Shown: piece by piece, positions 1 to 48,365 of the stretch
How the letters are laid out: each line of letters starts with the position of its first letter
How positions within the stretch are numbered: the stretch's first letter is position 1
NCBI GenBank assembly: GCA_937922045.1
Contig: CAKZXA010000069.1
Span: 1-48,365, forward strand
DNA: 48,365 nt
Direction of reading: 5' to 3'
DNA from: an uncultured Acidimicrobiales bacterium
Lineage (GTDB): Bacteria; Actinomycetota; Acidimicrobiia; Acidimicrobiales; SZUA-35
Notes under the pieces: model-generated
What the model saw: only the letters and a program-made list of their open reading frames with translations
What the model was told of the DNA's origin: nothing
Database searches by the model: none
Translations under genes and position numbers: made by a program

Positions 1-1946
1 GATTCGCCGGGACGACTCCAAAGCTTCAGCTCGGGATTATTGAAAAGCGTGAGCGTGAGCTGGGAGGTGAGCATGTTCTTGAGATCACTTTGGGCGCTCC
101 GAATTGCGCTGGCGCTGAGATCGAAACTGGGCAGAATGTAGACGGCGCCGTCGGGAGCATCGCTTGTGAAGTCGCGATCGTCGAAGTCGACCTGGATGGC
201 GTTGTCGACATCGATTCGATCACCGTCGAGCGAGATGATGGCTTCCCATTCCTGCTCGTGTCGCAGGTCGGCCTTGCGCTCGTCGAAGAGAAGAGCGACC
301 CGAGTGGCGAGGGCGGGCCGGAGTCGAGATCCACCGGCTCCGGTGTCTAGCTCAGCCAACCAGGGAGCGGACGGAACCACAAACCGAGTCGACAAGGAGT
401 CTGGGGTCGAAGGGGCGACCGTCGATTCATCGTCGGCCAAGGTGCTGGCCGGTGCGGCGGCGGGGGCGGACGGGGCCGAAGAAGCGGCCGCAGCCGCCTC
501 AGGGGCGGCCTGAGCGCCCGCAGCAGCCGACGCGGCAGCAGGTGACTTGGCAGCTTGGGCCGCAGACTCTTCGGCCATGAGGCGGCCGATTTGTTTCCGG
601 GTCAGTGGTCCGGCGAGATAGGACAACGCCCATCGACTAGTGAGCAGCGGCATCTCTGAATTTCGTGTGGTGCGCAGCAGGAACTGTCGCTTGCCGAGCC
701 CGCTGATCGTAGCGTTCAGCTTGCTCATGTCGACCGAACCGTCGGCGGCCTTCAGGCCGTCGACCAGCCGATTCTTGTCCTGTTCGGTCTGCAGGCGCCC
801 GATGAGCCAGGTGCCGGCATTGGAGATGGCCTTGTAGTCGAGGTCGACCGGGTTTTGCGTGGAGAGGACAAGGCCGACACCGAAGGCTCGAGCCTGTTTG
901 AGCAAGGTCAGGATCGGCTTCTTGGGTGGTGGGTTTCCGTTGGGTGGGGCGAGACCCATGACCTCGTCGAGGTAGACCAAAACCCTCAGTTCCCCCGTGC
1001 CCGGTTGCGTCCGCATCCAGCTGATCAGTTTGGAGAGAACCAGCGTCACTGCAAACTGTCGCTCCGTCTCTTCGAGATGGCCGAGCGACAGAACAGCAGC
1101 TCTGGCTTTACCGTCGGCGTCCCACAGCATGCGCTGGATGTCGAGTGGGGCGCCCTGTGACCAGGCGGCGAAGCTGGGTGAGGCCAGAAGCCCGTTCAGC
1201 TTCATGGCGAGGGCTTGGCGATCCTTGGGCGGGAAGAAGGCGTCGAGATCGAGCACGCCGAGCTTGCGAATAGGCGGATCGAGCAGCTGGCCCAGAAGGG
1301 TTGCGAGGTCGAGGTCCTTGCCAGCGTCCCAAGCGCGAGCGATCAGGTTGGCCAGCAGAATATGCTCGCGACCGGACAGGGGATCCGACTCGACGCCGAT
1401 CAGTCCGAGTAGGCCACTCACGGTTGAATCGATCTCGTCCTGGCGGGCTCCGGGATCGGTGCCGGACGGAGCGCTCAGACGGCCGAGTACATCGAGGCCG
1501 ACACCAGCATCACTGCCCGGTGTGTAGATGACCGGCCGTGCGGCCTCGCCCAAGGCCCCAACATCGGTGCCATCCAAACCCCAGGACGCCAGGCCGTCTC
1601 TCCAGGTGGTGGCTACCTTGGCGGCTAGTTCGGGCACGGTGGTTTCCTGAACGCGGGCTGCACCCTCGTCTACCCACGGTTCGAATTCTGGCCCGGCCAA
1701 GCTAGGGAAGGTGAGGCACAGATTGCCCAGGTCTCCCTTGGGATCGATGGCGAGAACCGGAATGCCAGCGAGAAGCGCTTCTTCCAACAGCACGACACCC
1801 ATGCCGGTCTTACCCGAACCGGTCATGCCGACGATCACACCGTGCGTTGTGAGGTCTGAACTGTCGAGGTGGACCGCTTCACCGGCCCGATCTCCTTCTG
1901 CATTGAGTTGCTCGCCTATCCAAAGGTGCCCTGCTTCACGTTCCAT
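1..1946 (-). CDS. HerA/DUF87-type ATP-binding protein, 3' end cut by window
   Basis: The reverse strand is open from an ATG at 1946 to the window edge, 648 codons, so the C-terminus is missing. Residues 40-47 (GMTGSGKT) are a Walker A motif, followed by AIDPKGDLGNL. A Walker B-like YLDEVMG lies near residue 325 and STQNPVDLDYKAISN follows it, the layout of HerA/VirB4-like hexameric ATPases (DUF87/DUF853 group). An Ala-rich linker near residues 455-500 separates the ATPase from a C-terminal part I do not recognise. Known relatives pump DNA or act with nucleases. No HerA partner such as NurA lies on the visible side, so the role here is open. No clear Shine-Dalgarno sequence precedes the start. 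Confidence 0.8.
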   Translation of the reverse strand, partial: MEREAGHLWIGEQLNAEGDRAGEAVHLDSSDLTTHGVIVGMTGSGKTGMGVVLLEEALLAGIPVLAIDPKGDLGNLCLTFPSLAGPEFEPWVDEGAARVQETTVPELAAKVATTWRDGLASWGLDGTDVGALGEAARPVIYTPGSDAGVGLDVLGRLSAPSGTDPGARQDEIDSTVSGLLGLIGVESDPLSGREHILLANLIARAWDAGKDLDLATLLGQLLDPPIRKLGVLDLDAFFPPKDRQALAMKLNGLLASPSFAAWSQGAPLDIQRMLWDADGKARAAVLSLGHLEETERQFAVTLVLSKLISWMRTQPGTGELRVLVYLDEVMGLAPPNGNPPPKKPILTLLKQARAFGVGLVLSTQNPVDLDYKAISNAGTWLIGRLQTEQDKNRLVDGLKAADGSVDMSKLNATISGLGKRQFLLRTTRNSEMPLLTSRWALSYLAGPLTRKQIGRLMAEESAAQAAKSPAAASAAAGAQAAPEAAAAASSAPSAPAAAPASTLADDESTVAPSTPDSLSTRFVVPSAPWLAELDTGAGGSRLRPALATRVALLFDERKADLRHEQEWEAIISLDGDRIDVDNAIQVDFDDRDFTSDAPDGAVYILPSFDLSASAIRSAQSDLKNMLTSQLTLTLFNNPELKLWSRPGE

Positions 1947-2028
1947 AGCGCCCAGGGTTACATGTCACAGCACGGTTCGCACCCATAGACCGGGAAAAGT
2001 CCGCTGGTTAGACGTTTTTGATCCTTGG

Positions 2029-2049
2029 GTGAATCGCTTAGTGATTCAC
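2029..2049. promoter_or_regulatory. 21-bp near-perfect palindrome, operator candidate
   Basis: Arms GTGAATC (2029-2035) and GATTCAC (2043-2049) are perfect inverted repeats. Pairing continues inward, so 9 of 10 base pairs around the central base match. It lies between the divergent ATPase and 63-aa genes. Its right arm overlaps the position of a -35 for the TACAAT box at 2069-2074, as expected of a dimeric repressor site. The regulator is unknown. Confidence 0.5.
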
Positions 2050-2074
2050 GCGGCGTCCTCGGGTACGTTACAAT
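2045..2074 (+). promoter_or_regulatory. Putative promoter of the 63-aa gene
   Basis: TTCACG (2045-2050, four of six matches to TTGACA) and TACAAT (2069-2074) are separated by 18 nt. Transcription would start near 2081 and give a leader of about 65 nt to the TTG start at 2146. The -35 overlaps the palindrome at 2029-2049. Confidence 0.4.
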
Positions 2075-2145
2075 GTCGTAATAGACCGGTTCCGGACGTA
2101 CTGACGAGCCGGGATCGCCGCAAAGGCACAACCACAGGAGTTGTC

Positions 2146-2337
2146 TTGACTGAGTTGAAAGAAGTCGAACTGATCGAGGTTGCTTCAATAGAAGAAGCAG
2201 TGTCGCTTATCGACGCGGGTCTTGGCGGGCTCACGGAGCGCAACATGGTTCCTGCCTCGGAGGTCACCGACCTTCTTCTGGATGTTCGCTCGGCTCTGAG
2301 CGACCGGGCAGTTCAAGAGGATACGTCCGCCAGCTGA
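2146..2337 (+). CDS. Small acidic protein of unknown function (63 aa)
   Basis: The start is a TTG at 2146, five bases after the Shine-Dalgarno sequence AGGAG (2136-2140). A longer open frame upstream is antisense to the ATPase and overlaps the promoter, so it is not used. The product begins TELKEVELIEVASIEEA and is rich in Glu, Leu and Val, with no Cys, no membrane segment and a predicted helical character. I do not recognise a family. It sits convergent to the PAP2 gene, with 27 bp between stop codons, and has its own promoter and operator candidate, so it is probably a regulated small soluble protein. Confidence 0.6.
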   Translation: MTELKEVELIEVASIEEAVSLIDAGLGGLTERNMVPASEVTDLLLDVRSALSDRAVQEDTSAS

Positions 2338-2364
2338 GTCGAAGATCCGCCGGCGCGGAACAAG

Positions 2365-2940
2365 CTACCGCAGCGGCCAGAGTCGTTTGACTAGCCGGCC
2401 CATGGTGGTGCCAACAATCGCGCCAGCGGCGACGTCGCTGGCATGATGCATCCGGTTGTGAACCCGGCTGGCTGAGACGATGCCTGCCAGTGCCCACCAA
2501 AAGGGGCGCAGGCGTGGCATCGCATCGCTGAGTAGTACCGCGGTTAGCGTTGCCGAGCTGGCGTGGCCGCTCGGGAAGCTCTTGGTCTTGGGTCGCCTAA
2601 CCTCATGGCTACGGTCGTCGAGCAAGGGCGGGCGTTCCCGGGGCAGAAGGTTTTTGGCCCCGCCGTTTACGAGGGCGGACTCGATGCCTAGCGAGATGGC
2701 AAGCCGGACAGCATCTGCTCGGCGTGAGGGGCTGACGAGCGCCATCACAATCCCGATGAGGTGCCAGGCACGCGAGTAGTCGGCTCCTTCGCTGGCCCAG
2801 TAGAACACCCGGTCGGCGATTGGGTTGCCGCGCAGCGGATGGAAGATGCCGTCGATTGCGTCGTCGGCCGGCTTCGCCTTCGTCATGAGGTTGTCGAACC
2901 GATGTCGTGAGCGCTCAAGCGCCTTCGACCAGCCCATCAT
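2365..2940 (-). CDS. PAP2-superfamily phosphatase
   Basis: This 191-aa protein carries the three motifs of the type 2 phosphatidic acid phosphatase family: KNLLPRERP (residues 96-104), FPSGHAS with the catalytic His (122-128), and SR-x5-H-x3-D (158-169). Hydrophobic stretches near residues 60-70, 127-140 and 146-157 suggest membrane association. Likely substrates are lipid phosphates or polyprenyl diphosphates at the membrane, and the family alone does not decide between them. Two adjacent Met codons (2940 and 2937) could be the start. No good Shine-Dalgarno sequence or -10 box was found for either. Confidence 0.85.
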   Translation of the reverse strand: MMGWSKALERSRHRFDNLMTKAKPADDAIDGIFHPLRGNPIADRVFYWASEGADYSRAWHLIGIVMALVSPSRRADAVRLAISLGIESALVNGGAKNLLPRERPPLLDDRSHEVRRPKTKSFPSGHASSATLTAVLLSDAMPRLRPFWWALAGIVSASRVHNRMHHASDVAAGAIVGTTMGRLVKRLWPLR

Positions 2941-2991
2941 CGGCGTGCCGCGATCGTCATCAAGCTGTCAGTGTACGGCTGTGGTGGCGCA

Positions 2992-2997
2992 TAGAGT
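2992..2997 (+). promoter_or_regulatory. -10 box TAGAGT, leaderless start at 3004
   Basis: TAGAGT ends exactly 6 nt before the GTG at 3004, so transcription should begin on the start codon itself. No Shine-Dalgarno sequence is present. Confidence 0.5.
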
Positions 2998-3003
2998 GAG
3001 GCG

Positions 3004-3414
3004 GTGTCGACGGATCCATTGACCGCCTTGTGCCCCGCTGATGATGAAGGTGTTCTGGCGGCCAACACCCTTTTCTATCAGGCCCTTGAGACGGCGGATT
3101 TGGCGCTGATGGAGGCGGTGTGGTCGCACGCTGACGATGTCTCTTGCGCCCATCCGGGTCGGGCTCCGCTCCGGGGCTGGGAGGCCGTCGACGCCTCCTG
3201 GCGAGCCATCCTGCTGTCGGGCGGCAATCCTCAGGTGATAACGACCGAACTCAGATTGACCCGTCACGGAGCGGTGGCATGGATAACGCTGAGCGAGAAT
3301 CTGCTTTCGGGCCAGCACACCGGGGCCGCCAGCGCCCTGAATGTCTTCACCCATGATGGGGACCGATGGTCTCTTGTCGTTCACCATGCGGCCCCCGTCC
3401 TGGGTGGCCCCTAA
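3004..3414 (+). CDS. SnoaL/NTF2-like protein
   Basis: This 136-aa product has the length and pattern of the SnoaL-like or NTF2-like fold: an N-terminal helix with NTLFYQALETADLALME, then WSHADDVSCAHPG, a GWEAVDASWRAIL helix, and beta strands ending in WSLVVHHAAPV. Proteins of this group with the CAHPG/GW pattern are often annotated as nuclear transport factor 2 family or DUF4440, and their substrates are mostly unknown. The GTG start at 3004 is chosen because a TAGAGT box sits 6 nt upstream. The gene ends 30 bp from the convergent SDR gene. Confidence 0.75.
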   Translation: MSTDPLTALCPADDEGVLAANTLFYQALETADLALMEAVWSHADDVSCAHPGRAPLRGWEAVDASWRAILLSGGNPQVITTELRLTRHGAVAWITLSENLLSGQHTGAASALNVFTHDGDRWSLVVHHAAPVLGGP

Positions 3415-3419
3415 CCCGC

Positions 3420-3439
3420 TTCATAACGTGGTTTATGAA
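3420..3439. terminator. AT-rich dyad between convergent genes
   Basis: TTCATAA (3420-3426) and TTATGAA (3433-3439) form a 7-bp stem with a 6-nt loop between the stops at 3414 and 3445. There is no long T tract, so a bidirectional terminator role is only possible. Confidence 0.3.
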
Positions 3440-3444
3440 TCGAT

Positions 3445-4356
3445 TTACGACTCTGCTGCTGCCTGCCACTGCTTGAGTAGCTTGACGAATTCCTCACCTG
3501 GGTTGGCGGGAACGACATAGCCGTCTTCGTCGTTGATGGCATCCCAATCATCGCGAACCGTTTCGGCCGTGATATCTGCTCCGCGGTGGGTGCCGGGGGT
3601 GAGGCCGATAAAGAACTTGGCGACCGTGCCGCCAGCCACCGAGTACACACAACCCGAGGTTTCGTTGGACTCGTGCGCCAGCCAGACGACAACTGGCGTG
3701 ACCAGGGCTGGATCGAGTTGCTCGGCCATCTCGCCCAACAGGTCCTCGGTCATGCGGGTCTTGGCCACCGGTGCGATGGCGTTGGCCTTGATGTTGTACT
3801 TAGCTCCTTCGGCTGCGAGCACCCGGGTGAAGCCGACAAGGCCCATCTTGGCTGCCGCATAGTTGGACTGACCGAAATTGCCGAGCAGGCCTGAGTTGGA
3901 CGAGGTGTTAATCACCCGGCCGTAGCCTTGTTCGCGGAAGTGCTCCCACGCCGGTCGGGTCACGTAAAAGGCACCCTTCATGTGTACGTCGACCACCGGG
4001 GTGAGCAGATCATCGGTCATCTTGTGGAAGGTCTTGTCCCGCAAAATGCCAGCGTTGTTCACCACCACGTCGATGCGGCCAAACGCGTCGATCGCTGACT
4101 TGACGATGGCTTCGCCGCCCTCGGCCGTCGCCACACTGTTCCCGTCGGCGATAGCTTCTCCACCGAGCGCCTCGATTTCGGAGACGACCTGGTCGGCCGG
4201 TGAGTTTGAACCTCCCGAGCCGTCAACTGATCCTCCAAGATCGTTGACCACCAGACGAGCGCCGCGTCGTGCGAACTCAAGGGCATGCTCTCGCCCCAAG
4301 CCGCCGCCAGCTCCGGTCACGATCACTACCTTGTTGTCGAATCCGAGATCAGTCAC
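3445..4356 (-). CDS. SDR dehydrogenase, peroxisomal MFE-2-like (3-hydroxyacyl-CoA type)
   Basis: This is a 303-aa classical short-chain dehydrogenase. The nucleotide-binding TGAGGGLG is at residues 14-21, NNAG at 100-103, and the catalytic Ser152/153, Tyr166 and Lys170 lie in TSS...YAAAK. The Rossmann part with VVNDLGGSVDGSG resembles the dehydrogenase unit of eukaryotic multifunctional enzyme 2 (HSD17B4), so a 3-hydroxyacyl-CoA substrate is likely. A C-terminal extension (about residues 250-303, with ETVRDDWDAIND) is also seen in that subgroup. The GTG at 4356 is preferred because GAAAGGGAG lies just upstream; an in-frame start at 4446 lacks such support. A paralogue sits at 15604-16530. Confidence 0.85.
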   Translation of the reverse strand: MTDLGFDNKVVIVTGAGGGLGREHALEFARRGARLVVNDLGGSVDGSGGSNSPADQVVSEIEALGGEAIADGNSVATAEGGEAIVKSAIDAFGRIDVVVNNAGILRDKTFHKMTDDLLTPVVDVHMKGAFYVTRPAWEHFREQGYGRVINTSSNSGLLGNFGQSNYAAAKMGLVGFTRVLAAEGAKYNIKANAIAPVAKTRMTEDLLGEMAEQLDPALVTPVVVWLAHESNETSGCVYSVAGGTVAKFFIGLTPGTHRGADITAETVRDDWDAINDEDGYVVPANPGEEFVKLLKQWQAAAES

Positions 4357-4545
4357 TGCTCTCCCTTTCCTAGCCGACGGTTCCTGCTTCTGTGGGGGCC
4401 GGGGTCGGCACCATTCGTCAGCGTGGCGCAGTGTACTTGGCTCCAATCCCTGGTCCGAAACCAGAGGAAAACTGGGTCGAAGGTTTCTCCTCTGCCACGT
4501 CGCCCAGGTCTAAGGCGAGACCCTTCCTATGCCGTAGGTAGAGGT

Positions 4546-6807
4546 ATGGAATGGAGCGGCCGGCGCCGATCGACCTCCGGCGGTTCAGGTCGCACCGAAC
4601 TGGCGGCCGAGGTCAAGAAGGATCTGACCTTCTCCAACCTGCTGATGCGCCTCATTGGGGCCAGCACCGTAGGGCTGGTCATCGCCGCGGCGCCGCTCGA
4701 TCTGACGGTGTTCGAACGTCTGGTTATCAGCATTACCTTCATCGTTGTCTTTCCCGTGATCTCGCTCATGTTGGGACGCCTCGGCCCGGCCGGGTGGTCT
4801 GGGATGTTCCAGAACATGAGCGACTCGATGTTGGCCAACCTTGTTACTTGGTTTGTGCCCGCCTTGTGGCCAGCAAACCTTGCCTACCAGGGGGCCATGC
4901 TTTCGCTGAACCTTCCCCTGCAAAGGCGTCGCCCTCTCTTCGCTCTCGCCGCGGTCAGCATTGGCGGGTGGAGCTATGTGGGCTGGTGGACGGGAGCTGC
5001 GCTCTGGTATGTGCCGGGTCTGGTCGTTGCTGCGGTCATGTTGCCCTACGACATGTATGCGCGCCAGCGAAGTCAGCGACGCCGGGAGACGACGGACCGG
5101 ATGAACCGACTCATCTCGGCCTCAGATGTCGTCTACTGGGAATTCGACTTGGTCGAGCACCGATTTGTGACGGTGGTCGGGAACTCGCTCATGATCACCG
5201 GCTACGAACCAAGCGAACTCGTCGGAATGCACTGGCGACAGATGGTGGATCCTGAAGAGTTCGAGCGGGTGAAAGGATTAAGGCCTGAAGGCGCCGGATC
5301 GAGCGACTACGACGTGATGGTCAAACTCCTGCACCGTGACGGGAGGGTGCTCACGTGTCGCCATCTGCTCCAACTTGAGACGAGTCAGCTCGTGAAGGGG
5401 CTCACCTCAGATGTCACCGCTCTCGCTTCGGCCGCCGAGACCATTCGGTACCAGGCCCAACACGATGTACTCACCGGCCTGGCCAACCGCGACGTGTTGA
5501 ACGACAGGCTTGAGACCGTCTTGCGGCAGGCTTCGATCGAGGAGCCAGCGGCGCTGCTCATGCTCGACCTGGACCGCTTCAAAGAGGTTAACGACACGCT
5601 CGGCCATCATGTTGGCGACAAGATCTTGCAAGTATTGGCGAGTCGTTTCTCCGAAGAGATCGACGAAGCCATGTGTGTGGCCCGTCTCGGTGGCGATGAG
5701 TTCGCCCTCTTGCTCGGTCGAGCAGACCGGAGGGCGGCGATTCAGGTAGCGGCGAAGATCGCTCAGGCCACAGAGCGACAGATCGACGTCAGCCACGTGA
5801 AATTGGCGGTTGCGGCGTCGATCGGTGTGGTCATGATCCCTGAGCAGGCCGACTCGAGCGAAGAGGTTATGCGGTGTGCCGACATCGCTATGTACGATGC
5901 GAAACGCTCTGGCGACATCGTGCGGATCTACCACACGACCCCAGCCGAACTTACGCTCGATCGCCTCACGCTTAGCGCTGGGGTTTGCGGTGCTCTTGAA
6001 TCTGGTCAGTTCGAGCTCTGGTTTCAACCCAAGGTTGACCTGGATACGAAGGCGATCGTCGGTGCCGAGGGCCTGGCCCGCTGGCGCCATCCCGAGCGCG
6101 GTGTCCTGCTGCCCGACCAGTTCATCGACCTTGTGGTGCTCTCGGGGGAATATCATCTCTTCGCTCGCAAGATGCTCTCAGCTGGTCTTGACTTGCTCGG
6201 CGATTGTGATCGGCAGAACCTTCCCCTGGGTGTCGCCGTGAACCTGTCCTCGATGAGCTTCTTCGATCGCGAACTGCCGGATTGGCTGGCGAGAGAGATC
6301 GTGCGCCGAGACGTCGATCCTCGCCGGTTTACCCTCGAGATCACTGAATCTGAGTTCTTCGAAACCAGCACCCACGGCAATGTCTTTGAAGCCATCCACG
6401 GCCTGGGCGTCGGCCTTTCGATCGATGACTTCGGCACCGGGTATTCCTCTCTGGCCCGTCTCCGCGATCTTCCGGCCACCGAACTCAAGCTCGATCGGAG
6501 TTTCGTCAGTTCCATGGTGAGCGACAATGAGAGTCGACTCATCGTGCGGACGGTGATCGAACTGGCGAACATTCTGAACCAGTCGGTCGTAGCCGAAGGA
6601 GTCGAGGACACCGCTACCGCCGAGTTGCTCCTAGCTATGGGCTGCCCGGTCGCTCAAGGTTTCCTCTATGCCAGGCCAGCACCAACCCATGAGTTCATGG
6701 ATTTTGTGCACAACTGGCCGCAAGGCACCGCCAGCTTCGGCGGCTACCTTTCTTCGAGTCAGGCATCAGGCGAGTTTGGTAGACGCTCCTCGGTTCTTGA
6801 GGCGTAG
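4546..6807 (+). CDS. Membrane PAS-GGDEF-EAL cyclic-di-GMP protein
   Basis: The 753-aa protein starts with about six hydrophobic segments (residues 30-185). A PAS-like sensor (about 190-290, with VVYWEFDLVEHRFV) follows, then a GGDEF domain with an intact GGDEF (382-386) and an EAL domain. In the EAL domain the signature is EGL (508-510), but the other catalytic positions are present: NLSS, ITESEFFE, DDFGTGYSSL, LKLD, EGVED and QGF. An inhibitory RxxD site is not seen before GGDEF. Both cyclic-di-GMP synthesis and hydrolysis are possible. The ATG at 4546 is chosen because upstream in-frame codons are antisense to the SDR gene; the start context is weak. It is convergent to the selenoprotein gene with only 20 bp between stops. 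Confidence 0.88.
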   Translation: MEWSGRRRSTSGGSGRTELAAEVKKDLTFSNLLMRLIGASTVGLVIAAAPLDLTVFERLVISITFIVVFPVISLMLGRLGPAGWSGMFQNMSDSMLANLVTWFVPALWPANLAYQGAMLSLNLPLQRRRPLFALAAVSIGGWSYVGWWTGAALWYVPGLVVAAVMLPYDMYARQRSQRRRETTDRMNRLISASDVVYWEFDLVEHRFVTVVGNSLMITGYEPSELVGMHWRQMVDPEEFERVKGLRPEGAGSSDYDVMVKLLHRDGRVLTCRHLLQLETSQLVKGLTSDVTALASAAETIRYQAQHDVLTGLANRDVLNDRLETVLRQASIEEPAALLMLDLDRFKEVNDTLGHHVGDKILQVLASRFSEEIDEAMCVARLGGDEFALLLGRADRRAAIQVAAKIAQATERQIDVSHVKLAVAASIGVVMIPEQADSSEEVMRCADIAMYDAKRSGDIVRIYHTTPAELTLDRLTLSAGVCGALESGQFELWFQPKVDLDTKAIVGAEGLARWRHPERGVLLPDQFIDLVVLSGEYHLFARKMLSAGLDLLGDCDRQNLPLGVAVNLSSMSFFDRELPDWLAREIVRRDVDPRRFTLEITESEFFETSTHGNVFEAIHGLGVGLSIDDFGTGYSSLARLRDLPATELKLDRSFVSSMVSDNESRLIVRTVIELANILNQSVVAEGVEDTATAELLLAMGCPVAQGFLYARPAPTHEFMDFVHNWPQGTASFGGYLSSSQASGEFGRRSSVLEA

Positions 6808-6827
6808 CCGATGGTGCTGTCGCTGAC

Positions 6828-7826
6828 CTAGCTCGGCGCGAACTGGCCGCCGAGGCACACCAGACATTGATCATCCCAACCAATGGCCCCTGCTGACTTT
6901 GCGTCATCTTCGGTCTGATACTGCGGCTGGTCCGATCGACCGGTTCTCGTGTCGCCAGCGGGTTGGGCGGTGGTGCCGGCATTCTCACGACGGCGACTCC
7001 AGCCGAGGGGATCAGCCTTCCAAAGGTCATCTTTCCACCGGTACGGCAGGTCGACGATGGCGCCGCCTTGTTCGATAGCGATTCCAGCCGTGAGGCCGTC
7101 GCCGAGCAGGGAGCGCTGGCCGGCCGGATCGTTGGGTGCCCCCGTGGTGTGGCCGAGCGGAGCATCGACAAAAACCGATCGGGGTGGATTGACCCGAGCG
7201 GTGATGGTGCGGGCAGAGGTGAAGCCGATCGTGGGGAATCCGGCGGCTTCGATGTGGCGTGCGATCAGACCGACCGACTGGTGACATACCGGTCAAACCG
7301 GGACGAGCAGGACGAGGTCGGGCTGCTCCGCCTCGCAACACTCCACCAGCAGGGAGGCGGTCTCTCCTTCCATGCGGCGGGTGGAGTAGATGCCGCCCAT
7401 AAAGGCGTAGGCGTTCTCGGTGAGCCCGCCGATCACACCCTCTTCGTTGAGCTCGCGTAAGCGGTCGAGCGGGAAGACACAGTTCGGGTCGGTGCGGGCG
7501 TCGGCCTGATCGTAGGCGAAGTGAGCGGTACGGAGCTCCTCGGTCGGTGTGTCGACCGGGATCCTGCGCACCGAGGTGTCATCCTGGGTATGAAAGGCGA
7601 TCTGTCCTCGCCGATAGACCCCGCCCGATCCGATGAGGAGGACTCGACAGTCGCTCAACGGCTTGGTCAGTGGGGTGAACGGTGGCGGATCTGGGCGTTC
7701 GGCCCAGCGGTAGGCGTCGTAGCCCAACGAATCGTAGAGTCGCTTTGTCTCAGCCAGATAGTCGGCGGGTGGCTCATCGCTATGTCCGCCAATCATCTCT
7801 GTGGCAGGGGCCGCAGGTTCGCTCAT
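6828..7826 (-). CDS. GrdB-family reductase, probable selenoprotein (in-frame UGA)
   Basis: The frame from the ATG at 7826 runs 177 codons to a TGA (complement of 7293-7295). It then continues without another stop for 154 codons to a TAG at 6828-6830. The part before the TGA ends DLVLLVPV and the part after begins PVCHQSVGLIARHIEAAGFP. Both halves match, from memory, the glycine/sarcosine/betaine reductase selenoprotein B family across the junction. Read as selenocysteine 178, the codon gives a U-x-x-C redox motif; a second CxxC (CLVC) lies close to the C-terminus. The total is 332 aa. The substrate is unknown; actinobacterial members are not in glycine reductase operons. The start is supported by TAACCT 7 nt upstream. 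No Sec machinery gene is in the window. Confidence 0.8.
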
Positions 7827-7833
7827 CGCTCCG

Positions 7834-7839
7834 AGGTTA
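7834..7839 (-). promoter_or_regulatory. -10 box TAACCT, near-leaderless start at 7826
   Basis: On the minus strand TAACCT ends 7 nt before the ATG at 7826. This supports the upstream Met over the Met ten codons downstream. Confidence 0.4.
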
Positions 7840-7945
7840 CTCGCCTTGTCGCTCGGTGGGCTAAAACCAGGGAACGAGATGATGCGGTTGTTTGGTGGTC
7901 ACGCTCGTGCGCCGCCCTAAGCACGACCGTCGAAAGGTGAGATCG

Positions 7946-8986
7946 ATGAAGATTGCGATGCCTCTGGGCTATGCGGGAGATGTGAAGGCGGCTGCCGACA
8001 AGGCGGCTGAGATGGAGAAGGCAGGGGTTGATCTTGTTTGGGTCGCTGAAGCTTACGGCATGGACGCCGTGTCGGTCATGGGGTACCTGGCGGCCAAGAC
8101 CGAACACATCCAAATCGCTTCCGGCATTTTGCCGATCTACTCCCGTACCCCGACCTTGCTCGCTATGACAGCCGTCGGTGTTGATGTGTTGAGCGAGGGG
8201 CGCTGTGTGCTGGGTCTGGGAGCGTCGGGTCCGCAGGTTATCGAGGGCTGGCATGGCGTGCCCTACGACAGCCCGGTTGGACGGACCCGAGAGGTGATGG
8301 AGATCTGTCGCCAGATCTGGGCCCGAGAGGCGCCCTTGGTCCACGAAGGTCGAAACTACACCCTGCCGCTGCCGCCTGAGCAGGGTACAGGCTTGGGTAA
8401 GGCCTTGAAGATCATCACCCACCCACCTCGGCCTCGTATCCCCATCTTCGTGGCCTCCCTCGGGCCGAAGAATGTGGAACTCACCGCCGAGATGGCTGAT
8501 GGTTGGCTTCCGACGCTGTTCGTACCCGAGCGAGCTGATCGGGTCTGGGGCGACGATTTGGCACGCGGTTCGGCGAATCGCTCAGCCGGTCTTGGTCCGA
8601 TGGACATCATCGCGGGCGGCTCGGTGGCCATTGGAAGCGGAGACGAGATCGTTGCATTACGGGACGCTGCCCGGCCACAGGTTGCTCTCTATGTTGGCGG
8701 CATGGGGGCGGTAGGTCGCAACTTCTACAACAGTCTGTTCTCGCGCTACGGCTGGGAGGCCGAGGCCCATGAAATCCAACAGCTCTACCTCGCCGGGCAT
8801 AAGGCCGAGGCCGCAGCCAAAATTCCGGCTGAGTTCTTGGAGCTTACGTCGTTGATCGGCGATGAATCGTTCGTAAAGGATCGACTTGCCGCCTACGCCG
8901 AAGCCGGCGTGACCTACCTGAATGCCACACCTGTGGGCCCAGAACCGCTTCGTACCGTCGAGCGGCTGCGCGAACTGATGGTGTAG
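7946..8986 (+). CDS. LLM-class F420-dependent oxidoreductase (Rv3520c-like)
   Basis: The 346-aa protein has the bacterial luciferase-like TIM-barrel pattern: an N-terminal strand MKIAMPLGYAGD, then VDLVWVAEAYGMD, IQIASGILPIYSRTPTLLAMTA, the signature GRCVLGLGASGPQVIEGWHG, and PIFVASLGPKNVELTAEMADGW. This fits the F420-dependent group that includes mycobacterial Rv3520c (TIGR03559 type). The cofactor is expected to be F420 rather than FMN; the substrate is unknown. ATG 7946 is chosen because AAAGGTGA lies just upstream, and the longer frame lacks a ribosome site. It is divergent from the GrdB-family gene with 119 bp between starts. Confidence 0.85.
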   Translation: MKIAMPLGYAGDVKAAADKAAEMEKAGVDLVWVAEAYGMDAVSVMGYLAAKTEHIQIASGILPIYSRTPTLLAMTAVGVDVLSEGRCVLGLGASGPQVIEGWHGVPYDSPVGRTREVMEICRQIWAREAPLVHEGRNYTLPLPPEQGTGLGKALKIITHPPRPRIPIFVASLGPKNVELTAEMADGWLPTLFVPERADRVWGDDLARGSANRSAGLGPMDIIAGGSVAIGSGDEIVALRDAARPQVALYVGGMGAVGRNFYNSLFSRYGWEAEAHEIQQLYLAGHKAEAAAKIPAEFLELTSLIGDESFVKDRLAAYAEAGVTYLNATPVGPEPLRTVERLRELMV

Positions 8987-9146
8987 TTCAGGGTATGAAC
9001 CAGGGTGTAGCTCGGTGCCGTGTGCCTGGGCTGAATGCGAGCTTCGGTGAGGCTAGGGGCCGGAATGGGGAGAAAGACCAGCCGCTGCCTCACCGAGCTG
9101 CAGTTCCCGTGGTTGGTGGAGAAATCCCTGTCGGTTTTTCGCCTGT

Positions 9147-9166
9147 CTACCGACCTAAATCGGTAG
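9147..9166 (+). promoter_or_regulatory. Perfect hairpin upstream of the glycosyltransferase
   Basis: CTACCGA (9147-9153) and TCGGTAG (9160-9166) form a 7-bp perfect stem with the loop CCTAAA. Fourteen bases later the second structured element begins, so the two may form one RNA domain. Confidence 0.45.
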
Positions 9167-9181
9167 TCCCTAGCCACAAGT

Positions 9182-9208
9182 TGCCGAGAGGCACAACCTA
9201 GCCTCTCG
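9182..9208 (+). promoter_or_regulatory. Two mutually exclusive hairpins, switch-like RNA element
   Basis: Hairpin A is TGCC-GAGA-GGCA (9182-9193) with a GNRA-type tetraloop. Hairpin B pairs CGAGAGGC (9185-9192) with GCCTCTCG (9201-9208), an 8-bp perfect stem. They share bases 9185-9192 and cannot form together. This is the layout of a riboswitch or attenuator, but I do not recognise a known class. Confidence 0.4.
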
Positions 9209-9373
9209 TTTGCGCCCTATCCCTCATATTGGGCCTTGAAGCGCTCCCTTCTTTATAGCCCATGATTGCGGTCGTGTGAAATCAGGACGTCGATTTCATC
9301 ACGAATTGGGTCTTTTTACCTTCCAAATCCCGTTTAGAACGCCCGATCGCCTCAGGTAGCCCCTTCAGATTCG

Positions 9374-9379
9374 TATAAA
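9374..9379 (+). promoter_or_regulatory. Possible -10 element TATAAA
   Basis: TATAAA sits in the most AT-rich part of the leader, about 50 nt before the GTG at 9431. No good -35 was found, so this is weak. If it is the only promoter, the hairpins at 9147-9208 would not be transcribed with the gene. Confidence 0.25.
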
Positions 9380-9430
9380 ATTGAACCATCGTCAGGTTGG
9401 GGCGGGCGCATGATGCAGCGGTGGTGAGCG

Positions 9431-10648
9431 GTGGATGGACAACTGGTTGAACGTATGGGCGACGTCGGACTCGTGGTGGTCGTCGTCTTGTTCGGTCTTC
9501 TCGTTATGACCGCTGTGGTCTCCTTTATCTACGGACTCATGACCCCGAACCGGGGGCAGGAGTGCTCGGAGCCCATCCAGGAGCAACCCTGGCTTGACGA
9601 CTGCGCGATCGTCATCGCATCAAAGAACGGCGCGGGCACCCTACGCACCACGATCGAACACGCACTCACGAATCGCGTGCCCGTGTACCTGCTGAGTGAC
9701 GGCAGCGATGACGACACCGTGGAAATCGCTCGATCCGCTGGGGCAGCCGTGGTTGCCTACGAAGTGAACAAGGGCAAGCCGGCCACTCTCTTCAGCGGCA
9801 CCAACGACCTCGACCTGCTCGATCACTATCGCTACCTGACCATTATCGATGACGACACCCAGCTCGAAAGTGACTTCGTCGAGCGCTCACTCGAGTACTT
9901 CACGCCCGACGTCGCCATCGTGGTTGGGCGTACATGCACCCTTTGGCCTGAAGAACATCGATGGAACGCCTTGATTGCCTACCGGGCGTTCGCCTATTGG
10001 ATCTACCAGCTGACCGTTCGCACACCCCAGTCGTGGGCGAACGCCTTGAACTGCATCTCCGGGAGCAACTCGACCTACCGCGCATCGGTTCTCAAACAGG
10101 TTCTCGTCCCCGAAACGCCCTACATCGTCGATGACACCTACTGGGTGCTTGAGACCCATCGCCGCCGATTGGGCAAGATCTGCTACGGGAAGAACGCATG
10201 GGCCTGGATCCAAGACCCCACGACCCTGCGGGACTTCTATAAGCAGAACCTTCGCTGGCTGTGGGGTACTAGCCAGGGGATCGTAGGGCACCGAATCGGT
10301 GCTGGCATCCTGAACAAGAGGCCGAGCATCTTCGAAGTCTTGTATGTGGTTCTGATCGGTCATTGGCTGTTTTACCTCGCCGGCCTTCCGATTCTCGGCT
10401 ATCTCCTGGTGAGCCAGGGAGCCTTTTTCGTTCTCACGCTCATCGCCACCCGCTGGCTGTTCTTCTATGCGTCGTTGGCGATAGCTGCCATACGCTTACG
10501 GCATTTTCGGCTCGTGCTTTTCGCACCAGCCTTCGTAGCGATCGATCTGCTGTATCGGGCCATCTGGTGCCATGCGGTGATCAAGACGATACGACAGCCG
10601 ACCGTTGAGGCCTGCGTTTGGGATTCGCCGACTCGGGTCGCGACGTGA
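9431..10648 (+). CDS. Processive family-2 glycosyltransferase, membrane
   Basis: The 405-aa protein has one N-terminal membrane helix (residues 11-37), a cytosolic GT2 domain and three to four C-terminal helices (about 294-390). GT2 signatures are SDGSDDDT (89-96), the metal/UDP-binding IDDDTQ (139-144), SGSNSTYR (210-217), the catalytic-base region VDDTYW (233-238) and QNLRW (272-276), which matches the Q-x-x-RW motif of hyaluronan, cellulose and chitin synthases. It should polymerise a sugar from a nucleotide donor and pass it through the membrane; the polymer is unknown. GTG 9431 is the longest start; ATG 9455 is an alternative. The two genes that follow appear to belong to the same cassette. 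Confidence 0.85.
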   Translation: MDGQLVERMGDVGLVVVVVLFGLLVMTAVVSFIYGLMTPNRGQECSEPIQEQPWLDDCAIVIASKNGAGTLRTTIEHALTNRVPVYLLSDGSDDDTVEIARSAGAAVVAYEVNKGKPATLFSGTNDLDLLDHYRYLTIIDDDTQLESDFVERSLEYFTPDVAIVVGRTCTLWPEEHRWNALIAYRAFAYWIYQLTVRTPQSWANALNCISGSNSTYRASVLKQVLVPETPYIVDDTYWVLETHRRRLGKICYGKNAWAWIQDPTTLRDFYKQNLRWLWGTSQGIVGHRIGAGILNKRPSIFEVLYVVLIGHWLFYLAGLPILGYLLVSQGAFFVLTLIATRWLFFYASLAIAAIRLRHFRLVLFAPAFVAIDLLYRAIWCHAVIKTIRQPTVEACVWDSPTRVAT

Positions 10649-10721
10649 CGACCGATCATCGGCGAGATCTTCCGAGCACGCACCGGGCGTGTGTCAGTCG
10701 TGGAGTGAAAGGAGGAGATGT

Positions 10722-10844
10722 ATGTCTGAACCATTGCCGGTAACAGGTGCTGCATCGGCGAGCCTAAGTGCTGTCGGTGCTGCTCTCGTAGCCATCGGCG
10801 GAATGTTCATAAAGATGGGGCGGAACTTGGCCACGCGGGCCTAG
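10722..10844 (+). CDS. 40-aa microprotein made of an LPXTG-type sorting signal
   Basis: An almost ideal Shine-Dalgarno sequence AAAGGAGGA (10708-10716) precedes the ATG at 10722. The product begins MSEPLPVTG and carries LPVTG at residues 5-9, a small-residue hydrophobic stretch (10-30) and a basic tail KMGRNLATRA. This is the complete architecture of a sortase sorting signal, yet there is no N-terminal signal peptide and no cargo domain. It starts 73 bp after the glycosyltransferase stop. It may be a single-pass membrane subunit of the synthase, or an acceptor to which a sortase or transferase attaches something. No sortase is in the window. Confidence 0.75.
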   Translation: MSEPLPVTGAASASLSAVGAALVAIGGMFIKMGRNLATRA

Positions 10845-10860
10845 TGATCACCGCTTCATT

Positions 10861-10899
10861 CGCCCCGGCCTTCTGTTCGTCAGAATGGGGGCCGGGGCG
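10861..10899 (+). terminator. Long GC-rich hairpin after the microprotein gene
   Basis: CGCCCCGGCC (10861-10870) pairs perfectly with GGCCGGGGCG (10890-10899). Inside it TTCTG (10871-10875) pairs with CAGAA (10881-10885) around loop TTCGT, leaving a TGGG bulge. The 15 pairs make a very stable structure 17 bp after the stop. No T tract follows, so it may be a partial terminator, an RNA-stability element or an intercistronic attenuator. Confidence 0.5.
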
Positions 10900-10963
10900 G
10901 ACCTCAAGAAGAAGCCTCAACGAAAAGTCTCAAACGAAAAATTCTAGAAAGAGTTAGGAAACT

Positions 10964-11593
10964 ATGGGCGTCAGATCTGTGCCGGAAAACAAGATTAGCG
11001 ACGATGGAGACCTCGAGTTCCTCGGCGCACTGCTTTCGGATCTGAAACTTCCTGAGTCCGAGCTTCCGGCTCTTTCGGTTGTCGACATCACGGTCGTGGT
11101 TGATGATGACAAGCAGCCGAGCCGCCATCCGATCAATCTCCGGCGCCCCGGTGTCATCGACCTCTCGGACATCGCCACGATCGTCTCGCCCTACGACCTC
11201 GTTCGTCTGCGACGAACGTTCTTCGCCGAGAGCGACGGCATCAGCATGACAGACTCGGCCAACGTCCACTACCCGACGCCCGAAAGTTTCGCCCATACGG
11301 CCGCTCTGTCGATGGTCGCGAAACGTCGGGCCGAAGCGGCCGGCGACAGCGGAACGACTGAAAGCTCCTTGGTAGCCAAGGTGGCGGCCAGAATCTGTTA
11401 CTTTCTCGGGCTTTCCAATGACGATTTCGAGGCCTGCTATGACTACAGGCTTGAGCCCAGTCCCGAATACCTGGTGGCGGTGCGGCGCGCCGATGAGCGA
11501 CTACCGTCCAAGACCAAACCGGCAACTACCATGCGTCGGCGTCGGGCTAAAGCGCGATCTCTTCGCGGTCAACCTGGTTCAGCAGAGACGTAG
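10964..11593 (+). CDS. Protein of unknown function (209 aa)
   Basis: The ATG at 10964 follows AGGAA (10956-10960). The product has no signal peptide or membrane helix. The first half contains an acidic patch (VDITVVVDDDKQ), then PGVIDLSDIATIVSPYDLVRLRRTFF. The second half has a helical region with KVAARICYFLGLSNDDF and CYDYRLEPSPEYLVAVRRADERLP, and the tail is Arg-rich (MRRRRAKARSLRG). I do not recognise a family. The last 25 bases overlap the convergent flavoprotein gene. Its position after the glycosyltransferase and the LPVTG microprotein, with the 10861 hairpin between, suggests lower or separate expression from the same unit. Confidence 0.7.
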   Translation: MGVRSVPENKISDDGDLEFLGALLSDLKLPESELPALSVVDITVVVDDDKQPSRHPINLRRPGVIDLSDIATIVSPYDLVRLRRTFFAESDGISMTDSANVHYPTPESFAHTAALSMVAKRRAEAAGDSGTTESSLVAKVAARICYFLGLSNDDFEACYDYRLEPSPEYLVAVRRADERLPSKTKPATTMRRRRAKARSLRGQPGSAET

Positions 11594-12822
11594 GCTGGCT
11601 CGGTGGCGAAGGTTGACCGGTTCCAACGTTCAGGGTTGAAGGCGGCGGCTCGGGGATAATCCTCGAACAGCCAGCGGAGGAAGTTTCGCTTGCTCCAGGC
11701 CGATGTTCCCGTGGCGGCAAGGGCTGCCTCGGCTCCCCAGGGTTTTGCCAGCATTGTCGAGAGGGTTCGAGCTAGGGCATGATCTCGTATCATTTCGCGC
11801 CTCAGCCTGCTCTGGTACTGTTCGATCGCTGGCGCCGCCTCCCGACCATTGTCAAGAAACGCTCGGACGGCGAGCATAGCGGTCTCCATGGCCTGACCGA
11901 TCCCTTCGCCCGACATGGGGTCGGTGGCAGCTGCGGCATCCCCGACAAAGACCACTCGCCCTGCTGCTAGTTGACGCTGGCCAAGTCGAGCCGGGATGGG
12001 CCAAGCCCTATGCGGACCCTCTGGCTGTGCCCGAGGGCCAAGCACCGACGCTAACGCCGGGCTTTCGAGAAGCTGAGGCCAAAGCTGTTTCATATCCTGG
12101 ACTCGGTGAGAGGCCCCTCTGAGGATGCCGAAACCGACGTTGGCTGAGCCGTCGTTCAACGGAAACGACCACACATATCCAGGCAGCGTGCGCTTGTCGA
12201 ACCAGACGATCAGCTCTGATGACGCCCGTTCGCTGACGTTGGTGAAGTATTGACGAAAGGCATGCCAGTCGCCTCGGTACGGCTCGAATCCGGCATCGAC
12301 ACCGAGTAGCTTGCGGGTAGGAGACCACATGCCGTCAGCGGCTATAACCAGGGGCGCAGTGATCGTCGTCTCCTGGCCTGTTGATACGTCTTTGACGATG
12401 GCGGTCGCGGCCGCAGCGTTCTCGCCGCTGTCGAGCTGTATGAGCGTCGTTTCTTCGCGAATCTCGGCTCCGACCTGCCGAGCTCGGAGGACGAGGGCAT
12501 GGTCGAGCTCTGAGCGTCTGGCGGCGACCGCATAGCTCCCTGAGCTGGACGGAAAGCGGTAGTGGGTCTCGCGGCCACGGGGGGACACGAGGGTTACGTC
12601 ATCAATCCGTTTCCAGCTTGGAACGGTTGACGGCTCGAGACCAAGCGATTCAAGGTGGCGCAAGGCGCCTGTGGTCAGGCCGTCTCCGCAGCATTTCTGG
12701 CGCGGAAATCTAGCCTTGTCGACGACGAGAACGCTGAGGCCGGCTTGGACCGCCTCAATGGCAGCAGCGGTGCCAGCTGGGCCAGCGCCGATGATCAATA
12801 GATCTGTTGACTCAGAGGTCAC
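11569..12822 (-). CDS. Geranylgeranyl-reductase-family FAD oxidoreductase
   Basis: The 417-aa flavoprotein starts TDLLIIGAGPAGTAAA (FAD-binding GxGxxG). It contains KCCGDGLTTGAL, the Cys-rich signature of the geranylgeranyl reductase family (TIGR02032 type), then a second dinucleotide motif VVFVGDAAAATDPMSGEGIGQAM near residue 290. Family members reduce isoprenoid double bonds of quinones, lipids or carotenoids; the substrate here cannot be told. Some relatives are instead halogenases or monooxygenases, but the CCGDG motif argues for the reductase group. The start is a GTG with TACAGT 7 nt upstream. The 3' end overlaps the convergent 209-aa gene by 25 bp. Confidence 0.82.
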   Translation of the reverse strand: MTSESTDLLIIGAGPAGTAAAIEAVQAGLSVLVVDKARFPRQKCCGDGLTTGALRHLESLGLEPSTVPSWKRIDDVTLVSPRGRETHYRFPSSSGSYAVAARRSELDHALVLRARQVGAEIREETTLIQLDSGENAAAATAIVKDVSTGQETTITAPLVIAADGMWSPTRKLLGVDAGFEPYRGDWHAFRQYFTNVSERASSELIVWFDKRTLPGYVWSFPLNDGSANVGFGILRGASHRVQDMKQLWPQLLESPALASVLGPRAQPEGPHRAWPIPARLGQRQLAAGRVVFVGDAAAATDPMSGEGIGQAMETAMLAVRAFLDNGREAAPAIEQYQSRLRREMIRDHALARTLSTMLAKPWGAEAALAATGTSAWSKRNFLRWLFEDYPRAAAFNPERWNRSTFATEPAYVSAEPG

Positions 12823-12829
12823 ACAGCAA

Positions 12830-12835
12830 ACTGTA
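12830..12835 (-). promoter_or_regulatory. -10 box TACAGT, near-leaderless start at 12822
   Basis: On the minus strand TACAGT ends 7 nt before the GTG at 12822, and no Shine-Dalgarno sequence is present. The box lies in the 24-bp gap after the VanW gene, so the flavoprotein can be transcribed on its own. Confidence 0.4.
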
Positions 12836-12846
12836 CCGCCGCACGA

Positions 12847-15456
12847 TCACTCGTCGTCAGTGTTCTTCTCCTGCTCTTCCTCGGGCAACGTCGACTTGTT
12901 GTTGCAGTCGAGAGCCTCGCCAGGCCGATACGAGGCATAGACCGAGTCTTCGGTCTGTGTGCCGTCTTCGTAGGTGATGATACGAGGTGTTGTGTAGATC
13001 GAGCAGAAACGATCGGAGGAGCGGCGGAGATCCCCTGCTTCCACCTCAAGATGTTTGGTGGAGTAGAACGTCACGGTGATGGACGTTGACGTGTACGTGT
13101 TCCAGACGAGAATGCCGTACGGCGTGTTGTTGAAGACTCTGAGGTCTGGGCGCTGCCAGGAAATCGTTGCTTCACGCCCCCTTGGGTAGCGCGAGAAGTA
13201 GAGCGAGTGAGACTGGTACTCCTCGAATTCGATACCGGCAAAGAAGGAAGCGTTGAAGAAGGTGGTGGCGTATTGACTGATGCCACCGCCCACGTTCTGA
13301 ACCAGTTGGCCATTGGCGATAGCGCCGTCGGAGAAGAAGCCCTTCTCGGTCGTACGACGCCCCACATGCCCGTTGAGGGAGAACGCCTCGCCGGGTCGAA
13401 TCACATATCCCTGGGTCAGGTCGGCGAATCGCTGAATGTTCTTTACTCGATTGGCGCAGCACTTATGTTCGGTTGTGAAGGTGCTGACCTCCTCGATGAT
13501 GCCGAGTGACTCCAGCTCGGCCACTCCCTCGTCGGCTCCGACGATGATGGGCTGAAGCGTGATGGTGCGGTAGGAGACCTCTTCGTCGTCTTCCTCATCG
13601 GGATCGATCCCCACCAACGCCCTCTCGATGCCGTTCTGGAGGAGCTCGGCCGATCCCTCTTCGCAACACACCACCGTTTCGGAGGCGGGCACGATCAGGG
13701 GCTTGTCGTCGACGATGGTGAAGTGGGCCAGCTGGTCCTCGGCACCCAGCGTTGGGAAGCGAGGCTTTAACTGTTCGAGAAGTGCGGCCTCGTCGATGCT
13801 CCACGTGGCGGCACCATCGTCGTCGGCGCCGAGCTCGACCAATGAACGAAGCTCTTCCGGCTGTAGCTCGGTGGTGTCGTCGAGCACCTGAATAGTGATA
13901 GGTTCGCTGGCCTGCCGGTTGAGGCGGGTTGTGAGTTCTTCGACCTCGTCGAACGTCAGCGTTGGCTCGGCCGGGACGGCCTCCAGCTCGATGAGGTAGG
14001 GCTCACCGTCTTCGACCGCCGGCCGTAGTCGCCCAACCAGCTCGCGTGGATTGATGGTCGTGCCCGCAGCTCCCTCAACAGCCTTTAGCTCATCGCCGTC
14101 GAGCCCGATTAAAGGTTCGACCGGAGCGTCCAGTTTGGACATCACCGCCTCTTCTGCCGCCGTCGTGGTTTCGTCGGCGTCGAAGACATAGGAGATCGGC
14201 ACGTTTTCTGAGGAGAAGAGATTGAAGAACCATTTGATCGGAGCGAGGAAGAAGATGGTGCCTCGGCGTGTGTCGAGCGCATCCTGGATCATCTGATCAG
14301 CGTCGACGGTTGCGCCGAGACTCACCGGGTCCGAGACGACGGACGCGCCACCGACCTGGATGGTGACTGGGCGAGCGGCGAGATCCTGATTCTTGTCGTC
14401 GGCTACAGCGAGGAGCTCAGCACGATCCATTCCGCCAACAGGCGTCCCGTCGATCTCGACACCGCGCATCGCCGAGCCACTGTGGCGGGCTACGTCTATT
14501 CCCCAGCCGACGACGAGTAAGGCGTAGGCCGCGATGGCGCCGAGCAGCAGGCGCCGGCCAGTCTTTGAACGACCCTTGACCTTGGTCTTCGGTTGTGCTC
14601 TTTCGGACTTGGGTTCGTCGCCAGTCGAGGCTGTTGCGGCATCTACTTTCGCTGGCGACGCTTGATCGGTCTGCCGGGCTTCGGCGGCGACACCCACGTC
14701 GTCGGTGGTGTCGGCCTCGGTAGCAGAACCATCCTCGTTATCGAGGTCGTTGCTCTCGGCCTCGTTGTCGCCGTCGCCTTCATCGGACAGGTCGACGGCC
14801 TCGTTGTCGCCGTCGAGGTCGCTGTCGCCTTCATCGGACTCGTCGACGGCATCGCTGTCGACGGCATCGTGGCTCTCTGCCTCGTCGTCACCGGCGAGGA
14901 GATCCTCGGCGACTTCGACATCCTCGACTACGTCGTCATCGTCGGTGATGCTCTCACCGTCGAGCGGCGTGTCGTCATCAGAGTCATCGGAGTCATCGGA
15001 GTCATCGGCGAGATCGTTGATCGGTATCGCCATTGCCTTGGTGAGGTCCTCGTCCACCATGGTGTCGTCGTCGCCGAGATCGGCGAACGCATCGACATCG
15101 ACATCGACATCGACATCATCGGCATCGACATCATTGGTGTCGACGTCCAAGGCGTCAAGATCGAAGGCTTCGACATCCAAGGCTTCGATGTCGTCGGCAT
15201 CGAAGCCGTCGTCTGGTTCGTTGTCGATCAAGCTCTCCAGCACATCATCGAGAGGTTTGGCCTCGTCGTGATCATGCATGGCGGGGAGGTCGAGCCCATC
15301 ATCGAGTGAGCTCGGGCCTTGATCAGAGGTGCCATAGGCGTCGCTGGCATCGGCCTCGTCTGCCAGAGTCAGGAATTCATCAACGCTCAGAGGTTCTTTG
15401 TTACCGTCGCTCACCGCCAACCAGTCTGCCATGCATGGTGGCTTTTTGACGTTCAT
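12847..15456 (-). CDS. VanW-family protein with long acidic N-terminus and YoaR-like repeats
   Basis: The 869-aa protein has a cytoplasmic N-terminus of about 300 residues dominated by Asp, Glu and Ser, with tandem DVD and DDSDDSDD repeats. One membrane helix (near LLLGAIAAYALLVVGWGI) follows, then a large external part with two peptidoglycan-binding-4/YoaR-like domains, and a VanW domain near residues 650-800 (NRVKNIQRFADL, PGEAFSLNGHVGRRT, GGGISQYATTFFNA). Where many VanW proteins have GGGICQ, this one has GGGISQ. Vicinal Cys pairs occur in VVCCEEG and EHKCCANRV. The role is presumably in cell-wall attachment or remodelling; VanW biochemistry is not settled. ATG 15456 or 15432 could be the start. 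Confidence 0.82.
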   Translation of the reverse strand: MNVKKPPCMADWLAVSDGNKEPLSVDEFLTLADEADASDAYGTSDQGPSSLDDGLDLPAMHDHDEAKPLDDVLESLIDNEPDDGFDADDIEALDVEAFDLDALDVDTNDVDADDVDVDVDVDAFADLGDDDTMVDEDLTKAMAIPINDLADDSDDSDDSDDDTPLDGESITDDDDVVEDVEVAEDLLAGDDEAESHDAVDSDAVDESDEGDSDLDGDNEAVDLSDEGDGDNEAESNDLDNEDGSATEADTTDDVGVAAEARQTDQASPAKVDAATASTGDEPKSERAQPKTKVKGRSKTGRRLLLGAIAAYALLVVGWGIDVARHSGSAMRGVEIDGTPVGGMDRAELLAVADDKNQDLAARPVTIQVGGASVVSDPVSLGATVDADQMIQDALDTRRGTIFFLAPIKWFFNLFSSENVPISYVFDADETTTAAEEAVMSKLDAPVEPLIGLDGDELKAVEGAAGTTINPRELVGRLRPAVEDGEPYLIELEAVPAEPTLTFDEVEELTTRLNRQASEPITIQVLDDTTELQPEELRSLVELGADDDGAATWSIDEAALLEQLKPRFPTLGAEDQLAHFTIVDDKPLIVPASETVVCCEEGSAELLQNGIERALVGIDPDEEDDEEVSYRTITLQPIIVGADEGVAELESLGIIEEVSTFTTEHKCCANRVKNIQRFADLTQGYVIRPGEAFSLNGHVGRRTTEKGFFSDGAIANGQLVQNVGGGISQYATTFFNASFFAGIEFEEYQSHSLYFSRYPRGREATISWQRPDLRVFNNTPYGILVWNTYTSTSITVTFYSTKHLEVEAGDLRRSSDRFCSIYTTPRIITYEDGTQTEDSVYASYRPGEALDCNNKSTLPEEEQEKNTDDE
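15091..15114. repeat. Hexanucleotide repeat ATCGAC x4 in the VanW gene
   Basis: Four exact copies of ATCGAC encode the alternating Asp-Val run on the minus strand. A 9-base GTCATCGGA repeat near 14980-15010 encodes Asp-Asp-Ser units. Such repeats can change length by slippage. Confidence 0.8.
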
Positions 15457-15557
15457 TGACCACGATTTCGGGCCTAGGCGGAGGTGATAGCGCGGTCTCT
15501 TTTTCGTTTGAGACCACGACGTGTGGCAAACTCGACCGAGTCACCACAGATTCTGGT

Positions 15558-15586
15558 TTGACTCGCACGACGAGTCACGGATACAT
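15558..15586 (+). promoter_or_regulatory. Promoter with overlapping palindromic operator, SDR-MaoC genes
   Basis: TTGACT (15558-15563) and ATACAT (15581-15586) are 17 nt apart. The inverted repeat TGACTCG (15559-15565)/CGAGTCA (15571-15577), with a 5-nt spacer, covers the -35 and spacer, typical of TetR-like repressor control. A second dyad, ACTCG-AC-CGAGT at 15530-15541 flanked by TGTGG and CCACA, lies just upstream. The predicted transcript start is very close to the ribosome site. Confidence 0.5.
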
Positions 15587-15603
15587 CAGGGAAAGAGGAG
15601 CCG

Positions 15604-16530
15604 ATGAGCGGACTTTGCGAAGGTCGAATTGTTGTCGTCACAGGAGCCGGTCGCGGTATTGGGCGCGAGCACGCGCTGATGCTGGCGTCGGAAGGGGCGA
15701 GGGTCGTCGTCAACGACCTCGGTGGCGAGGTCGACGGTTCGGGCGGAGCACTGACCTCAGCCCAAGAAGTTGCCGAAGAGATCAAGGGCATGGGCGGCGA
15801 AGCCGTCGTAAACGGCGACGATGTCTCCGACTGGGAAGGCTCCCAGCGTTTGATCAACACGGCTGTCGAGAACTTCGGCGGTATCGACGCAGTGATCAAC
15901 AATGCAGGCATCCTGCGAGACCGAATGTTGACCAACATGACCGAGTCGGAATGGGACGCGGTCATCAAGGTGCATTTGAAGGGAACGTTCGCCCCGGCAC
16001 GGTGGGCTGCCGCCTACTGGCGTGAACGAACCAAGGCAGGGGAGACCAACGACGCTCGCATCATCAACACCAGCTCGGTGTCGGGCATCTACGGAAACCC
16101 CGGCCAAACGAACTATGGAGCGGCCAAGGCTGGCATCGCTGCTTTCACGGTCATCGCGGCCCAAGAGCTGCATCGCTACGGGGTGACGGTTAACGCCATC
16201 GCCCCTGCCGCGTTAACTCGCATGACGGAGAACCTCGGGATGGGCCAACAGGATGATGAAGGCAAGGCGCAGATGCATCCGCATTGGATCGCTCCTATCG
16301 CCACCTGGCTGGTCTCAACCGAATCGGCACCGGTGACCGGTCGAGTCTTCGAGGCCAGCGGCCGTGTTCTCGGCATCGCCAACATGTGGCATCGAGGACC
16401 TGAAGTCGAGCCTGTCGACGACCCGAAGGAGATCGGCCCACTGGTCAAGGACCTGATGAGCCGGGCCCAGCCGAATAGCGACATGTCAGGCCAGCCAGCA
16501 ACGGGTCCCGGCCGACCAACGGCCTACTAA
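15604..16530 (+). CDS. SDR dehydrogenase, MFE-2-like 3-hydroxyacyl-CoA type
   Basis: The 308-aa protein has TGAGRGIG (13-20), VVNDLGGEVDGSGG, NNAG (99-102) and the catalytic Tyr171 and Lys175 in NYGAAKAG. It is a paralogue of the SDR at 3445-4356 and resembles the dehydrogenase part of HSD17B4-type multifunctional enzymes. The ATG at 15604 has GAGGAG upstream. The next gene, a MaoC hydratase on the same strand 84 bp later, supplies the matching hydratase activity, so together they look like a split MFE-2 acting in beta-oxidation of branched or steroid-like acyl-CoAs. The C-terminal 50 residues, rich in Pro and Gly, are not needed for the fold. Confidence 0.85.
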   Translation: MSGLCEGRIVVVTGAGRGIGREHALMLASEGARVVVNDLGGEVDGSGGALTSAQEVAEEIKGMGGEAVVNGDDVSDWEGSQRLINTAVENFGGIDAVINNAGILRDRMLTNMTESEWDAVIKVHLKGTFAPARWAAAYWRERTKAGETNDARIINTSSVSGIYGNPGQTNYGAAKAGIAAFTVIAAQELHRYGVTVNAIAPAALTRMTENLGMGQQDDEGKAQMHPHWIAPIATWLVSTESAPVTGRVFEASGRVLGIANMWHRGPEVEPVDDPKEIGPLVKDLMSRAQPNSDMSGQPATGPGRPTAY

Positions 16531-16614
16531 ACCGGCCAGCGAAGACGACCCCCTAAGCCCGACCACACCGACTATCGAGATCTGATCAATCAGTCGAAAA
16601 ACCAGGAGGAAGCA

Positions 16615-17484
16615 ATGTCTGTAAACCCCGATGCTGTAGGTGCCAAAGGCGAGGCCCGCCGCTGGCAGTGGACGGCAGATGACGCCCTTTTGTATGCCCT
16701 AGGTATCGGTGCTGGTGTTGCCGATCCGGTTGGTGGTGAGCTCGAATTCACCACCGAAAACACCGACGGTGTCGACCAGCAAGTTTTCCCCACGTTCGTC
16801 GTGATGGGTGGCTTCAACGCCAAAGGCGGCGCCGGGGCGATGCGCGACGCTGGCACGTGGGATCCGCGGATGCTCGTGCATGGTGAGCAGGGGATCCGTC
16901 TCCACCGGCCGATACCGACCGCTGGAGCGGTCGACATCGTCGATGAGATCACCGGTGTCTACGACAAGGGGAAAGGCGCCGTCATTGCCTCCAAGGCCGT
17001 CGCCACCCTCGTCGACGACGGCCAACCTCTCTACGAGACCACCTCGTCGGTGTTCATCATGGGTGAAGGCGGCTTCGGTGGCGACCGCGGCCCAAGCGAC
17101 AAGCCAAACGTGGCCCCCGACCGGGCGCCCGACCATGAGGTTACCTACCAGGTTCGCGACGATCAGGCCTTGCTCTACAGGCTGTGCGGTGACCGCAACC
17201 CTCTTCATTCGGATAAGCAGTTCTCCGATGTTGGTGGGTTCCCCAAACCGATCCTGCACGGTCTCTGTACCTACGGCTTCACCGGTCGGGCTCTTCTGCA
17301 CACCTTGTGCGATTCTGACCCGGCTCGGTTCGCAGCGATGGAGGGGCGCTTCAGCTCGCCGGTGCTTCCCGGAGAAGCGCTGACCGTGCGGATGTGGAAC
17401 GACGCTGATGGTCACGCAATCTTCCAGACCGTCGGCGGCGACGGCCGGGTCGTGCTGAACAACGGTGGCCTTACCTACAGCTAG
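16615..17484 (+). CDS. MaoC-type (R)-specific 2-enoyl-CoA hydratase, hydratase-2 like
   Basis: The 289-aa protein has the double hot-dog form of hydratase 2. The C-terminal repeat carries the hydratase-2 motif D-x-N-P-x-H (Asp193, Asn195, His198 in GDRNPLHSD), followed by [14 protein letters not shown]. The N-terminal half ([25 protein letters not shown]) is the degenerate repeat that binds the acyl chain. AGGAGGA (16604-16610) gives a strong ribosome site for ATG 16615. Paired with the preceding SDR, it would hydrate trans-2-enoyl-CoA to the (R)-3-hydroxy form. Its stop shares the CTAG at 17481-17484 with the convergent nucS gene. Confidence 0.88.
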
Positions 17485-18176
17485 AAGAGCTTTTGTTGAG
17501 GCCGCTCGATGCCTCGAAGTTCGTCATAGTCGATCTCGACCCAATCGATCTCGCGATCCGAGGCCAGTGTCTTGGCTTGGGGTCGGATCTCTTGGGCCAC
17601 GAACATGCCTCGAACCGGCGCCAGGTCGCTGTTGCGGTTGAGGAAGTCCAGATAGCGGGTGAGCTGTTCGACACCGTCGATCTCGCCCCTCCGTTTGATT
17701 TCGATCGCAATGACCTGGTTGTCGGCGTCGCGGCAGAGTAGATCGACCGGGCCGATCTCGGTGGGAAACTCGCGGCGGATCAACGACATGCCGGGTTCAA
17801 GCTGTTCGGGATCAACGGCGAGCAGCTCCTGGAGATGGGCCTCCACACCGTCTTTCTGTAGCGACGGATCGTCGCCCAAGTCGTGTTGGGTGTCGCTATG
17901 GATCTCGTGAATCGTGATCGTGAGCGTCTCGTCCTTTGGGCTGATGACCATCCATTGATCTTCAGCTTGTTTCTCGCCGTCAACCTCGGTGCCAGCCGGA
18001 TGGATGACGAGGCGATTCGGTGCAGTCATCCAGTTCAGAGGCTTGTAGGCGCCGCCGTCGGAATGGATAGCCACACAACCGTCGGCCTTGACCATGATGA
18101 GTCGAAGGGCGCGAGGTAGGTGGGCGGTGAGTCGGCCGTCGTAGTCGACGGTGCATTCAGCAATGACGAGTCGCAC
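17481..18176 (-). CDS. nucS: Mismatch-specific endonuclease NucS/EndoMS
   Basis: The 231-aa protein matches actinobacterial NucS in length and layout: an N-terminal dimerisation domain and a C-terminal RecB-like nuclease domain. Catalytic residues are visible as Asp145 (GPVDLL), Glu159 and Lys161 (IAIEIKRRG), and GVEQLTRYL follows. The C-terminus ends QQKLF, resembling the beta-clamp binding tail reported for this family. NucS cuts mismatched DNA and replaces MutS/MutL repair in most actinobacteria. The start is a GTG at 18176 with no clear ribosome site, 25 bp after the aarF-like gene, so it is probably co-transcribed with it. Confidence 0.93.
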
Positions 18177-18201
18177 CCGTAATTTCTAGCAGCAGAACGA
18201 C

Positions 18202-19827
18202 TCAACCCAGCCGACGGTGGCCGAGACGGGAGCGAATGAGTTCGCGCCGAGCCTTCAATTCCTCGTAGGTTAGCGAGTCGGTACGGGCCGGATCCACACC
18301 GAATCCGGCCTTGATGCCATCGAGATCCAGCTCCTCGTTCCAGCGGCGGGAAGCTCCGAGCTGTGATGCGATCGTTTGACCATGCACCGTGGCGAAATGG
18401 GTGGCGACCTCGGTTACCGCCGTGAACATGTCGAGTTCTGGAGCGAGTGTGGCGATGGCCCCATCGAGGAAGATCATGTTCTTGACGTAAAGCATGAGCG
18501 ACTTTGGCATACGCGCCCCGTAGCCCAGCAGTAGCTTCAGGATGCGTTGGAGCTCCTTGACCATTTCCTCCGGTGCCATCTCGGTTGGGTCGATCGGAGG
18601 ACCATCGAGCCCGAGGTCGGCGATAACGGTGGCTATGTCGGTGTCATGGGGGAGTGCACCGAGGTCTCGAAGCCCTTCGATCTGGCCGGGCACGTTGTTG
18701 GTCGTTGCCGACATCATCATCTTGAGAAAGGCCAGGCGTTCACGTTCGGTAAGGCGGCCGGTGATACCGAAGTCCATCAGGGCGGTGCGGCCATCGTCCA
18801 TAACGAACAGGTTGCCGCCGTGGAGGTCGCCGTGGAAGATCCCGTGCAGATAGACGCCCTCAAGAAAGCCGATGAGGCCAGTCTTAATGACGTTGTGTGT
18901 GTCGACCCCGGCGGCCTTCATCGACGTCACGTCGTCGAAGTTGAATCCGCTAAGCCGTTCCATGACCAGCATGCGACGGGTCACCAACTCGGGGTGCGGC
19001 CGCGGTACCACGAAGCCACCCTGATCGAGTTCGGAGAAGACGCGGGCGACGTCGATCATGTTGGCCGCTTCAAGGCGGAAATCGAGTTCTTCGACAATGG
19101 TCTCAGCAAAGAGCTCAACCAGGGCTGGCGGATTGGCGAGAGCAGCAACAGGAATACGGCCGACGAGGTGGGGAGCGAGCCAGGACAGGACCCGTAGATC
19201 TTCCCTCACGATCTCATCGATGCGAGGCCGTTGAACCTTGATCACAACGTCTTGGCCGGTGAGCAAGGTGGCCGAATGCACCTGGGCGATTGAGGCCGCA
19301 GCGATCGGGGTTGGGTCGATATGGCTGAAGACCTGGTCGATAGGGCGGCCAAGTTCCTGCTCGAGGATGGCAGTCACCTGGGCGAAGTCGACGGCCGGAA
19401 CCTGGTCGCGGCACTTCTTCAGTTCGGTTACCAGATCGGCCGGAAAGACACCCTCACCGGCGCTGATGATCTGGGCCAGCTTGATATAGGTCGGACCGAG
19501 TTCTTCAGCTGCGATCCGGATACGTCGAGAGAGGCCGGAACTGGATTCGTCGGTCCCTCGCTCCTTGAAACGCCATGCAGCGAGGGCCGAACCCAAAACT
19601 TTCGACACCACCGCAGCCCGCTTCAAGGGCGGGAGACGTGGCGGACGAGTCAGGTCGGGTAGGAAGCGAGCCTGCTGATCTCGCAGGATCGGAACCTTTT
19701 CCAACCAGTTCGGGCCTCGACCGGCCAGAACCTCGGCCATCGACCAGGGTGGCTTGTCGGAGAATGATCCGAGGTGAAGGTCATCGGCGGTCAGCACACT
19801 GTCGAGCGTATCGGAGTCCTTCGCCAC
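18202..19827 (-). CDS. ABC1/AarF/UbiB-type atypical kinase
   Basis: The 541-aa protein has the UbiB/AarF pattern: ELGPTYIKLAQIIS (the K-x-G-Q-like motif, here KLAQ), PIAAASIAQVHSA (the Ala-rich loop), DVVIKVQRP (ATP Lys), and HGDLHGGNLFVMDDG with DFGITGRL (metal-binding Asp residues). Family members support quinone or other lipid biosynthesis by an unclear ATPase or kinase action at the membrane. Many members end in two hydrophobic helices; here the C-terminus ends in an Arg-rich stretch (RSRLGHRRLG) without an obvious anchor. The start is GTG 19827, 28 bp after the enoyl-CoA hydratase stop. Confidence 0.85.
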   Translation of the reverse strand: MAKDSDTLDSVLTADDLHLGSFSDKPPWSMAEVLAGRGPNWLEKVPILRDQQARFLPDLTRPPRLPPLKRAAVVSKVLGSALAAWRFKERGTDESSSGLSRRIRIAAEELGPTYIKLAQIISAGEGVFPADLVTELKKCRDQVPAVDFAQVTAILEQELGRPIDQVFSHIDPTPIAAASIAQVHSATLLTGQDVVIKVQRPRIDEIVREDLRVLSWLAPHLVGRIPVAALANPPALVELFAETIVEELDFRLEAANMIDVARVFSELDQGGFVVPRPHPELVTRRMLVMERLSGFNFDDVTSMKAAGVDTHNVIKTGLIGFLEGVYLHGIFHGDLHGGNLFVMDDGRTALMDFGITGRLTERERLAFLKMMMSATTNNVPGQIEGLRDLGALPHDTDIATVIADLGLDGPPIDPTEMAPEEMVKELQRILKLLLGYGARMPKSLMLYVKNMIFLDGAIATLAPELDMFTAVTEVATHFATVHGQTIASQLGASRRWNEELDLDGIKAGFGVDPARTDSLTYEELKARRELIRSRLGHRRLG

Positions 19828-19855
19828 AGTCGGAGTCGGGCAGCAGTCGTTTCTG

Positions 19856-20713
19856 TCACTCGAAATCAGGCGATGACTTCGAACGGAGAGCCTCGACCCC
19901 TCGTCGGTAGTCGGGTTGGCCCATCATGGTCGAGAGCCGCTCGATCGATTCGACGACAGAGGTGCCGACCCCCCGATGCTGGTCGAGGTAGACCTGGCGC
20001 CTGGTGGCAGCCAGCGAACCAGCTGAAACCGAGGAAGCAAGGGCCTCGGCGTAGGTGAGGGTCTCGTCGAGCAAGGAGTCGGACGGACAAAGCCGATTGA
20101 TGAGACCCATCTCGAACGCCTCTTCGGTGAGAAAGGGTCGCGATGTCAACAAGACGTCCATAGCTTTGGTCAACCCGACATGACGCGGGAGTAGCCAGGA
20201 GAGCCCGTACTCGGCTGGCAGGTTCAACTTGCCGTGAGCGGTCGTTAACTTGGCTCCAGGTCGAGCGAAACGCAGGTCGGCGAAGCAGGCGAGGGCGAGG
20301 CCGATACCGGCCGCAGGACCGTTCAGTGCAGCGATCACCGGCTTCGTCAACCCACAGTGGAAGGCGAACTGATGGTCGAATTCAGGATGCACGCCGTAGC
20401 CGGCCATCGCTGGCTCCGCTGGATCATTCGCGTCGGGCTGATTCGTTCCAGCGTTGGCCGCGGCGAGGCCGTCGTCGTAGGAACCGCGCTCGGCGTGGCC
20501 GCTAAGAGCGTCAGCATCGCCGCCAACACAGAACGCCCATTCGTCACCGGTGACGACGATGGTGCGAATCGACGGATCCTGTTCGGCCTTGGCGATCAGA
20601 TACATGTACTCGGCATGCATCCGCCCCGTCCAGGCGTTGCCGCGATGAGGTCGCGACAAGAACACCACCCCCGATCGTCCGTGCTGTTCATACCGCGTAG
20701 CGCGCAACTCCAT
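19856..20713 (-). CDS. Enoyl-CoA hydratase/isomerase (crotonase) family
   Basis: The 285-aa crotonase-fold protein has AFCVGGDADAL (first oxyanion strand) and TKPVIAALNGPAAGIGLALACFADLRFA (second oxyanion region). In the catalytic segment HGKLNLPAEYGLSWLLPRHVG one Glu is present, but the usual first catalytic Glu is not evident, so it may be an isomerase or a specialised hydratase. It has an acidic, Asn-rich insert near residues 80-105 (NAGTNQPDANDPAEP). TAGCAT stands exactly 6 nt before ATG 20713, a leaderless start, so it has its own promoter within the minus-strand run. Confidence 0.85.
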   Translation of the reverse strand: MELRATRYEQHGRSGVVFLSRPHRGNAWTGRMHAEYMYLIAKAEQDPSIRTIVVTGDEWAFCVGGDADALSGHAERGSYDDGLAAANAGTNQPDANDPAEPAMAGYGVHPEFDHQFAFHCGLTKPVIAALNGPAAGIGLALACFADLRFARPGAKLTTAHGKLNLPAEYGLSWLLPRHVGLTKAMDVLLTSRPFLTEEAFEMGLINRLCPSDSLLDETLTYAEALASSVSAGSLAATRRQVYLDQHRGVGTSVVESIERLSTMMGQPDYRRGVEALRSKSSPDFE

Positions 20714-20719
20714 GGCCGC

Positions 20720-20725
20720 ATGCTA
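20720..20725 (-). promoter_or_regulatory. -10 box TAGCAT, leaderless start at 20713
   Basis: On the minus strand TAGCAT ends 6 nt before ATG 20713, which places transcription start on the A of the start codon. No Shine-Dalgarno sequence is present. Confidence 0.5.
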
Positions 20726-20744
20726 GGTCAGCATCGATCCTGAC

Positions 20745-21512
20745 CTAGAACTCAAGGCCGCTTTCAGCGATCAGCTGAAGGCAGCGTTCGGCCCACTCCG
20801 GGCGGCAGATCAAGAGATCCGGGAGGTATGGATTCTCGTTGTTGTAAAGCATGGGCGAACCATCCAACCGGGAACAGTGCAGGCCTGCGGCCTGTGCCAC
20901 CGCTACCGGTGCACACGAATCCCATTCATACTGGCCGCCGGAGTGAGGATAGATGTCGACGTCGCCCCGTACGACGGCCATAGCCTTCGCTCCGGCTGAT
21001 CCCATCTCGATGTACTCGCCGTCGAGTTCGTCGGCCAGCATCTGGGCCACAGGTGGTCGGCGGGTCCGGCTCACGATGACTCGGGGTCGCGGCCCTGCGG
21101 CCGCTGGCAGCTCCGGCGCTGTCACCGTCGACAGGGTTACGTCGGCGGCCGGGAGAGCGACGGCACCGGCAACCGGCACGCCGTTCATCACGAGCGCTAT
21201 GTGGACGGCCCAATCAACTCGAGGTGGCTCGGAGTACTCTCGTGTGCCGTCGAGCGGATCGACGATCCAGGTTCGATCGGCGGTGAGCCGCTCCAGCCGG
21301 TCGGCGCCTTCTTCGGAAAGCACGGCGTCGTCGGGTCGCTCGGCGGTGAGAGTTTCCATGATGAAGTTGTGAGCCGACATGTCGCCGGTGTCTTTCATCG
21401 TGGCCTGGTCGGCACCGTCGTCGATCATACGTTGACGGACGTCGACGAGAATGCGACCGGTTTCGGTAGCGAGTCGGTGGGCGAGCTGATGATCTTCGGC
21501 GGTTAGAGGCAC
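20745..21512 (-). CDS. cysQ: 3'(2'),5'-bisphosphate nucleotidase, CysQ-like (inositol monophosphatase family)
   Basis: The 255-aa protein has the lithium-sensitive phosphatase motifs: VLSEEGADR, WIVDPLDGTREYSE and EWDSCAPVAVAQAAG. REYSE after DPLDGT is the CysQ form rather than inositol monophosphatase (usually TNF). It should remove the 3'-phosphate from PAP/PAPS made in sulfate assimilation. A longer frame to 21647 overlaps the upstream gene. GTG 21512 is chosen because TAGTGT lies 7 nt before it and the protein then begins at the usual place. Confidence 0.88.
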   Translation of the reverse strand: MPLTAEDHQLAHRLATETGRILVDVRQRMIDDGADQATMKDTGDMSAHNFIMETLTAERPDDAVLSEEGADRLERLTADRTWIVDPLDGTREYSEPPRVDWAVHIALVMNGVPVAGAVALPAADVTLSTVTAPELPAAAGPRPRVIVSRTRRPPVAQMLADELDGEYIEMGSAGAKAMAVVRGDVDIYPHSGGQYEWDSCAPVAVAQAAGLHCSRLDGSPMLYNNENPYLPDLLICRPEWAERCLQLIAESGLEF

Positions 21513-21519
21513 GCTGCAA

Positions 21520-21525
21520 ACACTA
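21520..21525 (-). promoter_or_regulatory. -10 box TAGTGT, near-leaderless start at 21512
   Basis: On the minus strand TAGTGT ends 7 nt before GTG 21512. This decides the start of the CysQ-like gene against longer alternatives. Confidence 0.45.
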
Positions 21526-21556
21526 GTAGCCGATCGACGGGTCGCGGGGTGACCAC

Positions 21557-21847
21557 TCAACGGTGGTTCGGTTTCTTTTCCGGCTTTCCGTAGGGCTTCT
21601 CGACGGCGGTGTAGCACTCCTCGTGGTACTGCTCGACCCGGATCCACACACCGTCTTCATAGATATTGCAGATGACCTGCTGGTCGCGATGGCGAGCTCT
21701 GAACTTCACTCGCTCCTCGCAATGGGGGCACTCGGCCATACTGCCAGCCTCGATGAGACGCAGTACCGCTCGACTTTCCCACGTCGGTGACTTCGACGAT
21801 TTCGTTTTCCGCTTTGTTGCCTTGTTTGCAGTCTTGGCTTTGGCCAT
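21557..21847 (-). CDS. Small Cys-containing protein of unknown function (96 aa)
   Basis: The first 22 residues are almost only Lys, Ala, Thr and Ser (MAKAKTANKATKRKTKSS). The rest contains CPHCEERVKFRARHRDQQVICNIY and YHEECYTAV. The four Cys (CxxC, VIC, EEC) plus His residues suggest a zinc ribbon. GGAAGG shortly precedes the ATG. The basic tail and zinc-like module suggest nucleic-acid binding (inference). It lies 60 bp after the ettA stop and 44 bp before cysQ on the same strand. I do not recognise a named family. Confidence 0.7.
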   Translation of the reverse strand: MAKAKTANKATKRKTKSSKSPTWESRAVLRLIEAGSMAECPHCEERVKFRARHRDQQVICNIYEDGVWIRVEQYHEECYTAVEKPYGKPEKKPNHR

Positions 21848-21907
21848 GGTCCTTCCATCGGCACCAAAGGGCGCCGACCTGAACGAGACCCGGACTGCTC
21901 GATCGTC

Positions 21908-23608
21908 TTACCTGGTCAGCGGCTTGTAGGTGACGCGGCTCGGCAGCGCGTCCTCACCGAACTCGCGAAGCCGGAAGGCTTCGTAGTCGGAGAAGTTGCC
22001 CTCGAACCATCGCACCTGAGAGTTGCCCTCGAAGGAGAGAATGTGGGTAGCGATGCGATCGAGGAACCAGCGATCATGGCTGATGACCACCGCGCATCCG
22101 GCGAAACGATCGAGCCCATCTTCGAGAGCCCTGAGCGTGTCGACGTCGAGATCGTTCGTTGGCTCATCGAGCAGGAGCACATTGCCGCCTCGCTTGAGCA
22201 CCCTGGCCAGGTGGACCCGGTTGCGCTCTCCTCCGGAGAGCACCGCCACCTTCTTCTGCTGGTCGGAACCGCGGAAGTTGAACGAGGCTACATAGGCCCG
22301 CCCGTTGACCTCACGGCCTCCAACATCGAGCGTGTCGTAGCCCTCGGTGATCGCCTCATACAGCGTCTCGTCGTCGTTTAGGATTTCTCGTGATTGATCG
22401 ACGTAGGCCAGGTCGACCGATGAGCCGACAGCGATCGAGCCCCCGTCGGGCTGCTCGGCTGGGTCAGAGGTGTCGCCGGTGGCTGCGGCGATCAACATCT
22501 TGAAAAGGGTGGTCTTGCCGGCGCCGTTGCCGCCGACGACGCCGACGATGCCAGCGGGCGGCAGAGAGAAGGAAAGGTCTTCGATCAACAATTTGTCGCC
22601 GAAGCCTTTGGCTAGATGATCGACATCGATGACCTGATCGCCCAGACGTTTGCCGGGCGGGATATGGATCTGGACCTTCTCGTCGGCCGGATTGTATGCC
22701 TCAGCCTCAGCCCGAAGATTCTCATAGGCCGACAGGCGAGCCTTGCCCTTGGCTTGGCGAGCCTTCGGCGCCATCCGTACCCAATCGAGTTCGCGTTCCA
22801 GCGTCCGGCTACGAGCATCCTGCTCTCGCTTTTCCTGAGAGACCCGAGCCTGTTTCTGTTCAAGCCAGTTGGTGTAGTTGCCCTCGAACGGGAGGCCGCG
22901 GCCGCGGTCGAGTTCGAGGATCCATCCGGCCACATTGTCGAGGAAGTAGCGATCGTGAGTGACCGCGACGACGGTTCCCGCATAGTCCTTCAGGTAGCGC
23001 TCCAGCCAGGCCACGGATTCAGCATCGAGATGGTTGGTTGGCTCGTCTAGGAGCAACAGGTCGGGCTTCGAGAGCAGAAGACGACAGAGGGCGACGCGTC
23101 TCCGTTCGCCACCCGATAGGTGATCGACCGGAGAATCTTTGGGGGGAAGGCGCAGAGCTTCCATGGCGATATCGATGGTGCGCTGCAGATCCCAGCCACC
23201 GATGGCTTCGATCTTGTCTTCCAACTCGGCCTGGCGAGCGCCGAGCTTCTCATAATCTGCATCCGGATCGGACCAACCAGCGAGCACACTCTCGTAGTCG
23301 GCGAGCAGGGTGACCGCCTCGCCGGTGCCGTCCATGACGTTGCCCTGCACGTTCTTCGACGGATCGAGCTTTGGTTCCTGTTCCAGATAGCCCACGGTGA
23401 AGCCATCGGTTAGCCGGGCCTCGCCGGTGAAACCGTCGTCGAGACCGCCCATGATGCGAAGCAGCGACGACTTACCCGATCCATTCGAGCCCAACACGCC
23501 GATCTTTGCGCCGGGGTAGAACGCGAGCGTGATGTTCTCGAGGACCTGTCGATCCGGTGGATGGAACCGCCCGACCTTGTGCATCGTGTAGATGAATTGA
23601 GCCGACAT
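21908..23608 (-). CDS. ettA: Energy-dependent translational throttle protein EttA (ABC-F)
   Basis: The 566-aa protein has two ABC domains and no membrane domain. Domain 1 has GSNGSGKSS and LSGGERRRVALCRLL with LLLDEPTNHLDAES. Domain 2 has GGNGAGKTT and LSGGERNRVHLARVL with LLLDEPTNDLD. The opening QFIYTMHKVGRFHPPDRQVL and the linker with the arm region match EttA rather than Uup or antibiotic-resistance ABC-F proteins. EttA binds the ribosomal E site and gates the first elongation step with the ATP/ADP ratio. ATG 23608 is preferred over a TTG three codons upstream. Confidence 0.93.
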   Translation of the reverse strand: MSAQFIYTMHKVGRFHPPDRQVLENITLAFYPGAKIGVLGSNGSGKSSLLRIMGGLDDGFTGEARLTDGFTVGYLEQEPKLDPSKNVQGNVMDGTGEAVTLLADYESVLAGWSDPDADYEKLGARQAELEDKIEAIGGWDLQRTIDIAMEALRLPPKDSPVDHLSGGERRRVALCRLLLSKPDLLLLDEPTNHLDAESVAWLERYLKDYAGTVVAVTHDRYFLDNVAGWILELDRGRGLPFEGNYTNWLEQKQARVSQEKREQDARSRTLERELDWVRMAPKARQAKGKARLSAYENLRAEAEAYNPADEKVQIHIPPGKRLGDQVIDVDHLAKGFGDKLLIEDLSFSLPPAGIVGVVGGNGAGKTTLFKMLIAAATGDTSDPAEQPDGGSIAVGSSVDLAYVDQSREILNDDETLYEAITEGYDTLDVGGREVNGRAYVASFNFRGSDQQKKVAVLSGGERNRVHLARVLKRGGNVLLLDEPTNDLDVDTLRALEDGLDRFAGCAVVISHDRWFLDRIATHILSFEGNSQVRWFEGNFSDYEAFRLREFGEDALPSRVTYKPLTR

Positions 23609-23683
23609 AGTGGCCAAGTATGCCCCGAGGCCCCTTCGTTGCCACGGCTTCTGCGCCTTGCCACCGGAGCTTCATTGTGGCCA

Positions 23684-23722
23684 AAACGCCGAAGGGGAGA
23701 GAGCGATGCTCTCTCCCCTTCG
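23684..23722 (-). terminator. Strong intrinsic terminator of the NYN/histone-like gene
   Basis: A perfect 15-bp stem (23690-23704 with 23708-23722) has the 3-nt loop GAT. Read on the minus strand it is followed by GCGTTTTGG, a short T tract. It lies 31 bp past the stop at 23754 and upstream of ettA, separating the two genes. Confidence 0.8.
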
Positions 23723-23753
23723 TTACTCGAACCTTTTGGCGAGACGGTGTGGC

Positions 23754-24137
23754 TTAGCGCTTCTTCGCTGCTCGTGCCGCCGCTGGCTTTTTACGGGTTG
23801 CCGCCCGGCTAGCTCGGGCCGAAGTCGTGGCCTTGGCTGCAGTCTTTTTGACCGGGGCTTTCTTTGCGGTCGTCTTCTTAGCGGTCTTCTTCGCCGGGGC
23901 TTTCTTTACCGCCTTTTTGGCCGCTGGCTTTTTGGCGGCCGCCTTCTTGACCGGGGCTTTCTTGGCGGTGCGCTTGACGGTTGTCTTCTTCGCTGCCTTC
24001 TTGGCAGGAGCCTTCGCGGCGGCGCGCTTGGCCGGAGCCTTCTTCACCGCTTTCTTGGCTACCTTCTTGGCCGGGGCTTTCTTGGCGGCGGTCTTTTTGG
24101 CTGTCGCCTTTTTGGCGGGGCTCTTCTTGGTGGCCAC
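23754..24137 (-). CDS. Possible internal start: separate histone-H1-like protein (127 aa)
   Basis: Within the longer frame a GTG at 24137 begins VATKKSPAKKATAKKTAAKK, which looks like the natural N-terminus of actinobacterial H1-like proteins. AAGGAG lies at 24148-24153 (complement), 10 nt before it. The stretch just upstream (about 24140-24215) uses several rare codons (CTA, ATA, AGG, AGA) and reads like untranslated sequence. The locus may encode a fusion, a separate histone-like protein, or both. The product would be almost entirely Lys, Ala, Pro and Thr. Confidence 0.45.
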   Translation of the reverse strand: MATKKSPAKKATAKKTAAKKAPAKKVAKKAVKKAPAKRAAAKAPAKKAAKKTTVKRTAKKAPVKKAAAKKPAAKKAVKKAPAKKTAKKTTAKKAPVKKTAAKATTSARASRAATRKKPAAARAAKKR

Positions 24138-25283
24138 GATGGTTGTGCTCCTTGGCAGATTCGCGTCTCGGGCTGAACCGTCGGCGACGGATATTGGCTT
24201 TTGAGAGGTTAGGCCGACTTTCGACCGTTGCCGTCTTCTTGAAGAAGACTTTTTGGTCGTCGATCCTCGTCGACCGCGGGGTGCTCGCCTCGATGACGAA
24301 CCTTGGTCGGCCGATGCATCGATCAACGAGACGTTGATCCCACGACGAGCCGAGTCCAATGACTCGACGCGTACTTGCACCGCCTGGCCTAACGAGACCA
24401 CGTCGCGAGCTCGCGTTGGCGCCGGGTCACCCATCGCCTTAGACGGCAAATAGCACTGTGCTGAAGAGGCGCGTAGATAGCAGCCGTGCGACGAGTAGCG
24501 CTCGACGATTCCCTCGAAGATGTCGCCGATGGAGAAGGTCGTCACGAACCGCATGAAATCTTCGGGGCTGTTTAGCTCTGCTGGTTTTGATGCGCTTCCT
24601 TGTGGCTGGTCATTCGATGCCGCCGACGAACGAGCTGATCGACGTGGGGATCTCTTGGTCGCCTGCCCGGCCTCGGCTTCCTGTCCACGTTTGCGTCGGC
24701 CATCTTTCTTTGGTGCCGAGTCATCAGCGTTAGCAGCCGTGCTCTTGGTCGACGACGCCTTGCGACCCGATGATCGCGTAGAAGTTCGGCCCGCGCCGCC
24801 CCTGGTCGAGGTTTGGGTTATGGCCTTGCCGGCTCGCGTGGATCGACGAGACAGAGGGCCACGAACCGGCACGCGGGCTACAAAGATCCAACCCACGCCT
24901 TCAACCGGCTTGCCGCCGATCAGGCGGTCCTCATCGAAGAGCCAGGTGTGCTCGCCGTGGAACTCTTGGAACGAGTCGTTTGAGAGAACGACGGCTTCTG
25001 CCCGCTCGGCTACCTGAAGGATGAAGGCGTCGCCTCGACCGATGGCACCAGCGGGTGGCGTCAAGATCTCACCAGCGGCTATGGCCTTGTCGAACGCCGT
25101 GCGTTCCTTCTTCTCTATGCGGTGCCCGAAGGTTGCATCAACGATGACGGTGACCTGTTTGGGCTTGCGCTCTGCGACAAAAGCCTTCACCGCATCTTGG
25201 AGCTGGGCAAGGCTGGGTAGCGAGCGACCTTCGGTCGCGATGTTGGAACCATCGACTACGAGGTGCCGATTCAATTTCGTCAT
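23754..25283 (-). CDS. NYN/PIN-like ribonuclease - S1 RNA-binding - histone-H1-like fusion
   Basis: The 509-aa protein has three parts. Residues 1-140 carry HLVVDGSNIATEG, TVIVDATFGH and GRGDAFILQVAERAEAVVLSNDSFQEF, the Asp-rich pattern of Zc3h12a/NYN ribonucleases. A basic Ser/Arg/Lys-rich linker follows. An S1-like domain spans about 235-310 (FSIGDIFEGIVERYSSHGCYLR, LGQAVQVRVESLD). Residues 380-509 are Lys/Ala/Pro repeats such as PAKKA and AKKT, like the C-tail of histone H1 and mycobacterial HupB. This suggests an RNA- or DNA-associated nuclease. ATG 25283 is used; a TTG five codons upstream is possible. The last 127 codons may also be translated separately (see 23754-24137). Confidence 0.8.
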   Translation of the reverse strand: MTKLNRHLVVDGSNIATEGRSLPSLAQLQDAVKAFVAERKPKQVTVIVDATFGHRIEKKERTAFDKAIAAGEILTPPAGAIGRGDAFILQVAERAEAVVLSNDSFQEFHGEHTWLFDEDRLIGGKPVEGVGWIFVARVPVRGPLSRRSTRAGKAITQTSTRGGAGRTSTRSSGRKASSTKSTAANADDSAPKKDGRRKRGQEAEAGQATKRSPRRSARSSAASNDQPQGSASKPAELNSPEDFMRFVTTFSIGDIFEGIVERYSSHGCYLRASSAQCYLPSKAMGDPAPTRARDVVSLGQAVQVRVESLDSARRGINVSLIDASADQGSSSRRAPRGRRGSTTKKSSSRRRQRSKVGLTSQKPISVADGSARDANLPRSTTIVATKKSPAKKATAKKTAAKKAPAKKVAKKAVKKAPAKRAAAKAPAKKAAKKTTVKRTAKKAPVKKAAAKKPAAKKAVKKAPAKKTAKKTTAKKAPVKKTAAKATTSARASRAATRKKPAAARAAKKR

Positions 25284-25394
25284 GACAAACTCAGTCAATC
25301 ACGAGAATGGTGTCGAACGCGCGACCCTACCTGAATTGTTTTGGCTTGGTGTCGAGACCGAGCAGCGCGAAGTGATCGACTGCGGCCAACAGGT

Positions 25395-25400
25395 TAGGCT
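25395..25400 (+). promoter_or_regulatory. -10 box TAGGCT, near-leaderless start at 25408
   Basis: TAGGCT ends 7 nt before GTG 25408, supporting that start over ATG 25420, which lacks any signal. Confidence 0.4.
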
Positions 25401-25407
25401 CGCAAAC

Positions 25408-26121
25408 GTGTCAGCTTCCATGTCAAACGAACCCTCCAACCCGCCATCATCGAGCACCGAGGGGCGGGCCGTTGATGCTGTTCTGTTCGACTTCGGAGGT
25501 GTGTTGACTACGAGTCCGTTCGAGGCCTTCGCCCGCTACGAAACCGAAGCGGGCCTGCCGCCCGACCTGATCCGAACGATCAACTCAACCAACCCTGACG
25601 ATAACGCTTGGGCTCGGTTCGAGAGAAGTGAAGTATCGACCTCGGGTTTCGTCGAAGCGTTCGAAGCGGAGGCGGCGGCACTCGGGCACCAGGTTGATGG
25701 TGCCCATGTGGTCAGTCTGCTGTCGGGTTCTCTCCGGCCCGAAATGGTCGAAGCGGTACGCCGGGTTGGTGCCGCTGGATTTACTACCGCCTGCTTGACC
25801 AACAACTTCCGAGACCCGGCTTCGCCAGGGACAGAACAGTCTGGCAACAAGCCAGCCGAGGTCATGGTGTTGTTCGACTATGTGATCGAGTCGTCGAAGA
25901 TTGGCATCCGTAAGCCAGAGAAGGGCTTCTACGAGCGAGCGCTCGAAATCGTTGGCGTTGACGCCAACCGATCGGTCTTCCTCGACGACTTGGGTATCAA
26001 CCTCAAGACCGCCCGCTCTATGGGGATGACCACCATCAAGGTGGTCGATCCCGATGAAGCGCTGGCGGAACTCGAGGCCGTTCTTGGGGTCGACTTGAGG
26101 TCAACGACCAATCGGACCTAG
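25408..26121 (+). CDS. HAD-superfamily hydrolase (epoxide-hydrolase-N/phosphatase-like)
   Basis: The 237-aa protein has HAD motif I as DAVLFDFGGVLT (nucleophile Asp, with the second Asp replaced by Gly as in the sEH-N/acyl-phosphatase-like group). A cap domain follows, then motif II TACLTNNFRD, motif III Lys in SSKIGIRKPEKGFYERAL and motif IV SVFLDDLGINLK. In this HAD-IA subgroup the substrate is usually a small phosphate ester, and no neighbour indicates which. The first 20 residues are Ser/Pro-rich and probably disordered. It is divergent from the NYN gene. Its stop shares CTAG (26118-26121) with the convergent kgd gene. Confidence 0.85.
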   Translation: MSASMSNEPSNPPSSSTEGRAVDAVLFDFGGVLTTSPFEAFARYETEAGLPPDLIRTINSTNPDDNAWARFERSEVSTSGFVEAFEAEAAALGHQVDGAHVVSLLSGSLRPEMVEAVRRVGAAGFTTACLTNNFRDPASPGTEQSGNKPAEVMVLFDYVIESSKIGIRKPEKGFYERALEIVGVDANRSVFLDDLGINLKTARSMGMTTIKVVDPDEALAELEAVLGVDLRSTTNRT

Positions 26122-29100
26122 CTGTCGGAGATCCCTCGGAAGGCTCGCTGGAGGAGTTCTTCCTGTTCCTGACGGTGGATGGCAAGAGAGCCGGTGGCCG
26201 GACTGCCAGACTCGGTTCGGCTCACCCGCTTGATCTCGTGGGTCTTCTCGTGACGCTCGTAGAGCCGACCCTTGATCGCATTCCAGGCACCCATGTTCTC
26301 GGGCTCTTCCTGTAGCCAGACGATCTCGGTTGCGTTGTAGTACTGCTCCAAGGCGTGGGCGACCTGCTTGAATGGCCACGGGTACAGCTGCTCGACCCTT
26401 ACCACGGCGACCGATCCAAGGTCGTTTTCGTTGCGATGTTCGGCTGCCTCTACGGCAACCTTGCCGCTGGCGAAGATGACGCGGCGCACGTTTCTCGGAT
26501 CGACTGCATCGTCGAAGAGGACTTCGCGGAACTGGCCGTTTGTGAGCTCATCGACCTTGGAGCGGAAAGGCTTGGCCCGCAATCCCCACTTGGGGGTAAA
26601 GACGACCAGTGGCTTCGAGCCTGTCCGAACCACCTGGCGACGCAGAAGATGGAAGAACTGGGCAGCGGTGGTGACGTTGGCAATCTGGAGGTTGTCTTCC
26701 GCGCACAGCAGCAGGAACCGTTCGAGACGGCCAGACGAATGCTCCGGCCCCTGGCCCTCGTAGCCGTGAGGAAGCAGCATCGTGAGGTTGACCGTCTGGT
26801 TCCATTTGTCTTCCGCCCCGACGAGGAACTGGTCGATGATGATCTGGGCGCCGTTGACGAAGTCTCCGAACTGAGCTTCCCACAGGACCAGGGCATTCGG
26901 GTTGGCGACCGCATAGCCGTACTCGAAGCCGAGACCGGCGTATTCCGACAGCGTCGAGTCATAGACCCAGAAGTCGACGTTGTCCGGTACGACGCCTTCC
27001 AGCGGCGTGTACTCGGTTCCGTTCTCGTAGTCGTGCAGCGTTGCATGTCGGTGAGCGAAGGTTCCGCGGCGTGAATCCTGACCCGACAGGCGGACCGAGG
27101 CGCCGTCCATGACGAGCGAGCCCATAGCGAAAGCTTCGCCTAAGGCCCAGTCGATCTCGCCAGACGCCCACATTTCGTCACGGGTTACGAACTGTTTGGC
27201 CAGTTTGGGATGGACCGTGAAACCTTCCGGCGTCGTGCCAAGCGCCTCGTAGATGCGCTGGAGCTTCTCCATCGGCACGCTGGTGTCGACCGGCGGCAGC
27301 ACGCCGCGAGCCGGTGGTGCTGGGCGGGCCAGATTGTCTTTGCGCGACGAGACACGGGTCTCGTCTAGCGCCTTCTGGAGCATCTCCTGGAAATGATCGA
27401 GGGCCTGGTCGGCCTGCTCTACCGAAATGTCGCCGGTGTCGATCAGGTTCTGGGTGTACAGCGACCGAACCGACGGTCGGGCCGAAATCTTGCGGTACAT
27501 CATCGGCTGGGTGTAGCTCGGATCGTCGCCTTCATTGTGACCGAAACGGCGGTAGCCGATCATGTCGATAACGACGTCTTTGTTGAAACGCTGACGGAAG
27601 TCGAAGGCCAACTTGGCCACTCGCACACAGGCCTCAGGATCGTCGGCGTTGACGTGGAAGATCGGGGCTTGCACCGTCTTGGCCACATCGGTCGAATACT
27701 CCGAGGAGCGCGATTGGTGGGGAGCGGTGGTGTAGCCGAGTTGGTTGTTGATGACGAGGTGGATGGTGCCACCGACCTTGAAGCCCTTGACCTGCGAGAG
27801 GTTGAGCGTCTCGGTTACAACGCCCTGGCCGGCAAAGGCCGCATCTCCATGAATGAGGATGGGAAGCACGGGATAGTTGCCTGAGGTGCTCTGGTCCATA
27901 TAGGCCCGAGCCATACCGACAACCACCGGATCTACCGCTTCGAGGTGTGACGGGTTGGCGGCAAGTTCGATATCGATCTCATTGCCTGCTGGACTCACGT
28001 GTCGGCCGACCTGGCCAAGGTGATACTTTACGTCGCCTGAACCCTGGATGGCGTCGGCTTCGATGCCGCCTTCGAACTCGGTGAAGAGATCTCCATAGGC
28101 CTTGCCCATGATGTTCACCAGCACGTTGAGGCGACCGCGATGGGCCATGCCGATAAGGGCTCGTTCCATCGACTCGTCGGCCGCGGCTGAGAGCACAGCG
28201 TCCATGATTGGAATCGCTGATTCGGTACCTTCGAGACCGAACCGTTTCTGACCGACGTAGCGTGCGGCCAGGAATTTCTCCAAGGCTTCAGCCGCATTCA
28301 ACATCTTGAGGATGTGATGCTGCTGGTGTTGACTCATCGGCTGTGGGCGATGCTCAACCTGTTCTTGGATCCATCGCTTCTCTTCGGGATCGGCGATGTG
28401 CATGTACTCGATGCCGGTGCCTCGGCAGTAGGCGTCGCGCAGCACGCCGAGGATGTCACCCAACGACATCATCTGGGCCATGCCTCCAATCGAGGCGTAG
28501 ATGCCATCGTCGGTACCGGTGAGGAAGTGGCGATCAAGATCCCAGATGGTGAGGCCGTAGGTGGCTGGATCCAGCTCTGGATGCATCTCGGCCGCTGAGT
28601 CGCTCAAGGGATTCGTGTTGGCGATGAGATGGCCGCGAACGCGGTACTGATTGATCAGGGTGTTAACGGCCAATTGCTTGGCGGTCACGCCGTGGGCGCT
28701 GTCCTCGGTGTCGCTGGCATCATGGTCTACCCGCCATTTCACCGCCTCGTAGGGCACGCGCATGTCGGCGAAGACCCGGTCGTAGAAGTCGTCTTCACCC
28801 AGGAGGAGCTCGTGGACCTTCTTCAAGAAGAGGCCGGACTCGGCGCCTTGGATGATGCGATGGTCGTAGGTGGAGGTCAGGGCGATCGTCTTGGAGATGC
28901 CCAGCTTGGCCAACACCATGGGATCGGCTGCCTGGTACTCGGTGGGAAAGCCGATGCGGCCAACGCCGAAGATCGCTCCCTGGCCCTGCATGAGGCGCGG
29001 CACCGATTGGAGGGTGCCGATGGTTCCGGGGTTCGTGATGCTGACGGTGGCGCCCATCAGGTCGTCCACCGCGATCTTGCCCGCCCGTACCTTGGCGATG

Positions 29101-29918
29101 AGAGCTTCGTAGGCGTCCACGAACTCTGAAAAGTTCATCGTGTCAGTCTTCTTGATCACCGGCACGATCAGTGAACGTGATCCGTCCGACTTCTGCTGAT
29201 CGACGGCGATGCCGACATTGATGTGGGGGTTGCGGACGAGGACCGGCTTGCCGTCTTCGTCGGTGTCGTAGGTGTTGTTCAGGTTCGGCACTTCATCGGC
29301 GATAGCCCGGACGATGGCGAAGCCGATGAGATGGGTGAAACTGACCTTTCCTTGACGAACGCGTTTGAGATGGTTGTTTAGTACCCGACGGTTGATCTCC
29401 AGCAATTTGGCTGGAACCTCGCGCACACTGGTGGCCGTTGGAACCTGAAGGCTGGCCTCCATGTTGGTGGCGATGATGGCGCCCACGCCACGGATCTTCT
29501 CCCTTGTTGGGCCGCCCTCATCCTCGACGACCTCATCGGCGGTCGAGCCTTTGCTCGCGCCGGTAGCAGGGCTCGCTCCGTTGGAGGTGCTCGCTTGCGC
29601 CGGTGCTGGCGCTGGCGCTGGCGCTGGCGCTGGCGCTGGCGCTGGCGTCGAGGTTGGCAGTGGTGCCGGGGTTCCGGAACCGTTGGCGGTCGCTGGGGCT
29701 GCCGGCGCCGATGCGGGCATCGAGGGAGGTGGTGCAGCGCTTGGCCCGGTCGCGGCGGTGGGAGGTCCCTTGCGGAAGACCTCTTGCCATTCCTCTGGTA
29801 CCGATCGGGGGCTTACCAGGTATTGCTGGTAGAGCTCTTCGGCGAACCAAGAGTTTGGGTGGGATGCATCGGTAGTCGACTGACCGGTCTGGTCATCGCC
29901 GTGGTCGTTGGAGTTCAC
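26118..29918 (-). CDS. kgd: Multifunctional 2-oxoglutarate metabolism enzyme Kgd (E2-E1 fusion)
   Basis: The 1266-aa protein has the actinobacterial SucA/Kgd layout. An E1 N-terminal helix (WFAEELYQQYLVSPRSVPEEWQEVF) is followed by an Ala/Pro linker, a lipoyl-less E2 acyltransferase core (about residues 120-360, with DHRIIQGAESG, where the usual Asp of HRxxDG is Gln as I recall for Kgd), and the thiamin-diphosphate E1 domain. E1 motifs include GMAHRGRLNVL, GDAAFAGQGVV, GYRRFGHNEGDDPSYTQP, GTFAHRHA, EAQFGDFVNGAQ and HGYEGQGPEHSS. It decarboxylates 2-oxoglutarate and acts as E1 (and E2o-like) in the TCA cycle. GTG 29918 has TAGGCT exactly 6 nt upstream. Confidence 0.95.
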   Translation of the reverse strand: MNSNDHGDDQTGQSTTDASHPNSWFAEELYQQYLVSPRSVPEEWQEVFRKGPPTAATGPSAAPPPSMPASAPAAPATANGSGTPAPLPTSTPAPAPAPAPAPAPAPAQASTSNGASPATGASKGSTADEVVEDEGGPTREKIRGVGAIIATNMEASLQVPTATSVREVPAKLLEINRRVLNNHLKRVRQGKVSFTHLIGFAIVRAIADEVPNLNNTYDTDEDGKPVLVRNPHINVGIAVDQQKSDGSRSLIVPVIKKTDTMNFSEFVDAYEALIAKVRAGKIAVDDLMGATVSITNPGTIGTLQSVPRLMQGQGAIFGVGRIGFPTEYQAADPMVLAKLGISKTIALTSTYDHRIIQGAESGLFLKKVHELLLGEDDFYDRVFADMRVPYEAVKWRVDHDASDTEDSAHGVTAKQLAVNTLINQYRVRGHLIANTNPLSDSAAEMHPELDPATYGLTIWDLDRHFLTGTDDGIYASIGGMAQMMSLGDILGVLRDAYCRGTGIEYMHIADPEEKRWIQEQVEHRPQPMSQHQQHHILKMLNAAEALEKFLAARYVGQKRFGLEGTESAIPIMDAVLSAAADESMERALIGMAHRGRLNVLVNIMGKAYGDLFTEFEGGIEADAIQGSGDVKYHLGQVGRHVSPAGNEIDIELAANPSHLEAVDPVVVGMARAYMDQSTSGNYPVLPILIHGDAAFAGQGVVTETLNLSQVKGFKVGGTIHLVINNQLGYTTAPHQSRSSEYSTDVAKTVQAPIFHVNADDPEACVRVAKLAFDFRQRFNKDVVIDMIGYRRFGHNEGDDPSYTQPMMYRKISARPSVRSLYTQNLIDTGDISVEQADQALDHFQEMLQKALDETRVSSRKDNLARPAPPARGVLPPVDTSVPMEKLQRIYEALGTTPEGFTVHPKLAKQFVTRDEMWASGEIDWALGEAFAMGSLVMDGASVRLSGQDSRRGTFAHRHATLHDYENGTEYTPLEGVVPDNVDFWVYDSTLSEYAGLGFEYGYAVANPNALVLWEAQFGDFVNGAQIIIDQFLVGAEDKWNQTVNLTMLLPHGYEGQGPEHSSGRLERFLLLCAEDNLQIANVTTAAQFFHLLRRQVVRTGSKPLVVFTPKWGLRAKPFRSKVDELTNGQFREVLFDDAVDPRNVRRVIFASGKVAVEAAEHRNENDLGSVAVVRVEQLYPWPFKQVAHALEQYYNATEIVWLQEEPENMGAWNAIKGRLYERHEKTHEIKRVSRTESGSPATGSLAIHRQEQEELLQRAFRGISDS
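29605..29646. repeat. Hexamer repeat GCTGGC x7 in kgd
   Basis: Seven exact copies of GCTGGC encode the Ala-Pro linker of Kgd on the minus strand. In-frame slippage would only change linker length. Confidence 0.9.
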
Positions 29919-29924
29919 GTAGCA

Positions 29925-29930
29925 AGCCTA
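29925..29930 (-). promoter_or_regulatory. -10 box TAGGCT, leaderless start of kgd
   Basis: On the minus strand TAGGCT ends exactly 6 nt before GTG 29918; no Shine-Dalgarno sequence is present. Confidence 0.5.
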
Positions 29931-30026
29931 GCTTGCCGTCCTCGCCTCCTGGGAGCTGAGCTTGCGCGTTGGATAGTCCAAGATCGACCGGCGCCGAGTT
30001 GGCTCGTTGGTCTCTGCCGTTTTCGC

Positions 30027-30032
30027 TAGGGT
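30027..30032 (+). promoter_or_regulatory. -10 box TAGGGT, near-leaderless start of xth
   Basis: TAGGGT ends 7 nt before ATG 30040. It faces the kgd promoter across about 100 bp. Confidence 0.4.
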
Positions 30033-30039
30033 GCGAACC

Positions 30040-30816
30040 ATGCTGGTCGCCACGTGGAACGTCAACTCGTTGAAGGCCAGAATGCCGCGTGTCGAGCAAT
30101 GGCTCGATGAGGTTGCGCCCGATGTTCTCTGCCTCCAGGAAACGAAGCTGGCAGACGACAAGTTTCCGGTCGATGCTTTTAGCCAACGTGGCTACGAGCT
30201 GGCGATTCACGGCCAGGGCCAGTGGAATGGTGTTGCCATCGCATCCCGGGTTGGCATAGATGATGTGGTCGAGGGTTTCGCCGCCGGCATCGAGCCCGAC
30301 CCTGATGCGCGCCTTGTTACCGCAACCTGTGGCGGGGTGAAGGTCACGAGCGTGTATGTGCCGAATGGTCGCGAGGTCAATCACGAGCATTATCACTACA
30401 AGCTCAGCTGGCTCGACCGGCTCGTTGCTCATCTCGACGCAACGGCTACCCCCAGCGAACAGGTGATCGTGGCTGGCGATTGGAATATCGCCCCTGACGA
30501 TCGCGATGTGTGGGATCGGGCCCAGTTCGAAGGCCTGACTCACGTGACCGACCTCGAGCGTCAAGCCTTAGCCCGAGTTCGAGACTGGGGATTGGTAGAC
30601 ACCTTTCGAGCCCGGTACGACGACGCTGGCCTCTTCAGCTACTACGACTACCAGGCCGGTCGGTTTCACAAGCGCGAGGGAATCCGGATCGACTATCTGT
30701 TGTCCTCTGCGTCGCTGGCGGAGCGTTGCGAACTCGATCTGGTGGATAGAAATGCTCGAAAAGGCTCGAAGCCCAGCGATCACGCTCCCGTAATCGCCCG
30801 ATACGCTATTGGCTAA
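30040..30816 (+). CDS. xth: Exodeoxyribonuclease III (AP endonuclease)
   Basis: The 258-aa protein has all exonuclease III motifs: ATWNVNSLKARMPRVEQWL at the N-terminus, DVLCLQETKL (metal Glu), VTSVYVPNGREV, GDWNIAP (catalytic Asp/Asn), GIRIDYLLSS and the terminal SDHAPVIA with the catalytic His. It cuts DNA at abasic sites and removes 3' blocks in base-excision repair. The length is that of the family. ATG 30040 is chosen because TAGGGT lies 7 nt upstream and the homologous N-terminus begins there. It is divergent from kgd. Confidence 0.93.
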   Translation: MLVATWNVNSLKARMPRVEQWLDEVAPDVLCLQETKLADDKFPVDAFSQRGYELAIHGQGQWNGVAIASRVGIDDVVEGFAAGIEPDPDARLVTATCGGVKVTSVYVPNGREVNHEHYHYKLSWLDRLVAHLDATATPSEQVIVAGDWNIAPDDRDVWDRAQFEGLTHVTDLERQALARVRDWGLVDTFRARYDDAGLFSYYDYQAGRFHKREGIRIDYLLSSASLAERCELDLVDRNARKGSKPSDHAPVIARYAIG

Positions 30817-30943
30817 CTACCGGACCGGGCGACTCATCAGGTTGGGGTAATCAGCCGATGGGCACATCGGCCAGCTCCCCAAAGCCGTCGATTTTCGCCC
30901 ATTACTTGCAACCTCTGAGGACTAGTCGCCGTAGGCCATACCG

Positions 30944-33151
30944 ATGACGACCCTTTCCCATCACGAACTGCTGGTCTTTTGGACACAGCTTCTCGCTCTC
31001 TACACCGTTGCCAGACTTCTTGGTGCGGCCGCTCGCCGTATCGGCATGCCCTCGGTCGTTGGCGAGCTGCTCGCTGGCGTCATTCTCGGCCCCAGCCTTT
31101 TTGGCGCAGTCTGGAAGGGTGGCTTCGACTGGTTCTTGCCCGACGAGGCCCACTCCTCCCACCAGGGAGCAATGCTGCTGGCCGTGTCATGGTACGGGGC
31201 TGCCTTCTTGCTGGTGGTCGCCGGTTTTGAGACCGATCTCGACCTGATCCGCCGGCTCGGCCGGGCTTCGCTCATCGTGACCGCTGGCAGCGTGATCGTT
31301 CCCTTTGTCGGCGGCTTGGCCGCTGGCTGGTTGATGCCGACCTATCTGTACGGCGAGCTCGACGGTCAGAGCCCGAGCCGAATTGTCTTCGCCCTGTTCA
31401 TCGCCGCCACCGTTGCTGTGTCGGCGTTAGCTGTGGTGGCCAAGATCCTGGGCGAACTCGGTCTTATGCGGCGCGATGTGGGCCAGATCACTATCGCGGT
31501 TGGCATGGCGAACGACCTCGTCGGCTGGGTTGTGCTCGGCATCATCGCCGGCCTGGCTGCATCGGGAGAGCTTTCGGCTATCGACGCAGCGACCACGGTG
31601 TTGGCCTTGACCCTCTTCATGGCCTTGGCGTTGACGCTCGGCCAACGCGGGGTCGACTTCGCCTTGCGAGCGGTCCGCCGCGATGGTCGCAACGTTCAGG
31701 GAGCCTTGACCGTGGTGGTCGGCACCATGCTCTTCTTTGGCGTGATCACCCAGCTGATCGGCGTGGAGGCGGTGCTTGGCGCCTTCGTCGCTGGTGTCAT
31801 CCTGGCTCGCTCTCGCTACCAGCAGATCGAAGCCGAACACGTCGTCGAAGATCTGACGGCCGTCATCTTCGCCCCCCTCTTCTTTGCCACCGCTGGCCTG
31901 CGGCTCGATCTGTCGCTGCTCCGAGGCTCGGCCCTGATGTGGGCCCTGATCCTGCTCGCCGTCGCTCTTGGTTTAAAGTTCATCGGTTCGTTCGCCGGCG
32001 CCCGCCTGGCTGGGCTCACCTCTCGAGAAGGTCTCGTGTTAGGCGCTGGGCTCAATGCCCGGGGCGCTTTGGAGATCATCATCGCCACCGTCGGTCTCTC
32101 CCTCGGTGTCTTCAACCAAACGACCTTCACGATCATCGTGATGATTCCCATGGTGACCTCACTGCTGGCCTCGATCGGTCTTCGGGTCTTCAGCCGTGAT
32201 CTCGAAGGGTCGGTTGCCGAGCGCGAACGTCTCGTTCGTGAACAGGCGTTGAACAACAACCTGCTGGTTCGAAGCAACCGGATCCTGCTACCGGCCACGA
32301 GCGCCTCGAACGCGATTGTGGCCGCCCAGATCGCACATTTTGCGTGGCCTGAAGAACTGGGGGCCACGGTTCTGGCCGCCAGCGAGGTCGGCGAAAATGA
32401 CATAGAGGCCATCTCGAATGTGCTCTATCCCCGCAAGGTCGACATCGTTGGGCTTGAATCGTCGGATGTGACCGCAACCGCCGAGGCCATCGTGGGCCAG
32501 GCCAGGCTGGGCTACGGCGTGATCGCCTTCGGCGTTTCGGACAAGGGCTCTGGTCGCTTCCTGTCGCCTCTGTTGGCCGAGGTGCTCAAGAAGAGCGAGG
32601 TGCCGGTCGTCCTCGTTCGGAAGGCTTGGAATACGCCCGGCCGGTTGCCAGGCGTGTTCGCCGAGGCGCTTGTGCCGGTGGTGGCAAGCTCGTCATCGCG
32701 TGCTGCTCAGGAGCTAGCGGCGAATCTTTCAGCCGGTCTCGGAACACAGCTGACCCTCAGCCACGTTATCTATCAGGCCCCAAGCGCCGTAGGTGGCATC
32801 GGTCTTTTCAGTCGCCTCCGTGACGCCGGCTTGACGCCCGATAGTGATGTGGCCGAACGGGTGCTTACCCAGTCGTTGGATCACGCCATCGAGGTTGGGG
32901 CCCGAGCCGACACCGCCATTCGTTTCGCGAGCACCCCAGCGGTCGACATCGTGTTGCACGCAGCTGAGATCGATGCCGACCTCGTCGTGATGGGCGCCCA
33001 GCTTCGTCGTCTCGATGATGCCCAGCCCAGCCTCGGGCCGAACGTTGAACATGTGTTGGCCAACGCGCCACAGACCGTGGTGGTCGTGGCCATGCCGGAC
33101 GATCGCCCAACATCCACGAATGGATCGGGCAACACCAACGGGGGCCACTAG
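30944..33151 (+). CDS. CPA2-type cation:proton antiporter with C-terminal Usp domains
   Basis: The 735-aa protein has about 12 membrane helices in residues 1-430, including the CPA2 opening GMPSVVGELLAGVILGPSLFG, FLLVVAGFETDLDLIRR, and the carrier segment LGAFVAGVILARSRYQ. The cytosolic C-terminus (about 440-720) has two universal-stress-protein-like domains, the second containing ARADTAIRFASTPAVDIVLHAAEIDADLVVMGAQLRR. The N-terminal part resembles KefB/NapA antiporters for K+ or Na+ against H+. The Usp domains probably sense nucleotides such as ATP or cyclic dinucleotides, which is inference. There is no KTN/TrkA-N domain. The start at 30944 has weak signals. Confidence 0.85.
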   Translation: MTTLSHHELLVFWTQLLALYTVARLLGAAARRIGMPSVVGELLAGVILGPSLFGAVWKGGFDWFLPDEAHSSHQGAMLLAVSWYGAAFLLVVAGFETDLDLIRRLGRASLIVTAGSVIVPFVGGLAAGWLMPTYLYGELDGQSPSRIVFALFIAATVAVSALAVVAKILGELGLMRRDVGQITIAVGMANDLVGWVVLGIIAGLAASGELSAIDAATTVLALTLFMALALTLGQRGVDFALRAVRRDGRNVQGALTVVVGTMLFFGVITQLIGVEAVLGAFVAGVILARSRYQQIEAEHVVEDLTAVIFAPLFFATAGLRLDLSLLRGSALMWALILLAVALGLKFIGSFAGARLAGLTSREGLVLGAGLNARGALEIIIATVGLSLGVFNQTTFTIIVMIPMVTSLLASIGLRVFSRDLEGSVAERERLVREQALNNNLLVRSNRILLPATSASNAIVAAQIAHFAWPEELGATVLAASEVGENDIEAISNVLYPRKVDIVGLESSDVTATAEAIVGQARLGYGVIAFGVSDKGSGRFLSPLLAEVLKKSEVPVVLVRKAWNTPGRLPGVFAEALVPVVASSSSRAAQELAANLSAGLGTQLTLSHVIYQAPSAVGGIGLFSRLRDAGLTPDSDVAERVLTQSLDHAIEVGARADTAIRFASTPAVDIVLHAAEIDADLVVMGAQLRRLDDAQPSLGPNVEHVLANAPQTVVVVAMPDDRPTSTNGSGNTNGGH

Positions 33152-33201
33152 AGCGATCGCATGGTCGCCGGGGATTCGCAAGGATCCCTCGAGATTCGCC
33201 G

Positions 33202-35235
33202 CTACCGGGCCAGGATTGCGAGGATCTCTGGCCCAAACCGGGTTAGCTTCGACGGGCGCATGCCGCTGATTGTGGCGAGCTGGGCTTCGGTGGACGGCCT
33301 GTTCTCGGCGATGGTTTGGAGCACCTGATCGGTTGCGATCACATGAACGGGAACTCTCGCTGCCCGTGCTTTTCGGGACCGCCAGCTTCGGAGTTCAGCC
33401 AGGGTGTCTTTCTGGACGGGGGTTTGGGGCGAGGCTGCTGGTTGGCCGGTTGGGTTCAGGCGCCGTCTGCTGTGAGCGATATGGGCTTGCCAGTCGACTT
33501 CCGCCTGCTGTGAGGGCCCCAGACCTTTGATGCGCTGATCGATGGCGGCGAGGAAGGGTGAGGCGTCTCGCTCCATGGTGTTGTTGGCGAATGTACGCTT
33601 CTTTGCCCAGGTGAGATGGAGCTCTTGTTCAGCTCTGGTCAAGGCCACATAGATAAGGCGCTGTTCTTCGGCGAGCTGATCGTCGGTCTCGGCGTAGGCG
33701 ATCGGGCAGAACCCATCCTCCATCCCCGCTACGTGGACCACCGGCCATTCGAGACCCTTGGCCGAGTGGAAGGTGGCGAGCGAGACCGCGTCGCCATCGC
33801 TGTGTGCGTCGCCCTTGTTGATCGTGGCGAGCCAGGCCACCAGGCCGGGTCCGTTCGGTCGTTGGTCGACGGAGATGTACTCGTGGATGATGCGACTTAG
33901 GGCCAAAAGGTTCGTGTGCCGTTCCGCCGCGGTGGACGACAAGGCTGTGAGATCGACATTCAGTTCCTCATCGAGTTGCTCAAGAGCACTGACGAGGTCG
34001 ACGCCGTGCTGGCCGAGGCGTTTGAGCGCATCCTTTACCTGAGGACTGCCGAGAGGACCTGGCCCGCTGCGAACCTCGCATGGAATGTGCCAGCTTTTGA
34101 GCGCCTGCTCGATGAGCACGAGCTGGGCATTGGTGCGAACCAGCACCGCCTGGTCAGACCAAGGGTCTTGCACCGAATGGCAGTGACGTAGGCGTTGAGC
34201 GATACCTTCGGCCTCCGCCTCATCATTGGGGTATACCGTGATAGTGGGGTTTGGCCCATTTGGTCGGTTGGCTGACAACTTCGGATCTCGCCCGAGGACG
34301 GCGCCAGACACTCGCAGGATCTCCGGCGTCGAACGATAGTTTTCACCGAGTCGGATCATCGTGTTGGCGGCATCATCGGCCAGATCTTGGAGTAGGGATG
34401 GCTCGGCGCCGTTCCAGGAATAGATCGCCTGGTTCGGATCGCCGACGATGAACACGTCGTCTCGGTCTCCGAGCCAGGTGAGTAGCAGCTTGTGCTGAAG
34501 AGGGTTCACGTCCTGGAATTCGTCGACGAAGAAATGCCTATGTCGCCATCGTAGGGCCGCTGCGTAGGCGGGATCATCCTCGATGTCTCGGATGGCGAGG
34601 GTCAGCAGATCGTCGTAGTCGACCATTCGCCGTCGTCGCTTCTCCTTCTGGTACCGCACCATCAGCTCGGCGAGGTCATCGCTACCGAGAGACGGGCGAC
34701 GACCGCTCCGCTCGGCTTGTTTGCCGTACTCGGCCGGTTCGATCAGGCGGGCGCGGGCCCAATCGATCTCGGCGGCAAGCTCAGCTGCATTCCGATTCGA
34801 AGACGAGGGCAAAAGGCGGGCTAGAAAACCGATCTTGTTGCTAAGAACGGTTGGAGCTATGGTGCCGCGCTCGGTCCATCGTTGGCGGAGCTGGCCTAAG
34901 GCAAGGCTGTGAAACGTGCCAGCGGGTACTTGATCTCGCACGTTGAGGGATCGTTGACGAGACCGGAGCTCGGCCGCTGCCTTGCGGGTGAAGGTGACGG
35001 TAAGAACCCGGTTTGGGTCGACCTGGCCGGTTACGATGCGCCACGCTATACGACGACTGAGCACTCGGGTCTTTCCCGATCCCGCTCCGGCCAGCACGAC
35101 GACTCGGCCGATTGGAGCGGTCACGGCCGCCACCTGGGCATCGTTGAGACCGCTGAGCAGGCGCGCGTGTTTAGAGCCCATGGCGTCTTCGGCGACATCG
35201 AGCGAGGCGTCGGATGAGAGCTGTTCAGCTACCAC
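33202..35235 (-). CDS. UvrD2-like superfamily I DNA helicase with HRDC domain
   Basis: The product is a UvrD/Rep helicase with Q motif GLNDAQVAAVTAP, Walker A LAGAGSGKTRVLSRRIA, motif II VDEFQDVNPLQ, motif III VGDPNQAIYSWNGA, motif IV LGENYRSTPEIL, motif V FHSAKGLEWPVVHVAG and motif VI YVALTRAEQELHLTWA. A C-terminal HRDC-like domain (last 60 residues, IAENRPSTEAQLATISGM) is as in mycobacterial UvrD2. The tetracysteine zinc motif of mycobacterial UvrD2 between these parts is not present. GTG 35235 (677 aa) is preferred because TAGTGT lies 8 nt upstream; ATG 35181 is also possible. Confidence 0.9.
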   Translation of the reverse strand: MVAEQLSSDASLDVAEDAMGSKHARLLSGLNDAQVAAVTAPIGRVVVLAGAGSGKTRVLSRRIAWRIVTGQVDPNRVLTVTFTRKAAAELRSRQRSLNVRDQVPAGTFHSLALGQLRQRWTERGTIAPTVLSNKIGFLARLLPSSSNRNAAELAAEIDWARARLIEPAEYGKQAERSGRRPSLGSDDLAELMVRYQKEKRRRRMVDYDDLLTLAIRDIEDDPAYAAALRWRHRHFFVDEFQDVNPLQHKLLLTWLGDRDDVFIVGDPNQAIYSWNGAEPSLLQDLADDAANTMIRLGENYRSTPEILRVSGAVLGRDPKLSANRPNGPNPTITVYPNDEAEAEGIAQRLRHCHSVQDPWSDQAVLVRTNAQLVLIEQALKSWHIPCEVRSGPGPLGSPQVKDALKRLGQHGVDLVSALEQLDEELNVDLTALSSTAAERHTNLLALSRIIHEYISVDQRPNGPGLVAWLATINKGDAHSDGDAVSLATFHSAKGLEWPVVHVAGMEDGFCPIAYAETDDQLAEEQRLIYVALTRAEQELHLTWAKKRTFANNTMERDASPFLAAIDQRIKGLGPSQQAEVDWQAHIAHSRRRLNPTGQPAASPQTPVQKDTLAELRSWRSRKARAARVPVHVIATDQVLQTIAENRPSTEAQLATISGMRPSKLTRFGPEILAILAR

Positions 35236-35243
35236 TGAAGTCG

Positions 35244-35249
35244 ACACTA
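35244..35249 (-). promoter_or_regulatory. -10 box TAGTGT of the UvrD2-like gene
   Basis: On the minus strand TAGTGT ends 8 nt before GTG 35235, giving a leader of about two bases. Confidence 0.35.
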
Positions 35250-35374
35250 CCGGGTTGGGGTGACAGGGGAAATGTCGAGCTGCTTGATGATGAAGGCGGC
35301 TCAGCCTCATCGTCGGTTGTATGAGGCCGTGATTTGGCTCACCGTCACGTACGGGCCCCGACGTCGACTTTGAC

Positions 35375-35380
35375 TAGAAT
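35375..35380 (+). promoter_or_regulatory. -10 box TAGAAT, leaderless start at 35387
   Basis: TAGAAT, five of six matches to TATAAT, ends exactly 6 nt before GTG 35387. This places +1 on the G of the start codon. It is the clearest leaderless promoter in the window. Confidence 0.6.
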
Positions 35381-35386
35381 AGTGCT

Positions 35387-36016
35387 GTGGCTTACTCCGA
35401 AGAAGAGCTGTATCCGGGCGAGAAGATCGTGCTCAACCTGCGGCCTCACTGGTGGTTCTTTGCACCCCAGGCCGCGGCGCTGGTAGCGGCGGTGATTCTG
35501 GGCGTGGTTGCTCTGGTCGGCTTCCCCAACTCGTCAGCCGTTGCTCTGGTTACCGGGGTCTTGATCCTGATTGTGCTCGGCTGGTTCCTGGTGCGATATG
35601 TGGCCTGGAGCACCACACATCTTGTCCTCACAACAGACCGGCTCATCAGCCGCAGCGGCGTGTTCACCCGCCAGGGGATCGAGATACCGCTAGAACGCAT
35701 CAACACGGTCTTCTATCGTGAGACCCTCTTCGAGCGCCTGTTGGGCTCGGGCGATCTGGTGGTGGAATCAGCGGGGGAGAACGGCAACCAATCGTTCGCC
35801 AACATCCGTAAGCCTCTGAAGGTTCAGAACGAGATCTACCAGCAGATGGAGAGCAATGAGAATCGCAAGTTCCAGCAGGTCGGCCAGGGCCCGCCGGTAG
35901 CGAGCGGCCCGTCCATTCCCGAGCAGATCGGCCAGCTCGATCAACTCCGCCGACAGGGCATCGTGAGCCAGGCTGAGTTCGACGCCAAGAAGGCTGATCT
36001 CCTCAAGCGCATGTAA
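35387..36016 (+). CDS. Membrane protein with bacterial PH (YdbS-like) and SHOCT domains
   Basis: The 209-aa protein has two adjacent membrane helices (residues 23-70: WWFFAPQAAALVAAVILG and ALVTGVLILIVLGWFLV). A bacterial PH domain of the bPH2/YdbS type follows (WSTTHLVLTTDRLISRSGVFTRQGIEIPLERINTV), then a C-terminal SHOCT motif (IGQLDQLRRQGIVSQAEFDAKKADLLKRM region). PH-SHOCT membrane proteins are widespread in actinobacteria and their function is unknown; SHOCT modules are thought to mediate oligomerisation. The GTG start is set by the TAGAAT box 6 nt upstream. Confidence 0.85.
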   Translation: MAYSEEELYPGEKIVLNLRPHWWFFAPQAAALVAAVILGVVALVGFPNSSAVALVTGVLILIVLGWFLVRYVAWSTTHLVLTTDRLISRSGVFTRQGIEIPLERINTVFYRETLFERLLGSGDLVVESAGENGNQSFANIRKPLKVQNEIYQQMESNENRKFQQVGQGPPVASGPSIPEQIGQLDQLRRQGIVSQAEFDAKKADLLKRM

Positions 36017-36066
36017 ATTCATGCCGATAATTTGTAGCATCCGACCGGCCCGGCCGTGACGGCGTG

Positions 36067-36072
36067 TAGTTT
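36067..36072 (+). promoter_or_regulatory. -10 box TAGTTT, near-leaderless start at 36080
   Basis: TAGTTT ends 7 nt before ATG 36080 and no Shine-Dalgarno sequence is present. Confidence 0.4.
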
Positions 36073-36079
36073 CCCTTAG

Positions 36080-37483
36080 ATGACTGGAACAACCGGCGCC
36101 CAATACTCGGTCAACCTTCGTGTGAGGCTTGACAACCAGCCGGGGGTGCTCGGCCGCCTGGCGGTCGCCATCGGTGAAGCCGGTGGCAACATTTTTGCCA
36201 TCGAAGGATTCGTAGCCAAAGGGCCAACCCTCGAGCGCGACATCGTGGTCAACTGCCGGAGTACGAAACACCAGGAAGAGGTCGTGGCCATCGCTGAAAA
36301 GGTGGACGGCGTCGATCTGATCGAGTGCTACGACCGCACGTTCCGCATGCATGAAGGCGGCAAGATCGAGGTGCTCCCGCTCATGCCGGTTGGCGATGCC
36401 GATGACCTGTCCATGGCCTACACCCCCGGCGTTGCCCGGGTCTGTCGCGCCATCGCCGAGGACCCGTCGGTTGCCGACACCCACACCATCCGGAAGAACA
36501 CGGTGGCAATCGTCAGCGATGGCACCGCTGTGCTGGGCCTCGGTGACATCGGTCCGAAGGCCGCCATGCCGGTTATGGAGGGTAAGGCGCTGTTGTTCAA
36601 GGAGTTCGGCAACGTCGATGCCTTCCCGATCTGTCTCGACGTGAAAACGCCAGAGGAGCTCATCGAGACGGTGATTCGGCTGGCTCCCAGCTTCGGTGGC
36701 ATCAATCTGGAGGACATAGCGGCTCCCGGCGCCTTCGAGGTGGAAGCCGAACTCAAAGAGAAGTTGGATATCCCCGTCTTCCACGACGATCAGCACGGCA
36801 CAGCCGTTGTGGCTCTGGCCGGCCTTGAAAATGCGCTCAAGATCGTCGGCAAGCAGATGAGCGACATCAGCGTGGTGGTCGCCGGTTTGGGTGCGGCCGG
36901 CGTGGCCGTCGGCAAGATTCTTCTCGGAGCTGGTGTTGGTGAAATCATTGGCGTCGACCGCCAGGGTGCGGTTTACGACGGTCGCGACGGCCTGAATTCG
37001 GCCAAGCAATGGTTCGCTGAAAACACCAACCGTGACCGCCGCAAGGGTTCGATGGGCGAGGCGATGGCTGGAGCTGACGTGTTCGTCGGGCTGAGCGGCC
37101 CAGGACTCATCACCCCTGACGATGTGCGTTCTATGGCCGCCGACCCGATCGTGTTCGCCATGGCCAACCCTGATCCAGAGATCCGTCCTGAAGACGTCGA
37201 AGGTCTTGTTGCGGTTATGGCGACCGGTCGCAGCGACTACCCGAACCAGATCAACAATGTCTTGGCTTTTCCCGGGATCTTTCGCGGCGCACTCGACGCT
37301 CGGGCCTGTGACATCACCGAGAATATGAAGCTTGCGGCCGCCGAGGCTATCGCTGCATCGGTCTCCGACGAAGAGCTCAGCCCGGAGTTTATCATTCCGT
37401 CGGTGTTCGACAAGTCGGTTCCGCTCCGAGTCGCTGAGGCCGTGGCTAAGGTTGCAGTCTCCGACGGAGTGTGTCGTCCCTAA
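36080..37483 (+). CDS. NAD(P)-dependent malic enzyme with N-terminal ACT domain
   Basis: The 467-aa protein begins with an ACT domain (residues 8-80, SVNLRVRLDNQPGVLGRLAVAI), which usually binds an amino acid or other regulator. The malic enzyme follows: MAYTPGVARVCRAI, GLGDIGPKAAMPVMEGKALLFKEFG, INLEDIAAPGAF, VFHDDQHGTAVVALAGL, then the dinucleotide-binding VVVAGLGAAGVAVGKILL and VFAMANPDPEI. It oxidatively decarboxylates malate to pyruvate. The ACT-malic enzyme arrangement is known in Gram-positives. It lies 19 bp before the DUF1704 gene and is probably co-transcribed with it. Confidence 0.93.
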   Translation: MTGTTGAQYSVNLRVRLDNQPGVLGRLAVAIGEAGGNIFAIEGFVAKGPTLERDIVVNCRSTKHQEEVVAIAEKVDGVDLIECYDRTFRMHEGGKIEVLPLMPVGDADDLSMAYTPGVARVCRAIAEDPSVADTHTIRKNTVAIVSDGTAVLGLGDIGPKAAMPVMEGKALLFKEFGNVDAFPICLDVKTPEELIETVIRLAPSFGGINLEDIAAPGAFEVEAELKEKLDIPVFHDDQHGTAVVALAGLENALKIVGKQMSDISVVVAGLGAAGVAVGKILLGAGVGEIIGVDRQGAVYDGRDGLNSAKQWFAENTNRDRRKGSMGEAMAGADVFVGLSGPGLITPDDVRSMAADPIVFAMANPDPEIRPEDVEGLVAVMATGRSDYPNQINNVLAFPGIFRGALDARACDITENMKLAAAEAIAASVSDEELSPEFIIPSVFDKSVPLRVAEAVAKVAVSDGVCRP

Positions 37484-37502
37484 CGCGGCACCGGAGCAAC
37501 CT

Positions 37503-38798
37503 ATGGCGACCCCGACCTCGACCTCGACCCCGACCTCGAATACGCTGCGCGATCTCTCCGACCGTCTGGTCGACATTCAACGGCCTATTCGCGTCCTCAA
37601 CGCCGTGCGTTGGGACGACGAGGTCAAGGCCGAGTTTTTCGCCCAAGGCTTTCGTGAACAACCATCGGTTGACGCCTCCTACTACGAGCGAGAGAAGCTG
37701 AGCTACAACCCGGCGGAGCTGCGTATGGCTCTGCGCGATCTGGGATCAGAGGCCCACAGCCGCCTCGGTGGCGACAGCCCGGCGGCTCAACTACTCGGGC
37801 GTTCGTGCCGCGGCTATCGGCTGGCGCTGTCGATGATCGAAGCCCGGGGAACAGAAGCCTTCGGCCGCTACTCAGCCGAGCTCTACGGCACCCCTCACGA
37901 GGTCTTCCACCCCGGTGGGCCGACCGTTTCCGACCTGGCCGACTCAATCGCTATGACCCTCGACCGAGTCGAGGGTCCGGAGGTGTCGACCACCGATGCC
38001 GACGTGATCCTCAGTGGGGCCGAGGCTGTTGTCGAACTCCAGCGTCGGCTCGATGATTCGATGGGGCAGGGCGTGGCTGAGGTCCGTCTCGACGATGGCA
38101 TCGTGGCCGACGCTGCGGCCGGATCTGACTACATCAAGCTCCGGGCCGACGCCTCGTTCACCGTGCAGAACCTGGCAACGCTCGAAGCCCATGAGGGTTG
38201 GGTGCACATCGGCACGACCCGCAACGGCTTGGCCCAGCCTCATGCCACCTTTCTTGGCAAGGCCGCTCCGCCGGTCACGGTGACCCAGGAAGGGCTGGCG
38301 ACCGTCACCGAAATCTTGTCACTGAGGAGTCACCCGTCGCGTCTGCGGCGGCTCATCAACCGTGTGCGGGGGATAGAGCTGGTGCTCGACGGGGCGAACT
38401 TTGTCGAGCTGTTCGAGTATCTGCGGGTTGAGGGTTTGGACGAAGAGGAGGCATGGCAGACGGCGGCTCGCATCTTTCGCGGCAGCACGCCAACGGGCCC
38501 GCCCTTCAGCAAAGACCTCGCCTATGGCAAGGGGCTGGCCCTCACCTACATCTACCTGCGGCTTGCCTTGCGTGAACAGCGGCCCGATCGAATACCCATG
38601 TTGTTCTGTGGCAAGGTTGATCTGCAAGCGATGGATCTGGTGCTGGCCCTCTTCGATGAGGGCTTGGTTGAGGCTCCTGCCTTTGTGCCTCCACCCTTTC
38701 GAGACACCGATGCCCTGGCCGCTCAGATCGCCTTCAGCCGGTTCTTGCGCGAAGTCGACTTTGATCAGATGATCGCCGATCGAGCCAGTCGTACATAG
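37503..38798 (+). CDS. DUF1704/QEGLA-motif protein, putative zinc metallopeptidase
   Basis: The 431-aa protein contains the family-naming motif TVTQEGLATVTE (QEGLA at 262-266) and, before it, HEGWVH (His230, Glu231, His234). This H-E-x-x-x-H plus downstream Glu263 arrangement is the zinc-site layout reported for MATCAP-type tubulin carboxypeptidases, eukaryotic members of the same DUF1704 family (known to me, not searched). Bacterial members carry the old label flavohemoglobin expression-modulating protein. The N-terminus is Thr/Ser/Pro-rich (MATPTSTSTPTS). The ATG at 37503 has GGAG upstream. A peptidase role is inferred; the substrate is unknown. Confidence 0.82.
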   Translation: MATPTSTSTPTSNTLRDLSDRLVDIQRPIRVLNAVRWDDEVKAEFFAQGFREQPSVDASYYEREKLSYNPAELRMALRDLGSEAHSRLGGDSPAAQLLGRSCRGYRLALSMIEARGTEAFGRYSAELYGTPHEVFHPGGPTVSDLADSIAMTLDRVEGPEVSTTDADVILSGAEAVVELQRRLDDSMGQGVAEVRLDDGIVADAAAGSDYIKLRADASFTVQNLATLEAHEGWVHIGTTRNGLAQPHATFLGKAAPPVTVTQEGLATVTEILSLRSHPSRLRRLINRVRGIELVLDGANFVELFEYLRVEGLDEEEAWQTAARIFRGSTPTGPPFSKDLAYGKGLALTYIYLRLALREQRPDRIPMLFCGKVDLQAMDLVLALFDEGLVEAPAFVPPPFRDTDALAAQIAFSRFLREVDFDQMIADRASRT

Positions 38799-38807
38799 GG
38801 GATCCTC

Positions 38808-38826
38808 GGGGCAGGGCAGGGCAGGG
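38808..38826 (+). other. G-quadruplex-forming motif after the DUF1704 stop
   Basis: Four G runs (GGGG, GGG, GGG, GGG) separated by two-base CA loops begin 10 bp after the stop at 38798. Very short loops favour a stable quadruplex in DNA or in the 3' end of the transcript. The rest of the gap to 39077 shows nothing else convincing. Confidence 0.5.
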
Positions 38827-39077
38827 CTGCTTCGTCTTCGATGATCGTGATGGTTGAGGCAAGATGGTTATCTCGAGAGGGCGGGTGGCAGGTCGAGGAT
38901 GGCTTAGGGTTTGATCGTGCTCGGCAATAGCGTCGGGCTGGCAGCGGTCGCCACCGCCCCGTAGTCCTCGAGCATTGGCCATAGGCGCCGTCGCCGTCGA
39001 TTTCGTCATAGCCGAATGGTTGCGCTGAGGTTAGAGAGCTGTCAGAACGAGGTTGATGTTCAGCGCTTTAGTCGGCT

Positions 39078-39947
39078 TTAGCCGAAGGCGGCGAGGGCGT
39101 CAGCCACGGCGAGGATACGAACTGCGTTGTCGCGGTGCAGGTTTTCAACCATGCGCCCATCGACCGTCACAACACCCTTGCCCTCGGCCTCGGCTGCGTT
39201 AAAGGCATCGATGACCTTGCGAGCGTCGGCCACCTCATCCGCTGACGGTGCCCAGGTGTCGTTGGTTGGTTCGACCTGAGATGGGTGGATGAGCGTCTTG
39301 CCATCGAAGCCCATCTCGAAGCCTTGGGCTGCCTCGGACGCGAAACCGTCGGCATCCTTCACGTCGTTGTAGACACCATCGAGAATGACCTTGCCCGCTT
39401 CCCGAGCGGCTAGCACCGCCGTGGCCAGGTAGGGGGTGAGGGTGGAACGAGCGTTGCCAGGCACGGCCCTGAGTTCCTTGACCAGATCGTTTGTGCCCAT
39501 CACGAGCACAGCCACCCGCCGGTGGTCGGCAAGAGCTCGCACATCGAAGATGGCGGTTGGCGTTTCCACCATGGCCCATATGGTCATCGTCGACGGCGCA
39601 CCTGCGGTGTCGAGAGAGGCCGAGATCTCGTCGAGATAGGCCACCGATGCGACCTTGGGGATGACGACGGCTGCGGCCCCCGAGCTAGCGGCTGCCGCGA
39701 GATCGTCTGCGCCCCACGGTGTGTCGAGACCGTTGCAGCGGATCGCTACTTCCCGATGCCCATACTCTCCCGACGAGGCGGCAGCGACGGCTTGAGCTCT
39801 AGCCGTCTCCTTAGCATCGGGAGCAACAGCGTCTTCCAGGTCGAAGATCAGGGCATCGGCCGGGATCGTTTTGGCCTTCTCAAGAGCCCGCTGGTTGGCG
39901 GCCGGCATGTAGAGGACGGATCGGCGAGGGCGTAGTGCGTCAGACAT
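39078..39947 (-). CDS. HpcH/HpaI aldolase/citrate-lyase-family CoA ester lyase
   Basis: The 289-aa TIM-barrel protein begins RPRRSVLYMPAANQRALEKA and has DALIFDLEDAVAPDAKETAR (metal and CoA region), REVAIRCNGLDTPWGADDL, VIPKVAS, IWAMVETPTAIFDV (metal-binding Glu), VMGTNDLVKEL and GKTLIHPSQVEPTN. This is the CitE/malyl-CoA-lyase group; likely activities are cleavage of (S)-citramalyl-, malyl- or methylmalyl-CoA. AGGAG overlaps the stop codon of the upstream lyase gene, 9 bp before ATG 39947, so translation is probably coupled. A small dyad (TCGGC-TTTA-GCCGA) covers the stop codon. Confidence 0.87.
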   Translation of the reverse strand: MSDALRPRRSVLYMPAANQRALEKAKTIPADALIFDLEDAVAPDAKETARAQAVAAASSGEYGHREVAIRCNGLDTPWGADDLAAAASSGAAAVVIPKVASVAYLDEISASLDTAGAPSTMTIWAMVETPTAIFDVRALADHRRVAVLVMGTNDLVKELRAVPGNARSTLTPYLATAVLAAREAGKVILDGVYNDVKDADGFASEAAQGFEMGFDGKTLIHPSQVEPTNDTWAPSADEVADARKVIDAFNAAEAEGKGVVTVDGRMVENLHRDNAVRILAVADALAAFG

Positions 39948-39956
39948 GAAAATCTC

Positions 39957-41030
39957 CTAGAAGCCGTAGAGCTCGGCGAGTTCGGGGTCGCGCTCGGCGA
40001 GCGAGCGTGCCAGTCCAACAACGACGTGGCACTGCTTGACCGAGGCATCGTCTTCCATCTTGCCGTCGAGCATGATGGCGCCAGTGCCGTCGCCCATAGC
40101 GTCTATCACACGCTGGGCGTGGGCGACGTCGGCGGGGTCGGGACTGAACACCTTCTTGGCGATGCCGATCTGCACTGGATGTAACGACCAGGCGCCAACA
40201 CATCCCAGAAGGTAGGCGTTACGGAACTGATCCTCGCAGGCGACCGTGTCCTTGATATCGCCGAAGGGGCCGTAGAACGGCAAGATGCCGTGGGTGACGC
40301 AGGCGTCGACCATGCGAGAGATCGTGTAGTGCCACAGATCCTGCTGATAGGTAGTGCGCTCCGAGGTGATGTCGGTTTCGCCGTCGTCGCCCATCGCCGG
40401 ATCCTGACGTACCAGGTAGCCAGGATGACCGCCGCCCACCCGGGTCGTCTTCATGCGGCGGTTGGCGGCCAGGTCGGCTGGTCCGAGTGAGAGGCCTTGC
40501 ATGCGGGGTGATGCGCCACAGATCTCTTCAACATTGGCCACGCCTCGTGCGGTCTCGAGAATGGCGTGGATCAGAATCGGGCGGGTGAGCTCGGCCTTGG
40601 CTTCGAGCTGGGCCAGCAGCCGGTCGACGAAGTGGATGTCTTCGGCGCCCTCGACCTTCGGGATCATGATCACATCGAGCTTGTCGCCGATCTCGGTGAC
40701 GAGGGTATAGATGTCGTCGAGAAACCAGGGTGAATCGAGTGAATTGACCCTCGTCCAAAGCTGGGTGGCGCCCATGTCGACCGTCTTACCCACCTCGACC
40801 AGTCCGGCTCGAGCCGCTTCCTTCTCGGTCGCCGGTACGCCGTCTTCCAAGTTGCCGAGCAGAATGTCGACCGTGGGGGCAATGGCGGGTACCTTCGACA
40901 CCATTTTGGCGTTCGACGGTGGGAAGAAGTGAATCATCCGACTCGGCGGCACCGGTATCTCGGTGAGGGGCGCTGGGGCTCCGACCGCTAGTGGTTTGAA
41001 GAAATCTTTGGGGCTCTTTACCGATGTCAC
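39957..41030 (-). CDS. HpcH/HpaI-family CoA lyase, long malyl-CoA-lyase-like form
   Basis: The 357-aa protein is a second, longer CitE-like lyase. It shows [91 protein letters not shown], the substrate loop [21 protein letters not shown], and [14 protein letters not shown] near the end. This resembles L-malyl-CoA/beta-methylmalyl-CoA lyases with their inserted lid. GTG 41030 is preferred because the homologous N-terminus ([22 protein letters not shown]) begins just after it and TACTGT lies 8 nt upstream. It forms a two-gene operon with the shorter lyase. Confidence 0.87.
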
Positions 41031-41038
41031 GGATTCCA

Positions 41039-41044
41039 ACAGTA
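41039..41044 (-). promoter_or_regulatory. -10 box TACTGT of the lyase operon
   Basis: On the minus strand TACTGT ends 8 nt before GTG 41030. Confidence 0.35.
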
Positions 41045-41097
41045 GCTGGTTGCCCCCTTGCCCTAGGAAATCCAGAGACCGCAGGCACAATGGCACG

Positions 41098-41481
41098 ATG
41101 GGGATCAAATCTGCCGACGCTCACGCCGCGCTCGAACAGCTCCGAGCCATCTGCGCCGAGTTGCCCGAGGTGAACGAGCGACCAAGCCACCACACACCAA
41201 CGTTCTTCGTCCGAGACAAGAAGGTGCTGTGCCACCTGTGGGAAGACCATCACGATGTCGCTGGCATCTATATCTGGTGCCCGGCCCAGCCGGGAGTGCA
41301 GGCCGAGTTGGTCGACCATGAGCCCGACCGCTTCTTTGTGCCGCCCTATGTCGGCCACCGAGGATGGATCGGGGTGCGGGTCGATATCGAAACCGACTGG
41401 GACGAAATCGCTGAGATTCTGGCCGACGCCTTCAGGGTCGCGGCGCCGAAGACCCTGGTGAAACAACTCGACAGTGCCTGA
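41098..41481 (+). CDS. MmcQ/YjbR-family protein
   Basis: The 127-aa protein has the MmcQ/YjbR (CyaY-like fold) pattern: an N-terminal helix [19 protein letters not shown], then [54 protein letters not shown] and a C-terminal helix [15 protein letters not shown]. The family is often labelled DNA-binding but its role is not established. ATG 41098 fits the family N-terminus; CACAAT 6 nt upstream is a weak leaderless -10. The longer in-frame stretch before it is antisense to the lyase gene. Confidence 0.82.
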
Positions 41482-41523
41482 CGCAGGCTCCTCGTCATCG
41501 GGGATTCGTTGATGATCCTGGTG

Positions 41524-42522
41524 TCAGTCGAGGCCAGACAGAAAGTCGAGGAGAAGCCTGTTGGTTTCCTCGGGCTTCTCTTGCTGCACCCAGTGGCCGC
41601 AATCGGACAAGATGTGGCTGCCGACCAGGCGGGGGAGTGTCTCGGCGAAGCGTTCGATCGAGCTGGCACCCCACTGGGTCGGACCGTCTCGGTCGCCGCC
41701 GATGAACAGCGAGGGCACGGTGATGGGAGCGAAACGCCAGGCGGCCAGCTCGTGCCAATCGCGGGTGATATTCCGGTAGCGATTGAAGCCGCCAGTCAAC
41801 CCGGTCCGGGTGAACTCGGCCAGGTAGAAGGCAAAATCGTCGTCGCTCATCCAGGCCATGTCGCCGGGTTCAGGCTGTTGAAGCCGTGTTCTGAGCTGGC
41901 TGCCTTTGGGAAGCAAAAACATGGGCGCATCGGTTGGGCGAGCTTCGCCCGACGCGGTGAAGTAGAAACCTCGGATCCAGCCTTCGAGATCCTCGGCAAC
42001 CTCGGCTTCAACAAGACCCGGTTCCTGGAAATAGTCGATGTAGAAAAAGTTGTCGTCTCCAACGAGAGCCCGGAACGAATCCAGCGGTGGCACGTCGCCC
42101 CGAGCGCTGTAGGGAACCGAGAGCCCGGCCACGGCCCGGATACGGTCCGGGCGTAGCAGCGCGGTATTCCAGGCGATCGGTGCCCCCCAATCGTGACCGA
42201 TCACGACCGCCTGACCGTCGCGACCGACGGCGTCGTCGATCACGGCGATCACGTCGCCGACCAGGGCCGTCATCGAGTAGGCCTCGATCTCATCGGGCTG
42301 GGACGAGCCTCCATAGCCGCGCACATCAATAGCCGCGACTCGATAGCCAGCGGTGGCCAGAACCGGGATCTGATGGCGCCATGAGTACCAACTTTCGGGA
42401 AACCCGTGCACGAACACCACCAGCGGTCCGTCGCCGGCCTCGGCTACGTGGATCTCGTTACCAGACGAGGCAACGGTTCGATGGCGAATGGGTTGATCGT
42501 CGAGCTGGGTGATGGCATTCAT
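41524..42522 (-). CDS. Alpha/beta hydrolase, epoxide hydrolase type
   Basis: The 332-aa protein has the epoxide-hydrolase signatures: oxyanion motif HGFPESWYSWRHQ (residues 39-51), AIDVRGYGGSSQP, the nucleophile Asp111 in IGHDWGAPIAW, a cap domain with aromatic residues (NFFYIDYFQEPG), and a terminal His in LSDCGHWVQQEKPEE. The Asp nucleophile (not Ser) and FPESW argue for soluble epoxide hydrolase (EphA-like) rather than an esterase; haloalkane dehalogenase is less likely. ATG 42522 has TAGGTT 9 nt upstream. It is divergent from the 270-aa membrane protein. Confidence 0.88.
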   Translation of the reverse strand: MNAITQLDDQPIRHRTVASSGNEIHVAEAGDGPLVVFVHGFPESWYSWRHQIPVLATAGYRVAAIDVRGYGGSSQPDEIEAYSMTALVGDVIAVIDDAVGRDGQAVVIGHDWGAPIAWNTALLRPDRIRAVAGLSVPYSARGDVPPLDSFRALVGDDNFFYIDYFQEPGLVEAEVAEDLEGWIRGFYFTASGEARPTDAPMFLLPKGSQLRTRLQQPEPGDMAWMSDDDFAFYLAEFTRTGLTGGFNRYRNITRDWHELAAWRFAPITVPSLFIGGDRDGPTQWGASSIERFAETLPRLVGSHILSDCGHWVQQEKPEETNRLLLDFLSGLD

Positions 42523-42605
42523 GGTTGAACAAACCTATCGTGGAGGCCCGACCACGGTGAACTCCATCAGGAAACTCGTGGCGGTTGCGGCGATGGGAGA
42601 CCACT

Positions 42606-43418
42606 ATGACCGACGAGAGATCCGAAGTAACGAAGTTTGATATCGACCTGGACGCGAATCTCGACACCGACCTCGACAAGACCGCCGGTGCCGATTCTGG
42701 TTCGAGCAGAATTCTCGAAAAGACCTTGGGTGATGAAGTAGGGGCCACGTCGGCTTCATCGTCGAAGGCAAGAGATGGCGGAGGAGCTGGGCGGCGCCTA
42801 GGCGGCATGCTCGCAGCCCTCCTCGGTTTGGCAGGCTGTCTTCTCAGCCTCGGACTCTTCGTCATGAGCGTTCGGATGCTGTTCGGAGCTTCCGACACTG
42901 CCGCCGGGCTCATGGAGCCAGTAGCTGTGCTCGTCGACCGGGTTGACGATCGCGTCGATCAGGCCGACGATTTGATCGACCGCGACGGTGTTGACGCCGC
43001 CGACGTGCCCGAGTTGAAGGCCAGGGTGGACGGTCTTGTCGACGTCGTTTCTGCCGCCAACCGGGCCTATTCGGCAGTGAGCGACAGTCCGATCTACAAC
43101 CTGCTCCCCGAGAACGATCTTGAGACCGTGCTCGACAGCTTCGAATCCGAAGCCGAGGAAATTGAGATCTCTGTTGGCAGCGCCAGCAACGGTCGGGATC
43201 TCGCCGCCGGCCCGGCAGGCAAGGCCGCCGACTCAGTCGATTCGATGCAATCGGCAATTAGGGGCGCCGGGGAATCGGTTGATCGGGCCGAGTCTGCCTT
43301 CACCCGCTGGCTCCGGCTCGGGTCGCTGGCGGGAATGCTCGGATCGCTTTGGAGTCTTTGGGGCCAGTGGACGCTTCTTCGCCGAGGCTTCCGCGGGTTG
43401 CGCGGCCGCCCGGCCTAA
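42606..43418 (+). CDS. Two-helix membrane protein of unknown function
   Basis: The 270-aa protein starts with an acidic, Asp-rich tail (KFDIDLDANLDTDLD), followed by a membrane helix near residues 65-92 (GGMLAALLGLAGCLLSLGLFV). The middle 140 residues are predicted to be helical and acidic (VDRVDDRVDQADDLIDRDG) with repeated Asp/Ala heptad-like spacing. A second hydrophobic segment is near 240-256 (GSLAGMLGSLWSLWGQW), and the C-tail is Arg-rich. This suggests an external helical bundle between two anchors. I do not recognise a family. GGGAG lies 7 nt before ATG 42606. The stop overlaps the M20 gene stop by 4 bp. Confidence 0.7.
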   Translation: MTDERSEVTKFDIDLDANLDTDLDKTAGADSGSSRILEKTLGDEVGATSASSSKARDGGGAGRRLGGMLAALLGLAGCLLSLGLFVMSVRMLFGASDTAAGLMEPVAVLVDRVDDRVDQADDLIDRDGVDAADVPELKARVDGLVDVVSAANRAYSAVSDSPIYNLLPENDLETVLDSFESEAEEIEISVGSASNGRDLAAGPAGKAADSVDSMQSAIRGAGESVDRAESAFTRWLRLGSLAGMLGSLWSLWGQWTLLRRGFRGLRGRPA

Positions 43419-44842
43419 CCGACGTTCGGCGCAGCGACGCCAGTCTCGCCCAGATCCCAGAACAGGCCGGCCATGATGGCGAGCGACTCTCGTGCCACCG
43501 ACGCCAGCATGTGCTCGTCGGGCGCATGCTGGTTACATCCTGAATAGGAGTGAGGCACCCACACCGTTGGCATCGCCAGCTCTTCAACGAACACATCGTT
43601 GGGAAGCGAACCGCCGAGGTTTGGCAGCAGGGCCGGTGGCGAACCGGTCGTTGTCGCTATCGAGTTGGAGGCGAGTCGCACCCAGGGATCGTTTGGGTCG
43701 AGCCTGGTTGCGTTGAACCTCACCGAGGATGTGTCGACCACCTCGACCTGGTCGAAGCCGTTGCGATCAAGATGTCGGCGCAAGGCAGGCAAGATGTCGT
43801 CAGGGTCGGTGCCGACGACGAAGCGGAGCTGGCAATGGGCTCGAGCCGACGGTGCGATCGCATTCTGGGGCCGATCGGGCAGCCCGCTCGTCATCGCCAG
43901 CACAGCGAAGCTGTTCCAGCCCCAGACGCGTTCGGCTGGGCTCAACGATGCCTCGCCCCAATCCTCATCGATCACGGGTCCGCGATCGCCGCTCGCCAGC
44001 GGCACGTCGGCCAAAGCCTCTCGAACCGCTGGAGTAAGTGATACGTCGGGTCGCCATTCCGGGATCTGGATCTGGCCCCGTTCATCGGTGATCGAGGCCA
44101 AGGCGTGGGCGAGGGTGATGCCAGGGTCTCGGAGAAGGCCACCCCAGTTCCCCGAGTGGTGGGCGCCCTCGCGCAGGTCGACCACCAGGTCGACGTTGAT
44201 CGCGCCGCGCGCTCCGGTGAAGATCGTCGGGCGTTCCGGCGAGGCCCGAGGTCCGTCAGAGGAAAGCAAGAGGTCGGCGGCAAGGGCTTCCCGGTTTTCC
44301 GCCAGCATCTGTCTGAGCCCGGGTGATCCGGTTTCCTCACCGGTTTCGATCATCAGCTTGGAGTTGAAACCGAGTTTTCCCCGGGCGGAGATAACGGCGT
44401 CGAGCGCACTCAGGTTGATGGCGTGTTGCCCCTTATTGTCGGCAGTGCCGCGTCCATAGATGCGGTCACCGTCGATGGAGAGTGTCCAGGGTCCGCGGCC
44501 ATCAGCCCAGGCTTCGTCCTGCCCATTGACCACATCGCCATGTCCGTAGGTCAGCACGGTCACGGCCGCTGGATCTTCGATACGTTCAGCCAGGAGCAGT
44601 GGTCCCGCGCCCTCCACCGGATTTTCGATGACGCGCGAGGTGTAGCCAAGCTCGGATACCCATGATCCGATGGTGTCGGTTAGATAGGAGCGCAGGGTGG
44701 CAAGCCGCTCAGGATTCTGACTCTCGGTGGGAACCGCTACCAGCTCGGCTAGGCGGCGGGTGAAACGGCCATCATCGAAGCGAGAGACGGCGGCCTCGAT
44801 ACAGCTCGAACGATGTGGGGTCAGGCTGTCGACGTGGCTCAT
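43415..44842 (-). CDS. M20-family metallopeptidase
   Basis: The 475-aa protein has the M20 motifs: TYGHGDVV (zinc His and catalytic Asp), GRGTADNKGQHA (bridging Asp), ETGEETGSPGL (catalytic Glu and zinc Glu) and VWVPHSYSGCNQHAPDEHML (C-terminal zinc His). The dimerisation domain lies between (GARGAINVDLVVDLREGAHHSGNWGG). The lengthy N-terminus and GTADNKGQ resemble the M20 dipeptidase/CNDP group, so dipeptide or acyl-amino-acid hydrolysis is likely. The start is 11 bp after the CcdA-like stop on the same strand. Confidence 0.88.
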   Translation of the reverse strand: MSHVDSLTPHRSSCIEAAVSRFDDGRFTRRLAELVAVPTESQNPERLATLRSYLTDTIGSWVSELGYTSRVIENPVEGAGPLLLAERIEDPAAVTVLTYGHGDVVNGQDEAWADGRGPWTLSIDGDRIYGRGTADNKGQHAINLSALDAVISARGKLGFNSKLMIETGEETGSPGLRQMLAENREALAADLLLSSDGPRASPERPTIFTGARGAINVDLVVDLREGAHHSGNWGGLLRDPGITLAHALASITDERGQIQIPEWRPDVSLTPAVREALADVPLASGDRGPVIDEDWGEASLSPAERVWGWNSFAVLAMTSGLPDRPQNAIAPSARAHCQLRFVVGTDPDDILPALRRHLDRNGFDQVEVVDTSSVRFNATRLDPNDPWVRLASNSIATTTGSPPALLPNLGGSLPNDVFVEELAMPTVWVPHSYSGCNQHAPDEHMLASVARESLAIMAGLFWDLGETGVAAPNVG

Positions 44843-44853
44843 GAGCCAAAACG

Positions 44854-45462
44854 CTAGCCGAGGCTCCAGCGGAACAAGTAGCCGACCAAGGTCTCGTGAA
44901 CCCCAAAGGCCATGGCGATGCCGAAGGCGGTCAACACCGCGCCCCCAACAATCGACCAGACGGGTTCGACTCGTTCAAGCAGTTCATCGGGCGTGAGATG
45001 ATGCACGGCGGCGAAGAGAAGAAGGGGACTGAGCACGCCGGTGAGATAGGTAGCCATCAAAAAGATGCCGCCGAACCCGGCATCGGGTAGATCGCCGAGC
45101 AGGGTGCCGAACGCTTCTCCCACACAGGGAAGCCACACCGAAGAGGCGACGAAACCGGTGATTCCTCCGGCCGCCAGCGCCACCCAGTCGAGCCGTCGAA
45201 TCGGCGGCCAGAACATGATGCCGACCGCGGCGACAGCCAACGTGGCGAGTACGAAACGGTTGACATCGCCGGTTCGCCCTGCGAACCGGGCCCAGCCGAA
45301 CGCCAGCGTCGACAACCAGAAGGCGACGACTGCGGGGATGGCGAACTGTCGGGCCATGAAGGCGGTGGCGAAACCGCTGAGAAGCAGGACGAGTGTGCAT
45401 GGCAGCAGAGCGGCCTCGAACCCCTCAACGACGAGCCCGCCGAATAAATCGAAACCCTGCAT
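44854..45462 (-). CDS. CcdA/DsbD-like membrane thiol-disulfide transporter
   Basis: The 202-aa protein has six hydrophobic segments. Two Cys in membrane-associated Pro-Cys motifs, ALLPCTLVLLLSG near the N-terminus and SVWLPCVGEAFG near the middle, are the reactive pair of CcdA. It should pass electrons from cytosolic thioredoxin to an external thioredoxin-like partner. That partner is very likely the product of the upstream gene, which ends 34 bp before ATG 45462. In mycobacteria the two activities are fused as DipZ; here they are separate genes. No ribosome site is clear at the start. Confidence 0.82.
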   Translation of the reverse strand: MQGFDLFGGLVVEGFEAALLPCTLVLLLSGFATAFMARQFAIPAVVAFWLSTLAFGWARFAGRTGDVNRFVLATLAVAAVGIMFWPPIRRLDWVALAAGGITGFVASSVWLPCVGEAFGTLLGDLPDAGFGGIFLMATYLTGVLSPLLLFAAVHHLTPDELLERVEPVWSIVGGAVLTAFGIAMAFGVHETLVGYLFRWSLG

Positions 45463-45496
45463 GAGCGTTGACCGTATCGATCTGCTGGCGGCAGCC

Positions 45497-46153
45497 CTAG
45501 GCGCCGTTCTCGATGAGGTAGGCGACGGTCGCTTCAAGTTCGTCGTAGGAACCTTCACCGATGTGGTCGAACCGAATCTGACCGTTCTGGTCGACGACGT
45601 AGGTTCTAGGCCAGAACCGGCGGCTGCCCTGCCATGAGCGGAAATTGCGTTTGTCGGTGTCGAGAGCTACCGGCCAGGTGACGCCGAGGTCGGCGGCAGC
45701 CGCCTCGATGTTGGCCGGCACCGCTTCGCGATCGAACTCAGGCGCGTGCACCCCAACGATCTCGAGGCCCTTTGGTTGCCACTCAGCGTAGATGTCTTGG
45801 AGGAATGGAAGCGTGTTCTTGCAGTTGTAGCAGCCGAAGGTCCAGAACTGAATGATTCGGACCTGACCCGAGTCGGCGGCCGAAGCTAAACCAGCGCCGT
45901 CAGAATTTATCCAGCCATCGAGATTGACCAGCTCCATCGCTGGGCCGAGATCGGGTGGGGCCTCGACCAGGACCGGGTCCGCAGCGTCGGCTGTGTCTCG
46001 GTCGGCGGTGGCTTGGTCGGTCTCGGATGCGTCGGCCTGAGCACTGGCGGCGAGGGCCGCTTCGGAGCTGGGGTCGCGACCGACGTTCGCGGCGAGAAGA
46101 CCGCCGACGAGAAAGAGCACGAGGGCGAGCGTTGCCCATCGTGAGCCGGTCAT
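45497..46153 (-). CDS. Membrane-anchored thioredoxin-like protein (TlpA/DipZ C-domain type)
   Basis: The 218-aa protein has an N-terminal anchor or signal (WATLALVLFLVGGLLAANV), an acidic linker and a thioredoxin-like domain. The active site is FWTFGCYNCKNTLPFLQ (CYNC), followed by VGVHAPEFDREA, LGVTWPVALDTD and the cis-Pro region WPRTYVVDQNGQIRFDHIGEGSYDE. GCYNC and HAPEF are the pattern I associate with the external domain of DipZ. It would reduce disulfides outside the membrane using electrons from the CcdA-like protein encoded just downstream. TACTCT lies 8 nt before ATG 46153. Confidence 0.85.
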   Translation of the reverse strand: MTGSRWATLALVLFLVGGLLAANVGRDPSSEAALAASAQADASETDQATADRDTADAADPVLVEAPPDLGPAMELVNLDGWINSDGAGLASAADSGQVRIIQFWTFGCYNCKNTLPFLQDIYAEWQPKGLEIVGVHAPEFDREAVPANIEAAAADLGVTWPVALDTDKRNFRSWQGSRRFWPRTYVVDQNGQIRFDHIGEGSYDELEATVAYLIENGA

Positions 46154-46161
46154 GACAATCC

Positions 46162-46167
46162 AGAGTA
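46162..46167 (-). promoter_or_regulatory. -10 box TACTCT of the thioredoxin-CcdA-M20 run
   Basis: On the minus strand TACTCT ends 8 nt before ATG 46153. A TACTCT box at 46236-46241 serves the opposite strand. Confidence 0.35.
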
Positions 46168-46235
46168 GGTAGATCTAGCCATAAAGAAACGAACCCTTCG
46201 GGACCGCCACCTATTCCCTCCACCAGCTTGTGGGT

Positions 46236-46241
46236 TACTCT
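46236..46241 (+). promoter_or_regulatory. -10 box TACTCT, near-leaderless start at 46249
   Basis: TACTCT ends 7 nt before ATG 46249 with no Shine-Dalgarno sequence. Confidence 0.4.
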
Positions 46242-46248
46242 TCGCTCC

Positions 46249-47145
46249 ATGAGCACTCTCAAACCGTCTAATACCGGTGGCGTTGGCGATACTCGTGATG
46301 GAACGGCCAGCAACGGAACTGTTTCGCTTTATTACGTCATCGACCACAGCACCCTCGATCGGGCAGATGCGGTGCCACTGCTCTTGATCAACGGGTTGGG
46401 CTCGCCTCTCGTGTCCTACGAGCCAGGCCTTGTTGCAACTCTTACCGGGCGTGGGTTCGATGTGGTTCGTTTCGACAACCGTGACGTCGGCAAGTCGACT
46501 CGATTCGACGATCACACCGAACGCGGCGTCGCCGCCTACAGCATCGCCGACATGGCCAACGATGCCGTCGCCGTGCTCGACGCGGTGGGATGGAGCGAAG
46601 CTGTCGTGGTCGGCCAGTCGATGGGTGGCATGATCGCCCAGCAGCTCACCATCGATCACCCGGCCCGAGTGCGCGCCCTGGTGTCGCTCATGTCAGCCAG
46701 CGGTGAGCGCGGTTTCGGCATGCCGACCAAGGAGGCGATGGCGACCCTGCTCACACCAGCACCAGCCGAGCCAGACGCCTGGCTAGAACACCGCGTCAGC
46801 TCGGAAAAGATCTGGGCCTCTCCCGACCTGTGGGACGAGGCGTGGGTGCGGGCGAAAGGCAAGACCCTTCTCGACCACGGTGTCGACCCGGCCGGAACCG
46901 CCCGCCAGTTCCGATCCATCCAGAGCTCAGGAAGTCGCGACGAAGGCCTGGCCGGTGTTGAGACCCCGACGTTGGTCATTCACGGCAGCGCCGACACGCT
47001 CATCCAGCCAGACGGTGGCCGCCATGTCGCCGACGTCGTGCCCGGTGCTCACTATGTGGAGATCGAGGGCATGGGCCATGACCTGCCACCAGCTCTGTGG
47101 GGCCGTGTAGCCGGTGAAATTAGCGAGTTCATCGACCAGAACTGA
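46249..47145 (+). CDS. Alpha/beta hydrolase (RdmC-like esterase group)
   Basis: The 298-aa protein has the serine-hydrolase layout: the oxyanion strand LLLINGLGSPLVSYEPGL, VVRFDNRDVGKSTRFD, the nucleophile elbow VVGQSMGGMIAQQL, a cap region, the acid-bearing strand PTLVIHGSADTLI and the catalytic His in EIEGMGHDLPPALW. NGLGSPL and FDNRDVGKS match the group often annotated as aclacinomycin methylesterase RdmC-like; the substrate is unknown. ATG 46249 is favoured by the TACTCT box 7 nt upstream. It is divergent from the thioredoxin gene. Confidence 0.85.
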   Translation: MSTLKPSNTGGVGDTRDGTASNGTVSLYYVIDHSTLDRADAVPLLLINGLGSPLVSYEPGLVATLTGRGFDVVRFDNRDVGKSTRFDDHTERGVAAYSIADMANDAVAVLDAVGWSEAVVVGQSMGGMIAQQLTIDHPARVRALVSLMSASGERGFGMPTKEAMATLLTPAPAEPDAWLEHRVSSEKIWASPDLWDEAWVRAKGKTLLDHGVDPAGTARQFRSIQSSGSRDEGLAGVETPTLVIHGSADTLIQPDGGRHVADVVPGAHYVEIEGMGHDLPPALWGRVAGEISEFIDQN

Positions 47146-47187
47146 CCGAGCACCGAGCCACAGTTTTACGAGCCGAGGCGACCCGAA

Positions 47188-47193
47188 TAGGGT
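47188..47193 (+). promoter_or_regulatory. -10 box TAGGGT of the CaiB-type gene
   Basis: TAGGGT ends 8 nt before ATG 47202 with no Shine-Dalgarno sequence. Confidence 0.35.
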
Positions 47194-47201
47194 GGTCGTC
47201 C

Positions 47202-48347
<1,146 letters not shown>

Positions 48348-48365
48348 CGGGCCGACGAGGAGCGT

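What the first reader, a model, noticed from the sequence alone, without database searches (positions are those of the whole stretch)
7293..7295. In-frame UGA in a GrdB-family gene, most likely selenocysteine
The frame stays open for 154 codons past the UGA. The text on both sides matches the family as I know it (LLVPV before, PVCHQSVGLIARHIEAAG after), and the UGA creates a U-x-x-C motif. A stop and a decayed tail would not keep frame and motif. I could not assign a convincing bacterial SECIS hairpin by eye in the 45 nt after the UGA.
Basis: partly seen in the sequence, partly recalled or inferred. Interest (0 to 1): 0.7.

Follow-up and report, generated by a model that had tools for sequence, protein, structure and literature searches.

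The report
Stand-alone selenocysteine protein, PrdB-like
The stop codon in the middle of this gene is almost certainly read as selenocysteine, the rare selenium-containing amino acid, in a widespread bacterial protein that resembles a subunit of proline reductase but lacks that enzyme's usual partners, so its real job is still unknown.

Summary
The in-frame UGA (7293-7295, minus strand) is real and almost certainly a selenocysteine codon. Read through, the gene (6828-7826) gives 332 residues with Sec178 in LLVPV-U-PVCHQSVGLIAR. The genome has SelA, SelB, SelD and tRNA-Sec with anticodon UCA. UGA stands at this codon in 29 of 30 fetched loci from the own and related genomes and in 79 of 80 loci from a scan of named genomes (the sets overlap). 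Exceptions have Cys. The gene is PrdB-like rather than GrdB, fails both equivalog cut-offs, and the pyruvoyl subunit and GrdA are absent from its genome and from 59 of 61 genomes searched. Instead 71 of 80 relatives carry a C-terminal CxxC. Most likely it is a stand-alone Sec-based reductase recycled through Cys181 and the tail; substrate unknown. Sec-containing 'PrdB' has been reported from seawater since 2005 (PMC1088965), so this is a variant of a known kind.

The parts
6828..7826 (-). PrdB-like selenoprotein gene, 332 aa with Sec178, TAG stop at 6828-6830
   Evidence: translation with TGA=U; Pfam and NCBIfam profiles; homologues
7293..7295 (-). UGA codon for Sec178
   Evidence: UGA in 29 of 30 and 79 of 80 loci, sets overlapping; Cys in L223, L121 and L048/L080
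7284..7295 (-). U-P-V-C motif (Sec178 to Cys181), at a strand-helix junction in the model
   Evidence: positions 178-183 invariant in the 40 chosen sequences, Sec counted as C; strand 171-175, helix 179-194
7264..7282 (-). bSECIS-type hairpin: arm 7282-7276, loop 7275-7271 (GGUCG), arm 7270-7264; 17 nt between UGA and loop; 5 of 7 pairs standard in this copy
6855..6866 (-). C-terminal CLVC (Cys321, Cys324), candidate intramolecular reductant arm
   Evidence: CxxC within the last 45 residues in 71 of 80 loci

Best explanation
The UGA at 7293-7295 is a selenocysteine codon in a stand-alone PrdB-like selenoprotein. Shown here by sequence: the gene, UGA conservation, Sec/Cys exchange, the hairpin and complete Sec machinery. 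Inferred: SelB with Sec-tRNA reads the UGA with help of the hairpin at 7264-7282. Sec178, at the start of a helix, attacks an electrophilic small molecule. The product is released through a selenylsulfide with Cys181. The C-terminal Cys321/Cys324 pair, on an arm, reduces the selenylsulfide and is recharged by thioredoxin or a similar donor. It works without the pyruvoyl subunit and GrdA, so it is probably not a proline or glycine reductase. Estimates: Sec insertion 0.97; not a classical pyruvoyl-type reductase 0.9; the redox cycle with the tail 0.5; substrate unknown. The confidence below is for the first two together.
For: Sec machinery: SelA 330.7 bits, SelB 253.5 bits against a cut-off of 242.25, SelD 359.9 bits with its own in-frame TGA, tRNA-Sec 67.1 bits against 47, anticodon TCA. 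UGA at the position in 29 of 30 loci and 79 of 80; Cys homologues L223, L121, L048/L080. Hairpin on 79 distinct sequences: 86.4% of cells paired against 68.8% in shuffles, 87 double-change cells against 20.5, covariation score 0.441 against 0.127, 0 of 500 shuffles as high for these three; slid versions 18-36% paired. Normalised codon entropy 0.40 in 11 columns after the UGA against 0.70 in 88 others, permutation p 0.0002. Of 35 genomes with a homologue 34 have a SelA match, against 14 of 26 without. Pyruvoyl family PF09338 in 2 of 61 genomes and 1 of 28 from other groups. CxxC tail in 71 of 80. AlphaFold2 model pLDDT 89.5, Sec178 just before helix 179-194.
Against: No protein or selenium measurement exists here. 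In this copy 2 of 7 hairpin pairs are mismatched (C-A, U-U), as in most close orthologues. Two measures do not exceed shuffles: pairs with a change on both sides (5 against 5.4) and further pair types (16 against 14.3); the structure was derived from these sequences and the rows are related, so the shuffles are lenient. Cys forms keep 4, 5 and 6 of 7 pairs, which overlaps the 5-7 of UGA forms. The codon window was chosen after seeing the sequences; sliding windows there put 183-204 slightly lower (0.384). Nine of 80 relatives lack the terminal CxxC, and a paralogous group has U-x-x-D, so Cys181 and the tail are not essential to the whole superfamily. Gene neighbours do not name a substrate.
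Confidence: 0.9

Rival explanations
1. True stop followed by a decayed tail, or a sequencing error in one assembly.
For: UGA is a stop in table 11, and the ORF tool ends the gene there.
Against: The same UGA in 29 of 30 and 79 of 80 loci (overlapping sets, but many different genomes and phyla); many columns after the UGA are invariant or nearly so; Sec machinery present.
Confidence: 0.01
2. The UGA is read through but as another residue (Trp or Cys), without Sec.
For: No direct residue identification was possible. Pairing in the Cys forms (4, 5, 6 of 7) overlaps that of UGA forms, so the hairpin alone does not separate them.
Against: Natural exchange is with Cys, which speaks against Trp; the hairpin covaries, and the loop in Cys forms L121 (CCTGG) has no G in its first two positions; tRNA-Sec has the UCA anticodon; homologues track SelA.
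Confidence: 0.02
3. It is a D-proline (or glycine/betaine/sarcosine) reductase subunit, as the family names suggest.
For: Best NCBIfam match is PrdB, 161.4 bits, residues 47-267; 40 of 40 chosen members match that profile; Sec178 aligns with the UGA residue of a GrdB beside GrdE in G045.
Against: Below the PrdB cut-off of 300 bits; no PrdA over the cut-off in 61 genomes; no PF09338 match in 59 of 61 and in 27 of 28 others, whose completeness is not given; no GrdA match in 59 of 61; extra C-terminal CxxC tail.
Confidence: 0.05
4. Sec178 acts as a nucleophile in a non-redox transfer or lyase reaction, or in metal binding, and the CxxC tail binds metal.
For: A paralogous group keeps the UGA and the hairpin but has Asp at +3 (UPLDHQ), so a Sec-Cys pair is not universal; the tail is missing in 9 of 80.
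Against: UPVC is invariant in the 40 chosen members, Sec counted as C, and sits at a strand-helix junction; many redox selenoproteins are listed with UxxC in PMC13188914 and PMC9312934 (passages).
Confidence: 0.3

Closest known systems
D-proline reductase subunit PrdB (TIGR04483)
   Same: Homologous core (residues 47-267 against profile 17-237 of 238), U-x-x-C motif, Sec by UGA
   Different: About half the curated cut-off score, no PrdA partner found, some 30 more residues before the core and about 65 after it, ending in CxxC
Glycine reductase GrdB (PF07355, TIGR01917)
   Same: C-terminal half of GrdB aligns, with Sec at the same column
   Different: 30% identity over 158 residues; the GrdB of G045 has U-GTGTR-C, not U-PV-C; no GrdA or PF09338 match in this genome
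Selenoprotein called proline reductase PrdB in the Sargasso Sea and GOS metagenomes (PMC1088965, PMC2398784; passages read)
   Same: UXXC motif, PrdB homology, abundant in seawater samples; may include this very group
   Different: No sequences were compared here; the passages seen mention neither missing partners nor a CxxC tail

Membership tests
Bacterial selenoprotein (UGA/SelB type) | In-frame UGA with coding sequence conserved on both sides | tested here: met
Bacterial selenoprotein (UGA/SelB type) | Sec or Cys at the position in homologues | tested here: met
   79 UGA and 1 Cys of 80; Cys in L121 and L048/L080
Bacterial selenoprotein (UGA/SelB type) | SelA, SelB, SelD and tRNA-Sec in the genome | tested here: met
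Bacterial selenoprotein (UGA/SelB type) | bSECIS: apical loop of 3-9 nt, G in one of its first two positions, often followed by G or U, 16-37 nt from the UGA (model as stated in passages of PMC13188914) | tested here: met
   5-nt loop GGUCG, 17 nt between UGA and loop; covariation over 79 sequences; loop census. This copy has 2 mismatches of 7 pairs; no bSECISearch run
Bacterial selenoprotein (UGA/SelB type) | Sec found in the protein | not testable with these tools
   needs mass spectrometry or 75Se
D-proline reductase PrdB (TIGR04483 equivalog) | Score over the curated cut-off of 300 bits | tested here: not met
   161.4 bits
D-proline reductase PrdB (TIGR04483 equivalog) | PrdA partner with pyruvoyl precursor in the genome | tested here: not met
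   no match in G000, 96.87% complete
D-proline reductase PrdB (TIGR04483 equivalog) | UxxC motif | tested here: met
   UPVC
D-proline reductase PrdB (TIGR04483 equivalog) | D-proline reductase activity | not testable with these tools
   needs an assay
Glycine reductase GrdB | PF07355 gathering score | tested here: met
   37.8 bits against 22, but only residues 93-148 matched
Glycine reductase GrdB | TIGR01917 equivalog cut-off | tested here: not met
   42.9 against 602.2 bits
Glycine reductase GrdB | GrdA and GrdE in the same genome | tested here: not met
   no match in G000; both found in G045 and G056, which shows that the searches work

The most novel reading that the evidence does not exclude
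A widespread family of pyruvoyl-free, stand-alone Sec reductases, in at least Acidimicrobiia, Acidobacteriota, Binatia, Chloroflexota, Myxococcota and Gammaproteobacteria (by record titles). It carries its own CxxC reductant arm and a shared covarying SECIS hairpin. It would carry out an as yet unknown reduction outside Stickland fermentation and would be wrongly named where databases call it proline or glycine reductase.
Probability: 0.5. Interest if true: 0.6.

Novelty: new variant of a known kind. Interest (0 to 1): 0.4.

Why it matters
A gene caller that stops at UGA ends this protein at 177 residues, just before its motif. The evidence fixes a Sec site in a lineage whose nearest named relatives are Acidimicrobiales MAGs, with up to nine matches to this protein in one relative's genome (G002). 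It also suggests that some proteins filed under proline or glycine reductase belong to a different enzyme type, whose reaction could be sought with one purified protein. The covarying hairpin gives a ready model for SECIS searches in this group.

Tried and rejected
Rfam scan of the window at gathering scores gave nothing. Folding each post-UGA stretch alone gave inconsistent minima; the hairpin became clear only from comparison. Structure searches gave nothing usable: Foldseek against PDB and BFVD had no match at E <= 0.001, and VIA-align's best Z was 7.5, within the background range that tool names. A profile search of PDB sequences gave one chance-level hit (E 0.59). None of this shows a new fold.

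Gene neighbours did not name a partner. In 25 stretches from relatives, downstream genes shared with the window are PAP2 in 19, HerA-like in 18, SDR in 15 and SnoaL-like in 11; 4 stretches (L063, L070, L071, L073) show none of the ten neighbours tested and L072 only a weak GGDEF-EAL match. The luciferase-like gene upstream has a close counterpart in only one of the 25 (L061, 76%). Among 53 loci from other groups (the 22 largest clusters seen) nothing recurs widely: an enoyl-CoA-hydratase-like gene lies near in 5 of 53 (L173, L177, L201, L203, L204; named by eye), and other clusters look lineage-bound. I judged this too thin to infer a function. First attempts at the alignment used wrongly oriented loci and were redone.

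Rows dropped: the motif script failed for 8 of 60 paralogue loci (L084-L089, L121, L141). One search then showed L084-L087 and L089 to be U-x-x-D forms with 7 of 7 hairpin pairs and L121 to be a Cys form; L088 stayed unresolved; L141 holds the GrdB of G045. None of these 8 is in the covariation set, which has 79 distinct rows of 81. One search used 25 of 30 loci (L045-L049 left out). One search kept the best 80 of 104 relatives; the other 24 were not examined. In one search, 28 of 29 loci's genomes were searched (L204 not held), and the 29 were a selection of the 53 loci L171-L223. Searches used chosen members (40, 62 and 40 rows).

Full report
What is there. On the minus strand, an ATG at 7826-7824 opens a frame that meets UGA at 7295-7293 and then runs on to TAG at 6830-6828.

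Is the UGA coding? A search of 61 whole genomes (own plus 60 relatives) with the read-through protein found a match in 35. In 29 of the 30 homologous loci returned, the window's own included, UGA sits at this codon; the exception, L048, has Cys. A scan of named genome contigs found 104 relatives and kept 80. Of these 80, 79 have UGA and one, L223 from a Desulfobacteraceae MAG, has Cys. The two sets overlap for Acidimicrobiia. By record title the 80 include Acidimicrobiia, Acidobacteriota, Binatia, Chloroflexota, Myxococcota and Gammaproteobacteria; the titles call them MAGs, and one (L207, Klebsiella pneumoniae) is doubtful.

Sec machinery. The own genome has SelA and SelB side by side on contig 103, SelD with its own in-frame UGA and a tRNA-Sec with anticodon TCA. 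Of the 35 genomes with a homologue, 34 have a SelA match (in G034 only a fragment); the exception, G037, is 84% complete. Of the 26 without, 14 have a SelA match, two of them weak.

The hairpin. Comparison of 79 distinct post-UGA sequences, from orthologues and paralogues, shows a 7-bp stem with a 5-nt loop, 17 nt lying between UGA and loop. In the window the arms are 7282-7276 and 7270-7264 and the loop is 7275-7271. Stem pairs change together across paralogues: CCAGAC/GUCUGG, CCAAAC/GUUUGG, GCGUAC/GUACGC. The count gives 86.4% paired cells against 68.8% in shuffles, 87 double-change cells against 20.5 and a covariation score of 0.441 against 0.127, with none of 500 shuffles as high; slid controls fall to 18-36% paired. 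Two measures there do not exceed shuffles: pairs with a change on both sides (5 against 5.4) and further pair types (16 against 14.3). In the 80 loci the loop has a G in its first two positions, usually followed by U (census). This fits the bSECIS model as stated in PMC13188914 (passages read): 3-9 nt loop, 16-37 nt from the UGA. In the window copy two of seven pairs are mismatches (C-A, U-U), as in most close orthologues. UGA forms keep 5 to 7 pairs. Cys forms keep 4 (L223), 6 (L121) and 5 (L048), so they overlap, though the L121 loop no longer fits the model. Codon choice after the UGA is constrained: mean normalised entropy 0.40 in 11 columns against 0.70 in 88 others, permutation p 0.0002, 25 sequences; the window was chosen after seeing the sequences.

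Which family? Pfam GRDB matches only residues 93-148 (37.8 bits, cut-off 22). NCBIfam PrdB matches 47-267 with 161.4 bits, under its cut-off of 300; GrdB TIGR01917 scores 42.9 against 602.2. All 40 chosen members of the family alignment match PrdB (only the window's score was shown). Against a GrdB that lies beside GrdE in relative G045, Sec178 aligns with that protein's UGA residue, at 30% identity over 158 residues. A tree of 62 chosen sequences puts the window with 33 loci from several phyla on one side of a branch (99/96), apart from the paralogue groups; deep branches and the GrdB row are unsure. Clostridial PrdB was not in that tree.

No reductase partners. The pyruvoyl-subunit family PF09338 has a match in 2 of 61 genomes (G045, G056), PrdA over its cut-off in none, and GrdA in the same two. 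Of the 35 homologue-bearing genomes only G045 has them, and its match is that GrdB. Among 28 genomes from the cross-phylum set, whose completeness is not given, 1 has PF09338. So the protein is nearly always without them. It also has a part beyond the PrdB profile: a C-terminal extension that ends in CxxC in 71 of 80 loci.

How it probably works. The AlphaFold2 model is confident (pLDDT 89.5, pTM 0.90), with Sec178 in the turn between strand 171-175 and helix 179-194; the stretch 321-330 with the CxxC is less sure (mean 67). That the helix start activates the selenolate is inference. I propose that Sec178 attacks an electrophilic substrate, Cys181 resolves it, and the tail CxxC reduces the pair; probability about 0.5. 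Against it, 9 of 80 lack the tail and a paralogous group has U-x-x-D with the hairpin intact. A non-redox nucleophile role remains open at 0.3. Gene neighbours do not help: PAP2, HerA-like, SDR and SnoaL-like genes follow in many Acidimicrobiia (19, 18, 15 and 11 of 25), and in other groups nothing recurs widely among the clusters shown.

What is known. PrdB with Sec in a UXXC motif was the third most abundant known selenoprotein family in the Sargasso Sea set (42 genes; PMC1088965, passages read) and had 235 sequences in GOS (PMC2398784, passages read). PMC13188914 and PMC9312934 list D-proline reductase as UxxC (passages read). PMC5029168 counts 131 proline reductase selenoproteins in 110 organisms (passages read). 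PMC5330540 was opened for passages on Actinobacteria and gave nothing on this family. My eight searches (up to 20 papers listed each) and the passages of the six papers opened showed no description of a pyruvoyl-free PrdB-like group with a CxxC tail; the library lacks most subscription journals, and I read no paper in full. The Sec finding is therefore a further case of a known kind; the stand-alone form with its tail is the variant.

Noticed in passing
G000:C73:78217-79023 (L110) and G000:C70:11520-12086 (L137): Two more UGA-containing PrdB-like paralogues in the same genome, with UPVCHQTVSL and UPLCTRTV motifs and the hairpin at the same distance.
   Followed up: partly
L018 (G000:C14:85125-86042): SelD of this genome carries an in-frame UGA near its start (HGAGUAAK), so it is itself a likely selenoprotein.
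   Followed up: partly
L141 (G045:C77) and G056: Two genomes of the same order carry what looks like a real glycine reductase: PF09338 subunit, GrdA with UGA and, in G045, GrdB with U-GTGTR-C.
   Followed up: partly
L084-L087, L089: A paralogue group keeps the UGA and 7 of 7 hairpin pairs but has Asp in place of the +3 Cys (PAUPLDHQTVGL).
   Followed up: partly
window 4522-6807 (+): A GGDEF-EAL gene lies between the selenoprotein gene and an SDR gene; none of the 25 stretches from relatives shows it at that place.
   Followed up: partly
L207: A contig titled Klebsiella pneumoniae MAG encodes a 53% identical Sec protein otherwise seen in environmental MAGs; the title is probably a binning or naming error.
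   Followed up: no
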